Part shown: one piece after another, positions 1 through 64,000 of the stretch
How positions within the stretch are numbered: position 1 is the stretch's first letter
How the letters are laid out: the number at the start of each line of letters is the position of its first letter
Assembly: GCF_000014945.1 (NCBI RefSeq)
Contig: NC_008553.1
Span: forward strand, 744,001-808,000
Source: Methanothrix thermoacetophila PT
GTDB taxonomy: Archaea; Halobacteriota; Methanosarcinia; Methanotrichales; Methanotrichaceae
Direction of reading: 5' to 3'
DNA: 64,000 bases
Translations under genes and position numbers: made by a program
The notes under the pieces: generated by a model
The model's input: the letters and a program-made list of their open reading frames with translations, nothing else
Database searches by the model: none
What the model was told of the DNA's origin: nothing

Positions 1-76
1 CAAGCGCAATCAGCGATGAGAGAAGCAGGATCGAGCCTGCGACTGCGAGCGCTGCTGTTCTTTTATCAGTATCCAC
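1..76 (-). CDS. pstA: Phosphate ABC transporter permease PstA, N-terminal fragment
   Basis: Only the first 25 codons lie in the window; the gene runs off the left edge. It opens with GTG at 76-74, overlapping the end of pstC, and a strong AGGAGG-type ribosome site sits about 5 nt upstream inside pstC. The visible peptide has a short charged start (DTDKR) followed by a hydrophobic stretch, as expected for the first membrane segment of an ABC permease. The assignment rests mainly on position: PstC is normally followed by its partner PstA, and the two form the channel of the high-affinity phosphate importer. The fragment is too short to confirm the family from sequence alone. Confidence 0.65.
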   Translation of the reverse strand, partial: MDTDKRTAALAVAGSILLLSSLIAL

Positions 77-971
77 CAAACCTCCTCCTGATGCGCTCTC
101 TGGCCAGGTCTCCTATCACGCTCAGTATCGATACTATTGTGAGAAGCATCAGCCCCACTGCAAAGAGCGCATGGTAGTGCAGGGAACCATGTGCCACCTC
201 ACCCATCTCCCCGGCTATGACAGATGTGAACGTCGCGCCCCGATCGAATACATCGTATATCGGGGTGGGTATCCGGGCGATGTTTCCAACCACCAGCAGC
301 ACAGCCATGGTCTCGCCGATTATGTTGCCTATGTTCAGAAGCACTGCTGCTGTTATCCCCGACGATGCTGCTGGAAGCACAACATATCTTATCGTCTGCC
401 ATCTCGTCGCTCCGAGAGCCATCGAGCCCTCCTTGAACTCGTTCGGCACAGCCCTAAGCGCATCCTCGCATATCGTCGTTATCGAGGGTATGAACATCAC
501 ACCAAGCAGTATTGCGCCAGCAAGTATAGATCTGCCTGTGAGCATATCAAATGTGTTACCCAGGTACGGCACGAGGATTATAATGCCGAGGAACCCGTAG
601 ACTATAGACGGCACGCCGGCGAGCAGCTCAACTGCTGGCTTCAGCACAGCCCTGGTCCTAGGCCCAGAGAGCTCTGCGAGATATATTGCAAGGGGTATGC
701 CCACCGACATGTTTATCGCCAGGGCGAGTATCGCGACCAGGAGTGTATTTACTATCAGTGGGCGCATCCCGAAGATGTTTCCAGACGAGTGCCATTTCTC
801 GCCCAGGACCAGGTTCAGCACTCCAACCTCGAAGATGGCTGGCAGGCTCTCCCGTATGAGGTACGCGAAAATAAGAATCATGATGGCGATGGACGCCACT
901 GCTGTAATGAGGAGTAATGACTCTATGATCCTCTCTGTCAGACTTCTCAGAGCGGTAGGCAAAACGCTCAT
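66..971 (-). CDS. pstC: Phosphate ABC transporter permease PstC
   Basis: A 301-residue integral membrane protein with about six hydrophobic segments. PstC hallmarks are visible: the segment around ELLAGVPSIVYGFLG, the cytoplasmic coupling loop EFKEGSMALGATRWQTI, and GETMAVLLVVGN near the end. PstC and PstA together form the transmembrane path of the phosphate importer, energised by PstB and fed by the binding protein PstS. I chose the ATG at 971; an ATG nine codons upstream (998) is possible. A TATA-like stretch at about 1013-1030 fits a short leader to either start. No pstS lies upstream, where a divergent gene begins instead, so the binding protein is encoded elsewhere or downstream of pstA. 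Family assignment is firm; the start is less so. Confidence 0.9.
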   Translation of the reverse strand: MSVLPTALRSLTERIIESLLLITAVASIAIMILIFAYLIRESLPAIFEVGVLNLVLGEKWHSSGNIFGMRPLIVNTLLVAILALAINMSVGIPLAIYLAELSGPRTRAVLKPAVELLAGVPSIVYGFLGIIILVPYLGNTFDMLTGRSILAGAILLGVMFIPSITTICEDALRAVPNEFKEGSMALGATRWQTIRYVVLPAASSGITAAVLLNIGNIIGETMAVLLVVGNIARIPTPIYDVFDRGATFTSVIAGEMGEVAHGSLHYHALFAVGLMLLTIVSILSVIGDLARERIRRRFGGY

Positions 972-1237
972 ACAATCCCAGAGATCGGTGTGCAGCATAA
1001 AGATCTTGTCTATATTCAGTATATAGATACATGACCTTGATCACCATCCTAAGAGGCCTTGCTGAGATATGCAGATCGGGATCGAGCTGTACAGCAATCC
1101 GAATCCACGCGCTAGAAGCTGCAAGGAGTGAAGTGTTTGGCCTGCATGATACGATCCTCATCTGAGATGCATCGACTCCGCTGAAGCAGTTGCTGAGATT
1201 TGTCAGACATTTGTAACTAAAGGTTCATCTGGTTGCT

Positions 1238-1260
1238 TCATCACATCCGGGATGTGATGA
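1238..1260. promoter_or_regulatory. Perfect 23-nt palindrome, candidate operator
   Basis: Two 11-nt arms (TCATCACATCC and its exact reverse complement) are separated by one base. The site ends 22 nt before the probable start codon of the ACT-domain gene at 1283, in the divergent region shared with pstC. Its size, symmetry and promoter-proximal position suit a dimeric helix-turn-helix regulator; a short RNA hairpin is the alternative. The DNA symmetry is seen directly and the regulator is inferred. Confidence 0.55.
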
Positions 1261-1282
1261 GTTCCAAAGCATGGGGGATGAT

Positions 1283-1951
1283 ATGAGCTTTGCGATAAAC
1301 ATAATATGCGAGGACAGGCCAGGGATGCTGCGCGATATAGCAGGCGTGGTGGCGGATCACGGCGGCAACATCGTCTACACCCAGCAGTTTGTCCTGGACA
1401 GAGGCGTGAACAAAGGAAAGGGGACGGTGTACATGGAAATCGAGGGGGATGTGCGTGGTGGAATCGAGGGCATGGTCGAGGCCCTCAGATCGATGCCCAT
1501 GGTATACGAGGTCACCGTGCACCCATCCTTCAACCAGATCTACGGCTCGCGCGTCATAATCATAGGAGGGGGTGCTCAGGTCGCCCAGGCCGCCGTGGGA
1601 GCGGTGAGCGAGGCTGACAGGCACAACCTGCGGGGGGAAAGGATAAGCGTCGACACGATCCCGCTCGTGGGAGAGGACGCGATCGCCGATGCGGTGAGCG
1701 CTGTGGGCAGGCTCCACAGGGCCTCGATTTTAATCCTGGCCGGCGCTCTGATGGGCGGGCGCATAACAGAGGAGGTGGCGAAGCTCCAGAAGGAGGGGAT
1801 ACCCGTCATAGCGCTGAAGATGGCGGGCACTGTGCCAAAGCAGGCGGATCTGGTCGTCACGGATCCGATTCAGGCTGGCACCTTCGCGGTCATGCATGTC
1901 GCCAGGACCGCTGTGTTCGATATAAACAGGGTGAGGGGCATGGAGTTCTAG
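1283..1951 (+). CDS. ACT-domain protein with DUF5612-type C-terminal domain
   Basis: A 222-residue soluble protein. Residues 1-80 form an ACT domain, recognisable by the CEDRPGMLRDIAGVVADHGGNI pattern typical of amino-acid-binding regulatory modules. The remainder contains Gly-rich (IIIGGGAQVAQAA) and TIPLVGEDAIADAV segments found in a methanogen-specific C-terminal domain that I recall as DUF5612. The ATG at 1283 is preceded by GGGGGATG at good spacing; an upstream ATG at 1271 has no ribosome site. ACT domains sense amino acids or other small ligands, so a regulatory role is likely, but the partner is unknown. The 3' end overlaps the convergent glutaredoxin gene by 4 nt. A perfect palindrome lies just upstream. 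Confidence 0.75.
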   Translation: MSFAINIICEDRPGMLRDIAGVVADHGGNIVYTQQFVLDRGVNKGKGTVYMEIEGDVRGGIEGMVEALRSMPMVYEVTVHPSFNQIYGSRVIIIGGGAQVAQAAVGAVSEADRHNLRGERISVDTIPLVGEDAIADAVSAVGRLHRASILILAGALMGGRITEEVAKLQKEGIPVIALKMAGTVPKQADLVVTDPIQAGTFAVMHVARTAVFDINRVRGMEF

Positions 1952-2184
1952 AGCTTCAGCTCCTTGAGACGATCCCCATCGAATAGATCTCCGGTCGTGT
2001 AGAACCTCCCGTCCATTTCGAGAACAGGAGCTGACATCGTGAATACTCCATTGACCCTGAGCTCCGTGAGGGCCTCGGCCGTGGTCATATCGACCTCCTC
2101 AAAGCTCACACCCTTGCTCTCAAGAAACGCCTTCAGCTGCTCGCATCTAGGGCAATCAGGCGTTGTGTAGATCCTGCATGTCAA
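1948..2184 (-). CDS. Glutaredoxin-like thiol-disulfide protein
   Basis: A 78-residue protein starting at TTG (2184), read with GGTGAGG just upstream; the longer ATG frame would run through the preceding gene. It opens TCRIYTTPDCPRCEQLKAFLESKGV, the beta-alpha start of a glutaredoxin/NrdH fold with a CPRC active site at about residues 11-14, and has the cis-Pro segment (MSAPVLEMDGRFYTTGD) near residue 60. Such proteins pass electrons between thiols in the cytoplasm. The gene begins 5 nt after the stop of the Cys-rich gene at 2190-2522, so the two are almost certainly co-transcribed and probably work together. The C-terminus overlaps the convergent ACT gene by 4 nt. Confidence 0.85.
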   Translation of the reverse strand: MTCRIYTTPDCPRCEQLKAFLESKGVSFEEVDMTTAEALTELRVNGVFTMSAPVLEMDGRFYTTGDLFDGDRLKELKL

Positions 2185-2189
2185 ACACC

Positions 2190-2522
2190 TCACCTCAGAG
2201 ACATGGGGTAATCCCTGTCCGCCCATACAGCATATCCCTGGCTCACAGCGCGCTCTGCGCACTCCCTGCAGCACGAGAAGTTCGCAAAGTACTCGACGCC
2301 GTTCATCTCGTATTCAAACACATTGTTGATGCTGAAACCGCATATCCTTCTGAAGTCCTCGCCCATGCAGAAGAAATCGTTCGCCACCTCAGGAGGGCAC
2401 TCCTCCAGATACCAGTCCTTCGGCACAAGCACAGGCAGAATGGCCATGTCCATCCCGCAGCCACACGGGCCGTAGCAGTCCTCAGGCCCCAGGAAGACTA
2501 TCGCCTTGTTGACAGGAGGCAA
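2190..2522 (-). CDS. Cys-rich protein of unknown function, glutaredoxin partner
   Basis: About 110 residues with nine cysteines. They fall in an N-terminal cluster (DCYGPCGCGMD), three single positions (EECPP, FFCMG, RICGF) and a C-terminal CCREC motif. I do not recognise the family. The cysteine pattern suggests a metal or iron-sulfur site or a multi-thiol redox relay. The TTG at 2522 has GAGGTGAG at ideal spacing; a GTG at 2531 overlaps that ribosome site and is less likely. The downstream glutaredoxin gene starts 5 nt after the stop, which argues for a shared thiol-redox function. No signal peptide or membrane segment is visible. Confidence 0.6.
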   Translation of the reverse strand: MPPVNKAIVFLGPEDCYGPCGCGMDMAILPVLVPKDWYLEECPPEVANDFFCMGEDFRRICGFSINNVFEYEMNGVEYFANFSCCRECAERAVSQGYAVWADRDYPMSLR

Positions 2523-2656
2523 CTGACTCACCTCTTATGATGAAATGAGCACCTTGAGCTCCACAGAATCTGTGTCAGGATCGCATTTTAAGTTGTTGGC
2601 GCACGGGACTCAAATGCAACCCATAGGAGATTTGGCATGCCACCAGCCGCTGTATT

Positions 2657-3151
2657 TCAAATGTGGTCTCCACATCTGTATCTGCATGCACTATACACCT
2701 CTGAAATGATCGCGTGGCTCAGCCTGTAGCATCCCCTGCTTCTTGGGATTTCCGGATAGCTCTCGAGCGTCTCGATGCTCAGGCATGATGCGCCTGAGTC
2801 GCGGATCTCCTTCAAGACCGACCATGGTATCAGACGAGCGCTTTTCGATCTGCCCCTTCCTCCCCGAAACTCAATCGCCAGCACCCCTGTGCGACCGGAT
2901 AGCTCTATGAACCTGCTCTCTCTGTCGATCTGGTCTGGTGAGAAGTGCTGCTTGAAATAGAGGGGACCTTCCATGGAAAGGCTCTTGCACTCTATCGCGA
3001 GGTAATACTCCGGGTATCTTGAGTCAACGAGCACATCCATGTGCTGCGCTGAGAACCTGGCCTGCCTGAGCCTGTATGCGATCGCCTCGATCTTCTCCTC
3101 CTCAAAGAATGTGTTGAACGCCCTCACAATCGCCCATTCGAAATCCGCCAA
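2657..3151 (-). CDS. PD-(D/E)XK nuclease-like protein (Hjc-like)
   Basis: A 164-residue protein with a TTG start preceded by GAGGGG. The N-terminal half reads like an archaeal Holliday-junction-resolvase or recB-type nuclease fold. A helix (FEWAIVRAFNTFFEEEK) is followed by a beta strand ending in Asp (MDVLVDSR) and then IECKS, which fits the D...ExK catalytic signature. A later segment (VLAIEFRGGRGRS) gives another core strand. The exact family is uncertain: it could be a resolvase relative or an uncharacterised methanogen nuclease. It is transcribed away from the tiny SAP-like gene at 3224, from a shared 70-nt intergenic region. Cytoplasmic. Confidence 0.55.
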   Translation of the reverse strand: MADFEWAIVRAFNTFFEEEKIEAIAYRLRQARFSAQHMDVLVDSRYPEYYLAIECKSLSMEGPLYFKQHFSPDQIDRESRFIELSGRTGVLAIEFRGGRGRSKSARLIPWSVLKEIRDSGASCLSIETLESYPEIPRSRGCYRLSHAIISEVYSACRYRCGDHI

Positions 3152-3223
3152 GCAAAACCCCTCTGAGAGAGCAATCGATATGTTTATGATTCTTGTGATC
3201 TAAAAAAACAGAGGTGGTTTCCC

Positions 3224-3376
3224 TTGGACGCTGAGGAGATTGCAGCAAAATACACCATGAAGGATCTCAGGCCGATTGCCAAGAAGTACGGTATCCCGAC
3301 CCGATGCGTTAAGAAGATAGATATCGTCAAGCAGCTTCCTCCTGAAGCGCTGGAGGAGCTGGAGAAGAAGAGCTGA
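3224..3376 (+). CDS. 50-residue SAP-like helix-extension-helix protein
   Basis: A small ORF starting with TTG at 3224 and preceded by GAGGTGG at 7-nt spacing. The peptide MDAEEIAAKYTMKDLRPIAK continues with a KKYGI...KKIDIVKQL pattern. That matches the two-helix SAP or Rho-N-terminal-like module (L..IAK..GI....KK.DIV..L) used for nucleic-acid binding. It is highly charged and has no membrane segment. The clear ribosome site, the coding-like composition and the divergent arrangement with a nuclease-like gene support a real gene. Binding DNA or RNA is inferred from the motif; the partner is unknown. Confidence 0.6.
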   Translation: MDAEEIAAKYTMKDLRPIAKKYGIPTRCVKKIDIVKQLPPEALEELEKKS

Positions 3377-3497
3377 GAACCCCGGGTGCTGGATCATAGA
3401 TGGCACTGTTGGGTAATCATCTGGTGGAATCGCTGGAGCCACTCGGAGATGTGAGATTCCGTGTGATTCTTGCAAACACCGCGTGTTCAGGATTATC

Positions 3498-4145
3498 ATG
3501 AACAATATCGGTCGACTTGTTCGTGCCAAAGCAGCAGATGAAGCATGGCGGCGTGGCCTGAACATCATATGGCGGCAGGGCGCCGAGATCGAGGACGAGA
3601 GGGGCTCCAGGACGAAGGAGCTGATGAACCTAATGGTGGTAATAGAGGACGCCAGCTCCTGCATCGCTCCACGCGAGTACTCATGGACAGAGGAGCGGCT
3701 GGATGAATATGCATCACAGCTGCTTTCACCTGAGAACCCGGGGTTCGAGTACACCTACGGAGAGCGCCTCAGGTCGTGGAACGGAGAAGTGGACCAGATC
3801 GCTGAGATCGTGAATCGCCTGAAGAGAAACCCCAGGACGAGAAGGGCGACCGCGGTGACCTGGATCCCTCAGGTAGACCACAAAAGGGAGGAGGTGCCGT
3901 GCATGGTCGTCTGCGATTTCAAAATAAGATCCAGCAGGCTAAACCTGACCGTGATGTTCAGGAGCCACGACTTCGCCGGAGCGTATCCAGCGAATGTGTA
4001 CGCCCTATCAAAACTCCTCCATCATGTCTCAAGGGAGTCAGGAAGCGTACCAGGGAGCTTAACCACGCTCAGCGCATCCGCCCACATCTACGAGCACGAC
4101 TGGGACTGGGTGGAGGGTCTGATCGTGGGAGTAGAAGAACGGTAG
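3498..4145 (+). CDS. thyA: Thymidylate synthase, archaeal ThyA type
   Basis: A 215-residue enzyme that methylates dUMP to dTMP. Recognisable segments are DERGSRTKELMNLMV, SPENPGFEYTYGERLR, RRATAVTW, the active-site EVPCMVV (nucleophile Cys135) and the nucleotide-binding RSHDFAGAYPANVYAL. The length fits the short archaeal family, which uses a pterin C1 carrier different from bacterial folate. I chose ATG 3498 because family members begin just before the LVRAKAADEAW segment; the GTG at 3483 is an alternative. A 33-codon reading frame (3400-3501) ends in a TGA that overlaps this ATG, so translation may be coupled. A transposon-end remnant follows downstream. Confidence 0.93.
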   Translation: MNNIGRLVRAKAADEAWRRGLNIIWRQGAEIEDERGSRTKELMNLMVVIEDASSCIAPREYSWTEERLDEYASQLLSPENPGFEYTYGERLRSWNGEVDQIAEIVNRLKRNPRTRRATAVTWIPQVDHKREEVPCMVVCDFKIRSSRLNLTVMFRSHDFAGAYPANVYALSKLLHHVSRESGSVPGSLTTLSASAHIYEHDWDWVEGLIVGVEER

Positions 4146-4316
4146 CAGGCAATCTAATTTGAGTTCGTGGATCGACCTGTCCCCACATGCGGTGTCCGAG
4201 AGTACGAAGACATTCATCCATCAGATCACACGGCCAGCTCAGTGCTCCGATAGCACATCATCGTGTATATTTCACTCTTGGGAGAGGAGAGGGCGCAGCG
4301 GGAAGTCCCCGGATGA

Positions 4317-4352
4317 GAGCGAAGCCCTACCCTTCAGGATAGGGTAGTTCAC
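4317..4352 (+). mobile_element. IS200/IS605-type right-end remnant with hairpin
   Basis: The segment reads GAAGCCCTACCCTTCAGG and continues to GGGTAGTTCAC, a layout seen at the right ends of archaeal IS200/IS605 (orfB-type) elements. It contains a 7-bp stem, CTACCCT (4327-4333) paired with AGGGTAG (4341-4347), closed by a 7-nt loop and followed by a T-run at 4353-4358. The T-run may also make it a transcription terminator for thyA. No transposase remains nearby. A short frame upstream (ending at 4347) may be the decayed C-terminus of OrfB. Confidence 0.5.
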
Positions 4353-4374
4353 TTTTTTCGGCTCTCGATGCAAT

Positions 4375-4791
4375 CTAATCCAGGTATTTCCTGACCCTGC
4401 TCATCAGAATCTGCTTCGGATACGCTCCCACGAGCCTGTCGACGAGCCTGCCGTTCCTGAAGACCAGGAGTGTCGGTATTGCAGTTATACCGTACTTTCT
4501 CGATGTGAGCGGATTCTGATCCACATTCAGCTTCCCGAATACCACGCGTCCCTTCAGCTCGCGTGCCATCTCGTCTATCACAGGCGCGATCGCCCTGCAC
4601 GGCCCACACCACTCTGCCCAGCAATCAACCACGAATACGGGATACTGCCTTATTCCGGCATCGATGCTGCTGTCCGTCACCAGAACCGGCCTGTCTGGGT
4701 ACTCTATGGTGGGCGTTCCCTGCGATCTCGCAGCCAGCTCGCGCTTCAGCTCCTCGAGCTTCTTTCTCCTTATCTCATCCAGCTCATCCAT
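4375..4791 (-). CDS. trxA: Thioredoxin with N-terminal helical extension
   Basis: A 138-residue protein. The first ~25 residues form a charged helix (DELDEIRRKKLEELKREL), followed by a classical thioredoxin fold with the WCGPC active site at residues 61-65 and the cis-Pro segment ITAIPTLLVFRNGR. It acts as a cytoplasmic dithiol-disulfide reductant. The ATG at 4791 has GGAGG upstream. It overlaps the end of the DUF1638 gene by 8 nt, so the two are translationally coupled. The extended helix is longer than in typical thioredoxins and might mediate docking or membrane association. In methanogens these proteins take electrons from ferredoxin- or F420-dependent reductases (general knowledge, not visible here). 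Confidence 0.92.
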   Translation of the reverse strand: MDELDEIRRKKLEELKRELAARSQGTPTIEYPDRPVLVTDSSIDAGIRQYPVFVVDCWAEWCGPCRAIAPVIDEMARELKGRVVFGKLNVDQNPLTSRKYGITAIPTLLVFRNGRLVDRLVGAYPKQILMSRVRKYLD

Positions 4792-5374
4792 AGCGAACCT
4801 CCAGCCTCTTCGCTGCATCAGATATGAGCGATCTGAAGTGATCAAGCTTTCCAGGGATTATGCTATACTGGAGGAGCGTGAAGTCCATGAACTCCAGAAG
4901 ATCATTCTCGTAATCCTCTGCATTTCCCAGCGTGTCTATGAATATCACGCCTTTGAAACATCCCATCTCGAGGCGGGCCTCCTCCATACCCCAGCCGAGA
5001 CGTCGGAATATGTCGCGCCAGCACTCGATCCATCCTGGAGTGAGGTAAAAGTACAGCCCCTCGGATGCGATCCTCTCAACCTCACGCCTTGTTATGAGCG
5101 CGTCTATGCAGTTCTGGCAGTCTATCAGCTCAGCCCTGTATCCCTCGAGAAGATCGTTCATCTTCGGGTGGCAGGCGCCGTAGACCACGATGATCATGTT
5201 ATCTTTACATGACTCCAGCGCCTCTCTCAGCTTGAGCGCCAGCTCATCGAAATCGACATGCAGACCTGGATCCAGATAAAGAGGATCGAAGGAGAAGTCC
5301 AGCTCACCGGCGATGCGCTCGATCTCCTTTTTGAAGACGCCGCATGCGACCATGGAGTAATCAGCGGTGCTCAT
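4784..5374 (-). CDS. DUF1638 family protein
   Basis: A 196-residue cytoplasmic protein with an AGGAGG ribosome site before the ATG. Diagnostic segments are MVACGVFKKEIERI, LYLDPGLHVDF, VVYGACHPKM and ELIDCQNCIDALI, with several conserved cysteines (YGACH, IDCQNC, IECW, MGCFKG). The family is known mainly from methanogens, often beside corrinoid methyltransferase genes, and its biochemical role is unsettled. Here it is instead fused by overlap to a thioredoxin gene, which suggests that its cysteines undergo redox cycling or carry a thiol-sensitive ligand. The family call is confident; the function is not. Confidence 0.8.
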   Translation of the reverse strand: MSTADYSMVACGVFKKEIERIAGELDFSFDPLYLDPGLHVDFDELALKLREALESCKDNMIIVVYGACHPKMNDLLEGYRAELIDCQNCIDALITRREVERIASEGLYFYLTPGWIECWRDIFRRLGWGMEEARLEMGCFKGVIFIDTLGNAEDYENDLLEFMDFTLLQYSIIPGKLDHFRSLISDAAKRLEVRYG

Positions 5375-5421
5375 AGAACCTCCTGTTGTGAATACCCCCT
5401 ACTGGCTGACAGTCCCACAGC

Positions 5422-6396
5422 TCACATGTACTCCAGCACTGTGCCGATTCGGAGATCTTTTGCCTTTCTGTAAACCAGGCTTGCCACTGCGATGTCCTGG
5501 ATGGCAAGGCCTGTGGAGTCGAAGATTGTTATCTCCCTCACGTCTTCCCTTCCTGGCATCTTTCCAGCGATGATCTCCCCGAGCTGGGCGTGTATCTCAT
5601 CGCTCCTGTACTCTCCTCTGGATATCGGGACGTTCACCTCTCCGGAGTGGATTGCCTGGGAGAGATCGTCGACGACCACCTTCGCTCGTCTCAGGAGCCT
5701 CGGGTCGAGCTCCTGCTTTCCAGGAGCGTCGGCACCGATAGCGTTGATGTGCGTCCCCTCCATGACCCAATCAGATCGCACGACAGGCTCTCTTGATGGA
5801 GTGGCTGTGACGAGTATGTCGCAGTCGCACGCATCCCGCCCATCGCTCACAGGGACACAATCGCAATCCAGGAAAGACCTCGCATCGGAGACGAACGCCA
5901 TCGCGCGCGCCTGGCTCTTATCAAGAACTCTTACAACATCAAGATCAAAGATCTTCGCGAGGGCCATGACCTGGGTCCTCGCCTGCGCTCCGGCGCCGAT
6001 GATGCCAACAGCTTTCGAATTCCGCCGGGCCAGGTACTTCGCCGCGATCCCGCCCGCGGCACCTGTGCGCACCGCTGTGAGATACGTGCCGCCCATCAGG
6101 GCCAGCGGGGCGCCGGTCTCAAAGGAATTCAAAATGATCACGGCCATCACAGAGGGCAGCCCCTTTTCTGGATTCCCTGGATGAGAGTTGACGATCTTGA
6201 CCCCAGTCGCTCCGAGCTTTTTGATGTATGCAGGCATCGTTCTGAGATCCCCATGCTCATAGTAGAGATACGACTTCGGCGGCATCTGTACATTCCCCAG
6301 TCCATGCTCTGCGAATGCAGATTCCACAGCGGGGATCGCATCCTCCATAGTGAGAATTGATTTAACGTCATCTTCTGAAAGCCAGAGTATCTCCAA
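5422..6396 (-). CDS. ala: Alanine dehydrogenase / ornithine cyclodeaminase family enzyme
   Basis: A 324-residue enzyme of the ornithine cyclodeaminase/mu-crystallin superfamily. It shows LWLSEDDVKSILTMEDAIPAV at the start, the substrate-binding MPAYIKKLGATGVKIVNSHPGNP, TAVRTGAAGGIAAKYLARR, the NAD-binding GIIGAGAQARTQ and HINAIGADAPGKQELD. Archaeal members of this length include the AF1665-type alanine dehydrogenase, which reversibly deaminates alanine to pyruvate. Ornithine cyclodeaminase activity cannot be excluded. The TTG at 6396 matches the family N-terminus; the longer open frame upstream is non-coding. It is divergent from the geranylgeranyl reductase gene with only 54 nt between starts. 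Confidence 0.85.
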   Translation of the reverse strand: MEILWLSEDDVKSILTMEDAIPAVESAFAEHGLGNVQMPPKSYLYYEHGDLRTMPAYIKKLGATGVKIVNSHPGNPEKGLPSVMAVIILNSFETGAPLALMGGTYLTAVRTGAAGGIAAKYLARRNSKAVGIIGAGAQARTQVMALAKIFDLDVVRVLDKSQARAMAFVSDARSFLDCDCVPVSDGRDACDCDILVTATPSREPVVRSDWVMEGTHINAIGADAPGKQELDPRLLRRAKVVVDDLSQAIHSGEVNVPISRGEYRSDEIHAQLGEIIAGKMPGREDVREITIFDSTGLAIQDIAVASLVYRKAKDLRIGTVLEYM

Positions 6397-6450
6397 GCTC
6401 AACACCGACACACAAAAAGATGTTATGTGAGATAATCTTAGCTGTGTTCG

Positions 6451-7611
6451 ATGGATATTTACGATGTCGCTGTGATCGGCGCAGGTCCTGCAGGGCTCAT
6501 GGCAGCGAAGCATGCTTCGATGTGCGGCGCCCGCACGATCGTTCTGGAGGAACACATGGCCATAGGATATCCTGTCCAGTGCGCAGGTCTCCTCGGGATC
6601 AGCGCGCTCGAGGCATCCGAAATTCAAACAGAGGGATTCCTTATAAATCCATTCAAGGGCGCGGTCTTCGTATCCCCGAACGGCTCCAGGCTTTCGTTCA
6701 AGTCTCCGAATGTCCGGGCATGGGCTGTAGACAGGAGACTCTTCGACAGGAGTATGGCATTGGCTGCTGTGCATCACGGGGTCGAGATCACGCTCAATGC
6801 GCATGTGAGGTCCCTGAGAAGATTAGGAGATCTCATGATTCTGCATCATGGCGATAAAGAGATAGCAGCGCGTGCCGTGATATCCGCTGAGGGCGTGAGG
6901 GCATCGATAGCGAGGCGCTCCGGCATCCCTCCTCCAAAACGCCTGCTATCTGGAGCCCAGGTTGAAGTTCCATTCGATGTAGATGACATCGAGTCGGTGG
7001 AGGTGCATCTAGGGAAAGACATCGCGCCAGGCCTCTTCGCATGGGTGATACCCATCTCCAGGAGCTCAGCGAGGATTGGGCTCTGCGCCACAGAAAGAGC
7101 GTGCCATTACCTCAAGAAGTTCCTCTCCTCAGACAGAATACGAAATAGGATCCTGGGTTCTCCAGTTGCACTTGTTGTTGGCGGTCTTCCACTCGGTCCT
7201 CCCGATAGAACAGTTGCAGATGGCCTGCTCGTCGTAGGGGATGCTGCAGCTCATGTGAAGCCCACATCCGGCGGCGGTGTGTACCCTGGGATCGTCTGCG
7301 GCCGCATCGCAGGAAGGATCGCAGCCGAGCATGTTTTAACTGGAGGGCAGCTTGAGAGATACGAGCGTGAATGGAGATCAGCTATCGGCAGAGAGATCTC
7401 TTTGGGAATGAGGGTCAACGATATCCTGAGACGCATGAGCGATAAGGAGATCGATATGGTGATAAGAACGATCGCATCCAGACCTGATGCCATACGCGCA
7501 ATTGAGGAACATGGAGATATAGACAGGCCGAGCCGCGTGCTGCTCCGGGTTCTGCCGATGATCTCACGCGACCTATCTTTTGTCAGCACGATTCTGAGGG
7601 TTATGTTCTGA
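6451..7611 (+). CDS. Geranylgeranyl reductase family FAD enzyme
   Basis: A 386-residue flavoprotein. It has an N-terminal FAD-binding motif (VAVIGAGPAGLMAAKHA), the PVQCAGLLG signature of the digeranylgeranylglycerophospholipid reductase family, and the second FAD motif GLLVVGDAAAHVKPTSGGGV. These enzymes saturate the isoprenoid chains of archaeal membrane lipids or of isoprenoid quinones such as methanophenazine. Archaea usually carry several paralogs, so the substrate here is open. ATG 6451 starts the motif at residue 7, as in the family. The gene appears monocistronic; the downstream gap carries a short transposon-end fragment. Confidence 0.88.
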   Translation: MDIYDVAVIGAGPAGLMAAKHASMCGARTIVLEEHMAIGYPVQCAGLLGISALEASEIQTEGFLINPFKGAVFVSPNGSRLSFKSPNVRAWAVDRRLFDRSMALAAVHHGVEITLNAHVRSLRRLGDLMILHHGDKEIAARAVISAEGVRASIARRSGIPPPKRLLSGAQVEVPFDVDDIESVEVHLGKDIAPGLFAWVIPISRSSARIGLCATERACHYLKKFLSSDRIRNRILGSPVALVVGGLPLGPPDRTVADGLLVVGDAAAHVKPTSGGGVYPGIVCGRIAGRIAAEHVLTGGQLERYEREWRSAIGREISLGMRVNDILRRMSDKEIDMVIRTIASRPDAIRAIEEHGDIDRPSRVLLRVLPMISRDLSFVSTILRVMF

Positions 7612-7777
7612 AAACATGTTCTGAGAATCAGTATGAGCACGCCTCAAAACATCCAGCAGACCCTGATAAAAAGCTCAGAACTTGAAGGCGCTACATGACC
7701 ACATATCGCAATGAATTGCTGATGGAGCTTTGAGAGAGCTTGCGCGAACCCAGCCATCCGTGATATGAAGTGGCATC

Positions 7778-7794
7778 GCGCAAACTCCAATCTT
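7778..7794 (+). repeat. 17-nt fragment shared with IS200/IS605-type ends
   Basis: GCGCAAACTCCAATCTT is identical to the 17 nt at 25572-25588, where it forms part of a fuller IS200/IS605-type end. Here only the 5' half survives, in the 195-nt space between two convergent genes. The rest of that space shows nothing I can assign. Confidence 0.4.
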
Positions 7795-7806
7795 AAGGGT
7801 TGCATC

Positions 7807-10800
7807 TCAGATCTCCAGCTGTTCCATCTCTCCCTCCAGCCTGTGCAGCTCCTTTGTGTCAAGAGAGAGAGGATCGATATGCACGAGCATCACAGCTCCT
7901 CTCAGCGAGACCTCATCCCTCTGCGACTGTATAAACCTCAGCACGGTCTCATAGTTGCTCTGCGTTATCAGGTATCCAATACCCTCCAGGAGTATCACAG
8001 GGTACTCGGTCCTCCTCAGAAAATCTGATATCATTGAGCTGAGCCTCGGGAAGTTCGTTGGATCCACGGATCTGAACTTCCCCTCCTCTGTCTTCTGTGT
8101 GAGCCATATGACTGTTTCAGGTGAGATCCCGTACTTCTCACGGAGGCTCTCAGGGTTGTACCTGGATATGCACAACCCCTCTAACCCAGCGTGTACCAGC
8201 TCGCTGAATATCTCGAAGCACCGGACCGGCTTGTCCTCCTCGATCGCATATGTCGTTCCTGGATTCAGTATCAGCTCATAGATGCTGAAGCCGTACTTTT
8301 CGATGAGCGGCCTCAATACTTTCACAGAATCGAAGTCGGGATCAACCCTGCTCACGGAGGTGCAGATGCGTCTTATTATCGTGAAGAAATGCCTTCTCGT
8401 GATCTTGCACCGCGTATCTATCTCGATCAATCCCCTGCCGCGCATGTCGGGATCGCATGATGCGCCCTCTGCGACCTCTGATTGTTCGCTGAGAACGGAA
8501 TTTGCGATGTCCATTGCAGCCTCTGGAGATCTCGTCCCGCCGATTATGGCAAGTATAAAAACCCTGAGGAGATAAGACGGCAGAGGGCCTGCCGTGAATA
8601 TCAGACCCCTTACTTCCACAGGCTCCGCCTCAGATACAGCACAGAACCCCATGAAATCAGACGAATCCGCCAGGATGAGTCTGGTGTTCGTTCTGTGGAC
8701 TAGATTCTCCAGCTGGTTGACAAAATCCAGCAGATCCTCCGCAGGTATCACATTCTCATTGACAAGAACAAGATGCTCGAGATTGTCCAGAAGTATTATA
8801 CCCTTCCTGCAGGTCTCGACGAATGTCTTTATCGTGAGGAAGAGCAGTGGAAGATTTGTGGGAGATATCTGCTTCTCACCACCCTCTCTCTTTTGGTTAA
8901 GCCATATGATCGGCGTCTTCCTGAGACTGTACCTGCTTCTCACATCCTCCGGCGGTCTGCGTGTGACACACAGCCCCTCAAATCCATGCGTTACCTGATC
9001 CGTGAACACCTCATAGGCATTCTGAGCTGAGAAGTAGATCTTTCCAGGCTCGAGACTGAATTTCTGCGGAGCTGCTTCCACCCTCTCAACAACTGGCCTG
9101 GGTGTGATATGCTCCTCAACTATTATCCTTGTTGTTGATGTGCCAAGCGAGCCTGTGAGAACCCTCTCCACATGATCCCAGAGGTCCAGGAGGTGCCTGG
9201 CATCGACTTTATCTCTTGAGACTCCAAGCCTCGCAAGATCCGCATCTATCAGCATCCTGGCCTTCTCCGCTCCTATATACCTGGCGAGCATCGACTCAAC
9301 CTCGTCGACCGTACCCAGTCTTATGGCAGGTCTCTCGATCGGAACTGCTTCCCTTCTCTCGCTGAATATCTCAACGAACCCCTCTGCCTGGACCCTCTCC
9401 TCAGGCGTCGGGCTGCTCATCAGGGAGAATAGCACATACAGGCTCGCATTTGCGAAGATGCTCCAGAACACCGAGTTAGTCCAGGGATCCAGATCCACAC
9501 CAAAGAGGTTAGTCGGAGTGAGCGCAGATATCCCGAAGGGTCCTGATTCGAGAATGGACTGCGGAAGCCAGCCGGCCTTGACAACTGTGGGGATGAGTGC
9601 AGTGTAGAGCCAGAGCACAAACCCTGCGCTCATGCCTGCGATCGCCCCCTCCCTGCTGCCCTTTCTCCAGTAAAGGCCCCCGATCACCGCTGGCCCCATC
9701 TGGCTTGCTGCCACGAATGATATCAAACCTATATCCACGAGGCTCTGGTACTCGACGACCCTGGAGTAAAGGTATCCGAGCATCACCACAAGAATGATGT
9801 TGATGCGCTTAGCGTTGAGCAGAAGCCCGGGGAGACCTCTTCCCCTCCCCAAGTACCTCATGAGGTACGGCAGCTCCAGCTCGTTCAGCATCATGTGGCC
9901 AACTGCAACACCGTCCACCAGCACCATCGCAGTGGCAGCAGACGCTCCTCCTATGAACACGAGCACTGCGAGAGGTATGTTGCCCGCGGAGTACGGGATC
10001 TCTATCACGAACATATCTTTCACGCCAGGAACTCCCAGAAGCAGGCCTGCTCCGGCTATCGCTGGAACGAAAAGATTAATCAGAAGGAGGTAAAGCGGGA
10101 AGAGCCACATCGCCTTTCGTATATGCGATTCATCAGCATTCTCAACAACCATGACGTGGAACTGTCTGGGGAGAAGAAACGCAGCGAAGAAGGATATCAG
10201 GGTGAGCGAGAACCAGGATGTGTAATCTATGTTTATGAGATGAGAGAAATTCTCTGTTGAGAGGACGCGGTCTATTATCTCAGAGTATCCGTTGAATATC
10301 CCCCATGTTATGTAAACACCTGCCACAACAAATGCGGCCAGCTTGACAATTGATTCAAACGCAACCGCTGCCACCAAACCCTCGTGCCGCTCCATCGGAT
10401 CCAGGTGGCGCGCTCCGAATATTATGGCGAATACAGCGAGCAGGACCGCCACGGAGAGCTTTGTACCCCAGAATGTATCTCCTCCGCTTATTATCTGTAT
10501 TGAGCTTGATATCGCGATCAACTGGAGTGCGACATACGGTATGACTACCATCATGCTCACAATGGTCACTATCGCGCCTATTGCATAGCTTCTGCCGTAC
10601 CTGAAGCTTATGAAATCGCTGATAGACGTGAGTCGATACTCCTTTGATATGCGGACTATCTTGCGTATCATCACCCATCCGAGGAGCATTGCAAGTGTTG
10701 GTCCGATGTATATCGTGAGAAAACCGAGGCCGCTTGTTGCTGCCCTTCCAATACTTCCATAGAATGTCCATGCTGTACAGTATACTGCAAGGGATAAAGC

Positions 10801-10926
10801 ATAGACATATGGATTAGAGACGATGCTCCTGCCCGCCTGCCTCTGCCTGTCGGCGTAATATGCTATGATGCTCAGGAGGAGGAGGTACGTAAGTATGATG
10901 GAGAACGCGAAGAGAGGTGCGCTCAA
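7807..10926 (-). CDS. SLC5-STAC membrane sensor with two C-terminal DUF835 domains
   Basis: A 1039-residue fusion protein. Residues ~1-505 are a sodium/solute-symporter (SLC5) domain with about a dozen membrane helices. Its CTAWTFYGSIGRAATSGLGF segment is the one found in bacterial CbrA-type sensor kinases. Residues ~535-605 look like a STAC domain (VERVLTGSLGTSTTRIIVEE). Two DUF835 domains follow: ~622-755 (LEPGKIYFS, GFEGLCVTRRPPEDVR, IIWLNQ, IILLDNLEHL) and ~885-1035 (LEGLCISRYNPESLREKYG, VIWLTQ, VILLEGIGYLI). No histidine kinase, PAS or response-regulator domain is present. The TTG at 10926 has GGAGGGG upstream and overlaps the stop of the small membrane gene. It probably senses or transports a small solute and signals through DUF835; the ligand is unknown. 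Confidence 0.85.
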   Translation of the reverse strand: MSAPLFAFSIILTYLLLLSIIAYYADRQRQAGRSIVSNPYVYALSLAVYCTAWTFYGSIGRAATSGLGFLTIYIGPTLAMLLGWVMIRKIVRISKEYRLTSISDFISFRYGRSYAIGAIVTIVSMMVVIPYVALQLIAISSSIQIISGGDTFWGTKLSVAVLLAVFAIIFGARHLDPMERHEGLVAAVAFESIVKLAAFVVAGVYITWGIFNGYSEIIDRVLSTENFSHLINIDYTSWFSLTLISFFAAFLLPRQFHVMVVENADESHIRKAMWLFPLYLLLINLFVPAIAGAGLLLGVPGVKDMFVIEIPYSAGNIPLAVLVFIGGASAATAMVLVDGVAVGHMMLNELELPYLMRYLGRGRGLPGLLLNAKRINIILVVMLGYLYSRVVEYQSLVDIGLISFVAASQMGPAVIGGLYWRKGSREGAIAGMSAGFVLWLYTALIPTVVKAGWLPQSILESGPFGISALTPTNLFGVDLDPWTNSVFWSIFANASLYVLFSLMSSPTPEERVQAEGFVEIFSERREAVPIERPAIRLGTVDEVESMLARYIGAEKARMLIDADLARLGVSRDKVDARHLLDLWDHVERVLTGSLGTSTTRIIVEEHITPRPVVERVEAAPQKFSLEPGKIYFSAQNAYEVFTDQVTHGFEGLCVTRRPPEDVRSRYSLRKTPIIWLNQKREGGEKQISPTNLPLLFLTIKTFVETCRKGIILLDNLEHLVLVNENVIPAEDLLDFVNQLENLVHRTNTRLILADSSDFMGFCAVSEAEPVEVRGLIFTAGPLPSYLLRVFILAIIGGTRSPEAAMDIANSVLSEQSEVAEGASCDPDMRGRGLIEIDTRCKITRRHFFTIIRRICTSVSRVDPDFDSVKVLRPLIEKYGFSIYELILNPGTTYAIEEDKPVRCFEIFSELVHAGLEGLCISRYNPESLREKYGISPETVIWLTQKTEEGKFRSVDPTNFPRLSSMISDFLRRTEYPVILLEGIGYLITQSNYETVLRFIQSQRDEVSLRGAVMLVHIDPLSLDTKELHRLEGEMEQLEI

Positions 10927-11135
10927 CTGGACCCCCTCCTGTCGAATATGTATGCCCAGAGTATCACAAGCATCCATACCAACATAATGTAAACCAGACG
11001 CTCGGGGAATCCCAATATCCTCTCACTTGGGCTGGGTATCGAGAGGATCGGCCAGTTGAAGAGAGCCACAGCTAGTATAAAGGCCAGCACCCACAGTTCG
11101 ATCTGCTCGAATAGTCCTTTCGTTGATATGGTCAT
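10923..11135 (-). CDS. Small two-helix membrane protein, partner of the SLC5 sensor
   Basis: A 70-residue protein with two hydrophobic helices, ELWVLAFILAVALFNWPIL and RLVYIMLVWMLVILWAYIF, joined by a short SIPSPSERILGFPE loop and ending in a basic tail (DRRGSS). Small membrane proteins of this layout commonly precede SLC5-type genes in bacteria and may stabilise the transporter-like domain. Its TGA overlaps the TTG of the sensor gene, and it starts 3 nt after the stop of the KaiC-like gene, so all three are translated together. The complex is inferred from this coupling. Confidence 0.75.
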   Translation of the reverse strand: MTISTKGLFEQIELWVLAFILAVALFNWPILSIPSPSERILGFPERLVYIMLVWMLVILWAYIFDRRGSS

Positions 11136-11138
11136 GGC

Positions 11139-11816
11139 CTACAGTCCCGGGTAAACCGTGATGCCCTTCGAGGTTATATCGAGAGCATGCTTCCCAGCGC
11201 GGTGTGATGTGCCCATCATCTTGAGTATCTCCAGGGATCTCCTTCTGGTCCTGCCTATCTCCATGTTGTAGAGTATTATCACCCCATCTGTTATGCAGGC
11301 AATATCCTGAGGATATGGAGTGCTCGATCTGGACTCGGCTGTTATCAGAACGGCGCTGTCCCAGCTCTTCATAATGGCACCCAGTCTGAAGAGAAATCTG
11401 TTGTAGCCGTCCTTCAGCACCGTCCTGATGAACGGGAGGGAGTCTATGACTATTCTTCTTGGCATGAAGCTCCTGACCTCGCGATCCATCAGTTCCAGTA
11501 TCTCATCCTCATCTCCCTTCTCGATCACCTCACCGAGATCGATGTATCTTATAAGAGTGCCGAAGTGCCTGTGATCCACGAACTCGTATGTGGAGATGAA
11601 CCTGAGCATCAGCTCGGCAGGCTCGCTGAGGGCCATGAAGTATATCCCGCGCTCCCCAAGCTCCGCTCCCTTGAACAGGTACTGCATGCACAGGGTTGTC
11701 TTTCCACTTCCTGTCTCTCCAGAGATAAGAACGCTGGACGGCACCGGTATCCCGCCCTCCAGCATCTCATCCAGCCCTGGGATTCCCGTGGGTATCTTCT
11801 CTATATGTGCCGTCAG
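11139..11816 (-). CDS. KaiC-like RecA-superfamily ATPase
   Basis: A single-domain ATPase of about 225 residues. The family N-terminus IEKIPTGIPGLDEMLEGGIP is followed by Walker A GETGSGKTTLCMQYL and Walker B RRIVIDSLPF. The first ATG in frame (11765) would remove the conserved IPGLDEM segment. The true start therefore lies upstream, where the only plausible codon is CTG at 11816-11814, preceded by GGAGG at 4-nt spacing. KaiC-like proteins in archaea act as nucleotide-dependent signalling switches. This one is first in an operon with a small membrane protein and the SLC5-STAC-DUF835 sensor; DUF835 and KaiC-like domains are often neighbours in archaea. The residue driving the switch is not identifiable here. 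Confidence 0.82.
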   Translation of the reverse strand: MTAHIEKIPTGIPGLDEMLEGGIPVPSSVLISGETGSGKTTLCMQYLFKGAELGERGIYFMALSEPAELMLRFISTYEFVDHRHFGTLIRYIDLGEVIEKGDEDEILELMDREVRSFMPRRIVIDSLPFIRTVLKDGYNRFLFRLGAIMKSWDSAVLITAESRSSTPYPQDIACITDGVIILYNMEIGRTRRRSLEILKMMGTSHRAGKHALDITSKGITVYPGL

Positions 11817-12176
11817 ACCGCCTCCATTCTGTGGCGGAGCGTGAAAGCCTGAATCCTATATGGTCAATTACTATCTTTTGTTATTTCTCTTTTGTCTATG
11901 GAGAGAATCTGCAGAAGAGTCGGAACAGCAGTGAGGCGTCGTGTCATATCTCTCGCAAAAGAGCAGCCGTATTCCAGTGGGCTCGTCCCTCTGATTCAAT
12001 GGATCTGCAATCTGCATGGGGGTAGAGATGATTGATGCTGTTATACAGAGCCTGCCACTTCGATGATTCTGCCTCATGAGCCATCCAGTGATTGATTGAG
12101 AGTAGCAGAGCGCAAACCCCGGTCATCAAGGCAGGAGAGGTGGTCACAAATCGATCCCTTCATGACTGGTGTGGAT
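11817..12176. other. Intergenic region with one transposon-end remnant
   Basis: About 360 nt between the KaiC-like gene and the 3' end of the DHPS-like gene. An AT-rich stretch (11860-11900) probably holds the promoter of the KaiC-like operon. The rest carries no ORF with a ribosome site. The segment 12108-12148 resembles an IS200/IS605 end (separate entry). Confidence 0.5.
12108..12148 (+). mobile_element. IS200/IS605-type end remnant
   Basis: The segment GAGCGCAAACCCCGGTCATC continues to GGCAGGAGAGGTGGTCAC. It has the same framework (GCGCAAAC...GAGAGG.GGTCAC) as the copy at 25569-25604, with a decayed internal stem. No transposase is nearby. Confidence 0.4.
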
Positions 12177-13625
12177 CTAAAAAAGCTCCTCGTCCTGCGT
12201 GTAGCTCTTTCCGAGCCTCAGCGCGATCTCGGCCTTCTCGAGCTCTCTCCCTAGGTATGCAGCGTGATCCAGTCTGCTCACCAAGTTGAGATCTATTGCT
12301 GTGTCCAGTATCTCCCTGGCCGTCCTGCCCTTTATCACCATACGATCATGCACAGCCACAATCTCATCTCCACAGAGACCTATCCGGAAGGATCCAGCAG
12401 GATCGAGAACGAACATCCTGCTGGACCTGGCCGACATCACATCCAGATGGTCTGGAGGCACAACCTCTGGCCGAGGCCGCTTCTCCTTCAGGATGAGAAG
12501 GTCTTCTCCCAGATCCTTCGGGGGGCTCCGTCTCTCGCGAGCAAGCGCCATCATCTCAGCTGCCCTCCGGAGCTCCTTGATGCTCCCTCTCGCCTTCGGG
12601 CTGTACTCAGGTGTGAAGAGAATGGAGGCACCGACCTCCGCTCCGATGGCGGCGAGTATCGCATTGACACCCTGACTGTCTGCATCGATGAGCTCTGTCA
12701 CGTTCCCCACACCGAGGAAGAGGGGTGTATCTGGATGGGCCCGTCTGAAATCGATGTACCTCGCTATCGAATCCGCGAAGCCGTTGAGAGGAGGAGAGAG
12801 CACAGGATCCGCGATCACTGTGAGACCCAGCTCAAGCGCAGCAGTGACATTGCTCTCGAGATCCCCAGGGCCGGGTATCACGACAGCCGGCACATCTCTT
12901 TCCAGAAGGGCATCGGCCACTGCATGCATGTTGCTGCCATCGATGCTCAGAATCATATCTGCTCCGGACTCAACCCCTGCCAGTATCAGATCGGGACGGA
13001 GCGTGTCTATGCTCACAGGCAGCTCTGTGAAACGCCTCGCGATCCTCACAACCCTTCGTACATCATCGGTGGTGGCATCCAGAGGAAAGCCGAGATCGAT
13101 CATGTCAGCGCCCTGCGACTCATAGTATCTGATCTTATCCTCAAGAGCTCCGTCTCCCACTCGGGGTGCATCCACGATCTCTGCAAGAACCTTCATCCTG
13201 CTGCCACCGCCTATCCCCACGCCGCGAACAACGACCGTTGGGCGCGCCCTCTGTTCGATTCTCCTGAGCGTCTCCTCCGCATTTCTGGCGAGACGCTCCG
13301 CTATGAGCGCGCATGCTGGCGTTCTGCTCGAGAGCTCGATCTCTTCAATATGGTCGAGAACATGGGTTATATCGGCAGCATTCTTCGGGCCGAGCCGGAT
13401 CTTTGTGCCGAGTTCCCGCTCCACATCGCTGAAATCTGATGTAATGAGGCCTGGAAGCATGATGAGATCATAGCCATCGGGTGCTGCTCTTTTGACATGC
13501 TCCGGGGTTATAAACGCGGCTATGTCCAGATCTAAGACGAGGACATCCGCAGGCATCCTGGCAGAGTTGACAGCATTCCTGACATCATCCTCTGCCAGCC
13601 TGCCCGTCAGAAGCAGCACTTTCAT
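12177..13625 (-). CDS. Dihydropteroate synthase-like protein (MJ0107 family)
   Basis: A 482-residue protein. An N-terminal ~130-residue archaeal domain (MKVLLLTGRLAEDDVRNAV) is followed by a TIM barrel of the pterin-binding family: GADMIDLGFPLDATTDD, LPVSIDTLRPDLILAGVESGADMILSI, VIADPVLSPPLNGF and LFLGVGNVTELIDADSQG. It resembles dihydropteroate synthase and is present across methanogens, where it is a candidate for forming the pterin-aminobenzene bond of tetrahydromethanopterin; direct proof for this family is limited. The ATG overlaps the stop of the 79-residue gene by 4 nt. It is the last gene of a four-gene operon (PAC2, DUF473, 79-aa protein, this gene). Confidence 0.85.
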   Translation of the reverse strand: MKVLLLTGRLAEDDVRNAVNSARMPADVLVLDLDIAAFITPEHVKRAAPDGYDLIMLPGLITSDFSDVERELGTKIRLGPKNAADITHVLDHIEEIELSSRTPACALIAERLARNAEETLRRIEQRARPTVVVRGVGIGGGSRMKVLAEIVDAPRVGDGALEDKIRYYESQGADMIDLGFPLDATTDDVRRVVRIARRFTELPVSIDTLRPDLILAGVESGADMILSIDGSNMHAVADALLERDVPAVVIPGPGDLESNVTAALELGLTVIADPVLSPPLNGFADSIARYIDFRRAHPDTPLFLGVGNVTELIDADSQGVNAILAAIGAEVGASILFTPEYSPKARGSIKELRRAAEMMALARERRSPPKDLGEDLLILKEKRPRPEVVPPDHLDVMSARSSRMFVLDPAGSFRIGLCGDEIVAVHDRMVIKGRTAREILDTAIDLNLVSRLDHAAYLGRELEKAEIALRLGKSYTQDEELF

Positions 13626-13861
13626 AAGCGATCACCCTGGTGGAGTTCATGTAGGAGCGGCTTCACATGGCGGATCAGATCCTTCATATCCATGGAGGTG
13701 GAGTAAACACTCTTATCTCCATATAGGAGCGGCTGGAGGGCCAGATGACCTCTCAGATCAGAGCGGGCTGCTTTCAGCAGCGCCCCGATCCTTTCAATGT
13801 GATCAGATATCCTGGATGATGAGGCTGTGCATTCAAGACCCATATCACTGATGAGCCTCAT
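13622..13861 (-). CDS. Small conserved-context protein of unknown function (79 aa)
   Basis: A 79-residue soluble, helix-rich protein that I do not recognise. It is supported by context: its ATG overlaps the stop of the DUF473 gene (ATGA at 13858-13861) and its TGA overlaps the ATG of the DHPS-like gene (13622-13625), so it fills the operon exactly. It contains one Cys, two His near the C-terminus (HELHQGDRL) and an amphipathic helix around ISDHIERIGALLKAARSDL. It may be a subunit or chaperone of the neighbouring enzyme. Confidence 0.6.
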   Translation of the reverse strand: MRLISDMGLECTASSSRISDHIERIGALLKAARSDLRGHLALQPLLYGDKSVYSTSMDMKDLIRHVKPLLHELHQGDRL

Positions 13862-14256
13862 CTCGCTATATATCTCGGCATCTCGTCAACCTCTATGACG
13901 AACGGCTCGTATGGCTCTATAGTGTTTATCCTCCTGACCCTTCCGATGCCGAGGAACTGGAGCTGGGCTCTCGCTGCCTGCGACTCGATCTCCTCGTAGA
14001 AGAAGTCATTCGACTGGATCATCCTGTGCGTCATTATCTGGATCTCGTTGACCCTTGCTATCACCCCGGGCGTGCCGTTTACGATATCCTTCAGACTGGC
14101 CTCTGTCACGAAGATCCTGTCTCCCGGGTTCACGCCTCTCAGTGAGAAGAAGTTCAGCGGCGATCTGATCTCTACCGTTCGGACGCGATTGTTAACCAGG
14201 TCCTTTATGACGTTCCTGGAGATTCCGGTTAGCGCTACACAGATCATCACCATCAC
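13858..14256 (-). CDS. DUF473 family protein
   Basis: A 132-residue protein of a family confined to methanogens and relatives. Typical segments are VALTGISRNVIKDLVNNRVRTVEIRS, PGDRIFVTEASLKDIVNGTPGVIARV and the Ala/Arg/Gln-rich ESQAARAQLQFLGIGRVRRI. It probably forms a small beta-rich PUA- or ASCH-like fold, which would suggest RNA or nucleotide binding; this is inference. Its GTG start overlaps the PAC2 stop codon. ATG codons at 14253 and 14247 are alternative starts. It is the second gene of the PAC2/DHPS-like operon. Confidence 0.78.
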   Translation of the reverse strand: MMVMICVALTGISRNVIKDLVNNRVRTVEIRSPLNFFSLRGVNPGDRIFVTEASLKDIVNGTPGVIARVNEIQIMTHRMIQSNDFFYEEIESQAARAQLQFLGIGRVRRINTIEPYEPFVIEVDEMPRYIAR

Positions 14257-14990
14257 CCATACATCGGGAACTCCTTTGCTGTGGCCTCTTCGGCACTGGT
14301 CTTAACCTGTGCTGCAAGCTGCTGCATCTGCATCTCAATCTCCGCAGCTCTTTCAAGAAGCTTTGCTGTGCTGACATTCAGCCCGTATATCCTGTTTAAC
14401 GCATCTATGGTTGCCGCAGCAGACCTCGGGTCGGGTTCATCGCTCATCGTCTCTCCAAGCAAGCAAACCGCAGGTATTCCCTTCAGCCTGCACTCGTTCA
14501 TTATTGATCCAGAGATACCTGCTATAGTCCCGAGCTCGAATATTTCCGTTACTCCCCTGAGCTTCTCGAGCAGCTCGGCATGTGAGACCGCACCGAAGAC
14601 GCGCCTCTGATCCGTCATCAGCGTTATCCCAGCGAGACACACGATCTCTCTTGTCTTTATAGAGGCTGCCCATCTCACAATCTCCCTGCTCATATCATAT
14701 GAGGCGAGGGGATGTATCGGTATGTCTGATGTGAGCAGTATCAGATCCAGATCATCCCGCTCATAAATCCGAACAGGCATGTTCACAACGCCTCCAAGCA
14801 GCACCGCGAGAGGTGGGAAGTATCTGGAGGTCATTGCTCCGAGATAGTTCATTTTTAGCTCATGGATTAGGTACTGGCTAGCTATGTTGCCAACCAGACC
14901 TATCCCCGGAAATCCCTCTACGAGAAGCGGGTTCCTGCAGCGCGGTTCCCTCTCCAAGATAACCTGCACAGGATCATGATACATGTACAT
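14253..14990 (-). CDS. Proteasome assembly chaperone (PAC2) family protein
   Basis: A 245-residue protein of the PAC2/DUF75 family. LLVEGFPGIGLVGNIASQYLI is the family signature, followed by FPPLAVLLGGVVNMPVRIYE, the LTSDIPI strand and the GISGSIMNECRLKGIPAVCLLGET segment. The C-terminal 40 residues are a charged helix. Eukaryotic homologs assemble the 20S proteasome; archaeal members are presumed ATP-independent chaperones or regulators of the same machine. The gene for the Cdc48 ATPase, which carries a proteasome-docking tail, lies 520 nt upstream. TATA-like TTTTAT about 25 nt before the ATG suggests leaderless transcription. It heads the operon. Confidence 0.85.
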   Translation of the reverse strand: MYMYHDPVQVILEREPRCRNPLLVEGFPGIGLVGNIASQYLIHELKMNYLGAMTSRYFPPLAVLLGGVVNMPVRIYERDDLDLILLTSDIPIHPLASYDMSREIVRWAASIKTREIVCLAGITLMTDQRRVFGAVSHAELLEKLRGVTEIFELGTIAGISGSIMNECRLKGIPAVCLLGETMSDEPDPRSAAATIDALNRIYGLNVSTAKLLERAAEIEMQMQQLAAQVKTSAEEATAKEFPMYG

Positions 14991-15510
14991 ATTTGTTGCT
15001 CTGATGTGAGATAAAATCTTCTGATCCCTGAATGGTTCGTAGCACCTGCAACCTCAACAATCCCTCTGATCTCCCTTGACGAGCAACCGGGCATCGCTAT
15101 TATGCTTCTGAGGCTCGTCACTGTGATTGGCGGTAACGCTGCGGAAAGAGGCGAAGTCGATTGCTGCTGGTTAGGCTCACAAGACTTCGCCTCTCCTGCA
15201 ATTAGACCACATCAGCCTCCATCTGATAATTTATGAGACACTGGTGCTGCTACACCCTCCTGCCTTATGAATGGCTGTTTCCAGCAAACAGATCGCGAGA
15301 TTCTCAAGCTGCCGAATAAAGTGTGCAGGTATTTTCGCGATGAGATGCGGGCTGAGATAAAAGAAGATGGAGGGACAGCTTCAGCCCGCGGCTAGTAAGA
15401 CCGGCCGCCCATAACAGGTCTTTAGTAATACTATTTAAGTTTTACGTAACAAAGCTGACGTCCTGTCAAATTTTATTCAAATAAATACGGGTGAGAAGTC
15501 CAGAGGATGC
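14991..15510. other. 520-nt intergenic region with two long hairpins
   Basis: There is no convincing ORF. Two strong inverted repeats are present. AGAGGCGAAGTC at 15147-15158 pairs perfectly with 15183-15194 around a 24-nt loop. GCGGGCTGA at 15347-15355 pairs with 15381-15389. The cdc48 gene ends at 15511, so one hairpin could serve its transcript end; an unrecognised structured RNA is also possible. An AT-rich stretch with TATTTAAG lies at 15430-15445. Confidence 0.45.
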
Positions 15511-17781
15511 TCACACGTACATATCTCCGCGCTCTATCTCCCTGGATGCCTTCTTCCTCAGCGACTCTGCCAGTCGCACATAGTACTTCATGGTGTCCGG
15601 AGTAACAGATGGCCCTATCTCGCGAATTGCCGCAAGGAAGTGCCTCTCCCGGACATGCTCCGAGCTCATGCTCTCTCTGAGCGCCAAACGGCCTGCCTTC
15701 CTGCATATAGCTGCTATATCAGCTCCAGTGTAGTGCTCTGTCAGCTCAACAAGCGCATCTATATCAACATCCGGAGCCAAAGGCATATTCCTCGTGTGGA
15801 CCTCGAATATCTTCTTTCTCGAGGGTTTGTCAGGCACTGGCACTAGTATCAGCTCGTCGAAGCGTCCGGGCCTCAGAAGCGCCGGATCCACGATATCCGG
15901 GCGGTTCGTTGCTCCTATTACCACAACACCATGGAGCTCCTCCAGGCCGTCCAGCTCTGATAAAAGCTGATTCACGATCCTCTCCGTGACATGAGGCTCG
16001 CCGACCGCACCGCCACGGACCGGAACGAGTGCATCGAGCTCGTCCAGGAATATCACAGCTGGAGCAACCTGTCTGGCCTTTCTGAATATCTCTGCGACCC
16101 GCTTCTCACTCTCTCCATACCATTTCGAGAGGAGCGCACTCCCCTTTGCTGTTATGAAATTGGCATCGCTCTCATTTGCCACCGCCTTCGCGAGCATCGT
16201 CTTCCCGGTGCCTGGAGGTCCGTAGAGAAGTATTCCCTTCGGCGCGTTGATGCCCAGTCTCTTGAAGTTGCTCGCGTAGCGGAGCGGCCACTCTACGGCC
16301 TCTATGAGGAGCTGCTTTACATCCTCAAGGCCACCTATGTCATCCCATGTGACCTTCGGGACCTCAACCATTATCTCCCTCAGCGCAGAGGGCTGTATCT
16401 CCCTGAGGGCAGCCTCAAAATCCACTCTCTGGACGACGAGCCTGTCGAGGATCTCCTTGGGTATTGTCGGCTCATCCAGATCTATCTCCGGCAGGATCCT
16501 GCGCAGAGCGTTCATGGCGGCCTCTCTACACACAGCTGCTATGTCAGCGCCCACGAATCCATAGGTGAGTTCTGCGAACTCCTCGATGTTGACATCTTCT
16601 GCGAGAGGCATTCCTCTTGTATGTATCTGAAAGATCTCCTTTCGCCCCTCAAAATCCGGCACTCCGAGCTCAATCTCCCTGTCAAACCTTCCGGGCCTCC
16701 TGAGGGCGATATCCAGGGCCTCAGGTCTGTTGGTGGAGCCGATGACGAGAACGTTCTTCCTCTCCTTCAAACCGTCCATCAGCGAGAGGAGTTGTGCCAC
16801 CACACGCCTCTCCACCTCTCCTGTGACCTCCCCGCGCTTCGGAGCTATCGAATCCAGTTCGTCCAGGAATATTATCGCAGGAGCGTTCTTCTCAGCCTCC
16901 TCGAATATGTCCCTCAGCGCCTTCTCCGACTCGCCGTAGTACTTGGACATTATCTCAGGCCCGTTAACAGAGATGAAGTAGGCATCGCTCTCATTCGCCA
17001 CAGCCTTCGCGAGCATCGTCTTCCCGGTGCCTGGAGGTCCATAGAGGAGGATACCCTTAGGAGGATCTATGCCCAGCCGATCGAAGAGCTCCGGGTGCTT
17101 CAGCGGGAGCTCAATCATCTCCCTGACCTTGGTTATGGCGTTCTTCAGCCCTCCAACATCCTCGTAGCAGACAGACGGCACCGGGCGCTCTGAGACCTCT
17201 ACTGCCTGAGGAAGAAGCTCGATCTCAGTGGCATCGGTTATCTTGACGATCCCTGACGGATTTGTGGAGATAACTCTGAGCTTGATCTCTCCCAAACCGA
17301 ACGCCTGCGCTCCGAGGAAACCCCGAAAGATCTCCTCGAACATCGTCTCTCTGCCAAATGTATCTGATGGTGGTCTTCGCACACTTGTGGTCGAGATTAT
17401 ATCACCCTTGCATACCGGTCTTCCCTGGAATACCTTTGTGAGCACCTCGCTCGGAGCGAAGATCTGCATACCTTTCGTCACAGGGGCAAGAGTCACATGC
17501 TTTGCCTCAGACCACTCCGCCTTCCTCACCTCCACGTACTGACCTATGCTCGATCCGGCGTTCGATCTGATCAGACCGTCCATGCGTATGATATCCAGCC
17601 CCTGGTCTGCGCTGTAAGCACTCACAACCAGAGCTGCTGTTCTCCTATCCCCTGTTATCTCGATAACATCGAGCGGGCGTACGCCCATCCTCTTCATGAA
17701 GTCGTCGCTGACTCTGGCTATGCCCTTTCCCACATCTCTTTGATCTGCCTCTGCAACCTTCAGCCGCACAGATTCGCTCAT
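15511..17781 (-). CDS. cdc48: Cdc48/VAT-type AAA ATPase
   Basis: A 756-residue unfoldase. The N-terminal substrate-binding domain ([23 protein letters not shown]) spans ~1-190. AAA domain D1 has Walker A GPPGTGKT, Walker [15 protein letters not shown] and arginine fingers in [11 protein letters not shown]. Domain D2 repeats the set ([29 protein letters not shown]). It extracts and unfolds substrates using ATP. The last three residues, Met-Tyr-Val, fit the HbYX motif with which such ATPases dock onto the 20S proteasome. ATG 17781 is the family start, although the open frame extends 74 codons upstream. The gene stands alone on the minus strand. Confidence 0.95.
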
Positions 17782-18389
17782 AATCCAAAACCATCCCCTG
17801 AATATGGCACGCTTTTTCCGATCTCTGAATTCGAGAGCTCCAATCCCCCATGGGAATATGGTGGATTGATTCTTAAAAGTTTGCCTGCCATGGCCAAAAA
17901 ATACAGCCCCGGCCACGAGATCCATATCCATGCACAGGAGGTATTCTCTTTTCGATGAGATATCAGGTCGTGTGGGTGTATCACTGAAATCAGGAACATA
18001 CAACCCCGTGGAGGTAATACAATATTATGCCAAAGCATGCTGGCCTCTGAGAGCCTGTTCAGCTATTGGGGTGCACGACCAGATATCCTGATTTGATATG
18101 CTCCCCATCTGCTGGAGGAAACCCATCTGATAACCTTGCATAAAAGGCAAAGTCGATTGCATCTGATAGCAAAACTCACTTCTCCAACAATTCAACCACA
18201 TAAACCAATAGACGCTCATATTTGCGTGGCAACTTGTAGGGCATGCGATGTGGTTGGTGATAGCATTCATCCATTCGACATGAACGCATAGCATGACCAC
18301 TGCTCATTGGGGCAAGTCATCAAATGGATAAGAGCGACCAATAGAAATAGCAGATGAGGAGATCCGGTCAAATCTCCCCCAAGATATGA
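17782..18389. other. Intergenic region containing a MITE-3 copy
   Basis: About 600 nt between cdc48 and dnaG, both on the minus strand. The right end of the cdc48 leader has an AT-rich CTTTTAAGAATC (~17868-17879) that may be its promoter. A complete MITE-3 element occupies 18213-18336. Nothing recognisable lies in 17900-18200. Confidence 0.5.
18213..18336 (+). mobile_element. MITE-3 copy (124 bp) with 9-bp target duplication
   Basis: The element begins CGCTCATAT and ends ATAAGAGCG, an 8/9 inverted repeat. It is flanked by perfect 9-bp direct repeats ACCAATAGA (18204-18212 and 18337-18345). It is alignable over its whole length with the 124-bp copy at 26613-26736; shared blocks include GGCAAGTCATCA and GCAACTTG. 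No coding capacity. The transposase that mobilised it is not in the window. Confidence 0.75.
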
Positions 18390-19706
18390 TCACTGACCGC
18401 TTGTTATGACCTTTATCCCGACAGGAGTCTTCGCTATGCTCCCCATCTTTGCCCCTATAAGATAGTCCAAGCCCTTTTCAGCCGCGATATCCAGAAGCCT
18501 CTGAGTTATCACTCCATCAAATATCACACCATGAACGCTGCCGTTTGACTCCTTCAGCTCTCTGGCAAGGTCCCTCACAGCCACGTCCCTTATCGGGTTG
18601 TTGTTCCTGTCAAAGAGTCTTGCAGTGAGCGTTCCGTCGAGCTCTTCGACATGATGCTTGAACCACTCCTCGGGCTCTTGACCCTCGATCTCCGGCTCCT
18701 CGTAATGCTCATGAACCTCTTTCTGATGCACCCTGGTTTGAATCTCATGTGGTGGTGCTATCTCAGCATGGTGTGCTATGGGAACCACCTGGGCGACGGT
18801 CCTGACAGAGACAGGCCTCTCTCTTATCAGGCTCTTGCGCTTTGTCACAATCTCCCGCTTCTTCCTCGTGAACGGCTTGATCTTGTACATATCCATGACC
18901 TGCTCGACAGGGATCTTCTGACGGAGTGCGCGTATGATCTCCTTCTGGGTCAGCTCCTCCACGCACTTGCCCTCAGGCGCACGTGCGACATAATCTATAT
19001 CCGCGACCTGCAGGAGCTCCTTGACAATGAGCTCACCACCGCGATCGCCATCTGTAAATGCTGTGGCGATCTTCTTCGAGCAGAGCTCTGTGATTGTGGG
19101 AGGGATGTTCGTCCCCCCAACAGCAACAGCGTTCTTTATGCCATACTTCAGAAGGTTCAGGACATCAGCCCGGCCCTCCACAACAAGAATCGCATCCGAA
19201 TCCAGAACGTTCGGGCCCGCCGGCAGGTTGTCCTTGCCTATGTAGGTGATTTCCTCCACCCGCACAGACTGCTTAATCTCCTCGGTGATCTGCTCCGTCT
19301 CCAGGAGGTTCTCATCGAACATCTCCACCAGTATTCTCTTCGCCCTGTCGATGATGTACTTCCTCTTCGCAGCTCTGACATCCTCTATCTTTGTAACATG
19401 TATCCTGGCCATGCAGGGCCCAACCCGGTCTATGGTCTCAAGCGCTGCAGCCAGGATCGCAGTTTCAACCTTATCGAAGCTTGATGGTATGGAGATTGTG
19501 CCCATCGACTTTCCGCCACTTGATGATATCTGGACGTCTATCCTGCCAAGCCTTCCCGTCTTCTGAAGATCCCTTAGATCGAGGTCGCTGCCCAGCAGCC
19601 CCTCCGTCTGGCCGAATATTGCTCCCACGACATCCGGCCGCTCAACTATGCCGTCTGCAGTGATATCAGCATAAATTATATATTTTGTTGTGTCAACACT
19701 CTGCAT
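18390..19706 (-). CDS. dnaG: DnaG-type primase (archaeal, exosome-associated)
   Basis: A 438-residue protein of the archaeal DnaG family. The central TOPRIM domain is marked by AILVVEGRADVLNLLKYGI and the acidic ATAFTDGDRGGELIVKELL. The N-terminus (TTKYIIYADITADGIVERPDVVGAIFGQTEGLLG) and the C-terminal GSVHGVIFDGVITQRLLDIAAEKG are typical of archaeal members. In archaea this protein makes short primers in vitro and is also a structural part of the RNA-degrading exosome. ATG 19706 has GGGGTG at good spacing; a GTG at 19715 overlaps that site. An AT-rich TATA-like element lies at about 19719-19731. No exosome subunit is adjacent. Confidence 0.94.
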   Translation of the reverse strand: MQSVDTTKYIIYADITADGIVERPDVVGAIFGQTEGLLGSDLDLRDLQKTGRLGRIDVQISSSGGKSMGTISIPSSFDKVETAILAAALETIDRVGPCMARIHVTKIEDVRAAKRKYIIDRAKRILVEMFDENLLETEQITEEIKQSVRVEEITYIGKDNLPAGPNVLDSDAILVVEGRADVLNLLKYGIKNAVAVGGTNIPPTITELCSKKIATAFTDGDRGGELIVKELLQVADIDYVARAPEGKCVEELTQKEIIRALRQKIPVEQVMDMYKIKPFTRKKREIVTKRKSLIRERPVSVRTVAQVVPIAHHAEIAPPHEIQTRVHQKEVHEHYEEPEIEGQEPEEWFKHHVEELDGTLTARLFDRNNNPIRDVAVRDLARELKESNGSVHGVIFDGVITQRLLDIAAEKGLDYLIGAKMGSIAKTPVGIKVITSGQ

Positions 19707-19715
19707 ATAAGACAC

Positions 19716-20078
19716 CCCAAATTTTAAAATAGTCAGATAAAAGCCACGCTGACCTCCATTGCTCGACAGGGAGACCTACCCACACTGTATCGGCGTCACC
19801 CAACTGCCCCACATTCACAGCCATTCAGCCAAAATACCCTTCAGGTGCCCTTCCTATCGAGCTGTAATGATCATGAACGTGCATTTATCCAACTATTCAC
19901 ATGCTTATTTATCAGCTTTATGGATCGTGTGATAACTGCCCACTGTGGTCCTACCGAGCTCTCATGCGAGATACAATGCTCTTACAATAGCTCCCACGCG
20001 AGCATCTATCGACATATAAGGGGGAAAACTAGTTTAATAACTTTTTGGTACTACCATCTCGACATATATTTTATAATA
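19716..20078. other. AT-rich intergenic region with TATA-like direct repeats
   Basis: About 360 nt between the NMD3 3' end and dnaG. The segment 20005-20075 is strongly AT-rich and contains a repeated TCGACATATA (about 20008 and 20052), each resembling a TATA box. No ORF with a ribosome site follows on either strand, so a small untranslated RNA is possible but unproven. Confidence 0.35.
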
Positions 20079-21113
20079 TCAGTATAATAAAAACAAACCC
20101 CTATCTGTATGCAATACTTTCACCTCTGCTCCAGATTCTAGGTTCATCCCGGCCGGGCGAATCGCGAGCACAGTTCGGTAGCTCTCCGGATCCAGGACCT
20201 CAACCACACTCTCATCGACGGAGACCACCACGCTCTTCCTGGCCCTCGAGCTATCTCCTATGATCTCCGCAGCATCTGCCTCCTCTTCAGATATGAAGAA
20301 ACGCTCTCCTTTGTCAAGAGAGATGACAGCAGTCCTCCTTCCCTCAAACCCCACAACCTCCATCACAGTGCCCTTCGAGTATATCACATCGCCCTTCCTG
20401 AGCCTGGGCAGGCGCACGAGCATGGTAGTTCTGAAGACGTCCTTCCCGTCCCTGCATCCCACGAGCTTCACGGATTCCTGGATCCTGCCACCGAACCTCT
20501 GTGCGATGGTTTTTGCGATATGTCTTCCAAGCTGCGTGGAGCCCACAATGATGTCAATACCGCCCCTGACATCCTTTATATCCTGGATGAATGCAAGCCG
20601 ATCGCCCTTTTTGTATCCAGCTGCCGCGAGGCTCTGGGCGATCTCCCTGGCCTCTGAGAGATCGCTCTCATCGGGCGGCCTGTCCCTTCTCCTGACCTGA
20701 ACTATGCCCTCGAAGTACCTGCCGGCGATCCTGCTGCATCTGTCGCATGTGCGCCTTGATACCCTGACCCTGACCTGACAGTCCGCATGCACTATGGTGC
20801 CCCTGAACATTCCGCTCAAACGGATATCTGCCACGAACCTCGTCGCTCCCCTCTGATGCAGGAGGATCTCCAGCTCCACATCCTCGAGCTCGCGGTGGAC
20901 AGAGATCTCCTTGAAGAGAGCATTTCTTATTAGCTCATCCAGATCTGAATCTGACTGCCTCCACCGCCCCCTGTCCAGGATCGAACCGCAGACCGGGCAT
21001 ATGACGATCTCGATCTGATCCGGGCAGATCATGAACTCTGTAGTCTCCAGGATGCAGGAGAGGCAGAGCCCGTCGTCAGATGCCCCACCGCATCTGGGAC
21101 ATATGCTCCTCAC
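20079..21113 (-). CDS. NMD3-family ribosome-associated protein
   Basis: A 344-residue protein starting MRSICPRCGG. N-terminal zinc-binding pairs (CPRCG...CLSC, CPVCG, then CDRC) and the later FISEEEADAAEI/VLDPESYRTV region mark the archaeal NMD3 family. Eukaryotic NMD3 exports and matures the 60S subunit; archaeal homologs presumably act in large-subunit maturation. The GTG at 21113 overlaps the TGA of the DUF424 gene (GTGA). The reading frame continues upstream without a family match, so this start is preferred. DUF424 and NMD3 genes form one unit here. Confidence 0.88.
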   Translation of the reverse strand: MRSICPRCGGASDDGLCLSCILETTEFMICPDQIEIVICPVCGSILDRGRWRQSDSDLDELIRNALFKEISVHRELEDVELEILLHQRGATRFVADIRLSGMFRGTIVHADCQVRVRVSRRTCDRCSRIAGRYFEGIVQVRRRDRPPDESDLSEAREIAQSLAAAGYKKGDRLAFIQDIKDVRGGIDIIVGSTQLGRHIAKTIAQRFGGRIQESVKLVGCRDGKDVFRTTMLVRLPRLRKGDVIYSKGTVMEVVGFEGRRTAVISLDKGERFFISEEEADAAEIIGDSSRARKSVVVSVDESVVEVLDPESYRTVLAIRPAGMNLESGAEVKVLHTDRGLFLLY

Positions 21114-21445
21114 ATTCGCACCATCTGGGCACACGGTACCCCATCGATACGCAGAACGTTCTCGCGATCGACGTATTCGAATGCTATAGCCCATGCGACA
21201 GCTCTCTCGCCAACGAAGTTCGCTATGGTCGCCTCCTCGAGAGCCATCTCGAGCATCGCCGCCGATGCCAGTTCCTGGCCGAAAAAGCTCACGCTCACCT
21301 CGAGCTGGAGCTCTTTCTCCGTGAACCGCTGTCCGAGCAGCTCGCTATCGCACACTGCCACCAGGACCTCCCCGCCGATCGTGTACGTCCTGAGACACAT
21401 CGACATCTCATTGTAATCGCCTGGTGCACCATCATCTCCCATCAT
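21110..21445 (-). CDS. DUF424 family protein
   Basis: A 111-residue protein. VAVCDSELLGQRF, VSVSFFGQEL and the ANFVGERAVAWAI segment are the marks of DUF424, a small archaeal family often linked with translation genes. Function unknown. The ATG at 21445 has AAGGAT upstream; an ATG at 21406 would start nearer the conserved core. The stop overlaps the start of the NMD3 gene, so coupled synthesis is likely, consistent with a ribosome-related job. Confidence 0.8.
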   Translation of the reverse strand: MMGDDGAPGDYNEMSMCLRTYTIGGEVLVAVCDSELLGQRFTEKELQLEVSVSFFGQELASAAMLEMALEEATIANFVGERAVAWAIAFEYVDRENVLRIDGVPCAQMVRM

Positions 21446-21471
21446 GCTATCCTTTTATGTGTCATGCTGGT

Positions 21472-22374
21472 TTATATCTCCTCCTGACCGCCAGGCATCT
21501 CCAGGTGAACAAATCCATGGTTTGTGACAGTAGTATTCAGGACAATATCAAGCGAGCCGCCCGGGCTGGATGCATTTCTGGTGAAGCTCCTAGACTCACC
21601 TGGGCAGAGCCGAAACACCTCGCCCATGTGTGCCATATGCACACAGCCAGCCTCGATGCCCAGGATCCCAAACCGATCCGTCTCGTTCGTCTCCATTGCC
21701 GGCACCTCTGCGGTGTACGGCAGCCTCACCGCATTGAGCATGCTGCTCGCACCTCCGCCGAGATCTCCGGAGAGCGAGATGCCGGTTCCAAGTACAAGAT
21801 CCGCATCCTCCACTCCATCAATGGGGACCATCGATCTCAGCATGCCATCATCCAGCGAGTACGTTGGAAAATCTATCATGATACGCGGACCTGGCCCTGT
21901 TCTGGCGATGCCGTGCTCAACCGTCCAGATCTCGAGAAAGATTTGCTCCCCAGATGTACCTCCTGTACCCTTTTCACCTCCATCGATCCTGAGCACCCCA
22001 CCATCGACCGCGACAAAGATCCGATCCCCAAGAGCTGCTATCGATTCAGGATTGCTCAGACCTGTTGCTATATCACGGATGCTTCCGTTCCTGATTGATG
22101 TTACTCTGTCTGAGCGTGAGACCAGCAGTTCGCCGTTGCTGATTGCCATCCCTCTGACACGCCCATCGATCTCAAACCGATCCAGAACCGTCCCATCCGG
22201 TGACACCCTCAGGATCTCCGTTGTATCGCTGCCGGCCCTGTAGATCGCCGCGTAGAGATCATCGCCGGTGCTGATCAGCGCATCCGGCCTCTCCCCACTC
22301 CAGACCAGTGTGTCTGCTGCATGTGAGAGTGAGGTCACAAAAATGAGCAGCATGACCAGAGCCAGCACTCTCAT
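21472..22374 (-). CDS. Exported protein with beta-propeller-like repeats
   Basis: A 300-residue protein with an N-terminal signal peptide (RVLALVMLLIFVTSLSHAAD). The mature part has repeated short blocks such as DDLYAAIYR, NGELLVSRSDRV and GDRIFVAVDGGVLRIDG that resemble NHL or SMP30-type propeller blades. The C-terminal ~100 residues (CPGESRSFTRNASSPGGSL) look like a separate beta-sandwich with N-glycosylation sequons. I do not recognise a family. It follows the methionine adenosyltransferase gene by 9 nt, but a shared function is not evident. Probably cell-surface or periplasm-like space. Confidence 0.7.
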   Translation of the reverse strand: MRVLALVMLLIFVTSLSHAADTLVWSGERPDALISTGDDLYAAIYRAGSDTTEILRVSPDGTVLDRFEIDGRVRGMAISNGELLVSRSDRVTSIRNGSIRDIATGLSNPESIAALGDRIFVAVDGGVLRIDGGEKGTGGTSGEQIFLEIWTVEHGIARTGPGPRIMIDFPTYSLDDGMLRSMVPIDGVEDADLVLGTGISLSGDLGGGASSMLNAVRLPYTAEVPAMETNETDRFGILGIEAGCVHMAHMGEVFRLCPGESRSFTRNASSPGGSLDIVLNTTVTNHGFVHLEMPGGQEEI

Positions 22375-22383
22375 AACACCACC

Positions 22384-23583
22384 TCAGTATGTCTGGAGCT
22401 CCCCGTGGAAGATCATCTGCTGCACCCTGGGAATGTCCTCGAGCCACCTGTCAGTTATCTCCCGCGCCCTGGCATGTGCCGAACTCAGCCTCACCCCCTC
22501 CTTCAGGACGAGCTGCACCGAGGCGATGTGCGGCTGGCTTATTGGCTTGCCGATCTGAGAGAGTATCTTCACATAAACCTCCTCCACACCATCCACCTCC
22601 TCAGCAATCTCCTTTGCTATGAGGTTCGAGAGGAGGTTGTAGATCTTGCCAACGTGGTTGATCGGGTTCTTTCCTGATGTCGCCTCTAGGCTCATCGGCC
22701 TGTTGGGTGTTATCAGACCGTTTGCACGGTTGCCCCTTCCCACAGCACCGTCATCCCCCATCTCCGCAGAGGTGCCCGTAACAGTGATGTACACGGATCC
22801 GGTGGCTATGTTATCGCCCACGTTCATCTGCACATCGACCCTGCGCCTTGTCATCGACTGCGCCTTGGCGGAGATCTCCTCCACGATCTCCTTCTTCGTC
22901 TCCACATAGTGATCCAGATCATCGATGTATCTGTCGACCATTGCGCATGCAATTGTAAGATAGATTGTATCGTCTTCCCTGAGACCCATGACCTTTATAT
23001 CCTCTCCTATCGCTGGTATCCTGCTCCTGAGCGATAGAAGCTCCTGCTCCGTGCTGTACACGATCCTCTCAGTCTCGGATAAAGGAGCATATCCAACGCC
23101 GTATGATGTATCATTCGCGCTCGGCACAGTGGATGCATCTCTGTCGAATATGTCACATAGATCCGCAGAACCTGTGCCGATCTTGCAGTCGATGATGACA
23201 TGTGTATCCAGATCGAGGTTTCTCAGAGCTCTCTTGAGGTGATTTCGTGCTGTTCTGAGCGCTATCGCATCCACAGGCACCTCAACATCTCCGCATACCC
23301 GTGTCGCCCTGCCTGTGAGCAGTATGTACTGGGGCTGGATGACCTCCCCACCGCCGAATGCTGGCCTGGAGCGCCCCGCGACTATCTGTATCTTGTCGGT
23401 GTTGTGGTGAAGCACCCTGCCGAACCTCTCGATATACTCTTTACAAAGCGCTCTGCTGATCTCCTCTGCGATGCCATCTGCAACGCTGTCCGGATGCCCC
23501 AGCCCCTTGCGCTCCACAACCTCTATCTTCTGCTTCTCAACAGGCCTCTGGGTAAGCTCCTCGACCCTGATATTTCTGGTCAT
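22384..23583 (-). CDS. mat: Methionine adenosyltransferase, archaeal type
   Basis: A 399-residue enzyme making S-adenosylmethionine from methionine and ATP. It belongs to the archaeal MAT family, which differs strongly from bacterial MetK. The segment [24 protein letters not shown], the nucleotide-binding [12 protein letters not shown] and the C-terminal [13 protein letters not shown] are recognised. Length matches the family (~400). Methanogens need much AdoMet for methyl transfer, lipid and tRNA modification. The ATG lies at 23583; a MITE-1 copy sits about 70 nt upstream in the divergent region shared with nadE. Confidence 0.95.
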
Positions 23584-23655
23584 GACCCCATCCTCAGTTC
23601 AGATCTTCGAGCTCAGATCCACCAGCTCCCTATTAATACTTTGGTCGGTGGAATC

Positions 23656-23743
23656 GGGCTGCCCGGATAAGGAGTAAGTATCCCTGCCATCCAAAAACAG
23701 CAAGCCACAGCTTTCTGAATTCAGCTCTTAATCGGACAGGTCC
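23656..23743 (+). mobile_element. MITE-1 copy a (88 bp)
   Basis: Left end GGGCTGCCCGGATAAGGAG and right end CTCTTAATCGGACAGGTCC are inverted copies with a few mismatches. The flanks carry GTGGAAT at 23648-23654 and 23745-23751, a likely target duplication. The interior (AGCCACAGCTTTCTGAATTC) matches the reverse-oriented copy at 49234-49322. It lies between the mat and nadE promoters. Confidence 0.7.
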
Positions 23744-23855
23744 AGTGGAATGAAACTCTGGCTCGTTTGAGTGATACCGCAGGGCAGAAATTTATTGATG
23801 GTATGCCGACTGCTTTTAGTCCTGTCTTACGAGCAACTCGCCTGATCCAGATTGG

Positions 23856-23864
23856 TATATATAA
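23856..23864 (+). promoter_or_regulatory. TATA box of the NAD synthetase gene
   Basis: TATATATAA, about 25-30 nt before the ATG at 23887. Archaeal transcription starts about 25 nt downstream of the box, so the mRNA should have almost no leader. Confidence 0.6.
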
Positions 23865-23886
23865 GACATGCGCATATGCCGGTACG

Positions 23887-25506
23887 ATGAGAGTTGCTCT
23901 TCTCCAGATCAATACAACCGTCGGAGACCTCGAGGGTAATGCATCTCTTATCAGAAAAGCGGTAGAGTCGCTTGATGCTGACCTGGCGGTAACCCCAGAG
24001 ATGGCACTGGTGGGATACCCTCCGCGCGATCTTCTTCTGATGCCTGGATTCGTGAAAAACGCCTGGGATGTTCTCACGCGGCTGGCACTCGATCTCGAAG
24101 ATTCACCACCTATGCTTGTCGGGATACCGGAGCCGAACAGATCCGAGACGGGAAGGCCGCTCTTCAACTCTGCAGCTCTTCTCGCAGATGGATCTGTGAA
24201 GCAGATCTTCCGCAAGACTCTGCTCCCCACATACGATGTCTTCGACGAGGACAGATACTTTGAGCCTGCATCAGGCCCGCAGATGCTGAACTTAAAGGGG
24301 AGGACATTCGGGATATCCATATGCGAAGACATCTGGAATGACAGAGACATCTTCAGGCGCAGACGGTACCACAGGGATCCACTGGAGGATCTCCGTGGCG
24401 CTGACTGCTTCATAAACATGTCAGCATCGCCATTCACGGCAGGAAAGCATCTCAAAAGAGAGATGATGCTCAGCAGCATCGCCCGCAAGTATGGTGTGCC
24501 GCTGATCTATGTGAACCAGGTCGGGGGCAATGACGACCTGGTCTTCGACGGCAGAAGCTGCGCCTTCTCTCCGTCAGGAGAGCTAATCGCAAGGGCAGCG
24601 GCGTTTGAGGAGGATGTGCTCATAGTGGACATCGATTCCTGCAGCGGATCTGTTTCCAGAGACGACTTCTCCCCGGAGTCAGAGATCTGGAGGGCGCTTG
24701 TGCTTGGCACCAGGGATTATGTTCGCAAGTGCGGGTTCAGGTCCGCTGTGATCGGGCTCTCCGGAGGAGTAGACTCATCTCTCACAGCTGCAATCGCTGC
24801 TGAGGCGCTTGGCCCTGAAAACGTGATCGGTGTTTTAATGCCCTCACCGTACACGAGCAGGGAGAGCATGGAGGATGCGCTGGAGCTTGCGAGGAATCTA
24901 TCCATACAAACCATCACGATACCGATAAGCGAGATAATGGCAGCATATGAGCGCACGCTCGAGCCGATTTTCAGAGGCGTGGAGAAAGATGTGACCGAGG
25001 AGAACATACAGGCCAGGATAAGGGGCAACCTGCTCATGGCGCTCTCGAACAAGTTCGGGCATATCGTGCTCTCGACAGGGAACAAATCAGAGCTCGCAGT
25101 CGGATACTGCACGATCTACGGGGATATGTCAGGGGGTTTCGCCGTGCTCTCCGATGTCCCAAAGACCATGGTCTACAGGATGGCGAGATGGATCAACATG
25201 AGAGGACCTGTTATCCCGCAGAGTGTCCTCGAGAAGGCTCCATCTGCAGAGCTCAGGCCCGGCCAGCGGGATCAGGATACTCTCCCGCCATACGAGACCC
25301 TGGACGAGATCCTGCACAGGCACATAGAGCAGCGCCAGTCTGAGGAGGAGATCGTGAGCGCCGGTTTTGATCAAAAGATGGTGAGATACGTCCTGAAGAT
25401 GGTCAAAACCGCGGAGTTCAAGCGGAAACAGGCGCCTCCAGGAATCAAGGTCACAGACCGTGCCTTCGGGAGCGGCTGGAGGATGCCGATAGCATACATG
25501 ATGTAA
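23887..25506 (+). CDS. nadE: Glutamine-dependent NAD+ synthetase
   Basis: A 539-residue two-domain enzyme. The N-terminal nitrilase-type amidase domain (~1-260) shows the catalytic triad Glu38 (TPEMALVGYPPRDLL), Lys110 (FRKTLLPTYD) and Cys146 (ISICEDIW). It frees ammonia from glutamine. The C-terminal synthetase domain has the ATP-pyrophosphatase loop SGGVDSSL and the LSTGNKSELAVGYCTIYGDMSGGFAVLSD segment, and amidates nicotinate adenine dinucleotide to NAD+. ATG 23887 begins the amidase fold directly; the open frame upstream is not conserved. A strong TATA box lies just ahead. The gene is monocistronic. Confidence 0.95.
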   Translation: MRVALLQINTTVGDLEGNASLIRKAVESLDADLAVTPEMALVGYPPRDLLLMPGFVKNAWDVLTRLALDLEDSPPMLVGIPEPNRSETGRPLFNSAALLADGSVKQIFRKTLLPTYDVFDEDRYFEPASGPQMLNLKGRTFGISICEDIWNDRDIFRRRRYHRDPLEDLRGADCFINMSASPFTAGKHLKREMMLSSIARKYGVPLIYVNQVGGNDDLVFDGRSCAFSPSGELIARAAAFEEDVLIVDIDSCSGSVSRDDFSPESEIWRALVLGTRDYVRKCGFRSAVIGLSGGVDSSLTAAIAAEALGPENVIGVLMPSPYTSRESMEDALELARNLSIQTITIPISEIMAAYERTLEPIFRGVEKDVTEENIQARIRGNLLMALSNKFGHIVLSTGNKSELAVGYCTIYGDMSGGFAVLSDVPKTMVYRMARWINMRGPVIPQSVLEKAPSAELRPGQRDQDTLPPYETLDEILHRHIEQRQSEEEIVSAGFDQKMVRYVLKMVKTAEFKRKQAPPGIKVTDRAFGSGWRMPIAYMM

Positions 25507-25568
25507 ATTCCGCCCTGTTCGTGAAGAGCATGTAAGTATCGTGGAAGCGGGCCATGGTAGGGGATAGC

Positions 25569-25604
25569 CGGGCGCAAACTCCAATCTTCAGGAGAGGAGG
25601 TCAC
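25569..25604 (+). mobile_element. IS200/IS605-type end remnant
   Basis: Reads GGGCGCAAACTCCAATCTTC then AGGAGAGGAGGTCAC, with a small stem (CTCC/GGAG) closed by AATCTTCA. Similar ends flank archaeal orfB-type elements. Related fragments occur at 7778, 12108 and (reverse strand) 54141. No transposase remains here. Confidence 0.5.
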
Positions 25605-25674
25605 AAAAAGCAGTATGCCCACTCTTCGGAGAGGAAGCCTCGGAGATCGACATCCTCCGATATCACTGGATCTG

Positions 25675-26193
25675 TCATAGCGCCTGTTTGCAGCCCTTGC
25701 GAAATGAGCACTTCGCACATCTCGCCCGATGGTTGTGATTCCTCTGAGCATGACCATTTCTCAGCGCGTGTCTCATCTCGTCGAGTGCGCTCAGCACCTC
25801 ATCCCTGAGATCTCCATCTAGCTCTATCCTGTGGCGCCTGTTTCCGTAGACGATGTAGCCATATGGAACATCTGTTCTGTAGAGCTCCTCCATGATCAGG
25901 CCGTAGGCTGCGAGCTGAAGCTGATGACTCCTGTACGGCTTTTCTGTCAGGCTGCTCTTGACCTCGACGGGTATCAGATGTCTGCCCTCTTTGATTATGG
26001 AATCCGGTTTTCCTGAAAGGCCATAGCGCTCTGAGCGAAGAATCTTTCCGGAGCCGGAGAGATCCGAGTAGATTGCGTCCCCATCAGGCAGCCCATACCT
26101 CTGGCGCAATGATCTGGCAGCTGAGGAGATCTTCATGGAGAGCAACAAAGACACTGTGCCCAGAGCGAACAGAAACAGCGCAATCTCATTCAT
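25675..26193 (-). CDS. Cas4-like nuclease, C-terminal half with membrane anchor
   Basis: A 172-residue protein. An N-terminal membrane helix (NEIALFLFALGTVSLLLSM) leads into a RecB/Cas4-type PD-(D/E)XK domain: GLSGKPDSIIKEG (catalytic Asp), IPVEVKSS (E-x-K), and the HQLQLAAYGLIMEE helix. It ends in a three-cysteine cluster, CAKCSFRKGC. Cas4 proteins need a fourth N-terminal cysteine for their iron-sulfur cluster; that cysteine is in the separate upstream ORF (26186-26449). The start ATG overlaps the stop of that ORF (ATGAATGA). No CRISPR array or other cas gene is present, so this is probably a stand-alone DNA-repair or membrane-linked nuclease. Confidence 0.7.
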   Translation of the reverse strand: MNEIALFLFALGTVSLLLSMKISSAARSLRQRYGLPDGDAIYSDLSGSGKILRSERYGLSGKPDSIIKEGRHLIPVEVKSSLTEKPYRSHQLQLAAYGLIMEELYRTDVPYGYIVYGNRRHRIELDGDLRDEVLSALDEMRHALRNGHAQRNHNHRARCAKCSFRKGCKQAL

Positions 26194-26449
26194 GAGCGAA
26201 CCATCCAATAACTGATAAAAGCATCAGAAGCCCTCCTGCGACCCTCAGGATGCCTGAGATCTTTTCCAAGAAGCGAGATCTCGAGAGGGATGTGCCAGCC
26301 GCCCTGTGCATCTCCTTTCCCTCTCTGAGATCCCTGCGCATGTGCCCGGAAGGCCGCACTCCCATCCTGCCCTGGTACCAGGCCAGGGAACAGTACGCAT
26401 ACTCAGCGATCTCAGACGCCGATATCCATTCCTTATTCTGGCGGAACAT
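26186..26449 (-). CDS. Cas4-like nuclease, N-terminal half with membrane anchor
   Basis: An 87-residue protein. EWISASEIAEYAYCSLAWYQGRMG is the N-terminal signature of Cas4/Dna2-like nucleases, containing their first cluster cysteine. LREGKEMHRAAG is the following helix with the conserved His. It ends in a membrane segment (GILRVAGGLLMLLSVIGWF). The catalytic core lies in the next ORF, which starts with the second membrane helix. Together the two ORFs would rebuild one Cas4-like protein with a membrane hairpin inserted between its first cysteine and its nuclease core. A TATA-like TTTATAAATAA about 25 nt upstream supports this promoter. The split could be real or a sequence/frameshift event. 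Confidence 0.65.
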   Translation of the reverse strand: MFRQNKEWISASEIAEYAYCSLAWYQGRMGVRPSGHMRRDLREGKEMHRAAGTSLSRSRFLEKISGILRVAGGLLMLLSVIGWFAHE

Positions 26450-26612
26450 CACACATGGAGGTGGATCCGATTATTTATAAAATTGGCGGCATAAGTAGCA
26501 TGTGGCTTGATGCTCTGAGCTTCTCAGGATATAAGCATTGGAACTGCAGCATATCGGTTATATGGAGCAATGGGGCTGTCATCTACCAGGAAAACAACAG
26601 CATAAGCCCTAT

Positions 26613-26736
26613 CGCTCTTATGTGTCTAGCAACTTGAAGGAGATACAAGCTGGTTGCTGAAATCACCCATTCGTTAGCCGGAATCGCATAGCAGGACCAG
26701 TGTCTCTTCTGGCAAGTCATCATATGGAGAAGAGCG
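26613..26736 (+). mobile_element. MITE-3 copy (124 bp)
   Basis: Begins CGCTCTTATGTGTCTAGC and ends GGAGAAGAGCG. Same length as the copy at 18213-18336. The flanks AGCCCTAT (26605-26612) and AGACCTAT (26737-26744) match at 7 of 8 positions, fitting an aged target duplication. It fills much of the 350-nt gap downstream of dnaJ; I see nothing else assignable there. Confidence 0.7.
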
Positions 26737-26799
26737 AGACCTATTTGTCTCGAATTACTGAAAAATGCATGTATATAAATGAGATGCGCCCTTCATACC

Positions 26800-27960
26800 C
26801 TACCGCACAGCGCCCTTGACCTCGTCAACTATCTTCTCGAAAAAACCTGTTTTTCCCTGATGCCTCCTCGTCTCCGTCTCGCCGAACTCCCTGGCGAGCT
26901 CCTCGAGGAGCTGTCTCTGTCTTGGTGTCAGAGATGCGGGTATCCGCACATTTGTTCTCACCAGAAGATCTCCTGTGCCCGTTCCATGGAGCCTGGGCAT
27001 GCCCTTACCTTTGATCCTGAAGAGGGATCCGCTCTGCGTTCCCGGAGGTATCTTCAGGCGCGCCCTCCCATCCAGCGTCGGGACATCGAGCTCCGTGCCG
27101 AGAGCAGCCTGGGTCATGCTGATGTTCATCTCATGAATAAGATTGTCACCATCCCTGGAGAAAAGAGGATGCGGCCTGATATTGATGAATATGTATAGAT
27201 CCCCCGGCTCGGCCGGTGCCCCTGGAGAGAAAGGAGGAGCCTCGCCCTGGCCTCTCAGCTTGAGGTGGTGGCCTGTATCGACACCCGGCGGGATCCTGAC
27301 GTTTATCTTCCTGTACCTCCTGACCCTGCCTGTGCCGTCGCAGTCGTCGCAGGGCGTCTGTATCACCTGCCCCCTTCCACCGCACTTTGAGCAAGTGGTC
27401 GATGTCACAATCTGACCGAACGGCGTCACCTGTGTCCTCGTTATCTGTCCGGTGCCGTGGCAGCTCTGGCACCTCACCGGCGACGTCCCGGGCTTTGCGC
27501 CTGTGCCGGAGCATGTCCTGCAGACCTCTGTCCTGGGCACCTCGATTGTGGTCTCCAGGCCTGAGGCCGCCTGCTCCAGTGTTATCTCCAGGTCGTATCT
27601 GAGATCCCTTCCCCTCACGGGCCCGTGGCGGCCCCTGCCGAAAAACATGTCGAAGATGCTATCGGTGCCGAACCCGAAGCCTCTGAGCAGATCCTCGAAG
27701 TCGACGGATCTGAAGAGATCCTCCTGGGAGTATTGGCCGATGCCTGCATGCCCGAACTGATCGTACTGCCTCCGCTTCTCAGGATCTGAGAGCACTGCGT
27801 ACGCCTCTGAAATCTCCTTGAACCTCTCCTCTGCATCAGGTGCGTCGGAGCGATCGGGGTGGTACTTCATCGCCAGCTTACGGTAAGCGCTCTTGATCTC
27901 CTTCTCAGTGGCGTTCCTGTCGACGCCGAGGATCTCGTAGTAATCCCTCTTCTCCGCCAC
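26800..27960 (-). CDS. dnaJ: Chaperone DnaJ (Hsp40)
   Basis: A 386-residue type I DnaJ. The J domain has the HPD motif at residues 34-36, then a Gly/Phe-rich linker ([20 protein letters not shown]). The zinc-binding region has four CxxCxGxG-like repeats ([32 protein letters not shown]), and substrate-binding C-terminal domains follow. It stimulates DnaK ATPase and delivers clients. GTG start 14 nt after the dnaK stop. Last gene of the thermosome-grpE-dnaK-dnaJ operon. Confidence 0.96.
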
Positions 27961-27974
27961 CCCGACCGCCTCAC

Positions 27975-29822
27975 TCAGCGCTTATCGTCGTTCACGACCT
28001 CGTAGTCAGCTTCAACTGTCTTGCCGCCAGATGTGGAGCCTGAAGCCGAGCCGGTAGCAGATCCGCTCTGGCTCTGTGCAGCCCTCTGATACATCGCTGC
28101 AGAGAGCTCATACACCGCATTCTGGAGCTTCTCCATCTTGCTCTTGATCTCCTGGACGTCCTTCCCCGAGAGAGCATCTCTGAGCTCGGATATCGCCTTC
28201 TCGATCCTCTCCCGCTGCTCGGACGTGGCCACATCCCCAGCTTCCTTCAGCATCTTCTCAGTCGTGTATATTAGGTTGTCAGCCTGGTTCCTGGTCTCGA
28301 TCTCCTCCCTGCGTCTAGCATCCTCCTGCGCGTACCTCTCCGCTTCCTTCACCTTCTGCTCGATCTCCTCCTTCGAGAGCCTGTGAGGCGCTGTGATGGT
28401 GATCCGCTGCTCCTTCTTCGTAGCAAGATCCTTCGCTGAGACGTGAAGTATGCCGTTCGCATCTATATCGAACGTGACCTCTATCTGCGGAATTCCGCGG
28501 GGCGCTGGGGGTATGCCCACGAGTGTGAACCTGCCAAGGGAGATGTTGTCCTTAGCAAGCGGCCTCTCGCCCTGGAGCACATGTATCTCGACGCTCGTCT
28601 GATTGTCCGCTGCGGTCGTGAAAATCTGGCTCTTCCTGGTTGGGATCGTTGTGTTCCTCTCTATCAGCCTTGTCATGATCCCGCCGAGGGTTTCAACGCC
28701 CAGTGAGAGCGGCGTGACATCCAGGAGCAGGATATCCTTGACCTCGCCCGCGAGCACTCCTGCCTGTATGGCCGCGCCCATTGCGACGCACTCCATCGGA
28801 TCAACGCCGCGCTCGACATCCTTTCCCATGACGCGCTTAACGAACTCCTGTACCGCGGGCATTCTCGTCGGCCCACCAACCAGGATTATCTTATCGATAT
28901 CGCTCTTGCTGAGCTTCGCATCGCTGAGCGCCTGCTCCATCGGACCGCGGCACCTCTCCAGCACATCCTGGATGAGTTCCTCCAGCTTCGCCCTCGTTAT
29001 CGTCATGTTCAGATGCTTCGGACCACTGGCATCCGCTGTTATGTATGGGAGGTTTATCGTTGTCTGGAGCATGGATGAGAGCTCGATCTTTGCGACCTCC
29101 GCGGCCTCACGGAGACGCTGCATCGCCATCACGTCATTTCGCAGGTTGATTCCCGTCTCCTGGCGGAACTTCTCAACGATGTAGTCGAGGAGCCGCTCGT
29201 CCATGTCCCTGCCGCCGAGCTGTGTATCGCCACTTGTCGACTTGACCTCGAAAACTCCTTCACCCATCTCCATTATCGTGACATCAAGCGTCCCGCCGCC
29301 GAGGTCGAAGACCATGATCTTCTGCTCGCCCCCCTTGTCAAGACCATAGGCCAGCGCAGCAGCCGTCGGCTCGTTGATTATCCTCACAACATCAAGCCCT
29401 GCTATCGTGCCCGCATCCTTCGTCGCCTGCCGCTGGTTGTCGTTGAAGTACGCAGGCACCGTGATCACTGCTTTCTCAACCTTCTCCCCCAGGAAGGCCT
29501 CTGCATCCTGCTTTATCTTCCTCAGAATATGGGCGGAGATCTCCTCGGGAGTGTACTCCTTTCCGAAGACCTTTACCTTGTAGTCGGTTCCCATCTTTCT
29601 TTTAATACCAGTTATCGTGCCCTCAGGGTTTGTGATGGCCTGCCTCCTGGCCGGCTCCCCCACAAGGACCTGGCCATCCTTTGTGAATGCAACATATGAT
29701 GGGAACGCCTTTCCGCCCAGGCTCGTGCCCTCAGCGCTCGGTATTATCGTCGGCCGTCCGCCGATAAGCACTGCAGCCGCAGAGTTGCTGGTCCCAAGAT
29801 CTATGCCTATGATCTTCGACAT
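27975..29822 (-). CDS. dnaK: Chaperone DnaK (Hsp70)
   Basis: A 615-residue Hsp70. The actin-like ATPase domain has [15 protein letters not shown], the [15 protein letters not shown] hinge, [12 protein letters not shown] and [11 protein letters not shown]. The substrate-binding domain starts near [16 protein letters not shown], and a helical lid and disordered Ser/Gly-rich tail follow ([15 protein letters not shown]). Archaeal Hsp70 genes are scattered and considered bacterial acquisitions. GrpE is 42 nt upstream and DnaJ 14 nt downstream, the complete bacterial-type chaperone set. Confidence 0.97.
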
Positions 29823-29864
29823 GCTACCATCCCCTAAACATAATTATGCGATTAACATTTAACC

Positions 29865-30401
29865 TTATCCATGTTTTGCGACAGCTACCTTTGATGTTCT
29901 TATGACTCTTGAATGAAGTGTGTACCCCTTCTGGAACTCCTGGACCACGATCCCATCCTCAGCCTCCTGGGATTCGACCTGCATCATCGCCTCATGCACA
30001 AACGGATCGAATTTCTTCCCCACAGCATCTATCGGCTCCAGGCCCTCAGATCTCATTATATCCAGAAGCTGATCGTAAAGTGCCTTCGCGCCCTCGTCGT
30101 GCTTTGCTGCCTGCTCCAGGCTGTCCAGAAATACCAAGAGCTTTTTTATGATCGCCTCTGATGCGAACCTTGCGAGCTCCTCCCTCTCCCGGGAGTTTCT
30201 TTTTATGACGTTGTCCAGCTCTGCCCTGCATCTCAACAGCTGCTCGAGCCTCTCATCCGCAATCCTCTTAACATCTTCAAGCTCCTGCCGCAGTTTCGCT
30301 ACTTCATCCACAGGAACGCCTTCAGTGGTGCCTTCGGCAGGAGCTGATTCCCCATCCTCTTCAGTGCCCTCAACGGACTTCTCTGAAAGTTCATCTGCCA
30401 T
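29865..30401 (-). CDS. grpE: Nucleotide exchange factor GrpE
   Basis: A 178-residue protein. An acidic, low-complexity N-terminus (EKSVEGTEEDGESAPAEG) leads into a long coiled coil (EVAKLRQELEDVKRIADERLEQLLR) and the GrpE core (REREELARFASEAIIKKLLVFLDSLEQA, PFVHEAMMQVESQEAEDGIVVQEFQKGY). It releases ADP from DnaK. ATG 30401 has GAGGGTG upstream; the TTG at 30416 is less likely. It lies 31 nt after the thermosome stop. Confidence 0.93.
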   Translation of the reverse strand: MADELSEKSVEGTEEDGESAPAEGTTEGVPVDEVAKLRQELEDVKRIADERLEQLLRCRAELDNVIKRNSREREELARFASEAIIKKLLVFLDSLEQAAKHDEGAKALYDQLLDIMRSEGLEPIDAVGKKFDPFVHEAMMQVESQEAEDGIVVQEFQKGYTLHSRVIRTSKVAVAKHG

Positions 30402-30432
30402 GGCGCCCACCCTCAAAAGAGGATGTGAGTGC

Positions 30433-32058
30433 TTACATCCTCGTGTAGTCGTGTGGACTCTGGCCTGGCTTCGGCTTGAGCTCCTCTCTCTTAGCAGCTA
30501 TCACATCATCCACCCTGAGGATCATTGTGGCGACTTCTGCTGCTGACTTCACCGCCTGCAGCTTGACCTTGAGCGGCTCCACAACACCGCCATCGAGCAT
30601 ATCCGCAGTACCTCCGTTAAGCACATTGACTCCATACGCTTTGTGACCCTCCCCATGCTTTGCTCTCAGAGCTACAATGGCGTCTATCGGATCAAGTCCT
30701 GCGTTCTCTGCAAGCGTCCTGGGTATTACCTCGACAGCATCTGCAAATGCCTTCACTGCCAGCTGCTCCCTGCCGCTGAGCGTCGCAGCGTACTCCCTCA
30801 TCCTCTCAGCGACCTCGACCTCAGGAGCGCCGCCGCCCGGGACTATCTTTCTGTACGAGAGCACATCGCCAACGACCATCAGGGCATCGTTCAGGGCCCT
30901 CTCCATCTCGTCCAGGAAGACTTCGGATCCGCCGTGGACTACGATTGTCACTGCCTTCGGGTCCCTGCACCCCTCAATGAAGATCATGTGCTTGTCCTTC
31001 TTGATCTTCCTGTCCTCAACGACCCTGGCATGCCCAAGATCCTGCGACGATGCCTGCATCGGATCGCCTATGATCCTCGCGCCGGTTGCGAGGGCGAGCA
31101 TCTTCATATCCTCGTCCTTGACTCTGCGTGCGGCGAGCATGTTGTGCTTTGCCAGGAAGTGCGATGCAGCAACGCCGATGCCCTTCTGGCACAGCACCAC
31201 ATTTGCTCCAGCCTTCGCGAGAGCCTCAACCTGTGCCTCCAGGACTTTCTTCTCACCCTCCTTGAAGTTCCTGAGACCCTCGACCTCTGAGATCGTTATC
31301 TTTGCGTCCGTTCCAAGCTTCTTCAACTCGAGCGTCGCATCCAGCAGGGCGATCCTCGCATTCTCGACCCTTCTGGGCATCTCAGGATTCAGGCGCTCTA
31401 GCTCGAGAACGATGCCGTGAACGAGCTCTGTGTCTGCGAGGCTCCCGCCGGTGATCTTAACTATCTTCACCCTGTTCTCAACATCCACCTTCCCGTTGTC
31501 CTCGATGGCGAGAGCTGCATCCACCACAATATCTGCAAGCTTCTCTTTCATCGCCTCGATGCCCTTGCCGGTCATTGCGGTCATTGCTATCTTTCTCAGC
31601 ACCTCTCTGTTATCTCTTGTGACCTCGACCGACATGCTCTCGAGAATCTCGCTGGCCTTCGCCTCAGCAGTCTTGTAACCCTGAACGATTGTAGTGGGAT
31701 GGACGCCTTTATCAAGCAGTTCCTCTGCCTTCTTAAGAAGCTCTCCCGCAAGGACGACAGCTGTCGTGGTTCCATCTCCCACCTCGTCATCCTGCGCCCT
31801 TGCAACCTCCACGATCATCTTGGCGACCGGATGCTCGATGTCCAGCTCCCAGAGTACCGTTGCGCCATCATTTGTTACCACCACGTCACCATTGCTGTCC
31901 ACCAGCATCTTGTCCATGCCCCTCGGGCCAAGGGTTGTTCTCACAGCCTCTGCCACTGCCCTCGCCGCTGTTATGTTTTTATGCTGGGCCTCACGTCCCA
32001 CATCACGCTTGGCACCTTCCTTTAAAATGATGATCGGATAGCCGCTCATTCCAGCCAA
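30433..32058 (-). CDS. thsA: Thermosome subunit (group II chaperonin)
   Basis: A 541-residue chaperonin subunit with [30 protein letters not shown] and the ATP-binding [19 protein letters not shown]. The ATPase Asp is in AEVEVAERM-like context near [20 protein letters not shown], and the helical-protrusion region has [16 protein letters not shown]. Group II chaperonins form double rings that fold cytosolic proteins. The C-terminus ([11 protein letters not shown]) lacks the usual Gly-Met repeat tail. GGAGGAG five nt before TTG 32058 favours that start over the ATG at 32049. It heads the operon with grpE-dnaK-dnaJ, an arrangement joining the archaeal and bacterial folding systems. Confidence 0.95.
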
Positions 32059-32103
32059 ATCAACTCCTCCAAAGCCTGGCTGGGCTTAAAGCTGTTTGAG
32101 GTT

Positions 32104-32112
32104 CTATATAAA
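32104..32112 (-). promoter_or_regulatory. TATA box of the chaperone operon
   Basis: On the minus strand TTTATATAG, about 50 nt upstream of the thermosome start, leaving a leader of about 25 nt that contains GGAGGAG. A MITE-1 copy is inserted immediately upstream (target duplication 32123-32130). Confidence 0.6.
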
Positions 32113-32130
32113 GATTCCGAAGTGGCGATG

Positions 32131-32220
32131 GAACGTGTCTGAATAAGGATTAGGTGTTTCTGACATGCAGAATGCGGCAAGGTCCAGATTTCTGGCCACA
32201 GCTCATATCCGGACAGGTCC
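32131..32220 (+). mobile_element. MITE-1 copy b (90 bp) with perfect 8-bp target duplication
   Basis: Begins GAACGTGTCTGAATAAGG and ends TATCCGGACAGGTCC. The flanking 8-mers are identical: TGGCGATG at 32123-32130 and 32221-32228. This copy defines the element ends. It sits about 20 bp upstream of the thermosome TATA box, where regulator sites would be expected. Confidence 0.8.
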
Positions 32221-32341
32221 TGGCGATGCCGATCTCAATCGTACCAGGATAAGACCCACAGTCAGATCCGATACAAAATCAAAAACAGCCAAACAAAAAC
32301 AGATTTAGAAATGAGCCTCTGCGCCTCTCGGCGCATGGATC

Positions 32342-32509
32342 TCATCTCACCCTTGCGGGCCTGTGTTTCTGATAGCACTCCTTGCAGTATACGGGCCTGG
32401 ACCCATCGGGCTTGAATGGAACCTGCGTCTGTTTACCGCAATCTGAGCATATCACATCATGCATCTCTCTTGGGCCGCGGTTGAAGCCACCCCTGTTACC
32501 AAATCTCAT
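32342..32509 (-). CDS. Small CxxC zinc-ribbon protein (55 aa)
   Basis: A short gene easily missed. The 55-residue product has a basic, Gly/Arg-rich start (RFGNRGGFNRGPREMHD) followed by CSDCGKQTQVPFKPDGSRPV and YCKECYQKHRP. This is the CxxC...CxxC zinc ribbon of a widespread small archaeal family (often annotated CxxC-x17-CxxC). The flexible basic tail suggests RNA or DNA binding; the role is not established. No strong ribosome site is visible (GTGA near -8). It stands alone on the minus strand between two plus- and minus-strand neighbours. Confidence 0.8.
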   Translation of the reverse strand: MRFGNRGGFNRGPREMHDVICSDCGKQTQVPFKPDGSRPVYCKECYQKHRPARVR

Positions 32510-32895
32510 ATATTTCACTTCTTATTCGGCTCGAGAAGAGCCGCTCTTGCCACAAACACATCTCAACAAAATCACTTGAATCGATGTAAGTGCAGCACTT
32601 CAACGAAGAACGACTCAGTATATATGGTTATCCCCTGAATTGGGCTGAACTGCCTCCCGGAGAGAAGGATCGTCACAGAAATGCAACGTCAATTGCTTAT
32701 GCAGTGCCTCTAACCATAGCTCATACGAGCCTGTGGGATTGATCTGACATCATACCAGTGCATGCCGATTGCTGACAGTCTGTTAAACTATTCAATCACA
32801 GCTGATCAACTGATGGCACGCTGCATCTGCATCGCCATGCGCAGTCGGCGGATTTCCAAAAAATACTTATCATGGTCTGCGCAGGTACAGATACG
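32510..32895. other. Intergenic region, degenerate repeat only
   Basis: About 390 nt. The stretch near 32755-32800 (ATGCCGATTGCTGACAGTCT) resembles 49078-49110 and may be an old repeat. A TATA-like AAAATACTTATC at about 32859-32870 probably serves the membrane-protein gene at 32896. No other signal is seen. Confidence 0.35.
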
Positions 32896-34149
32896 ATGGA
32901 TGTCTCCTTCTCATCATGGAAGCTCGCAAACGAAGGCAAAAGCCCGCTTCCGCTCAGCGGAGAAAGCTTCGCATTCCTGTTTGACAGGAGGTACACGAAC
33001 AGGCTAAACAGAATGAGTCGTGTCTTTTTCGAGGCCTATGCGAAGGCGACTGCCGAACTTGCCCTCTCAGAGGACAGATTCCCCAGCCTGAGCGAGGTCG
33101 AGGCGAAGATGGAGGGCGGGGCTGTCTATGCCTTCAAAGACAGACTCATGAAAAACACAGAGTTCTTTGATGAATTGAAGATCTCAGGAGTCTCATACCT
33201 CATTCCAAAAGCGTCTCATTTCGTGGACTCCGCTGGAGTATACACCGATCTGATCTTCGATTTTGGCAGGGGGACGGTCACACTGCCCAGCAGGAGAAAG
33301 GTCTCGCTGCTGAAGGAGAGGGCCGAGATCAGAGAGCCAGAGGCTGGGGTGACCGCTGAAGAGGAAAAACTGGCTACGGAGAAAGCTCCAGGAATCGAAC
33401 CCGCAGGCGTGGAAGAGATGCCGAGGGGCGAGCCGAGTGGAGAGGCTGCTGCAGAGGCCCCAGCGCAGGAGACGTCTGCAGAGCCGATACCATCCCCCCC
33501 GAGGCATGATGTTGCCGAAGCCCTGTACACAGAAGAGGAGAAAGAAGATCGCGCCGGAGAGGTCCAACAACCGGAGCCCTCGGCTGCACCTGAGACTAGA
33601 GGAGGGGCTAAAGAGGAGATCGAGGCTGAGAGGAGAGGCTACACGCGAATTCAGATCGGCATCATCTTGGCAGCACTGCTCATCGTTGCCGGGATTGGCG
33701 CATTCTTCATGTACTTGCCTTCTCTCGCCCCTGCTCAGATAGACCACGTGCTGTATGGTGCGTACATCTCGAACAGCACAAATGAGAGCGTGCTCAACTT
33801 TGACATCAAGAACTCTGCCGGCATAGAGCATGAGGTGGAGCTCATCCTCCCCGAGAACATCGACAGATCTGTGATCGCCAGGGGTGGCACCGTGACTGTG
33901 TCCCACTACAAGGGTACAGTAGTCCGGATGGTCTCGTCCGGAGACTCGAGCATAAAGGTGTATCTCTCTGAGAAGAGAGATTCTGTTCCGGTCGTGCTGA
34001 GCGTATCGGTGCCGGAGGGCTACGACTCAGGAATAGTGGTCCATGGCAGGAGCTATGAGGTGACCAAGAAGGACCGCGAGCTCGAGCTCAGACTGAATGT
34101 CACATCCGAGAGGGTGGAGTTTGACCAGAGCTACATGCGAACGCGATAG
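32896..34149 (+). CDS. Single-pass membrane protein with long acidic linker, unknown function
   Basis: A 417-residue protein that I do not recognise. Residues 1-145 form a soluble helical domain (FFEAYAKATAELALSEDRFPSL). Residues ~150-250 are a Glu/Pro/Ala-rich low-complexity linker. One membrane helix follows (IQIGIILAALLIVAGIGAFFMYL). The last ~135 residues form a beta-rich domain, probably outside the cell (VLYGAYISNSTNESVLNFDIKNSAG, with N-glycosylation sequons). ATG 32896 is close to the expected transcription start. The 3' end overlaps the Taw2 gene, so the two may be coupled. The layout suggests a surface receptor or anchor. Confidence 0.65.
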   Translation: MDVSFSSWKLANEGKSPLPLSGESFAFLFDRRYTNRLNRMSRVFFEAYAKATAELALSEDRFPSLSEVEAKMEGGAVYAFKDRLMKNTEFFDELKISGVSYLIPKASHFVDSAGVYTDLIFDFGRGTVTLPSRRKVSLLKERAEIREPEAGVTAEEEKLATEKAPGIEPAGVEEMPRGEPSGEAAAEAPAQETSAEPIPSPPRHDVAEALYTEEEKEDRAGEVQQPEPSAAPETRGGAKEEIEAERRGYTRIQIGIILAALLIVAGIGAFFMYLPSLAPAQIDHVLYGAYISNSTNESVLNFDIKNSAGIEHEVELILPENIDRSVIARGGTVTVSHYKGTVVRMVSSGDSSIKVYLSEKRDSVPVVLSVSVPEGYDSGIVVHGRSYEVTKKDRELELRLNVTSERVEFDQSYMRTR

Positions 34150-35146
34150 ACTTGCTGTGGTGGTAAGGAGATCTGAGGCAGCTAACGTCATCGGAATGCT
34201 TCTAGAGGGCGGGCTGCTCGATAAGCGCAGGAAGATCGTGCGGAGAGGGGGGATGGTTGAGATTCCTGTACTGAAAGAGAGAGCTGGGATTCAGATCATC
34301 GAGCAGCAATCTCCAGAGTACTATCTCAAAATGCCGGAGCTCTCAGATCTCCTAGACGGAGCGATTCCAGAGCGGCTCAGAGATCTCCTCCCGAGTGGCT
34401 GGTTCATACTGGGAGACACGATAATAGTCAGGATCCACCCTGCCCTCTCAGAGCACAAGCAGATTATAGGCAATGCTCTTCTCAGGCTCTATCCAAGATG
34501 CAGATGCGTTCTTGCAGATCATGGAGTCAGAGGCCAGTTCAGGGAGCCATGCAGGGAGGTGATCGCAGGGACACCTGGGGAGACGATCCACAGGGAGAAC
34601 GGAGTTCTCTTCAAGCTGGATCCGATGAAGATAATGTTCTCCCAGGGCAACCTGAAGGAGAGGATGCGGATGGCATCTCTCGGTAAAGATGAGGTCGTCG
34701 TTGATATGTTCGCAGGGATCGGTTACTTCTCCCTGCCGATGGCCGTGCACTCAAGACCATATAGGATCACCGCGATCGAGATAAATCCAGTCGCTCACAG
34801 ATACCTGGTGGAGAATATCCGGCTGAATCGCGTTGAAGAAATCGTCGAGCCGGTGCTTGGCGACTGTGCTCTTCTGACACCTGAAGGAGAGGCAGACAGG
34901 GTCATAATGGGCATGGTGGGGATAACCGACAGATACCTGAGAAAGGGGATAGAGGCACTGAGGCACGGAGGCATCCTGCATTACCACCAGAACGTGCCCG
35001 CATGGCAGTATCCCGACGCCCTGATGAGACCTCCTGTGCATGCTGCAGCACTTCTCGGGAGATCTGCGGAGCCCATCGGATGCCATAAAATCAAGAAGTA
35101 TGCGCCAGGGATCATACACGGGGTCGCGGACATCAGGATATGCTGA
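34121..35146 (+). CDS. taw2: tRNA wyosine aminocarboxypropyltransferase Taw2 (TYW2 family)
   Basis: A ~341-residue class I AdoMet enzyme. It has the Trm5/TYW2 signature LDPMKIMFSQGNLKERMRMA, the AdoMet site VVDMFAGIGYFSLPMA, the acidic strand ITAIEINPVAHRYLVENIRLN, and ADRVIMGMVGITDRYLRKGIEAL...GGILHYH. The RVIMG and HYH residues point to TYW2 and away from Trm5, which has an Asn-Leu-Pro (NLP) motif there. TYW2 transfers an aminocarboxypropyl group to the tricyclic base at position 37 of tRNA-Phe. The start is uncertain: TTG 34121 has GAGGGTG upstream within the preceding gene, while 34097 and GTGs near 34158 are alternatives. Confidence 0.85.
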   Translation: MTRATCERDRLAVVVRRSEAANVIGMLLEGGLLDKRRKIVRRGGMVEIPVLKERAGIQIIEQQSPEYYLKMPELSDLLDGAIPERLRDLLPSGWFILGDTIIVRIHPALSEHKQIIGNALLRLYPRCRCVLADHGVRGQFREPCREVIAGTPGETIHRENGVLFKLDPMKIMFSQGNLKERMRMASLGKDEVVVDMFAGIGYFSLPMAVHSRPYRITAIEINPVAHRYLVENIRLNRVEEIVEPVLGDCALLTPEGEADRVIMGMVGITDRYLRKGIEALRHGGILHYHQNVPAWQYPDALMRPPVHAAALLGRSAEPIGCHKIKKYAPGIIHGVADIRIC

Positions 35147-35224
35147 TCTGTGATGTGTGTTCTCACAGCGACCTGTTCGCATCCGACCTCAAGGAGCACA
35201 CGAGGACGATGCGGATTTCAGGAA

Positions 35225-35959
35225 TCAGAGCATCCTGGAGATCGTGCAGCTTTTGATCCCGCAAATCCCGGCCATCTCACACGAATCGCATCTCTCGCCC
35301 CTCACATCAGGCATCTCTCCATCGCGTATCTCACGCACGCGGTCCCTAACCCAGAGCGCCCTCGATCTGTCCAGGCTTCTGATGCGAATGCGTCTCATCT
35401 CCCCATCGCGCACATACTCCACCTGTCCCGTGGATACCTCCACGCCAAAGCGCTCCTCCAGGAGCATCGCGTATCCAGCGAGCTGTATCCTGTCCCGTCT
35501 CCACACACCCTCTCCTGGTGATCTGCCGGTGCGGACTATGGATGGAATCATCTTATCCTCTCCGCCCAGCAGCATTCCAAGCAGCCCTCGCCGCCGGGGC
35601 TCGGGCCTGACCAGCCTGTCCAGGATGCCGGAGAGCCCCAGGCGCTCTGAGCGCAGCTCCACCTCGATATCGCATGGCTTTATGAGATCCCTCGGAACAG
35701 ACGCGATCCTGGAGATCGAGTCCCTCATACCATCGATGGATCTGACGACGTCTTCCTCAGGGATTCGGTGGACTGTCGCCAAGTCTCTAACAACCTTAGA
35801 CATATCTCCGCGTAGGTCATCTGGTGCGGAGTAAAGCGCGAGGTGTCGGAGAATAGTGCGCTCGATGTCAGCTCTGAAGCATTCTCTGCCCATAAACTCC
35901 AGATAGACCAGCATCGGGCACCTCAGGTAGAGCCCTATGTCGTGAATCCTGACAAGCAT
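35225..35959 (-). CDS. Cas4-like (DUF83) RecB-family protein with altered active site
   Basis: A 244-residue protein. It begins MLVRIHDIGLYLRCPMLVYLEF with the first cluster cysteine, has GLSGILDRLV with the catalytic Asp, and a GEGVWRRDRIQLAGYAMLLEE helix. It closes with CDSCEMAGICGIKSC, the three-cysteine end of a Cas4 iron-sulfur cluster. Where Cas4 proteins show E-x-K, this one reads PSIVRTGRSP, so a catalytic Glu and Lys seem to be missing. It may be inactive or use other residues. The ATG lies 4 nt past the stop of an exported beta-propeller gene, an unusual operon partner. No CRISPR genes are nearby. Confidence 0.65.
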   Translation of the reverse strand: MLVRIHDIGLYLRCPMLVYLEFMGRECFRADIERTILRHLALYSAPDDLRGDMSKVVRDLATVHRIPEEDVVRSIDGMRDSISRIASVPRDLIKPCDIEVELRSERLGLSGILDRLVRPEPRRRGLLGMLLGGEDKMIPSIVRTGRSPGEGVWRRDRIQLAGYAMLLEERFGVEVSTGQVEYVRDGEMRRIRIRSLDRSRALWVRDRVREIRDGEMPDVRGERCDSCEMAGICGIKSCTISRML

Positions 35960-35963
35960 GTGA

Positions 35964-37283
35964 TCACAGCCTGAACATTGCCCTGAAGCTCTTGGATCCC
36001 ATCTCGCTCTTTCTGCTGGACAGCATTCCATCGGGAGGAGATGCGTACGAGGCACTTACTGTGGCGTTTGGCGGCGATGGGATCGATGCCGCTGACGGGA
36101 CGCCGGTCTCATTAATTTGTAACTCGTGCACCTCCACAGGCATGCCGCTCCAGAGTGGCAGTCTGAAGCTCGCTATAAAGAGATCCTCCTGTTCAATATC
36201 CCCTGAGGGCATCGTGCCGGCGACCACGCATTCATCTCCACCGTACGTAAGAGACGTTGCGATGCCCCTGCCCAACCTGTAAGACGCGAGAGGCACGCCG
36301 TTCGAATCCGTGACCACCAGAATCATGCTCCAGTCGTTGGCCAGTCCACTTCTTCCAGCCACAATGTAACCATCATCTGACTCCGCGACCGCCATGCCCA
36401 CCTGGTCCCCCTCACCTCCAAAGCTCCTCCACCAGAGTAAATCACCCGCTTCGGAGATCCTGGCGAGCAGTATGTCCCTGTCCCCCCTATTAGTCTCGGT
36501 TCTTCCCACCAGAACAAAACCATCTCCAGATGGGATCATCGAGAGCGCCGCATCGCTTCCCGTGCCACCAAAAGATCTGTTCCAGATCTCCGACCCCAGA
36601 TGGTCCGTCATGACAAGATACACATTCTCGTTACCCGATTCTGTGCAATATCCTGCGGCTATGTACCCGAAGGGAGTAGATGCCACCGAGAATCCGACAT
36701 CATCCTGAGATAGGCCGAAGGCCTTCGACCATAAGACCTCGCCATCCCGATCCATCTTGATCATCCACAAATCCTTGCCACCTGCGCCGAAGGATCTCGT
36801 CGATCCGGCTATCACAAAACCATCGCCCGAGTCCCTGACAGACCATCCGGCCTCACCATCTGTGATGAGACCGCCCAGCACCTTGTCCCAGATGAGATCT
36901 CCACTCTCATCAAGACGCAGCACCCACAGCTTCTCGCCTCCGGGACCGAAGGAGTCAGTGGTGCCGACCGCGATGAAGCCCCCACCCTCCACCTCGTCTA
37001 TCCCGTAGCCCATATCATCACCAGGGCCGCCGTAGGTCCTGGCCCATTCGATCTCCCCCCGGCTGTTGAGCTTCAGCACCCAAAGATCTGTATCGTTCCT
37101 CACGGTGTATCCGATAACCACGTATCCGCCGTCGCTCGTTTCACTCAGAGACCATGCGCCGTCTGCATATCGGCCCCCGTAAATATGCATCCACACGACC
37201 TCAGGTGGCAGGGTCTGTGGGACTATATCTCCATGCCCATCAATAATCAGAAAAACTATCAGAAGCAGTGATATAGATCTCAT
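35964..37283 (-). CDS. Exported beta-propeller protein
   Basis: A 439-residue secreted protein with a signal peptide (RSISLLLIVFLIIDGHG). At least six blades of about 50 residues repeat the pattern W-x-YGG-x-x-D...SDGGYVVIGYT...DLWVLKLNSRGEIEW, as in WARTYGGPGDD, WDKVLGGLITD and WNRSFGGTGSD. Such propellers are common on methanogen surfaces and bind partners or cell-wall material. The last ~70 residues are Ser/Pro-rich and look unstructured. Its ATG overlaps the stop of the upstream exported protein (37280-37283), and a Cas4-like gene follows after 4 nt. Confidence 0.8.
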   Translation of the reverse strand: MRSISLLLIVFLIIDGHGDIVPQTLPPEVVWMHIYGGRYADGAWSLSETSDGGYVVIGYTVRNDTDLWVLKLNSRGEIEWARTYGGPGDDMGYGIDEVEGGGFIAVGTTDSFGPGGEKLWVLRLDESGDLIWDKVLGGLITDGEAGWSVRDSGDGFVIAGSTRSFGAGGKDLWMIKMDRDGEVLWSKAFGLSQDDVGFSVASTPFGYIAAGYCTESGNENVYLVMTDHLGSEIWNRSFGGTGSDAALSMIPSGDGFVLVGRTETNRGDRDILLARISEAGDLLWWRSFGGEGDQVGMAVAESDDGYIVAGRSGLANDWSMILVVTDSNGVPLASYRLGRGIATSLTYGGDECVVAGTMPSGDIEQEDLFIASFRLPLWSGMPVEVHELQINETGVPSAASIPSPPNATVSASYASPPDGMLSSRKSEMGSKSFRAMFRL

Positions 37284-37705
37284 GCTGCCGGCTCGTGGAA
37301 GATCACAGACTTATCAACCTGGAAATCCCCGCTGAGGGTGATTCTGGACCATATCCCCTCTCTCCCAAATTTCTTCTTGCTGGCCTCCATGCTCCAGAAG
37401 CCCCTGATGTTCCCGTTCACAGAGGACGCAACATCACTTCCGCCACTCATTGTTGAAATCGTATCATTAGAGGAGATGCCAGGTGCTGTGGTCTGATTCA
37501 TCGTGCTGTTTGAATCGAGATTTGATTTATTCAGACTGAGAGTGCTGTTATCCGCCGGCAGAGACTGGGTGCTTATCAGTATCGCCTCCAACGATGAAAG
37601 GAGACGCTTCTCCATCATCGAATGGGATTCCGAGGATATGCCAAAGTTGAGAGCTGAGGATAATCCGATCATCAGCACCATCACTGCCACAAATCCCTTC
37701 AACAC
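37280..37705 (-). CDS. Small exported protein of unknown function
   Basis: A 141-residue protein with a signal peptide (LKGFVAVMVLMIGLSSALNFG). A Ser/Thr/Asn-rich middle carries several N-x-S/T sequons (NSTLSLNKSN, NSTMNQTT). A C-terminal part has GFWSMEASKKKFGREGIWSRITLSGDFQVDKS. Not recognised. It is first in a three-gene unit with the beta-propeller and the Cas4-like gene, linked by a 4-nt overlap. Likely surface-associated. The MITE-1/MITE-2 composite lies just upstream, close to where its promoter should be. Confidence 0.65.
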   Translation of the reverse strand: MLKGFVAVMVLMIGLSSALNFGISSESHSMMEKRLLSSLEAILISTQSLPADNSTLSLNKSNLDSNSTMNQTTAPGISSNDTISTMSGGSDVASSVNGNIRGFWSMEASKKKFGREGIWSRITLSGDFQVDKSVIFHEPAA

Positions 37706-37750
37706 ACCACCCCCTTGTAGGGAGACACTCTAGTGATTTTAATCTTTCCA

Positions 37751-37962
37751 TGCTGTGTTGGGACGTGTCCGGATAAAGAGGAAGTCTATTTGATGAGCAT
37801 ATCTTCAAGGCTCACGATTCAAACACACGGCCTTTATTAGGACAGGTCCCTCTGTTGAATAATGTTTGAAGATCCGATAGCAGAGTCTGACTTAATACAA
37901 ATTATAATTCTGTTAAAAATCGATAGCATTTGGCATTAGAGCTTTTAATTATTCAACACAAC
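37751..37962 (+). mobile_element. MITE-2 copy interrupted by a nested MITE-1
   Basis: MITE-2 begins TGCTGTGTTG at 37751 and ends ATTATTCAACACAAC at 37962. It is flanked by perfect 9-bp repeats ATCTTTCCA (37742-37750 and 37963-37971). A MITE-1 (37761-37849) is inserted 10 bp inside, itself flanked by CTGTGTTG/CTCTGTTG (7 of 8). Removing MITE-1 and one target copy leaves 115 bp, the exact size of the intact MITE-2 at 53595-53709. Confidence 0.82.
37761..37849 (+). mobile_element. MITE-1 copy c (89 bp), nested in MITE-2
   Basis: Begins GGACGTGTCCGGATAAAG and ends CTTTATTAGGACAGGTCC. The nesting shows that MITE-1 moved after MITE-2 had landed at this site. Confidence 0.78.
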
Positions 37963-38131
37963 ATCTTTCCACAGTGCCTGTAACGCCCCAGAATCTCCCG
38001 CACACCCAATAAAGGATCAACGTATGAAAAGAGCACTTCGTATATGCGATTCAGCTCCCCCAAACCGTCACCTAAAGTGAGAGCTGCCTGTGATGAGAGA
38101 TGGATTTTGGTCTCGCATCTCCAGTGGGGTG

Positions 38132-38542
38132 TCAGATCAGGCTTCTGAAGAGCACCGGCCTCCCTGAGACCTGGGAGATCATCCACGGATCGTTCACCAT
38201 CTCCGGAGATGCAAAGTCTGGTGCGTTTTTTGCGCTCAGGCTCGCATTCTCGATTATTGGCGTGCTGTTTGTGGGAAATGCCGGATAGAACCACATGCCT
38301 GAGCCCATGTACTCGAGTCTGCCACCTACGAGCGTGTGCCACTTTGGAATCGATCCCCATGACCAGAGCCCATCCGTCGTTGCATTTGTTCGGTTCTTCT
38401 CAACCCCCTCCACCTGCTCCAGGCTCTGCAGCCAGGCTCTGCCAAAATCACCTCCAACCTGCTGTGCACCCCACCCAGGCACGGCGACTACATACAGGAG
38501 CGAAATGAGAAACAGAATGACAGTCAGCGCGATGATCCTCAT
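38132..38542 (-). CDS. Small exported protein of unknown function
   Basis: A 136-residue protein starting MRIIALTVILFLISLLYVVA, a clear signal peptide or anchor. The mature part (VEGVEKNRTNATTDGLWSWGSIPKWHTLVGGRLEYMGSG in two stretches) has aromatic residues and N-glycosylation sequons. The phrase DGLWSWG...GGRLEYMGSGMWFYPAFP does not match a family I know. It is upstream of nothing on the same strand except, after a repeat-filled gap, the exported protein at 37280. Cell-surface location is inferred. Confidence 0.6.
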   Translation of the reverse strand: MRIIALTVILFLISLLYVVAVPGWGAQQVGGDFGRAWLQSLEQVEGVEKNRTNATTDGLWSWGSIPKWHTLVGGRLEYMGSGMWFYPAFPTNSTPIIENASLSAKNAPDFASPEMVNDPWMISQVSGRPVLFRSLI

Positions 38543-38596
38543 ACGCAACCTCCCTGCCACCAAACACATATGTGGGCTCTGTATACCTGCAGCATC

Positions 38597-38986
38597 TTAA
38601 TGCTTTTGCTTTTTCGAGAGGTAGTCGTTGATGGCTGCATGCAGAGCATCTGCCGCGAGGTTGGAGCAGTGCATCTTCTGTGGAGGCAGGCCATCGAGAG
38701 CATCTGCCACGTCATTTCTTGTTATCCTCATCGCCTCCTCCAGGCTCTTTCCTCTAGCCATCTCCGTTATCATGCTGCTCGTGGCGATTGCGGCCCCGCA
38801 GCCGAACGTCCTGAACTTGATGTCCTCTATTTTCTCATCCCCCACCTTTATGAAGATCTCCATGAGGTCCCCACAAACAGGATTTCCGACTTTGCCGTAT
38901 CCATCGGGATCATCTATGACTCCAACATTTCTGGGGTTCATGAAGTGCTCCATCACCTTTTTGCTGTAGCCGGTCTGCTGAATCAT
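38597..38986 (-). CDS. iscU: Fe-S cluster scaffold IscU/NifU
   Basis: A 129-residue IscU-type scaffold: YSKKVMEHFMNPRNVGVIDDPDG at the start, then three cluster ligands in GNPVCGDLM, FGCGAAIA and KMHCSNLAADAL. Asp of VCGD stabilises cluster release. It assembles iron-sulfur clusters for delivery to the many Fe-S enzymes of a methanogen. The sulfur donor IscS is not adjacent here. ATG 38986 gives the full family N-terminus. The downstream exported gene starts 54 nt beyond and is probably unrelated. Confidence 0.93.
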   Translation of the reverse strand: MIQQTGYSKKVMEHFMNPRNVGVIDDPDGYGKVGNPVCGDLMEIFIKVGDEKIEDIKFRTFGCGAAIATSSMITEMARGKSLEEAMRITRNDVADALDGLPPQKMHCSNLAADALHAAINDYLSKKQKH

Positions 38987-39238
38987 GTGTGGTTCTATGT
39001 AGACCGCAGGATATTATATTTTCGCTGACATTTATGCGACCGGTTTACTTCGTTTTATCTCCATGAGATGCTGTGCCGGTGGATGCCGATGCGAACACCA
39101 ACTTTTGAAATACCATATAATTCGAGCCACATACAGATAATCGCAGTTCAGATCGGATAACCATGTCGAAAGGGCATGCGCAGAGATGTACTTTCACCAA
39201 TTCCTGAGATGGAACAAAAAATTAATATAAGGGGATTT

Positions 39239-39262
39239 GATATATACATGCAGAAGTACTTA
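39239..39262 (+). promoter_or_regulatory. Probable promoter of the MC1 gene
   Basis: An AT-rich segment GATATATAC...AAGTACTTAAG lies 40-60 nt ahead of the ATG, with further TATA-like sequence (TTAATATAAGG) at 39221-39231. The gene encodes an abundant protein, which fits strong promoter elements. The exact box used cannot be chosen by eye. Confidence 0.45.
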
Positions 39263-39298
39263 AGAGCCCATGGATATGGATAATTCGAGGTATAAAAA

Positions 39299-39583
39299 AT
39301 GGCGGAAAAAAAGTCTGAGAAGAGGAACTTCGCATTGAGGGATGCCGAAGGAAACGAGATCGGTGTCTTCAGCGGGAAGCAGCCGAGACAGGCGGCGCTC
39401 AAGGCTGCAAACAGAGGGTTCACGGATATCAGGCTGAGAGAGAGGGGGACGAAGAAGGTCCACATCTTCAAGGGATGGAGGACTCAGGTGCCGAAGCCAC
39501 CAAATGCGCCCGCATGGATGCCGGACATGATCTGGAAGCCGAACGTCAAGAAGATCGGAATAGAGAAGCTGGATAAGATTTAG
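39299..39583 (+). CDS. Chromosomal protein MC1
   Basis: A 94-residue DNA-binding protein matching methanogen chromosomal protein MC1 almost throughout: NFALRDAEGNEIGVFSGKQP, RQAALKAANRG, RLRERGTKKVHIFKGWRTQV and PAWMPDMIWKPNVKKIGIEK. MC1 bends DNA sharply and is a main chromatin protein of Methanosarcinales and some halophiles, which lack classical nucleosomal packing by other proteins. GAGGT lies 8 nt before the ATG. A terminator-like hairpin follows. This gene is one of the best taxonomic clues in the window. Confidence 0.96.
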   Translation: MAEKKSEKRNFALRDAEGNEIGVFSGKQPRQAALKAANRGFTDIRLRERGTKKVHIFKGWRTQVPKPPNAPAWMPDMIWKPNVKKIGIEKLDKI

Positions 39584-39609
39584 GGAAAGACAGGGGGAAG
39601 CAGGGAGCC

Positions 39610-39643
39610 CGCCCTTCGAGGGCGCGGGAGCGGCTCATTTTTT
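39610..39643 (+). terminator. Hairpin and T-run after MC1
   Basis: CGCCCT (39610-39615) pairs with AGGGCG (39619-39624), extended imperfectly by flanking C/G, and six T follow at 39638-39643. The T-run alone can end archaeal transcripts. Confidence 0.55.
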
Positions 39644-39668
39644 ACCACGCCCTATACTGCGGATCACT

Positions 39669-40169
39669 TCAGTCTATCCGCCTGAACGACGATCCCTTAG
39701 CTCCGCATATCGGGCATCTCTCTGGAGGCTCCCTTCCGACGGTCATCCCACATACCGGGCATACGAAGTAGGGATACTCCTCCTTTGACTCTTCCAGCTT
39801 TGCCAGTGCCTCCTTGTAGAGCTCTGCGTGGACCTTCTCCACCTCATTTGCATAGCGAAACGATATCTCAGCGGCCTTCTTTCCTTCATCCCTGGCGGTC
39901 TTCAGCATCTCGGGGTACATATCCTTGAACTCGTGCGTCTCTCCTGCCACCGCCTCCTCGAGGTTCTCCTTCGTCGAGCGTATGGCGTTAAGCGCTCTCA
40001 GATGGTTCATTGCATGGACTGTCTCAGCCTCAGCTGCTGCCCGGAAGAGCCTGGCGACCTGCGGATACCCGTCCTTCTCCGCCTTCTCAGCAAATGCCAG
40101 GTATCTCCTGTTCGCCTGCGACTCTCCGGCAAACGCCTCCTTCAGGTACTCCTCTGTCTTGGACATCAT
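39669..40169 (-). CDS. Rubrerythrin
   Basis: A 166-residue rubrerythrin. The four-helix diiron domain has EEYLKEAFAGESQANRRYLAFAEKAEKDGY and a second set of ligands in EAVAGETHEFKDMYPEM and EVEKVHAELY. The C-terminal rubredoxin-like domain has VCPVCGMTVGREPPERCPICG, binding one iron. It reduces hydrogen peroxide and protects strict anaerobes. GGGTGAGA precedes the ATG at 40169. The upstream gene, 40 nt away, encodes a small sulfite-reductase-like protein, so both may answer redox stress. Confidence 0.94.
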   Translation of the reverse strand: MMSKTEEYLKEAFAGESQANRRYLAFAEKAEKDGYPQVARLFRAAAEAETVHAMNHLRALNAIRSTKENLEEAVAGETHEFKDMYPEMLKTARDEGKKAAEISFRYANEVEKVHAELYKEALAKLEESKEEYPYFVCPVCGMTVGREPPERCPICGAKGSSFRRID

Positions 40170-40209
40170 TCTCACCCAAAAAGCGACTCCATCTCGGAAC
40201 TCCCGGATT

Positions 40210-40872
40210 TTATGATCCCAGCACCTCGGCCTTGAACTTCTCGAAGCCGATCTCCTCGATGAACTCCCCCAGACGCTGCTTCCTCGCATGCGCCTTGTAG
40301 TAGTTGATTATCCTGTCGACGAGATCGATCGCCTCCTCATCATTCAGGTTCTCAGCCAGAACCTGCGCGATCCGCGGCTTTGCGCCGGCGCACCCTCCAA
40401 CGACGACACGCCAGCCCTTCGATGTGCCTATAAGCCCGACATCCTTGATCCATGGCTCGGCGCAGGAGTTCACACAGCCAGAAACACCCATCTTGAACTT
40501 CCAGGGGAGCTGGTAACCATGATACCTCTCGTCGAGCTTCAATCCGACTCCGACTGAGTCCTGCTGGCCTCTCTTGCAGAACGTTGTTCCCGGGCAAATC
40601 TTGACGCTTCGCACGCACATCCCTATCGCATGGCCCGGGCTCATGCCGAGATCCTTCCACGCGTTGTCTATATCCTCAGGCCTGATGCCTACTATTGCAA
40701 TCCTCTGAGCGGATGTGAGCTTCAGCACCTTTGCGTTGTACTTCTCAGCAACATCTGCGATTCTTCTCAGCGTGGCCGGGTCGATTATACCTCCGGGTAT
40801 GTGTGGAGCTATAGCGTATGTCTCCTTGTCGCGCTGCACAATTGCGCCCTTCTCCAATATGTCCTTGGACAA
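40210..40872 (-). CDS. Small siroheme/Fe-S sulfite reductase-like protein (Dsr-LP)
   Basis: A 220-residue protein of the nitrite/sulfite reductase 4Fe-4S family. It has the cluster and siroheme ligands CPGTTFC and, later, GVSGCVNSCAE (C-x5-C...C-x3-C), and the active-site Arg/Lys-rich VGIRPEDI and LPWKFKMGVSG. It is much shorter than assimilatory enzymes and belongs to the small Dsr-like proteins common in methanogens; sulfite or nitrite reduction is presumed but not shown for most. TTG 40872 has GGGGG upstream, and a TATAATTG box follows the usual spacing. Rubrerythrin is the next gene. Confidence 0.87.
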   Translation of the reverse strand: MSKDILEKGAIVQRDKETYAIAPHIPGGIIDPATLRRIADVAEKYNAKVLKLTSAQRIAIVGIRPEDIDNAWKDLGMSPGHAIGMCVRSVKICPGTTFCKRGQQDSVGVGLKLDERYHGYQLPWKFKMGVSGCVNSCAEPWIKDVGLIGTSKGWRVVVGGCAGAKPRIAQVLAENLNDEEAIDLVDRIINYYKAHARKQRLGEFIEEIGFEKFKAEVLGS

Positions 40873-41503
40873 TACAAAACCCCCATATGAGATCGATGTT
40901 TTTCTTATTTCAATTATACGATATGATGAGAGCTGTCGGAATGAAAATCAACTGAAGTACTCACCAAATACGTTATTCTTAAAAAAAAATGTTATATGCC
41001 GAGTAGCGTTTCCAGGCAGCGTGAGCAAGATGCTTATCTCGACCTTCTCGGCAGGTCCTCAGACCTCGCCCTCCTGGAGACCTCTGTGCCCCTCGATCTT
41101 CTCGCCACGTCAGATCGAGTCCGTCTTGCTATATCTGACATACGTATCGCTGCTCCTTACATTTTATAAGAATTTAAACCCTTCGGTCGGGATTGTTACT
41201 ATTGATGTGTCTAATCATAGATAGACATACATAAAATAAGAAAAATATGCACTGACATGGCCATATCCCATGAAGATCGCAAGTGCTGCTTATCGCAGGA
41301 GACGCGCAATCCACTCGATACAGTCTCGAGAGCATGTGAGTGAGATATTCGCCATGCAATGGGGCTATCTACTCGCATCTGAGACCAACACTATGCGCCT
41401 CAAGAAATCAAGTGGATCCGCCAGAATGCCGATTCCCTGCATTCTGGCGGTTCGAGCCCGCCACCCGAACGAATCGATGTCTTCAGCTCCACTTCTCAGA
41501 TAC
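40873..41503. other. 630-nt gene-free region with one strong hairpin
   Basis: No ORF with coding character. The right part holds a perfect 12-bp hairpin, CCGCCAGAATGC (41418-41429) pairing with 41439-41450. A tRNA T-arm-like GGCGG-TTCGAGC-CCGCC (41446-41462) overlaps its right arm. It lies 40-85 nt past the lysA stop codon, so it may form at that transcript end. AT-rich sequence with TATA-like motifs lies at 41165-41250. Confidence 0.45.
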
Positions 41504-42787
41504 TCACATCAGCCTCGGTGGTATGATCTGGCATGCCAGAAGTGCGCTGATATCCTCCGCCTTTCTTATGAGCTCCACCTCTCCATCGCGAACCAGAACC
41601 TCCGCGGGCCTAGGCTGGCCGTTGTACTGAGATGACATCGAAAATCCATATGCTCCTGCATCGAGAAATGCTAGAATATCACCCTTCTTCACCACAGGAA
41701 GCGCCCTATTGCGCGCGAGGACATCTCCGCTCTCGCATATCGGCCCCACGACCGTGTATCTCTCAGAGATCTCAGCATCTGCCCTGTTCGCCACAACGAT
41801 GTAATGGTAGGCATCGTAGAGCATCGGCCGTGCAAGCACATTGAATCCGGCATCAACACCCACAAACGTGACGTGGGCCCTTTTGACAACATTCACCCCT
41901 GTGAGCAAAATGGTGGTATCCGCGACGATGCTCCTTCCCGGCTCCAGAATCAGTTTCAGCCTGACGCCAAGCTCTTCAGATCTCCTCTCAATCACAGGCA
42001 GCACTGCATTCGCGAGATCCTCTGGAGACGGCGCTGGAGGCGCTGCAGGATCGTACTGTATCCCAAGGCCACCACCGAGATCCAGGAGTTCCATATCACC
42101 CCCGATATCGACTATCTCCCCTACCAGATCCATCATCCTGGCGGCGGCCTCTGAAAACGACGAGACATCGAGTATCTGGGATCCTATGTGGCAGTGGAGA
42201 CCGATCGGTTTAATGCCATCCATATGCATCGCCTTTTCGCAGATGCTCCTCACAGACTGCGCGGGTATGCCGAACTTCGAGCTCTTCAGGCCAGTTGCTA
42301 TCTTGGGATGTGTATTCACCGAGATGTCAGGGTTGACCCTGAAGAGGATCTCCACATTCTTACTCTCCTCGGATGCAATCCTGCTCAGGCTCTCCAGCTC
42401 TTCCTCAGAATCGATGGAGACCCGAACTCCTGAGGTCACAGCCATCCTCAGCTCCTCATCCCTCTTGGAGTTACCATTGAAGAGTATCCTCTCCCTGGGA
42501 ACACCCGCAAGCCTGGCCAGGTAAAGCTCTCCCGCGGAGAAGACATCAGCCCCTGCACCCTCCTGCGCGAGAATTCTTATTATCGAGATGTTGCCATTCG
42601 CCTTCACGGCGAAGTACTTATCAGCATCTGGAAAAGCTCTGTGATACCTCCGAATGTTCTCCCTCAACCGATCCTCTGATGTGACGTAAACAGGGGTGCC
42701 AAACCGCCTCGCTATCTCGACTGTGTCGGCACCTGAAATGTGGAGGTGACCGTTGACGACCTGTATGTGATCCTTGCCACCGAACAT
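41504..42787 (-). CDS. lysA: Diaminopimelate decarboxylase
   Basis: A 427-residue PLP enzyme. It has FAVKANGNISIIRIL (the PLP lysine), GLHCHIGSQI, LDLGGGLGIQYD, EPGRSIVADTTILLT and the active-site GPICESGDVLA/YGFSMSSQYNGQPRPAEVL. It converts meso-diaminopimelate to lysine, the last step of that pathway. ATG 42787 matches the family N-terminus (MFGGKDHIQVVNGHL); an ATG at 42826 is possible. No other lysine gene is adjacent. The divergent HEAT-repeat gene starts 87 nt away. A structured element lies downstream. Confidence 0.95.
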   Translation of the reverse strand: MFGGKDHIQVVNGHLHISGADTVEIARRFGTPVYVTSEDRLRENIRRYHRAFPDADKYFAVKANGNISIIRILAQEGAGADVFSAGELYLARLAGVPRERILFNGNSKRDEELRMAVTSGVRVSIDSEEELESLSRIASEESKNVEILFRVNPDISVNTHPKIATGLKSSKFGIPAQSVRSICEKAMHMDGIKPIGLHCHIGSQILDVSSFSEAAARMMDLVGEIVDIGGDMELLDLGGGLGIQYDPAAPPAPSPEDLANAVLPVIERRSEELGVRLKLILEPGRSIVADTTILLTGVNVVKRAHVTFVGVDAGFNVLARPMLYDAYHYIVVANRADAEISERYTVVGPICESGDVLARNRALPVVKKGDILAFLDAGAYGFSMSSQYNGQPRPAEVLVRDGEVELIRKAEDISALLACQIIPPRLM

Positions 42788-42873
42788 GCTCCATGCATGT
42801 ATCGAGGTGTAGGTAAACCTTATCATCAGATCATGCTCGATTGATTGTGTGATTGTGAGAGGTGTACACCAGC

Positions 42874-43815
42874 ATGAATAGTGAAGATGCACTCATGATG
42901 CTCAGGAGCGAGAATTACTTCGAGAGTCAGAAGGCCGCATGGGAGCTTGTGGGTATGGGAGAGAGCGCAGTTCCCGGACTTATCAAAGCGCTGGATGATC
43001 CCACACCCCATGTCCGCTACAGAGCCGCATGGGCTCTCGGCAAGATTGGTGATACAAGGGCGGTTGGGGCTCTATCGAGATGTCTGCTCGGCGATGATGA
43101 TCGAGCGGTGAGAGAGTGGTCTGCAGCCGCACTCGAGGCGATTGGGGATCCATCTGCTGTCCCTGCTCTCGTCCAGGCCATCAGATCTGACTCAGCGAAA
43201 GATGTTCGCCTCAGAGCTGCTGCCGCACTGCGAGGTATGCGTGCAGAGGCCGCGCTGATAGATCTGCTGAATGACACTGACCCCATGGTGAGGAGCATGG
43301 CGATCACTGCGCTCGCCAGGCTGAAATCCAGGGAGGCTCTCCCCGCAGCCACAGCTCTCCTGCGCGATGAGGACCCGGAGGTCAGACGGAGGACAGCTGG
43401 CTTCATGGGAGAGCTCGCGATAGATGACATAGCAGATCTCCTCGCCCCACTTCTCGGCGACGAGTATCTGGACGTGCGGGTTGAGGCTGTGAAGGCTCTC
43501 GGACGCATACGCACAGATCGTGCATGCGATCTTGTTGTGTCTGCCCTCGGTGACGAAAACCCCGAGATACGGCTCTGCGCCGTGACAACGCTGGGCGAGA
43601 TGGCCAATCCGAAAGCTCTAACCCCGCTTATAGGTGTCATGCTCGGAGAAGATCTGGAGGAGATCAGAGCCTGGGCTGCCTGGTCTCTCGGAGAGATAAA
43701 TGATCCGAGGGCCATAGAGCCGCTCAAGAGAGCATGCAGCTCAGACCAGTGCCCAGAGATCGTCAGGGAGAAGGCCAGAGCATCACTGAGAGAGGTCTAT
43801 GGCCTGGATCTCTGA
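42874..43815 (+). CDS. HEAT-repeat (PBS-lyase type) protein
   Basis: A 313-residue protein of about nine tandem ~31-residue helical repeats. Each contains a D-x-x-VR-x-x-A-A-x-ALG core, for example PHVRYRAAWALGKIGD, AVREWSAAALEAIGD, PEIRLCAVTTLGEMAN and EEIRAWAAWSLGEIND. Such solenoids bind other proteins, and the phycobilisome-lyase-like subtype is widespread in methanogens with no fixed partner. The ATG at 42874 has GAGAGGTG upstream; GTG 42862 is too close to it. No membrane segment. Partner unknown. Confidence 0.88.
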   Translation: MNSEDALMMLRSENYFESQKAAWELVGMGESAVPGLIKALDDPTPHVRYRAAWALGKIGDTRAVGALSRCLLGDDDRAVREWSAAALEAIGDPSAVPALVQAIRSDSAKDVRLRAAAALRGMRAEAALIDLLNDTDPMVRSMAITALARLKSREALPAATALLRDEDPEVRRRTAGFMGELAIDDIADLLAPLLGDEYLDVRVEAVKALGRIRTDRACDLVVSALGDENPEIRLCAVTTLGEMANPKALTPLIGVMLGEDLEEIRAWAAWSLGEINDPRAIEPLKRACSSDQCPEIVREKARASLREVYGLDL

Positions 43816-43864
43816 TGATCGCATCCCACAGAGAGGTTGAGAGATCTCTCCGGAGCTTTTCGCA

Positions 43865-44317
43865 TCACGCCTTGAGATCGGATGTGCAGTAGGGACATCT
43901 TACCGCAGCCAGAGGTATGCTCTCCCTGCAGTACGGGCATTCCTTCGTGTTCGGCTCAGGCGGTGCTGGTGCTTTCTTCATGGCATTGATGCGTCTTATG
44001 ACGATGAATATGGCCAGCGCCACTATTATAAAGTTTATTATGGTGTTTATGAACAGTCCGTAGTTTATCGTCGGAGCCCCAGCCGCCTGGGCAGCCGCAA
44101 GCGACGGATATACCTTTCCGTCCAGTGCTATGAACAGATCCGTGAAGTTCACTCTTCCCAGGATGAGACCCAGCGGCGGCATTATTATGTCCCTGACAAG
44201 CGAGTTGACGATCGCCCCGAAGGCCACTCCGATTATTATGCCCACTGCCATGTCCACGGCGTTGCCCTTCACCGCGAACTCCTTGAACTCATCAATAAAC
44301 CCCACAAAGATCACCAT
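43865..44317 (-). CDS. mscL: Large-conductance mechanosensitive channel MscL with zinc-ribbon tail
   Basis: A 150-residue channel subunit. The N-terminal [28 protein letters not shown] is the amphipathic start and first pore helix. [16 protein letters not shown] follows, then the second helix [22 protein letters not shown]. After that comes [25 protein letters not shown], a CxxC...CxxC zinc ribbon absent from classical bacterial MscL but seen in some homologs. The channel opens under membrane tension and releases solutes after osmotic downshock. The gene stands alone. Confidence 0.95.
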
Positions 44318-44474
44318 GATTCTTTGAGTCGGTAGTTTGATAAATAGCTTCCCAGTGGTTGGCCTGCCTCAGACGCGTAGATAAACGAAAAAGCAATAAA
44401 TTCGGGCAGTTCCCAACCATAAAACAGGCTGTGGGGTTAGAGAGATGGCAGAACAGCTTTCCGGATATTGATGC

Positions 44475-44484
44475 TTATATAAAA
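44475..44484 (+). promoter_or_regulatory. TATA box for the phosphatase-superfamily gene
   Basis: TTATATAAAA, about 45 nt before the TTG at 44523, leaving a short leader that contains GAGGG at 44509-44513. Confidence 0.55.
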
Positions 44485-44522
44485 TATCGTCAGTATTGTG
44501 TGATCTTCGAGGGCGAACTTTA

Positions 44523-45302
44523 TTGGCAGTGAAGACAATCTCAAACCAGAACATCATGAGAACTGTAAGCCAGATAGACATCGCGCCGAGCATAGCGAAG
44601 GTGCTTGGATTTCATCTCCCACATCCTGATGGCAGGCCGATAGAGGAGATAGGGCGGTGGAGATGTCAGAGGGCGATTCTGATAATAGTCGATAGTCTTG
44701 GGTATGAGCTTTACAGATCATTTCTGCCGCACCTGAGGCACATGAGGGAGATCGCTGCATCAGGATTCCTGTTCAGAGCTCTACATGTTGCAGATCACAC
44801 ATCTCCTGCCATAGCATCGATACTCAGCGGGCTCACACCAGAGCATCACGGCATATACGATACAGAGAGCGCCAAGAGATCGCCGATTCTGAGCATACCT
44901 GAGATGGCGAGCTCAGCCGGTCTCAGATCCGCGGTAATAATGGAGAAGGGTGGCGCAGAGGTCTACGACGGGTTGATAGAGTACATAGGCGCTGTCCCGA
45001 GAACACTCCCTCCAGATGAGTTCGATCACCACATCTGCAGGCTCACCCTCGAGGCGCTCTCCACAGACCCGAATCTTGTTGTGTCATACTTCATAGGTCT
45101 GGACAAGGCAGCGCACAACGGTCTGCATCTCGACGGATTCGTTCGAGCTGCCGTCTCCATAGATGCTCAAGTGGGGAAGATATTCAACAGAGCAGGCCCG
45201 GAGACGATGATGGTAATCGTCGGGGATCATCCCGTTCATGCAGGGCACATGAAGAATGATGACGACAAGAATGTGGCTCTGATAATCGGAAAGATCGCAT
45301 GA
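44523..45302 (+). CDS. Alkaline phosphatase/phosphodiesterase superfamily enzyme
   Basis: A ~259-residue protein of the alkaline phosphatase fold. AILIIVDSLGYELYRSFLPHL has the first metal-binding Asp, HVADHTSPAIASILSGLTPEHHGI has the Thr/Ser nucleophile region, YFIGLDKAAHNGLHLDGF has metal ligands, and VIVGDHPVHAGHM is the final Asp-His pair. The protein is smaller than most family members and has no signal peptide. Substrate unknown; phosphonoacetate hydrolase-like or nucleotide-pyrophosphatase-like activity is possible. TTG 44523 follows GAGGG; GTG 44529 and ATG 44556 are alternatives. Confidence 0.8.
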   Translation: MAVKTISNQNIMRTVSQIDIAPSIAKVLGFHLPHPDGRPIEEIGRWRCQRAILIIVDSLGYELYRSFLPHLRHMREIAASGFLFRALHVADHTSPAIASILSGLTPEHHGIYDTESAKRSPILSIPEMASSAGLRSAVIMEKGGAEVYDGLIEYIGAVPRTLPPDEFDHHICRLTLEALSTDPNLVVSYFIGLDKAAHNGLHLDGFVRAAVSIDAQVGKIFNRAGPETMMVIVGDHPVHAGHMKNDDDKNVALIIGKIA

Positions 45303-45406
45303 AACGCCGGCGGGCCGGATTCGCAGCAGTGTTTGCGGCCGGCAGGATCTGCGCACTGATCGGTTTTGATTTTGCAGCAAATATGGCACACTGCCGGAGC
45401 AACTCA

Positions 45407-45991
45407 TTACGGCGAGAGTCTCAGGAGGGCGTCGTCGAACCATCTCCTCGCCCTTCTCACAGCATCTGGATCATCTGTGCCCATGTAACCGCTTTCCTTC
45501 AACTCTATTAGTGCCTCAGTAAGAGTTTTCACAGCCTCGATCGAGCCAGGGCAGCTGGTGTGTACCTTCACAGCATCCTCAGATCCGTAAATCCCCAGGA
45601 ACGGAAATATCCGGCACGACCATGGCCTGGCCTCGTAGATCCTGCAGCCTTTTGTAGATTGATCGTAGAACCTGCACGGCCTGGTGTGCTTCATCGCAAG
45701 AAAACTCTTCCCGGTTTCTGAGACCCTGCGGGCAGCATACCGCTTCATGGCCCTGCTTGGCGTTATCCTGAGATGCCTGGCGATCCTCCTGACGTCATCC
45801 TCCCTCAGCTTAATCGGATCTCCAGTTGTGCAGCAGGTGCCGCAGCGTTTGCAGACGAATAGCATGTGGCACGCGATCCGGTAGTAGTCTGCCTCAGACA
45901 GCGTTGGAACGAGAGGATCCTCTGCCCTCGGATCGCCAAGCATCGATGTCGCCTCCATCAGCTTTATTGCTATCTCCCTCGGAGTTGTCAT
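45407..45991 (-). CDS. YkgJ-family cysteine cluster protein
   Basis: A 194-residue protein. FVCKRCGTCCTTGDPIKLREDDVRRIARHL is the YkgJ/UPF0153 signature (CxxCGxCC). RPCRFYDQSTKGCRIYEARPWSCRIFPFL supplies three more conserved cysteines, and a late Cys in VHTSCPGSI completes the likely zinc or iron-sulfur site. The role of the family is unknown; an oxidoreductase or metal-handling function is often suggested. The 5' part (TTPREIAIKLMEATSML) is a helix. It is convergent with the phosphatase-superfamily gene across a 104-nt gap. Confidence 0.83.
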   Translation of the reverse strand: MTTPREIAIKLMEATSMLGDPRAEDPLVPTLSEADYYRIACHMLFVCKRCGTCCTTGDPIKLREDDVRRIARHLRITPSRAMKRYAARRVSETGKSFLAMKHTRPCRFYDQSTKGCRIYEARPWSCRIFPFLGIYGSEDAVKVHTSCPGSIEAVKTLTEALIELKESGYMGTDDPDAVRRARRWFDDALLRLSP

Positions 45992-46052
45992 CCGAACCTC
46001 ACTGTCTTCATGTACCACACGCACACAACCTGATCACGATGTGGATTTGCAT

Positions 46053-46715
46053 TCAGACCTGCCCTGCCCTCACGTACCCCTCACCGGTCATTTCAGCCTT
46101 CCCTGTGAGGATGGCGTCTTCCAGCACATCAGAGAGGTCGGGCTCGCTTATGTCTATTCCGTAAAATCTCTTAAGACGATTGCGTATCTCCTCCATTCCC
46201 AGAGGATTGTCGGAGAGAACACGCTCGACAAAGCCTAGCATCTCCTCATGGAAGGCCCATGGATAGACTATCCACCTCCATCTGTGAACGATCTCAGAGC
46301 AGTAATCGGGCTCCACCTTGCTGGAAACCTTGTGATGCAGCACGCCTGTTTTGACTTCAGCAGGCCCCAGGCTCCAGAGATAATCCAGCGCGGCGCTGAG
46401 CGTATCCCCTGTGTCGGTCACGTCATCCACGACAAGAACACTCATGTTTGAGATGCTCACAGATAGTGGAAAACGTATCGTGGCCCTCTCGAGCTTGTTA
46501 GCCGCAACCCCCCATCTCTCGATCCTTATGCTCGTGAGCTGCGTGTGCAGAAGGCGGTCGCAGACCACCCTCGCGGGAACAAACCCGCCCCGACCTATTG
46601 CGACCACAAGATCCGGACGGTATCCGGAGGATTTTATACGAGATGCAAGCTCCCGCTCCAGCCCGTAAGCCTCCTCCCATGATACAACCTGGCAATCAAA
46701 CTGCTCTTCGATCAT
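46053..46715 (-). CDS. Purine-type phosphoribosyltransferase with winged C-terminus
   Basis: A 220-residue protein. Residues 1-140 are a type I phosphoribosyltransferase: PDLVVAIGRGGFVPARVVCDRLL, the PRPP-binding VLVVDDVTDTGDTLSAALDYL, and WRWIVYPWAFHEEM near the active-site aromatic. Xanthine/hypoxanthine-guanine enzymes are the closest type. The last ~70 residues (VLSDNPLGMEEIRNRLKRFYGID, SDVLEDAILTGKAEMTGEGYVRAG) form a separate helical, winged-helix-like module. It salvages a purine base in the cytoplasm; the added domain might regulate it. The ATG at 46715 is preferred over upstream non-conserved codons. Confidence 0.85.
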   Translation of the reverse strand: MIEEQFDCQVVSWEEAYGLERELASRIKSSGYRPDLVVAIGRGGFVPARVVCDRLLHTQLTSIRIERWGVAANKLERATIRFPLSVSISNMSVLVVDDVTDTGDTLSAALDYLWSLGPAEVKTGVLHHKVSSKVEPDYCSEIVHRWRWIVYPWAFHEEMLGFVERVLSDNPLGMEEIRNRLKRFYGIDISEPDLSDVLEDAILTGKAEMTGEGYVRAGQV

Positions 46716-46973
46716 CAAAAGAACTGACACGCTAATGGATAAAATAGCTTGCAGAGGTGAGAATGGTATAAGTCCCACGATCAAAAGGATTGAAGACAAA
46801 CGTCCTCCCCATATCATCTGCAATGCTCCTGCAATATGCACACGCATCGCCTGCATCCGGTGCATGCATTGGCTTAACGGTGCTTAACGGTATATCTCAG
46901 GAGTATCGATTCAATCACCAGCTTTCAGCCTGAGGCGGGACTGAAGCCGGATCGCGAATGTGCAGAGGCCTTT
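46716..46973. other. Short intergenic region with a tandem repeat
   Basis: About 260 nt. A tandem duplication GCTTAACGGTGCTTAACGGT occurs near 46870-46890. A TATA-like element (CTATTTTATC on the minus strand, about 46745) likely serves the phosphoribosyltransferase gene. Confidence 0.35.
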
Positions 46974-47303
46974 TCACTGCTCTGAGATCTCCGCCTCATC
47001 TCTCAGCCTCTCAATCAAACTTCTGATCATGCCTTTCGTCCTCTCCGCGCTCTCGCAGTGCGATGCTATCTTCGGGCTGCAGATGCTCAGTATATCCATC
47101 ACCCTGTCTGCAAGCCTGTACCGGCCTGCATCCTCCAGCCTCTCTAGGAGCCTGGCGAGCATCGCGCCGAATCTCCTGCACTCCTCGATATCGCAGAGCG
47201 CAGCATCATGCCTCTCGTACAGATCCTCAAGCTCATTTATGAGATCCAAGAGGAACTCCCTTTCATCGGGATTTTGTGATGAGCCCGTCAAACCACCCGC
47301 CAC
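46974..47303 (-). CDS. Helical protein of unknown function, downstream of larA
   Basis: A 109-residue helix-rich protein (EREFLLDLINELEDLYERHDAALCDIEECRRF, given in part) with three cysteines and a charged C-terminus. I do not recognise it. It follows larA by 17 nt on the same strand, so it is probably co-transcribed. It starts with GTG at 47303; a TTG five codons later is another choice. Whether it acts with the LarA-type enzyme is unknown. Confidence 0.5.
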   Translation of the reverse strand: MAGGLTGSSQNPDEREFLLDLINELEDLYERHDAALCDIEECRRFGAMLARLLERLEDAGRYRLADRVMDILSICSPKIASHCESAERTKGMIRSLIERLRDEAEISEQ

Positions 47304-47320
47304 AGCTGCTCATCTTCGAA

Positions 47321-48523
47321 TTACCCCGTCCTTGTCAGCGTGAGGTCCCCGTGAGGGATGAGCACGGTCCTCGCATCCCTTCCGTGCGCGCTCCACGCGA
47401 GCTCAAGCGCCTCCTCTATGGTCCTCACCGGCGTGAAGAAGCACATCTCAGCCACGTCTCTGGGTATCGATGATACCAGAACAAGGTTGTTCCTGAGGGC
47501 CAGCTCTGCTATGTAAGCTGCCTTGTGCCCCCCAAACTCGTACTCTCTTGCGAAGCGCTCGACGCACTCCTCAGGCGTGGAGCATTCTCTCGCCCATCGC
47601 TCGAAGACCCTGTTGCCCAGCCCCTCAGCACACTCTGCCAGGAGTATTATGGTCCCGCCAGGAGCTGCGGCGCCCTTTGCATTCTCCAGCGCCTTCACCG
47701 CCTGATAGAGGTTGATATCCTTAGGCCTGCCTCCTGCGCATGTTATGACTATCTCCGCAGGCTTCACCTCACGCAGGTACATCCTGTCAACGACCGATGC
47801 ACCAGCGCGATGCGCCTTTATGTAATCGCCAGCCACTGCCGAGACGATCTCCTTTCTGCTGTTCAGCACGACATTGAGTATGAGATCGAGTCCTGCTATG
47901 CCTGCTGCTTCCTCCATGTCCTGCCTCACAGGGCTGTCGAGAAATCCAGAGCGCGCCCTCGGCTCTCTCATCATCATGTGGTTGTGATGTATCGAGCGCT
48001 CCGATGACACCCCGGGAAGAAGAGCCTTTGCGCCGCCGCTGTATCCGGCGTAGTAGTGGTACTCTATGTTGCCTGTGCCTATTATCAGATCTGAAGACTC
48101 CACCAGATCGAAGATCTCGACCGGTGTGCCTTTGCTGGTTTCACCAAGATGCACGCATCTCGATGCATCATGCTGGAAATGCGGAAGTCTCACACATCCG
48201 CGCAGAAGATGCCTGACCTCATCCTCGGTCATGCGCCGATGTGTTCCAAGGGCAAAAACGACCCTCAGGTCCTTCACTCCTACACCCTTAAGCCTGCGCA
48301 CGAGGGGCGGAAGTATCCTGTGGCTAGGAGATGGTCGGGTGATGTCGCTCACGATCACCGCTGCACTCCTGCCAGAGAGATCCTCCAGGCCGGCGCCAAT
48401 GGGCGAGTCCAGAGCTCTCTCTATCTCGCCATCATGCGCTGGTGGCAGCTCGTTCGGCCTGAGAACCTCCCAGCCATCCTGCAGCTTGATCCGCACAGAT
48501 GAATTTCCATAGCCGAGAAGCAT
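47321..48523 (-). CDS. larA: LarA-family nickel-pincer racemase/epimerase
   Basis: A 400-residue enzyme of the lactate racemase superfamily. It shows IVSDITRPSPSH (substrate-binding Arg), VFALGTHRRMTEDE (catalytic His), and IEYHYYAGYSGGAKALLPGVSS, where a His and the Lys that carries the pincer cofactor are found. Homologs racemise or epimerise 2-hydroxy acids; many archaeal members act on other substrates and none is evident here. No larB, larC or larE, needed for the Ni-pincer nucleotide, is nearby. ATG 48523 is chosen over 48538 because the TATA-like TTAATTAGA suggests a leaderless mRNA. Confidence 0.87.
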   Translation of the reverse strand: MLLGYGNSSVRIKLQDGWEVLRPNELPPAHDGEIERALDSPIGAGLEDLSGRSAAVIVSDITRPSPSHRILPPLVRRLKGVGVKDLRVVFALGTHRRMTEDEVRHLLRGCVRLPHFQHDASRCVHLGETSKGTPVEIFDLVESSDLIIGTGNIEYHYYAGYSGGAKALLPGVSSERSIHHNHMMMREPRARSGFLDSPVRQDMEEAAGIAGLDLILNVVLNSRKEIVSAVAGDYIKAHRAGASVVDRMYLREVKPAEIVITCAGGRPKDINLYQAVKALENAKGAAAPGGTIILLAECAEGLGNRVFERWARECSTPEECVERFAREYEFGGHKAAYIAELALRNNLVLVSSIPRDVAEMCFFTPVRTIEEALELAWSAHGRDARTVLIPHGDLTLTRTG

Positions 48524-49365
48524 GTTTATTAACACCATAAGATCTAATTAAAGTAAGGGTCTTCTTGTATCTCGCGCCTTATGAAGGTTTCAATCCGCAT
48601 TTTTCCAGGAACTCAGGGAAACGATTTGATTTAGGGTGCCCCTATCGTCTGGTTTATCAGAGGTGAATACTTTTATGCGCATTGTGCCACTTCCAAGTGC
48701 TGTTGCAGGGGATTTCGATCTGCCATGGTAATTGGACGAACCCACAGCGTTCCCATGCCAACAACTACGTGTGCTGCTATGAGATGGTATTAGGAGAGGA
48801 GGCGCCTGCCCCAATGCAAGCGCCAGATGGCATCGCTCGAGCCTTTCTCAGCATATCGGGAAACCTGTGAGTCAGGTAAAGGAGGTCAAGCCGCGTGCCA
48901 ATGCTACGTCATCTTACTAGGTAATAAAGATTTTGATTATAGTATTACAAAACCAGCCACCTGGTGGTATACTCATATCATTGAGGATCAGTGCAACCTC
49001 GAGGGTGATTTTGTACTCATGCCATTGAGATAAGCCACAATGCTCTCTCATCCGTTCCTCGGAGATTGTGCCACTACATGCTGATTGCTGAAGCCTGTTT
49101 GGTTATTCGATCCTGCGGCCCACATGAGCCATGCAGTTAGTAATGGATTTGGATGCATAACAGCCCATTCGGTGATACAAGCCACAATGTGATACCTGGA
49201 GGGATTCCTCCTCGAGACTCCCAACAGCCGCGAGGATCTGTCCGGATAAGAGATGAATTCAGAGATCTGTGGCTTACTCCTTGTGGATGGAGAAGATACT
49301 CGATCCTTATTCGGACACGTCCAGCCGAGATAACCTATAAGTAATATGCATGCTCTCAGAAACAC
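48524..49365. other. 840-nt gene-poor region with repeats
   Basis: No ORF with a ribosome site is convincing. It contains a MITE-1 copy (49234-49322), a degenerate repeat near 49078-49120 related to 32755-32800, and an AT-rich tract at 48915-48950. A TATA-like CTATAAGT (49335-49342) precedes the next gene. Confidence 0.45.
49234..49322 (-). mobile_element. MITE-1 copy d (89 bp), reverse orientation
   Basis: Ends GGATCTGTCCGGATAAGAG and CTTATTCGGACACGTCC are inverted repeats. The flanks AGCCGCGA (49226-49233) and AGCCGAGA (49323-49330) match at 7 of 8. In reverse complement, the interior aligns with the copy at 23656-23743 (AGCCACAGATCTCTGAATTC). Confidence 0.75.
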
Positions 49366-49611
49366 ATGCTTCCTCCTGTGCTCCTGGATATCGCGGCAGC
49401 TCTGATCGGAGCCGGCGTACTGATAAGCGTCATAAACAATCGGATTGGTTCTGTGAGCATAGGCCTGGGATCCGCGACCATGGGCGTTGTGCTCCTCTCG
49501 AACGTTCCCCAGGGATGGGAGATGGTTGCTCTGGGATTCTTTGGTATCGCTGTGCTCGCAGGGCTCTGGATGATATCAGTCGGCTTCAAGCAAGCTGGAG
49601 ATAATTCCTGA
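49366..49611 (+). CDS. Small three-helix membrane protein, unknown function
   Basis: An 81-residue hydrophobic protein with three predicted helices: LLDIAAALIGAGVLISVI, VSIGLGSATMGVVLLS and MVALGFFGIAVLAGLWMISVGF. A TATA-like box 25-30 nt before the ATG supports leaderless expression. I do not recognise a family. It has no cysteine or charged residue inside the membrane segments that would hint at activity. A MITE-1 lies 40 nt upstream. Confidence 0.6.
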   Translation: MLPPVLLDIAAALIGAGVLISVINNRIGSVSIGLGSATMGVVLLSNVPQGWEMVALGFFGIAVLAGLWMISVGFKQAGDNS

Positions 49612-49965
49612 AACCGTGTGGATCTTCTAAGATATCATGTGGGGTTCTGAGGATCTGTTCTTAGCTGTGAGGGTACGTCACTGGTTCTCAAATGGCCACT
49701 GGTAGCGCATGCACACCACGCCATTGCAACGGATCTTCTCGATTCTGACATATCGTGCCAGTCGATTGATAATAATCACATGAAGGTCGTGTGATGGGTT
49801 CACTGACTGGATTTTCCGAAATTCCGCAGCCCTGGCGTAAACAGATCGCAAATCCTGGGATGCCCCCTGCGGGCTGGGTTTAACGATATGAGGACACGAT
49901 CCGCAGGAGAATGTTGCAAAAATGAAAGATATCAGGAGATGCTCTGAACATCTGGCCATCAAATG
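49612..49965. other. Intergenic region, no recognisable signal
   Basis: About 350 nt with short, non-conserved open frames only. I see no RNA gene, repeat or promoter that can be assigned. Confidence 0.35.
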
Positions 49966-50334
49966 CTATGGCGGGAGCTCTCCGCTGTTCTGCATCCTCT
50001 TTATCTGATTTCTGACCGTAGTTTGCGAGTAATTCACCAAGCTCGCAATCTCCTGTACAGATGGTCTCGGATCAAGCGCCCATAGCTGCTTTATCTTCTC
50101 CAGAGCCTCTTTGTCCTCCGAAAGTCGCACTCTTCTCGAGATCTTGCCCTCGGATACGGGGTTGCCTGCCGAACCTGCATCATGGACAAACTCCAGTGCC
50201 TTCGGAGAGATGCCCTTGAGGATCAGCTCAGAGGCCAGCCTCTTAAGTGTTTTCCTTTGAAGTATGGCCTCCGCCTCCAGCCCCATATAAGCCTCAGGCG
50301 TTATCTCGATCCTGGTATATCGACCACTTGGCAT
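49966..50334 (-). CDS. Winged or helix-turn-helix DNA-binding protein
   Basis: A 122-residue protein. The first 50 residues (MPSGRYTRIEITPEAYMGLEAEAILQ, in part) resemble a ribbon-helix or short dimerisation module. The last 50 (DPRPSVQEIASLVNYSQTTVRNQIKRMQNSGELPP, in part) read as a helix-turn-helix: helix, turn at VNYSQTTV, recognition helix NQIKRM. It is probably a transcription regulator whose targets are unknown. ATG 50334 is chosen because the frame upstream contains a MITE-1 and lacks coding character. It stands alone. Confidence 0.6.
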   Translation of the reverse strand: MPSGRYTRIEITPEAYMGLEAEAILQRKTLKRLASELILKGISPKALEFVHDAGSAGNPVSEGKISRRVRLSEDKEALEKIKQLWALDPRPSVQEIASLVNYSQTTVRNQIKRMQNSGELPP

Positions 50335-50478
50335 CGAACCAGATCGCCTCTTGTAAACTGGAATATAACAGTGCAGAATACCAGTAGTAGAAAAGATAGA
50401 TAAGATCTTTTTGGTGACGTCGGGATCCTGTCGCGACCCATGCCCTAGAGAACAACTCCGCATTGCCTCTCGTAATCG

Positions 50479-50568
50479 GGACCTGTCTGGATAAGAGCCA
50501 AAGCCAGAGATCTGGACGTACCGCTTCTGCAGGTCGGAAAAGCAACTGATCCTTATTTGGACATATCC
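50479..50568 (-). mobile_element. MITE-1 copy e (90 bp), reverse orientation
   Basis: Ends GGACCTGTCTGGATAAGAG and CCTTATTTGGACATATCC. In reverse complement its right end (TCTTATCCAGACAGGTCC) matches copy b at 32131-32220. The flanks CGTAATCG and CTTAATCA agree at 6 of 8, an aged duplication. It lies upstream of the helix-turn-helix gene. Confidence 0.7.
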
Positions 50569-50581
50569 CTTAATCATAATG

Positions 50582-50699
50582 CGCTCCTATGTGTTCACCA
50601 AGTTGGCTGGCATGCAAGACGGTCAATGTTCGCAATTCATTTGCGAGTCGCGCATCACATGGCCAATGTCTCCAGGCAAATTATCAGATGGCAAGAGTG
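50582..50699 (+). mobile_element. Degenerate MITE-3 copy
   Basis: Begins CGCTCCTATGTGTTCAC and ends ATCAGATGGCAAGAGTG. It aligns with the copies at 18213 and 26613 (CCAATGTCTCCAGGCAAATT against CCAGTGTCTCTTCTGGCAAG). No clear target duplication. It is 13 bp from MITE-1 copy e. Confidence 0.55.
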
Positions 50700-50788
50700 T
50701 CACGTCTGCAAGAGGATATGATGACATCGATGCGGAACGCGCAGCGGGAAGATGTCTCCAGGCAAGTTATCAGATGGCAAGAGTGTCA
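50666..50788 (+). repeat. 37-bp direct duplication of a MITE-3 end
   Basis: The 37-nt unit at 50666-50702 recurs at 50752-50788 with one difference (A to G), a period of 86 nt. It contains GGCAAATTATCAGATGGCAA and GAGTGTCA. It overlaps the right end of the degenerate MITE-3. Confidence 0.7.
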
Positions 50789-50914
50789 GAATGGCGAAAG
50801 CATTCTATGACAAGCCGCTGGTAGACCCAAGCCAAAGAGATGCGATCCGCCCCTCCAAACACATGCCCGCCCGGTGCCCACAGCTTGAAGTACGATGCAG
50901 TATTAATTGATATC

Positions 50915-51526
50915 ATGATCCTTGGCATATCAGGCAGCCCGCGCAACAGGGCCACGGAGCATGTCCTCTCCAGGGCGCTGGAGATGCTGAGAGAGAGTGG
51001 ATTCGAGACTGAGCTATTCACAGTCAGAGGGAAAAACATAGGGTTTTGCAGGCACTGCGACTACTGCCTTAAAAACAAGACATGCGCGATAAAGGACGAC
51101 ATGTACGAGCTGTATCCTCTTCTTAAAAATGCAAGGGGGCTGATATTCGCAACCCCAGTTTATAACGGCGGTGTGAGCGCCCAGACCAAGGCGGTCATGG
51201 ACAGATGCAGGGCGCTGGTTGCAGCGGACTTCGACTTCTTCCGGGGAAAGGTCGGCATGGCGATAGCAGTGGGTGGTGACAGGATAGGCGGCCAGGAGGC
51301 AGCGATATACCAGATCATCACATTCTACATCCTGAACGGGGTAATTCCAGTAGGTGGGGGATCATTCGGGGCGAACCTCGGCGCCACATTCTGGTCGAGG
51401 GACACTCTTGAGGATGTGCAGAAGGACGAGGAGGGGTTCAGGTCCCTCAGGAAGACCGTGCGCCGGTTTGCGTCTCTCCTGAGGGATTTCGAGGAATTAC
51501 CGGCTAGACGAGCAGCACAGCGATGA
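50915..51526 (+). CDS. isf: Iron-sulfur flavoprotein (Isf) family protein
   Basis: A 203-residue protein. The flavodoxin-like FMN site is ILGISGSPRNRATEHVL. CRHCDYCLKNKTC is the compact C-x2-C-x2-C-x5-C [4Fe-4S] motif of Isf proteins, and FATPVYNGGVSAQTKAVMDRC completes the FMN site. Isf homologs in methanogens pass electrons from ferredoxin to FMN and can reduce oxygen or peroxide. ATG 50915 starts directly at the beta strand; the upstream frame is not conserved. The 3' end overlaps the convergent DUF1614 gene by 23 nt. Confidence 0.88.
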   Translation: MILGISGSPRNRATEHVLSRALEMLRESGFETELFTVRGKNIGFCRHCDYCLKNKTCAIKDDMYELYPLLKNARGLIFATPVYNGGVSAQTKAVMDRCRALVAADFDFFRGKVGMAIAVGGDRIGGQEAAIYQIITFYILNGVIPVGGGSFGANLGATFWSRDTLEDVQKDEEGFRSLRKTVRRFASLLRDFEELPARRAAQR

Positions 51527-52211
51527 GGCCCGTGAGAAAAACGCCATCGAATGTCCCGGCACCGCCAATGGAGACCACTGGAGCGCCGAGGCCCTGAATC
51601 CTGTTGAGGTTGAGGATATCGGCGCCGATGAGCGTTCCCAGCGTCCCACTGACGTATGCTACGACAAACTCAAGCTCTCTGGGTCCTCCAGCGATTATGA
51701 TCACTGCCAGTGACGATAATGCTGCTATGAGTGGTGGAAGAAGAGCGGGCGTCACTATGCCCAGGCCCGGAACAGGCCTGGCGATTCTGTGCACAGCAAT
51801 CGTCACAATAACAGTGGCCGCTACTGCATATGCCAGCGCGTGAGAGAACATCATAAGCAGATACGCAGATACAAGGATGGGGATCAGTGCGCCACCTACA
51901 TTCAGAGCCACTGTGGTGCTGTTGTAAACGGTCTCATATATGGGAATCCTGTAGTTCACCCCGAAAACCCTGACGTAAGCTGTCCTAGTCAGGGGCATCT
52001 CCGACTTCATCTCCCTAAAAGGAATGTTGATGCTGCTTCCGACCAGGGAGGCGAGGAGGAGAAGAAGCGCATCATGCCACGCGAACCCCAGCCGGAGGAA
52101 GGCTGTTTGGAGCGCGCCGACGAACAGCACGGAGACGACTAGAAATGCAAGCAGTGCCAGAACTGCCATGAAGAGGACCGTTATCGGAACATAGAACAAC
52201 CGGCCATTCAT
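51504..52211 (-). CDS. DUF1614 family membrane protein
   Basis: A 235-residue protein with about seven membrane helices. Typical features are the SLVGSSINIPFREM motif after the second helix, the VNYRIPIYETVYNSTTVALNVGGALIP segment, and the conserved LIGADILNLNRIQGLGAPVVSIGGAGTFDGVFL near the end (given in part). This methanogen/archaeal family has no known function; the Gly/Asp-rich end could line a pore or bind metal. Overlaps the Isf gene at its 3' end. Confidence 0.82.
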   Translation of the reverse strand: MNGRLFYVPITVLFMAVLALLAFLVVSVLFVGALQTAFLRLGFAWHDALLLLLASLVGSSINIPFREMKSEMPLTRTAYVRVFGVNYRIPIYETVYNSTTVALNVGGALIPILVSAYLLMMFSHALAYAVAATVIVTIAVHRIARPVPGLGIVTPALLPPLIAALSSLAVIIIAGGPRELEFVVAYVSGTLGTLIGADILNLNRIQGLGAPVVSIGGAGTFDGVFLTGLIAVLLV

Positions 52212-52262
52212 GCATCAGTCTCTGACATCTTTATATAACAACTTTTGCCTGTGCTTGATCGC

Positions 52263-52919
52263 ATGTATAAGTTAGTCCTGCTCAGACACGGCCAGAGCAG
52301 CTACAATGCTGAGAGGCGGTTCACGGGATGGTCGGATCCCGATCTCACGGCGCAGGGCATGATAGAGGCGAGAGAAGCGGGCAGGATCCTGCGAAGAAGC
52401 GGGTACACGCTTGACATTGCCTTCGTCTCCATGCTCAGGCGCGCCATAAAGACCCTATGCGGAGTCCTAGATGAGATGGATCTGCTCTGGATACCCGTCA
52501 GGAAATCCTGGATGCTGAACGAGCGGCACTACGGAGAGCTGGAGGGACAGATCATAGACGATGTTCCTGACGAGCTGAAGATGTACAGGCACAGCTTTGA
52601 TATCCGGCCACCAGCCCTGTCAGAGGACGATCCGAGGCATCCGCGGTTTGACAGAAGGTACAGTGATCTGGAAAGCCCCCCGGCAGGAGAATCAATAAGA
52701 GACGTCCAGGAGCGTCTTCTGATCCTCTGGACGTATGAGATTGCTCCTGAGATACTATCCGGGAGAGGGGTCATAGTGACAACACACGCGAACGTCATTC
52801 GCGCTTTCATGAACTATCTTGAGGGCGTTCCCACGGAGGGTCTGATGGTTCCCAGGGGAAGGCCAATAGTCTACGAGCTCGGAGAAGATCTCAAGCCCAT
52901 CAGGAGGTACTGTCTGTGA
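52263..52919 (+). CDS. gpmA: 2,3-bisphosphoglycerate-dependent phosphoglycerate mutase
   Basis: A 218-residue histidine phosphatase. It has the phospho-His motif LVLLRHGQSSYNAERRFTGWSD, the LLWIPVRKSWMLNERHYGELEG substrate loop and the second His in VIVTTHANVIRAF. It interconverts 3- and 2-phosphoglycerate in glycolysis or gluconeogenesis. Most archaea use the cofactor-independent enzyme, so this bacterial-type form is notable. The segment between the two His is shorter than in bacteria (QIIDDVPDELKMYRHSFDIRPPA). ATG 52263 fits the family start. It stands alone. Confidence 0.9.
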   Translation: MYKLVLLRHGQSSYNAERRFTGWSDPDLTAQGMIEAREAGRILRRSGYTLDIAFVSMLRRAIKTLCGVLDEMDLLWIPVRKSWMLNERHYGELEGQIIDDVPDELKMYRHSFDIRPPALSEDDPRHPRFDRRYSDLESPPAGESIRDVQERLLILWTYEIAPEILSGRGVIVTTHANVIRAFMNYLEGVPTEGLMVPRGRPIVYELGEDLKPIRRYCL

Positions 52920-53101
52920 TGCGAGGTCCTTTGCTCCGGCTGAACTGCTGCCCTTAATCACGGAGCGACAGGTCCGGAAGCTGAAGGCCACGGTGCTGAT
53001 CGGTAAGTTGCATGCGTTCGGTTTCGCCACTCGATGTGCTGTGTAGGCCTCATATTACCCTCGTATAAGAGGTACCTTTAAATTCAGCATCGTCCAAGGT
53101 C

Positions 53102-53593
53102 ATGGTGATGAAGCGAGTAGGATTCGTGCTCCTGCTTCTGCTGGGAGTGGGTTTGTGCACAGGTTTCGCAGTAGCAGAGCTCACTGCGAGCCAGTGGCTG
53201 GATAAAGGAAGCATCCGTGTGGGTGATACAGCGATGGTCACGCTCAACCTGATCTATGTTGGGGATAACGCGACACAGGCAAGCGTGGTGCCCAGAGTTC
53301 CGTATGGATTAATGACCTCTGGCCCAGGTATGTACATGGTCACACTATATCCGGGCCATCCGGAGGCGGTCTCGTATCCAGTGATTGCAGAGCAGCCCGG
53401 ATACTATGATGTGGTATCCTCCATATCGTACACAGAATACGGAGCCATGCGCGAGCTCCAGATGGTGTCGCCGCTGGTTGTCATCAACCAAATCCCGGAG
53501 TCTCCGCCGCCAGCTGCACCATCCAGTGAGCCAAGGGATAACAGCACTCCTACAGAGCCCAGAGATGACACCCCATCTGACTATCAACTTTAG
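53102..53593 (+). CDS. Small exported protein with Pro/Thr-rich tail
   Basis: A 163-residue protein with a signal peptide (KRVGFVLLLLLGVGLCTGFAVAE). A ~90-residue beta domain (SIRVGDTAMVTLNLIYVGDN) resembles DUF11 or Ig-like modules. The low-complexity end is PESPPPAAPSSEPRDNSTPT. It may sit on the surface or be anchored by a partner. The stop codon TAG lies in the 9-bp target duplicated by the MITE-2 insertion just downstream. Confidence 0.65.
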   Translation: MVMKRVGFVLLLLLGVGLCTGFAVAELTASQWLDKGSIRVGDTAMVTLNLIYVGDNATQASVVPRVPYGLMTSGPGMYMVTLYPGHPEAVSYPVIAEQPGYYDVVSSISYTEYGAMRELQMVSPLVVINQIPESPPPAAPSSEPRDNSTPTEPRDDTPSDYQL

Positions 53594-53594
53594 A

Positions 53595-53709
53595 TGCTGT
53601 GTTGAATAATGTTTGGAGATCCAATAGCAGAGAGCTAATTCATATAACATAAGACTTTAGTAAGAATCGATAGCTATTGGCCACAAGGCTTCGAATTATT
53701 CAACACAGC
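53595..53709 (+). mobile_element. MITE-2, intact copy (115 bp)
   Basis: Bounded by perfect 15-bp inverted repeats GCTGTGTTGAATAAT (53596-53610) and ATTATTCAACACAGC (53695-53709). It is flanked by 9-bp direct repeats AACTTTAGA (53586-53594 and 53710-53718). No coding capacity. Same sequence framework as the interrupted copy at 37751-37962. Confidence 0.85.
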
Positions 53710-53869
53710 AACTTTAGACTCATGGGGCCAAATCGCCGGAGTGGTGTGCTCTGTACAACTGGCATCAATCACCCTTACACCATATGAAAGATTGCTGATT
53801 CGTCGAATCACAGGGATGAGCCTGACTATATATTGCGGATCCTGCTTCGTCACAGTCCTCTGGACCTGT

Positions 53870-54076
53870 TGACGATAAGGGATGGCACGTATTGAGGGAG
53901 AAGATGAAATGAGGATATGTATATCGGCAGGATCTCCATACCCAGAATTTCGATCCGGCACATCTCTGCCATGATCCTGAAAATTTCAGAGAGGATCTTC
54001 GACCTCGCCAACATGCACCGGTTTCCTGTACTTCGGAATCCAAACTAGATGGCAGCTTATGTTATACAAACTATAT
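53870..54076 (-). pseudogene. tnpA: Decayed IS200-type transposase TnpA
   Basis: On the minus strand, translation in one frame gives YSLYNISCHLVWIPKYRKPV and then GEV before a stop. The adjacent frame continues RSKILSEIFRIMAEM, IEILGMEILPIYISSFHLLP and QYVPSLIVN before another stop. Together these follow the order of an IS200 TnpA (HLVWIPKYRKPVL ... EILPDHIHILISFPP ... PSKIVNRLKG). A frameshift and lost residues, including the catalytic His pair of the HUH motif, mark it as dead. A palindromic element end lies upstream at 54141-54157. The rest of 53720-54320 holds nothing intact. Confidence 0.65.
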
Positions 54077-54140
54077 CTGGCAGATCAAATCTCCACGGTC
54101 TGCTGGATGATTGCTTGCCATATGCGTTGCGCGCGGACTT

Positions 54141-54157
54141 ACTCCAATGATTGGAGT
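54141..54157 (-). mobile_element. Palindrome at the likely IS200/IS605 left end
   Basis: ACTCCAATGATTGGAGT is a perfect 8-bp inverted repeat around one base. Read on the minus strand it becomes GCAAACTCCAATCATTGGAG, sharing GCAAACTCCAATC with the ends at 7778 and 25572. It lies about 70 nt ahead of the decayed tnpA, in the same orientation. Confidence 0.5.
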
Positions 54158-54323
54158 TTGCGGCCTGCCACACCCCATCACATTTGCTGTGGCTGCATGT
54201 AAGCCAGCCTGGCGGTCGAGCGTGCCTGTTGATATGCTCAGTGCGCTCCGAATCGACATTGAAGCCTCTCGACTGCGTCGATGGCTAACTGGAAGCCCAC
54301 CCCCAAGAGCTCACTCCAGAAGC

Positions 54324-55412
54324 TCACTCCAGATACTGCGCCAGGAGGTTCTCATAGAGATTCCTCACGTTCTCCTCAGTCTTCGGCATATCTGGAAAAC
54401 CACTGTACTCCATGGCCATCTCGACATCCCTCAAAAGATCGAGCCTATACTGGCTCCTGGACAGGAACCATCCCCTCTTTCTGTAGAACCTTGAAAGGTA
54501 CTCCTGCTCGGTCTGTCCAGGTGTTGGAATAAACAGGCCGTGTTTCTTGCCGAGCTCCGCGATCTCCATCATCGTTGTGTATCCGGATCTGCTTATCACG
54601 AACCTCGCCCGGTTCATGAGCTCCACCTTCACATCGGTGGGGACATATGAGTAGACGCGCGTGCTCTCATCAAGCTGTATGAAGCTGTTTTTCCTCGGGC
54701 TTCCGAGGAGCACGACCTTCTCCCCCGGAAGCTCGGTTATGCAGGAGAGCATGATCTCCTCCAGCTTGGTCCTCTGCGGCTCTGGACCCGAAATTATAAC
54801 AAGATAGTCCAGATCCTCTCGCACATCCATCTTTTTCGTGCTGCAGAGAATGCCTGAGTAGAATGCCCTGACGTTTGTTACCCTGAAGCTGGAGCGCGAG
54901 AGCTTTCCGCTGATGGCATTCGGCCCTGGCGGATTGTCCGGAACTATGACGCCTGTGAACTTCTTATGGAAATATCCGTTGACATAAAGCGTTGTTAGCT
55001 CCACAGGCCACATGAAGAATGGAACGCTGAATCGAAGCTGATGAGTTATGAAGAAAGAGGGTATATCTTTTGAGTAAACACCCATGCGGTTGTCACTTAT
55101 TATCAGGTCGTATCTGTCTCTTGAAAGTATATGTGCCAGGTTTCTGCGCTCGTCTGCCAGAGCCTTCATCATTATGGGAAGGTAGGCGGTGAACTTGGGC
55201 AGGAAGAATCTTGTCGAGCTGTACGGCACGGGGTAGTCCTCGAATACTATAAACCTGCACTCAGGGAACTCCTTTCGCAAAAGTTCCAGCGCATTTCCGC
55301 TCGATGCCACAGTCACATCATGCCCACGCGCAAGGAGTTCTCTGATTATCGGAATGTCGCGAGATGCATGTCCAAGGCCCCAGTTCAGCGGGCTGAAGAG
55401 CACATGTCCCAT
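54324..55412 (-). CDS. UDP-sugar glycosyltransferase (MurG/GT28-like)
   Basis: A 362-residue protein. The start GHVLFSPLNWGLGHASRDIPIIRELLARGHDV matches the acceptor half of MurG/UGT-type enzymes. IISGPEPQRTKLEEIM, VVLLGSP, YSYVPTDVKVELMNRARFVISRSGYTTMMEIAELGK and GLFIPTPGQTEQEYLSRFYRKRGW match the sugar-nucleotide half (given in part). It probably decorates cell-surface polysaccharide or lipid; the donor is unknown. ATG 55412 aligns with the family N-terminus; the longer frame upstream is not conserved. It is alone on the minus strand. A 13-bp tandem duplication (AGCTCACTCCAGA-like) abuts the 3' end. Confidence 0.87.
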   Translation of the reverse strand: MGHVLFSPLNWGLGHASRDIPIIRELLARGHDVTVASSGNALELLRKEFPECRFIVFEDYPVPYSSTRFFLPKFTAYLPIMMKALADERRNLAHILSRDRYDLIISDNRMGVYSKDIPSFFITHQLRFSVPFFMWPVELTTLYVNGYFHKKFTGVIVPDNPPGPNAISGKLSRSSFRVTNVRAFYSGILCSTKKMDVREDLDYLVIISGPEPQRTKLEEIMLSCITELPGEKVVLLGSPRKNSFIQLDESTRVYSYVPTDVKVELMNRARFVISRSGYTTMMEIAELGKKHGLFIPTPGQTEQEYLSRFYRKRGWFLSRSQYRLDLLRDVEMAMEYSGFPDMPKTEENVRNLYENLLAQYLE

Positions 55413-55845
55413 GGGATGCACAGTCTTCCCGGAAGGTATTAAATAGCTTTTGAAAATGGCCTGCGCCAGCTGATAAGCCTGCATAACTAAGTCGCACACG
55501 CGCACCACTGAATATCTGCCATGTTCGAGAGCCATGGGCGAGAATTCCATGTATCTGATGAGGCTGAACGCTACAGTTTCAATGAATACACAACCTATTA
55601 CTAAAATCCGCATTGCGCGACTCGCCCAGACTTGTTGGTTATCCAGTTTGTGGATGTAGATTCCAGCAGAATCGTTCAGTGACCGGAGCCCATTCGCCAC
55701 AGGGAGAAAGAGAGACCTGTCCGAATAAGATTGGGTATCACCTCCATTTAAAAGCAGCAAACCACGGATTTCTGACGTCAACTATTATTCGGACCCTCCA
55801 CGCGCATCGAAACGCTTATAAACAGCTTTGTCATATTACCGACGC
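55413..55845. other. Intergenic region upstream of the tRNAs
   Basis: About 430 nt. Contains a TATA-like TATTTAATA for the glycosyltransferase gene near 55436-55445, a MITE-1 copy (55713-55799) and the tRNA-Lys promoter (CTTATAAA near 55815-55822). The frame upstream of the glycosyltransferase start (to 55781) is open but has no coding character. Confidence 0.45.
55713..55799 (+). mobile_element. MITE-1 copy f (87 bp)
   Basis: Begins AGACCTGTCCGAATAAG and ends ATTATTCGGACCCTCC, a degraded match to the other MITE-1 ends. The interior AGCAAACCACGGATTTCTGA aligns with copy a. No target duplication is visible. It ends 16 bp before the tRNA-Lys TATA box. Confidence 0.6.
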
Positions 55846-55919
55846 GGGCCGATAGCTTAGTCAGGTAGAGCGAAAGGCTCTTAACCTTTAGGTCGGGGGT
55901 TCAAATCCCTCTCGGCCCG
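55846..55919 (+). tRNA. tRNA-Lys (anticodon CTT)
   Basis: A full cloverleaf: acceptor GGGCCGA/TCGGCCC, D-arm GCTT...GAGC, anticodon stem AAAGG/CCTTT with loop CTCTTAA (anticodon CTT), and T-arm GGGGG-TTCAAAT-CCCTC. Discriminator G. CCA is not encoded. A TATA box lies about 27 nt upstream. The tRNA-Trp gene follows after 5 nt, so both are probably processed from one transcript. Confidence 0.95.
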
Positions 55920-55924
55920 CTTAA

Positions 55925-56106
55925 GGGGCTGTGGCCTAGCCAGGTAGGGCGACGGGCTCCAGCGGTATGACTGGATGATGAGCAACGGGTCTGCTGAGCC
56001 ATCCCGACGGGGATGGTGTTGATGATCCGTTGGAGCACTGAGATGATCATGTGTTCTCAGAATCGGAGAGACCCGTCGATCGTGCGTTCGAATCGCACCA
56101 GCCCCA
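55925..56106 (+). tRNA. tRNA-Trp (anticodon CCA) with 108-nt intron
   Basis: Exons: acceptor GGGGCTG/CAGCCCC, D-arm GCCT...GGGC, anticodon stem ACGGG (55952-55956) with CCCGT (56072-56076), anticodon CCA (55959-55961), and T-arm GTGCG-TTCGAAT-CGCAC. Discriminator A at 56106. The anticodon loop is interrupted after position 37 by an intron of 108 nt (about 55963-56070). The intron encodes a box C/D sRNA (separate entry). Introns at this site in tRNA-Trp are known from other Euryarchaeota. Confidence 0.95.
55963..56070 (+). ncRNA. Box C/D sRNA inside the tRNA-Trp intron
   Basis: Box C ATGATGA (55975-55981), D' CTGA (55994-55997), C' TGATGA (56020-56025) and D CTGA (56038-56041). The guide before D' (ACGGGTCT, 55985-55992) pairs with 56069-56076; the base 5 nt from D' opposes C56072, tRNA position 39. 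The guide before D (TGGAGC, 56031-56036) pairs with 55956-55961 and places C55959 (position 34, the first anticodon base) at the methylated spot. Both target the same pre-tRNA, matching the established Euryarchaeal pattern of 2'-O-methylation at 34 and 39. Confidence 0.92.
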
Positions 56107-56161
56107 CCTTTCTGACGGCACTGTTAAATACAATACTCAACATCTCCCGAGTGGTGCTGAG

Positions 56162-56464
56162 ATGTACTCAGATATACTCACGATATGCTGGTCAATAAAA
56201 GAGGTCAACAAAAACCTTTCAGACAGAGAGGCGCTGGTGGATTACAGCGTGCGATACCTGAAGAAGGCATGTTCCCGTCTCGGCGAGATGCTCGTTCAGA
56301 TAGACTCGCAATCTCCAGGCGAAGAGATCGCAGTCAAAGACAGGGATGGGAGAGAGAGGCGGTTCTCGCTCAAGGAGATATCAAAGATGCTGCTTGACGC
56401 GAAGAAGGTCGTTGAGTTCAACCTCATCGATAACATCGAGTCCTGGGCAAGATCGAAGGCGTGA
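56162..56464 (+). CDS. Small helical protein of unknown function (100 aa)
   Basis: A 100-residue charged, helix-rich protein (CWSIKEVNKNLSDREALVDY, RYLKKACSRLGEMLVQIDSQ). A DRDGRERRFSLKEISKMLLDAK segment is amphipathic and basic. TATA-like TTAAATACAA about 30 nt before the ATG suggests a leaderless mRNA. I do not recognise the family. It lies just after the tRNA pair and before the methanogenesis-marker genes on the other strand, which does not indicate its job. Binding of nucleic acid is possible given its charge. Confidence 0.6.
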   Translation: MYSDILTICWSIKEVNKNLSDREALVDYSVRYLKKACSRLGEMLVQIDSQSPGEEIAVKDRDGRERRFSLKEISKMLLDAKKVVEFNLIDNIESWARSKA

Positions 56465-56637
56465 TGTACGCCGGAATTATTATATGCTTTTGAGTTGAGT
56501 CACTGGATCCCCAGTCTGGCGTCCAGCGGCACAATATTTTATGAATCGAGTTCCCATGCTGTTGATATCCGCCATTCGATCTTCTTCCGCACAATCTCTA
56601 GAATGCGCACTTAGACCCGTGGACCTCAGGGCCGATT

Positions 56638-57435
56638 TCAGCGCCCGCATCTCATCGATACCAGGGCGCTTGCCAAGATCACCGGTCCTGTGAAATCGGA
56701 TCTTGCCCTGGTCGAGTCGACGAAGACGATCTCATCTGTGAGCACAGGCGCGCCCATGGCAGTTGCGCCACATATCAGCAGCATCGTTCTGAAGAGCAGG
56801 TTTCCAGATATGCCATCAGGCGCAAGCACGAGATCATCTCCGCATGCTGACTCTATCAGTATGCCCCTGTGGCTCGCATCGAACCCGTCCTCCCTCAGCC
56901 GCGCAGCCACGAACTCGCCATGCGCCAGGCTTGTGTCCACTCTGTTGCTCCTGCCGACGTCCTCCAGCCTGCCGCCTGAGAGAACCGATACCCTCGGCTC
57001 TATGCCAATCATTTTAAGAAAAGATGCCCCGCGCCTGGCAAGCTCCAGCTTCCCCCGCAGGGTATCACCCTCATCGATGCCGACCGGAGCCAGGAAGAAC
57101 GCCCACCCACCGAGCTCCAGCAGAGCCATCCTCATGACATCGATCCCGGCCCCCGATAGTGCTCTCATGGTCTTTGTAGCGGATATGTTGCCTCTCACAG
57201 CCCCGTCGATCTCTGAGCTCATCAGAAGTCGGATCAGCTCCTCCTCGGGTGTGTCTGAGCGGATCAGCTCGATTCCCTCAGGAGCTGTATCGCCCACAGC
57301 GACGATCTCAGCATATTCCTTCGCAGAGGCCAAGCTCTCGAGAACATCGCCACTGGGATTGACCAGCCCTATTCCTATCCTTGCCCTGCAGCTGCGCGCT
57401 TTTTCCCTCAGCAGATCGATGAATCCGCGATCCAT
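56638..57435 (-). CDS. mtxX: Methanogenesis marker protein 4 (MtxX)
   Basis: A 265-residue protein related to the phosphotransacetylase fold. Visible segments include ARIGIGLVNPSGDVLESL, IDGAVRGNISATKTM, FFLAPVGIDEGDT, VSVLSGGRLEDVGRSNRVDTSL and ILIESACGDDLVLAPDGISGNLLFRTM (part). This is the MtxX family, found in essentially all methanogens as marker 4; its reaction is unknown and an earlier methyltransferase label is weakly supported. It starts 9 nt after the marker 2 gene, so the two form an operon. Its presence strongly supports a methanogen. Confidence 0.87.
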   Translation of the reverse strand: MDRGFIDLLREKARSCRARIGIGLVNPSGDVLESLASAKEYAEIVAVGDTAPEGIELIRSDTPEEELIRLLMSSEIDGAVRGNISATKTMRALSGAGIDVMRMALLELGGWAFFLAPVGIDEGDTLRGKLELARRGASFLKMIGIEPRVSVLSGGRLEDVGRSNRVDTSLAHGEFVAARLREDGFDASHRGILIESACGDDLVLAPDGISGNLLFRTMLLICGATAMGAPVLTDEIVFVDSTRARSDFTGPVILASALVSMRCGR

Positions 57436-57444
57436 GGTTATCCC

Positions 57445-58401
57445 TCAGTTTATGCCTGTCACTCGATCCCGTTCGAAGTCAAAGAGAACTGCTCTTTCTT
57501 CGCCCTTAACAACCTCAAGCCTTCTCTCTTCAATCACCCTCCCAATCCTCGCAGCACTCAGCCCGTGTTTACCGAATACATCCACGACCTCAGACGGATC
57601 TCTGGTTGTGACGACAAAACCCATACCAGGATACATCTTCATCCAGTCTACGAGGTTCAGCGACTCAGGCACCGGTATAGCGTCGAGGTCGACCACCGCG
57701 CCGACCCCGCTGGTCTCGAGCAGCATTCCGAGAGTTCCTAGCATCCCCGGATTGCTGATGTCCTTGCCAGCTGTGACGAGTTTTCTTTCCCCGAGCGCAC
57801 GCATCGAGGAGATCTGGCGCGCCAGAGTCTCCCTGTCTTTGTGGCTTGTGGAGTCGAAGTTTATCCTGAAGCTCGGGTGAACGGTTCCGTCGAGATCGAC
57901 CGCGACCACCACAGAATCCCCAGGCTCCGCTGTGCTGCTCAGTATCACCCCGTCCTTCCTGGCCTTGCCCAGAATTGCCACATCCAGCGCACTGTAGGGC
58001 GTGTCCGGATGCAGATGGCCGCCCACTATCGGAACTCCAAACTTCTCGATTCCCCTCTTGACCCCCCGCAGGACAGCATCCGTTACCTCTGGGGAGTTCA
58101 CAGAGAGCACATCCACCATGGCGATCGGGGTACCCCCCATGGCCGCTATATCATGAACGTTCACAAGAACAGCGCAGTATCCGGCCCATTCAGGATCGGC
58201 ATCCATCAGCACCGACCATATTCCATCCGCGGCGAGGAGCAGAACCTCATCGCCATTGTCTATGACAGCAGCATCCTCGCCGAAGTCCGCTATCACCTTA
58301 TCTGAAATGTCAGGAAAATACCCGAGCATATCGCCAATGCTGCGCTTCCTGGTTATCCCCACGAAGCTCCTGAGCTCAGATACCAGAGACTCTATTGTCA
58401 T
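57445..58401 (-). CDS. Methanogenesis marker protein 2 (AIR synthase/ThiL-like)
   Basis: A 318-residue protein of the PurM/SelD/ThiL fold. ADFGEDAAVIDNGDEVLLLAADG, YCAVLVNVHDIAAMGGTPIAMVDVLSV and IVGGHLHPD are its ATP- and metal-binding signatures, and PGDSVVVAVDLDGTVHPSF follows. The combination matches methanogenesis marker 2, present in methanogens and without a known substrate; the fold suggests phosphorylation or amidation of a cofactor precursor. ATG 58401 is preferred over GTG 58410. Co-transcribed with mtxX. Confidence 0.87.
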   Translation of the reverse strand: MTIESLVSELRSFVGITRKRSIGDMLGYFPDISDKVIADFGEDAAVIDNGDEVLLLAADGIWSVLMDADPEWAGYCAVLVNVHDIAAMGGTPIAMVDVLSVNSPEVTDAVLRGVKRGIEKFGVPIVGGHLHPDTPYSALDVAILGKARKDGVILSSTAEPGDSVVVAVDLDGTVHPSFRINFDSTSHKDRETLARQISSMRALGERKLVTAGKDISNPGMLGTLGMLLETSGVGAVVDLDAIPVPESLNLVDWMKMYPGMGFVVTTRDPSEVVDVFGKHGLSAARIGRVIEERRLEVVKGEERAVLFDFERDRVTGIN

Positions 58402-58976
58402 TGTTACCACAGAGTCCCTTCTATCAAAAATAGATGGTGGTCACCCTGGAAGCACATGTTCCATGATCCCGGCATCCTGCTGAGATGTGAGGCTCCACTG
58501 GAAAAGATGGTGTGTGAAAGATGTATGATGTCCACCGATATTGAAAGCTAGGAACTCTATAAATATAAGTATATTATCTAATTTTGTTTTTTGCAATTAA
58601 CAAGATGAAGCAAGTGTAACGTCACACTAGAAGCAAAGGGGTAAGTGTATCAAAATATGGCTAAAAGCTGAGACGAATGTGGAAAACACATGTGAGACAA
58701 TCAGCATGTAGGGGTTGTATGACTCTCTGACCCCGCCAAAAGGTGATCCCAAAATAGCTGCAGAGGGCTGGAACCGTGGAACAGCCTTTCAGCAGCATGC
58801 GACCACGCGGGCTCATCCATGTGATTCGGCGAATCTGTAAACTTGCAGAAAGAACAGAAGTCGACTGCTTATTGCTGGGGCTAGCAGAACCCGCGTCTCC
58901 GAGAATTCTAGCACATGAGCCTGCATGTCTCTCAGGATGCGGTGGGTATATCTTGTATGATAACAGAAGATCGACC
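58402..58976. other. 575-nt intergenic region
   Basis: No convincing gene. An AT-rich CTATAAATATAAGTATATTA (58555-58575) looks like a promoter facing right, but only short frames follow for 400 nt; a small RNA is possible. A TATA-like GGTATATCTTG (58945-58955) precedes the gene at 58977. Confidence 0.4.
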
Positions 58977-59525
58977 ATGATAACACTGAAAATAGACAAG
59001 AATGATCTGAGGGACGCGAAAACCGAGGTCTCCAACCTTGCGGGTGCGTTCTTTGCAGGCACAAGCCCTCTGATACGTCCTTTCATGGACATGCTTGAAT
59101 CGATAGTTCCGGCAGACCAGCAGGGAAGGGGGACTAGTTATCTTATCAGCGCCCTCAGGTACCACATAAGATCGATCCGGGCAGATGAGAGCGGGATAAG
59201 GGTAGAGAGCGAGATCGGTGCTGTGGATATACCGCGTGCGATGCTCGAGGAGAGAATTGAGGAGAGATACCCGTCTTTCGGTCACGAATCCCTGAACCTA
59301 CCAGGTCTGCTTTTCCTGCAGAGCGGTCCAGCGGTTCATGCTGCGAGTGTGAGCAAGCTGCGGAAGGTGCACAGGATTGTGATTCCGGAGGGGAGACGGA
59401 CGCAACGATATATATTCCATGTGATCGTCAGATCTCTCGAGGCGGATCAGGATACGATAAAGATGGAGTTGGATATGCAGAGGCTGCCGCTGGGCAGGCC
59501 GGAGGGATCTACAAACGCAGACTGA
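58977..59525 (+). CDS. Conserved-type soluble protein of unknown function (182 aa)
   Basis: A 182-residue protein beginning MITLKIDKNDLRDAKTEVSN. The TATA-like box about 25 nt upstream supports leaderless ATG 58977. A small mixed alpha/beta region is followed by a basic stretch (RTQRYIFHVIVRSLEAD). It has no membrane segment, signal peptide or obvious catalytic motif. I do not recognise it. The PHP-domain gene follows after 214 nt on the same strand and may share its transcript. Confidence 0.6.
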   Translation: MITLKIDKNDLRDAKTEVSNLAGAFFAGTSPLIRPFMDMLESIVPADQQGRGTSYLISALRYHIRSIRADESGIRVESEIGAVDIPRAMLEERIEERYPSFGHESLNLPGLLFLQSGPAVHAASVSKLRKVHRIVIPEGRRTQRYIFHVIVRSLEADQDTIKMELDMQRLPLGRPEGSTNAD

Positions 59526-59739
59526 AAGCCGCGCACGTGCCTGAATATGATGCAATGTCAGGGCAGGAGCTCTCAGATTCTAAATGGATCGGAGATTGTA
59601 CGGCATCTGCCGCTCTCTCTTCGGCCCGGATCGCCGAATGCCTGCCCGAGGCCGAGTTCCTGGGGATGGACTCAAGGACACAGATCCGGTGATGCACGGT
59701 TGCATCGCCCATGAGACTCAAATATTGGAGATTATAAAA

Positions 59740-60945
59740 ATGAATGTGAATGCCGATCTCCACATACACTCGAAGTACTCAGCTGCCACATCTAAGATGA
59801 TGGATCTGGATACCATTGCGGCTGAGGCGCGAAGGAAGGGCATACACATCGTTGGCACAGGCGACGCATTCCACCCGAAATGGCTTGAGGATCTCAGGCG
59901 ACTTCCGGAGAGTGATGGGATTTTCCGACATGATGGCATGACCGGATTCGTCGTGACAGCAGAGGTAGAGGATTTGAGGGGAGTTCACCATCTGATCCTC
60001 ATCCCGGATATCTCAAAGGCAGAGGAGCTGAGGGAGATCTTCCGGAAGAACTCGAGCAACATCGACACAGATGGCAGACCGAAGGTAATGTTAACTGGGG
60101 CCGAGATCGCAGATGCGTGCCTCGAGGCTGATTGCATCATCGGGCCGAGCCACGCTTTCACGCCATGGACCGGGATCTTCGCGCACCACGCGTCTCTTAA
60201 AGAATGCTACGGAGATCGGGCTGGTGATATATCATTCATAGAGCTCGGCCTCAGCGCAGATTCCGACTACGCGGATCGTATAAGCGAGCTGAGGGATAAA
60301 ACGTTCCTGTCAAACTCTGATGGCCACTCTCCCTGGTCGAACAAGCTCGGAAGGGAGTTCAACCAGTTTGATATCAGAGATATCAGCTTTCAGGAGATCA
60401 GGCTTGCGATAGAGCACAGATCTGGACGCAGGCCCACTCTCAACGTCGGATTCTACCCTGAGGAGGGCAAATACAACAGAACCGCATGCACCAGATGCTA
60501 CAAGCAGTATACGATGAGAGAGATGGATGAACGGCTGGGACGGTGCGCATGCGGAGGATCGATCAAGCTCGGCGTCAGGGACAGGGTTGAGATCCTAGCA
60601 GATCTACCACATCCGGTGCATCCAGATCACAGGCCTCCATACATCCACATAATCCCGCTTGCTGAGATAATCGCGATGGCTCTCGACCACAAGAGCGTAT
60701 TCACAGAAGGCGTGAAAAGGATATGGAGAGATCTGGTAGCTGAGAGGACCGAGATAGATGTGCTGCTGCACACAGAGATCTCTGAGCTGAACACTGATGA
60801 GAGAGTCGCAAGGGCGATAGGGGCGTTCAGATCGGGAAACGTCGTGTTGACCCCAGGTGGTGGTGGGAGATACGGGAGGATATCCCTTCCAACACCCGGA
60901 GCCAGATCCAAGGCACCATCACAGAGATCCCTTATGGAGTTCTAG
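59740..60945 (+). CDS. PHP-domain phosphoesterase-like protein (TIGR00375 type) with zinc ribbon
   Basis: A 401-residue protein. The PHP metal site opens with ADLHIHSKYSAATSKMM; further ligands are in GTGDAFHPKW, GPSHAFTPWTGIF and LSNSDGHSPWSNKLGREF. A zinc-ribbon-like CTRCYKQYT...RCACGGSIKLG is inserted near residues 250-280. The C-terminus (VVLTPGGGGRYGRISLP) is the DNA-repair-associated TIGR00375 ending. The PHP fold usually hydrolyses phosphoesters; family members sit near helicase genes in bacteria, so a repair role is possible. GGAG lies 9-10 nt before ATG 59740; the open frame upstream is not conserved. The stop overlaps the end of the giant DUF11 gene by 4 nt. Confidence 0.85.
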   Translation: MNVNADLHIHSKYSAATSKMMDLDTIAAEARRKGIHIVGTGDAFHPKWLEDLRRLPESDGIFRHDGMTGFVVTAEVEDLRGVHHLILIPDISKAEELREIFRKNSSNIDTDGRPKVMLTGAEIADACLEADCIIGPSHAFTPWTGIFAHHASLKECYGDRAGDISFIELGLSADSDYADRISELRDKTFLSNSDGHSPWSNKLGREFNQFDIRDISFQEIRLAIEHRSGRRPTLNVGFYPEEGKYNRTACTRCYKQYTMREMDERLGRCACGGSIKLGVRDRVEILADLPHPVHPDHRPPYIHIIPLAEIIAMALDHKSVFTEGVKRIWRDLVAERTEIDVLLHTEISELNTDERVARAIGAFRSGNVVLTPGGGGRYGRISLPTPGARSKAPSQRSLMEF

Positions 60946-63900
60946 TTATTGCAGCACTGCAAGGATGTTCTGTTCATCGCATATACCCATCGTCCATCGG
61001 ATCCACCTGCAGCCCTGACAAGGATCTCCCTGCACAGCGCATCTCTCACATCCATCCTCAGGGTGATCACTAGAGAGTCACCTGCTCTCAGGAGATCCAC
61101 TATCCAATTCATCAGATCTTCCTCGATCTCAGGCTCCGGATAGACGCCCAGGACCTTCGATCCATTCGGAACCATTGCTGTGATGTACACGGGGGAGAGA
61201 TCTCTGATCCCGTCGTTCTGTATCTTCATGCGGATACTCATGATTTCCGATCCCTCCATGTACGTGTCCGCGGATATGCTCATGTGGGGCGTTCCGTATC
61301 TATAGGAGACGGGCAAGTGTATGCTTCTCCGCATCGTGTAGTTTCCGATGTAGATATCGCTCAGGTATGTATCCATGAGATGTGTATCAGTGACTGCCAT
61401 TCCGGAGAAGTTCACGCTTGTCTCAAGCCCTCGGACTCCAAGCACCGTATACTTCTCGATCCTCGATCCTGTGTACTCCTCGCGTATGCTCCGCACACTT
61501 CTGATCCATGCGCCCGAACGCCATGTAGAGCTGTTGCCCTCAGCTCTGATGCCCTCTCTCATAGACCCATGGCTCACCATCCCCTCCGAAATGTATCTGC
61601 CTCTGCCGGAGGTGTGAAGCTGCAGTGCTCCGTAACTCCTGTCTGATGCGAGCGTGCCGTTTCCGAGGTATGAATGGACGTAGCTCCCGTACTCACCGTG
61701 CTCCTTGAACCTCACAGATATGTTAGACATCCCGGAGTGTAGATCGTATGCGCTCAGCGAACCTGTGATGTTCGAGATCTTCTCTGAGAGGATGCTGCTG
61801 GATCCAGTGATATCTCTATCAAGGGAGATCTCAGTGCCGTTGGAATCCGCAATAGCGGCAATGCTGCTGATGTCACTATTTGCCTTGGAGAGAGATCTCA
61901 TCCTCCCATGAGTGGCCCTGTTTAAGATCTCGAAGTGATCGCTCCAGGGAGACCCAAATACAACAGATCTCCTGTAAACTTCGCCCTTGTACATGCTGCT
62001 CTCTGATGCCTGCGATCTCGAGACCCTGATGGAGTGATTCTCTGTGCTTATGGACACACCCTCCTGTGAGTGCAGGGATCCACTGCCGTGTCCTCTCATC
62101 CGGAGCTCCGCGCCGCTCTCAGCTGCGATCCCCACGATAACACAGTCGCTTGCGGAGATGTTCCCGGAGAACGCCTGGACGCAGTTGCGCAGCGTGGTGC
62201 CCTCGAAGCCAGATGTGCATTCCCTGTATGTCCTGGTGAAGCCATGCCCATCAACGCTACCGGTCATGTTGAAGTACATCTCGCTTCTCGGAAGTATCCC
62301 GCTTATTCTTATTACACTGCACTCCCCGGCGCGGAGACGGTCGATATGCCATAGCCCATCAGGTCCGGGTGCGGGATCTGCATTTTGGATCACAAATCTC
62401 GGATCCGGGATCTCCTTCACAGTGATGTTCCTGAGATCTGTATCAGATGGGTTGCAAACCCTGATCTCATAATCTATGGTCTCGCCGCGCCTGCACTCTG
62501 TGCAGGATGGCTGCTTTTCGATCGTGATCTCTTTTTTGGGAACATGAAGATATGTGGAGACCTCCGCAGATACCGGCAGGGACTCTGTGCTCTCCAGGGT
62601 GAATATTGCCTTCAGCACATCACCATCAGCCCCGTCAACGAGAGCTCTGATGCTTACAGTTCTCATATCTCCAGGCATGAGCTCAGAGCTCTTCGACCAG
62701 ACGATATCTTCGCTGTTCGAGATGCCTGGCATGTGGCTCGCGCTGACGATGCGCACGTTAGAGGGGAACAGAGCCCTCAGAGTGACGTTAGTCGCCTTCG
62801 TAGTTCCCGTATTTCTGTAGCTGACAGTGTAAGTTACAGTTCCACCCCTCTCAACGCGCTCGGGAGATCCTGTCGCATTGATGGAGAGCTCTGGAGCGAT
62901 CAGGATCGTTCTCGTGGATGCATTCTCCTCATGCCCCTCGAACCGCATTGTAAATGTGGTATCCACATCTGTTCCGTTTGCAGCCCTCCCAGCTCTTGTG
63001 ATGATTCTTATGACTCCCTCATCCCCGGGATGAAGCACCTCCGGAAGCGCACACCCTGACCAGATACTTCCATCTGGGGAGCAGGGCATCGGACTTGATG
63101 ATATAAACGCAAGGAGCGGATCATATCTCGCCTCAATAACAGCACCCCTGATCTCCCTCTCCCCGATGTTTCTGTAGTGGATCGTGTAGTTCACGAAACC
63201 GCATGCCACATCAGGCGCATCCACGCTCAGGTATGACGATCCTACGATGAACTCTGATGATGCTGATGCGCTGTAGTCGCGCCCCCCGCTCTCAGAGCTG
63301 GACCATGTGAGAGTCGACTCGGAGACGGACCGACCATCTGAGAGTGCCACGATGTCATACTCCAGCAATGCGCTCTCGCCAGGCCCAAGCCTTTTGATCC
63401 GCCAGATCAGTAACCCATCGCAGATCTCAATATCCCCCCTCTCAGGAGACGTTTTCACGCTCTCCGGCAGGATGCCGGTGTTAGAGGGGATGCTCTCCCT
63501 CAGAACCACATTCCAGGCGTCGCATCTGCTCTCCTGCGAGTGATTGATTCTCAGAGTGAGCCTCGAAGTATCGCCTCTCGCCATGCCCCTCAGAGCTGGC
63601 GTCTTAGTCAAGATCAGACCTGGCTCGGCGATCTCCACCGGTCCTGTCGCCACTGAGATGGATTTCTTATCACTATTTGAGAGATAGTTCAGCTCCAGGA
63701 CCGCCCCGGGCGCATAATCATCGACGATCGTATTCAGGGAGAGATCAATATGCATCGCCTGTACATCTCCAAGGTACCAGCAAATCCGGCCCTCGTGGAT
63801 GAGCTCCTTCAGCGGATTGAAATTCATCCGGATGCCTGATACATTGTATCTCAATCCCTGAAGGCTCAGGTTCATCCATGCATCTCTTAGAGGAGGCAGC

Positions 63901-64000
63901 TCACCATAAAAGCGAATCGCGAGCTCCTCTCCGAAGCTCCTCCTCACAGGCCCCTCCGGTTCGCATCTCATGCTCAGATCCGCTACGGCGACGTAAGCCT
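60942..64000 (-). CDS. Very large exported-type protein with DUF11 repeats, 5' end cut by window
   Basis: The frame is open to the right edge (last visible codons AYVAVADLS before MRCEPEG), so the true start lies outside; at least 1019 residues are here. Several ~110-residue DUF11/COG1361-type beta-sandwich repeats occur, for example INATGSPERVERGGTVTYTVSYRN, EKQPSCTECRRGETIDYEIRV and the ITAMVPNGSKVLGVYP end. Cys pairs and many N-glycosylation sequons occur. The long Ser/Gly/His-rich middle (SGSLHSQEGVSISTEN) is atypical. Such proteins build methanogen sheaths or surfaces. There is no membrane anchor at the visible C-terminus. The stop TAG overlaps the PHP gene. Confidence 0.75.
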   Translation of the reverse strand, partial: AYVAVADLSMRCEPEGPVRRSFGEELAIRFYGELPPLRDAWMNLSLQGLRYNVSGIRMNFNPLKELIHEGRICWYLGDVQAMHIDLSLNTIVDDYAPGAVLELNYLSNSDKKSISVATGPVEIAEPGLILTKTPALRGMARGDTSRLTLRINHSQESRCDAWNVVLRESIPSNTGILPESVKTSPERGDIEICDGLLIWRIKRLGPGESALLEYDIVALSDGRSVSESTLTWSSSESGGRDYSASASSEFIVGSSYLSVDAPDVACGFVNYTIHYRNIGEREIRGAVIEARYDPLLAFISSSPMPCSPDGSIWSGCALPEVLHPGDEGVIRIITRAGRAANGTDVDTTFTMRFEGHEENASTRTILIAPELSINATGSPERVERGGTVTYTVSYRNTGTTKATNVTLRALFPSNVRIVSASHMPGISNSEDIVWSKSSELMPGDMRTVSIRALVDGADGDVLKAIFTLESTESLPVSAEVSTYLHVPKKEITIEKQPSCTECRRGETIDYEIRVCNPSDTDLRNITVKEIPDPRFVIQNADPAPGPDGLWHIDRLRAGECSVIRISGILPRSEMYFNMTGSVDGHGFTRTYRECTSGFEGTTLRNCVQAFSGNISASDCVIVGIAAESGAELRMRGHGSGSLHSQEGVSISTENHSIRVSRSQASESSMYKGEVYRRSVVFGSPWSDHFEILNRATHGRMRSLSKANSDISSIAAIADSNGTEISLDRDITGSSSILSEKISNITGSLSAYDLHSGMSNISVRFKEHGEYGSYVHSYLGNGTLASDRSYGALQLHTSGRGRYISEGMVSHGSMREGIRAEGNSSTWRSGAWIRSVRSIREEYTGSRIEKYTVLGVRGLETSVNFSGMAVTDTHLMDTYLSDIYIGNYTMRRSIHLPVSYRYGTPHMSISADTYMEGSEIMSIRMKIQNDGIRDLSPVYITAMVPNGSKVLGVYPEPEIEEDLMNWIVDLLRAGDSLVITLRMDVRDALCREILVRAAGGSDGRWVYAMNRTSLQCCNN

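Follow-up and report, generated by a model that had tools for sequence, protein, structure and literature searches.

In CbrA of Pseudomonas, an SLC5 transporter domain is joined through a STAC linker to a histidine kinase. In the cryo-EM structure of CbrA a lysine (K196) fills the Na2 site, and the protein co-purifies with CbrX, a two-helix peptide that binds the SLC5 domain and is encoded just upstream by a gene overlapping cbrA (PMC13022988). CbrX has also been proposed to be a translation-coupling peptide (PMC6591292). SSS domains have been noted in some predicted archaeal kinases (reviewed in PMC7918813), and a statement in PMC5715377, citing Korycinski 2015, holds that STAC-containing signaling proteins are absent from Archaea. 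On the output side, DUF835 has been listed as an inactivated KaiC-like domain (PMC5847659). Here we describe an archaeal locus in which these two lines meet, since it encodes an SLC5-STAC protein that ends in two DUF835 domains and lies downstream of a gene for a KaiC-like ATPase.

The locus was found in a 64,000-nucleotide stretch (the window; positions 744001-808000 of a single-contig genome of 1,879,471 bases), where three genes follow each other on the minus strand in the order KaiC-like gene, small gene and large gene (Table 1). The small gene begins with an ATG (11135) 3 nt past the KaiC stop (gene end 11139), and the four bases TTGA (10926-10923) hold both its stop and the TTG with which the large gene starts, an overlap that makes translational coupling of small protein and sensor probable. 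Rereading of the sequence gave the same coordinates for the three genes as the preliminary description, except that the CTG at 11816, taken there as the KaiC start, is not conserved. The start may lie at this CTG or at the ATG at 11765, and the ATG used in the sister genomes reads ATA in the window genome.

Table 1. Features of the SLC5-STAC-DUF835 locus (window coordinates).
Feature	Position	Strand	Evidence
KaiC-like RecA-fold ATPase, single-domain	11139..11816	-	Pfam KaiC/ATPase E 1e-34; phmmer to KaiC structures E 7e-37; P-loop in 13/13 aligned orthologues
Two-helix membrane protein, 70 aa, CbrX-like, NWP...FDR motif	10923..11135	-	25/25 homologous loci; two hydrophobic peaks
TTGA overlap, sensor gene start / small gene stop	10923..10926	-	Direct sequence reading
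SLC5-STAC-DUF835-DUF835 protein, 1039 aa	7807..10926	-	Pfam, PDB phmmer; orthologues in 25/25 Methanotrichaceae genomes searched
SLC5 transporter domain, Lys195 at CbrA K196 position (Na2 site)	9412..10917	-	phmmer to PDB 10ed_A E 7.9e-86
STAC four-helix linker, YIGAEKA in place of LGPxxA	9109..9321	-	STAC profile vs CbrA 519-589, E 6.5e-4
First DUF835 domain, predicted degenerate KaiC-like fold	8671..9027	-	PF05763 E 4e-20; homologous to copy two
Second DUF835 domain, predicted degenerate KaiC-like fold, without GK[ST] P-loop	7825..8223	-	PF05763 E 6e-36; tandem model and Foldseek

The sensing half of the large protein is of the CbrA type by sequence. In a phmmer search of PDB sequences, its single clear match is 10ed_A, with which residues 11-606 are co-linear including the STAC domain (E 7.9e-86). 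This entry is consistent with the SLC5-STAC structure reported for P. putida CbrA (PMC13022988), with which its residue numbering agrees, although its table label reads only 'histidine kinase'. A profile made from the STAC segment alone also recovers the CbrA STAC (residues 519-589, E 6.5e-4), so that both domain assignments of the preliminary description are borne out, with a four-helix STAC following the last transmembrane helix. The SLC5 part presents 12 hydrophobic peaks plus a less hydrophobic helix, TM2 in the model; Pfam SSF does not match the window protein and matches 5/21 orthologues. Across 63/63 aligned SLC5-STAC sequences (21 archaeal and 42 bacterial) the lysine at the Na2 position, K195 in the window protein, is invariant, as are Y49, W53, F69 and F404, and most CbrA pocket residues are retained. 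However, CbrA F248 is replaced by Ser or Ala in this set (S245 in the window protein). Judged from these residues, the pocket is of the bacterial SLC5-STAC family type and departs in detail from that of the histidine sensor. The full-length AlphaFold model (pTM 0.46) was too poor to use.

The two-helix membrane protein, which the preliminary description had left without interpretation, turned out to be a constant companion of this module. Its gene is directly upstream of the sensor gene in 25/25 Methanotrichaceae loci. When a profile built from archaeal sequences only was run on the bacterial SLC5-STAC loci, 41/42 had a matching ORF in the corresponding position (E 4e-16 to 4e-4), compared with four stray matches (E > 0.07) among 3573 ORFs. 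On this sequence evidence it is a conserved part of the SLC5-STAC module and a putative CbrX-like partner. Because its profiles matched none of the PDB chains, its kinship with CbrX, which itself sits at TM3/TM8, is one of position and topology, in which the two resemble each other; nor did Pfam or NCBIfam searches yield a convincing family. Conservation of this small protein across archaea and bacteria suggests a genuine subunit, with a role beyond translation coupling.

The C-terminal half is where the protein departs from CbrA. Pfam recognizes DUF835 twice, at residues 634-752 and 902-1034 (E 2e-55 for the protein; PF05763 at 187 bits against a gathering cut-off of 33.1), within the spans 622-755 and 885-1035 proposed beforehand, and 21/21 orthologues match. 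The two copies are mutually homologous (hhalign 99.2%, E 1.5e-19). Domain searches of the 1039-aa protein detected neither a histidine kinase nor a PAS or receiver domain, as had been described, and HisKA and HATPase are absent from 21/21 orthologues, which places the family outside the SLC5-STAC histidine kinases with their DHp/HATPase domains. Since neither DUF835 copy matched the operon KaiC significantly in hhalign profile alignments, kinship was sought at the level of the fold; a search of PDB sequences with the DUF835 profile likewise found nothing. NCBIfam, for its part, returned a weak FlaH match. The model of residues 600-1039, built from the 21 orthologues, reaches pLDDT 85.6 and pTM 0.84, and two-domain KaiC structures lead its Foldseek matches in the PDB (E 3e-6, with a global TM of only about 0.25, a value lowered by fitting both domains in a single superposition). 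Neither copy contains a GK[ST] P-loop, and the predicted KaiC-like fold without this loop is that of the inactivated KaiC superfamily (iKaiC). The kinship of DUF835 with KaiC therefore rests on predicted fold and literature, and on this basis the tandem is a pseudo-KaiC output, predicted to fold like KaiC CI-CII, and not an unrelated domain. The operon KaiC, in contrast to the DUF835 copies, has an intact Walker A motif (GETGSGKT) and the Walker B sequence VIDS (PF06745, 120 bits).

Pairing of DUF835 with KaiC genes is not restricted to this operon. Among 45 DUF835 genes, which come from 40 regions in twelve families and are not fully independent, a KaiC gene lies no more than 2.5 kb away from 16, which belong to six archaeal families (same strand in 15 cases), and 29 have none at this distance; 17 KaiC genes lie within this distance against one in the outer flanks (p 2.9e-5). 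The window genome itself contains a second DUF835-KaiC cluster, composed of a receiver, a PAS-histidine kinase, DUF835, a PadR-like wHTH protein and KaiC. The DUF835-KaiC pairing put forward in the preliminary description thus stands as a linkage recurring in six archaeal families (p about 3e-5), but not as a fixed property of this operon, as the KaiC gene is absent from 9/25 family genomes.

The mechanism with the best support is signaling through KaiC-family ATPases, and we lean, by a modest degree, towards reading the protein as an archaeal transceptor in which the DUF835 pair serves as a pseudo-KaiC output switching such ATPases. A small solute would bind the H+-type SLC5 pocket and so rearrange the transporter core; STAC, presumably positioned beneath it as it is in CbrA, would relay this movement. 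The tandem pseudo-KaiC, which takes the place of the kinase or phosphatase, may then bind and switch KaiC-family ATPases. Its partner would be the single-domain KaiC of the operon where this is kept and another KaiC-family protein of the cell where it is lost, resulting in a pathway without a phosphotransfer domain.

A more tentative alternative is that the DUF835 pair signals or docks without KaiC, by dimerizing or by binding other regulators, which would leave the operon KaiC as an accessory or a drifting passenger. The KaiC gene is present upstream in 16/25 family genomes and absent in 9/25 (in genome G016 this call covers 220 bp upstream), and orthologues of it were not found elsewhere in the genomes that lack it. 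These genomes nevertheless conserve the small protein, SLC5, STAC and both DUF835 domains. In one of the nine, G019, a remnant of KaiC, its 17-residue tail, still precedes the small gene (E 9e-5); by eye, similar short strings can be read in other KaiC-lacking genomes. The gene is frameshifted in one of the genomes that have it (L013), the region of the catalytic Glu motif is eroded in several lineages that keep it, and by inspection of the tree about four losses would be required. Since nine genomes lack this KaiC with the sensor intact and the Glu region is eroded in several others, the operon KaiC is dispensable and cannot be the obligatory or sole receiver. Consistent with KaiC-independent signaling, most DUF835 genes of some families have no KaiC neighbor. 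However, the recurrent and mostly same-strand linkage in six families speaks against this alternative. In addition, each of the nine family genomes inspected for further KaiC-family genes has at least one strong one left as a possible substitute, and the presence of KaiC next to the module in several deeply branching lineages of the family suggests that the two were paired ancestrally.

Orthologues with the SLC5-STAC-DUF835-DUF835 architecture occur in 25/25 Methanotrichaceae genomes searched. In a sample of 393 genomes of the phylum only 14, all Methanotrichaceae, match at E 1e-40 and the other 379 do not, and the best 80 loci among ~85,000 species are from Methanotrichaceae and then from bacteria at 43-47% identity, a scan that relied on two peptide patterns, was capped at 80 loci and may thus miss rarer archaeal cases. 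The Methanotrichaceae sequences form one clade (SH-aLRT 100), joined to Nitrospirota by a weak branch (SH-aLRT 50), for which reason no donor is named. The sensing half is of bacterial type and was probably gained once, by the Methanotrichaceae ancestor, with horizontal transfer from bacteria as the simplest reading. Among the 40 closest complete bacterial relatives, 20 carry HisKA-HATPase, 19 GAF-SpoIIE and one GGDEF-EAL. The view that bacterial SLC5-STAC modules normally sit on a histidine kinase, from which the preliminary description had started, therefore applies to only half of these proteins, nearly all others having a GAF-SpoIIE phosphatase. Because the bacterial relatives are split among these outputs, the output of the module is exchangeable and DUF835 is its archaeal version.

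This dominance of signaling outputs also makes it quite unlikely that the window protein is a regulated transporter, with KaiC and DUF835 gating SLC5 uptake from inside, instead of an output-producing sensor. The SLC5 pocket and its H+-type lysine are intact, the SLC5 domain of CbrA does transport histidine (PMC7918813; PMC13022988) and STAC has been proposed as a regulator of solute transport (PMC4834066), but the SLC5-STAC part of CbrA by itself gives no growth on histidine (PMC13022988). A plain fusion of unrelated neighbors, or a decaying gene without a signaling role, would fit the loss or frameshift of KaiC in some relatives but is highly improbable, being already contradicted by an architecture intact in 25/25 genomes and by 69% mean column identity over 21 sequences, with many invariant residues in all domains.

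Cultured Methanotrichaceae live on acetate and CrbS regulates acetate use, which makes acetate an attractive ligand. The gene neighbors of the bacterial relatives include an AAA_33 protein, a TPR protein, a glycogen branching enzyme and an NtrC-type regulator, among others, and the gene-context survey revealed no conserved acetate genes beside them. As no neighbor gene supports it, acetate is only a guess. It is doubtful that Methanotrichaceae sense acetate or a related carboxylate by a captured transporter-sensor whose membrane-anchored pseudo-KaiC pair joins and switches KaiC-family rings in a phosphate-free manner, with the two-helix protein as universal subunit of all SLC5-STAC receptors.

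A literature search found no description of an SLC5-STAC-DUF835 protein, a mention in the mBio 2017 KaiC-hub paper being possible, and the Methanosaeta literature checked does not mention the locus. The presence of an SLC5-STAC sensor in every Methanotrichaceae genome searched runs counter to the stated absence of STAC from Archaea. A KaiC-based network has been proposed as an archaea-specific 'signal hub', and since a sensor module solved in bacteria is here joined to this network, the hub proposal acquires a system whose membrane input is defined. The locus suggests a bacterial nutrient sensor rewired to the archaeal signaling network, the usual signaling enzyme being replaced by two dead KaiC-like domains beside the gene of a live KaiC-like ATPase.

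Among known systems, CbrX-CbrA of Pseudomonas (SLC5-STAC-PAS-histidine kinase; PDB 10ed) shares with the window locus a co-linear SLC5 domain of 13 transmembrane helices (E 8e-86 to 10ed_A) and STAC over residues 11-606, the lysine at the Na2 site, and the overlapping gene for a small two-helix protein just upstream. It differs in that the window protein has a tandem DUF835 in place of the PAS, DHp and CA domains and T54 and S245 in place of the CbrA pocket residues A56 and F248, and in that the locus is archaeal with a KaiC gene upstream. The acetate- and pyruvate-related SLC5-STAC kinases CrbS/MxtR and RpuS follow the same nutrient-sensor logic but have a kinase output; a swap between CrbS and CbrA works (PMC5715377). 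The closest sequence relatives, at 43-47% identity over SLC5-STAC, are the SLC5-STAC-GAF-SpoIIE and SLC5-STAC-histidine kinase proteins of Desulfuromonadales and Nitrospirota, which have the same pocket residues and the same small upstream partner, whereas their output is a PP2C-type phosphatase or a histidine kinase. Finally, in archaeal DUF835/KaiC signaling, as exemplified by REC-PAS-DUF835 proteins encoded beside KaiC genes, DUF835 is likewise attached to sensors and often adjoins KaiC, but the window protein has a membrane transporter module as its input and carries DUF835 in two copies.

The two-helix small membrane protein, for which Pfam and NCBIfam hold no model, belongs to a widespread family that is marked by an NWP/NFP motif and accompanies SLC5-STAC genes in both Bacteria and Archaea. 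Desulfuromonadales SLC5-STAC genes are also preceded by a protein of conserved size (523-526 aa), with an AAA_33 domain in both scanned copies (L087 and L104).

For the operon KaiC gene, the ATG that starts the sister-genome protein (MPTGIPG) is ATA in the window, and the CTG at 11816, preceded by GGAGG, is a possible start codon; the compared region L006 has CGG in place of this CTG. Where the gene has been lost, L027 retains, upstream of 1277, a short KaiC C-terminal tail (E 9e-5), which is the scar of a KaiC deletion. By eye, DIS.K-type strings resembling this tail were seen upstream of the small membrane protein gene in L014, L017 and L023.

The same genome contains another DUF835-KaiC cluster, comprising receiver, PAS-histidine kinase, DUF835, PadR-like wHTH and KaiC genes, the P-loop of its KaiC being GxxGTLKS. 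Its DUF835-to-KaiC arrangement recurs in regions L164, L165 and L155, and DUF835 likewise adjoins KaiC in L166. The protein encoded between DUF835 and KaiC in Methanosarcinaceae-like genomes, which gives a weak wHTH-PRTase-associated match, is possibly a transcriptional output.

Coordinates of the features discussed (L-numbers, compared genomic regions)
Feature	Location
KaiC start-codon region	window 11765-11816
Two-helix small membrane protein	L085-L127, ORF immediately upstream of SLC5-STAC gene
Second DUF835-KaiC cluster, same genome	L128:4365-7761 (G000:C1 about 54.4-57.8 kb)
523-526-aa protein	L085, L087, L104, about 4.1-5.7 kb
379-549-aa protein between DUF835 and KaiC	L129:5740-6879, L132:7175-8824
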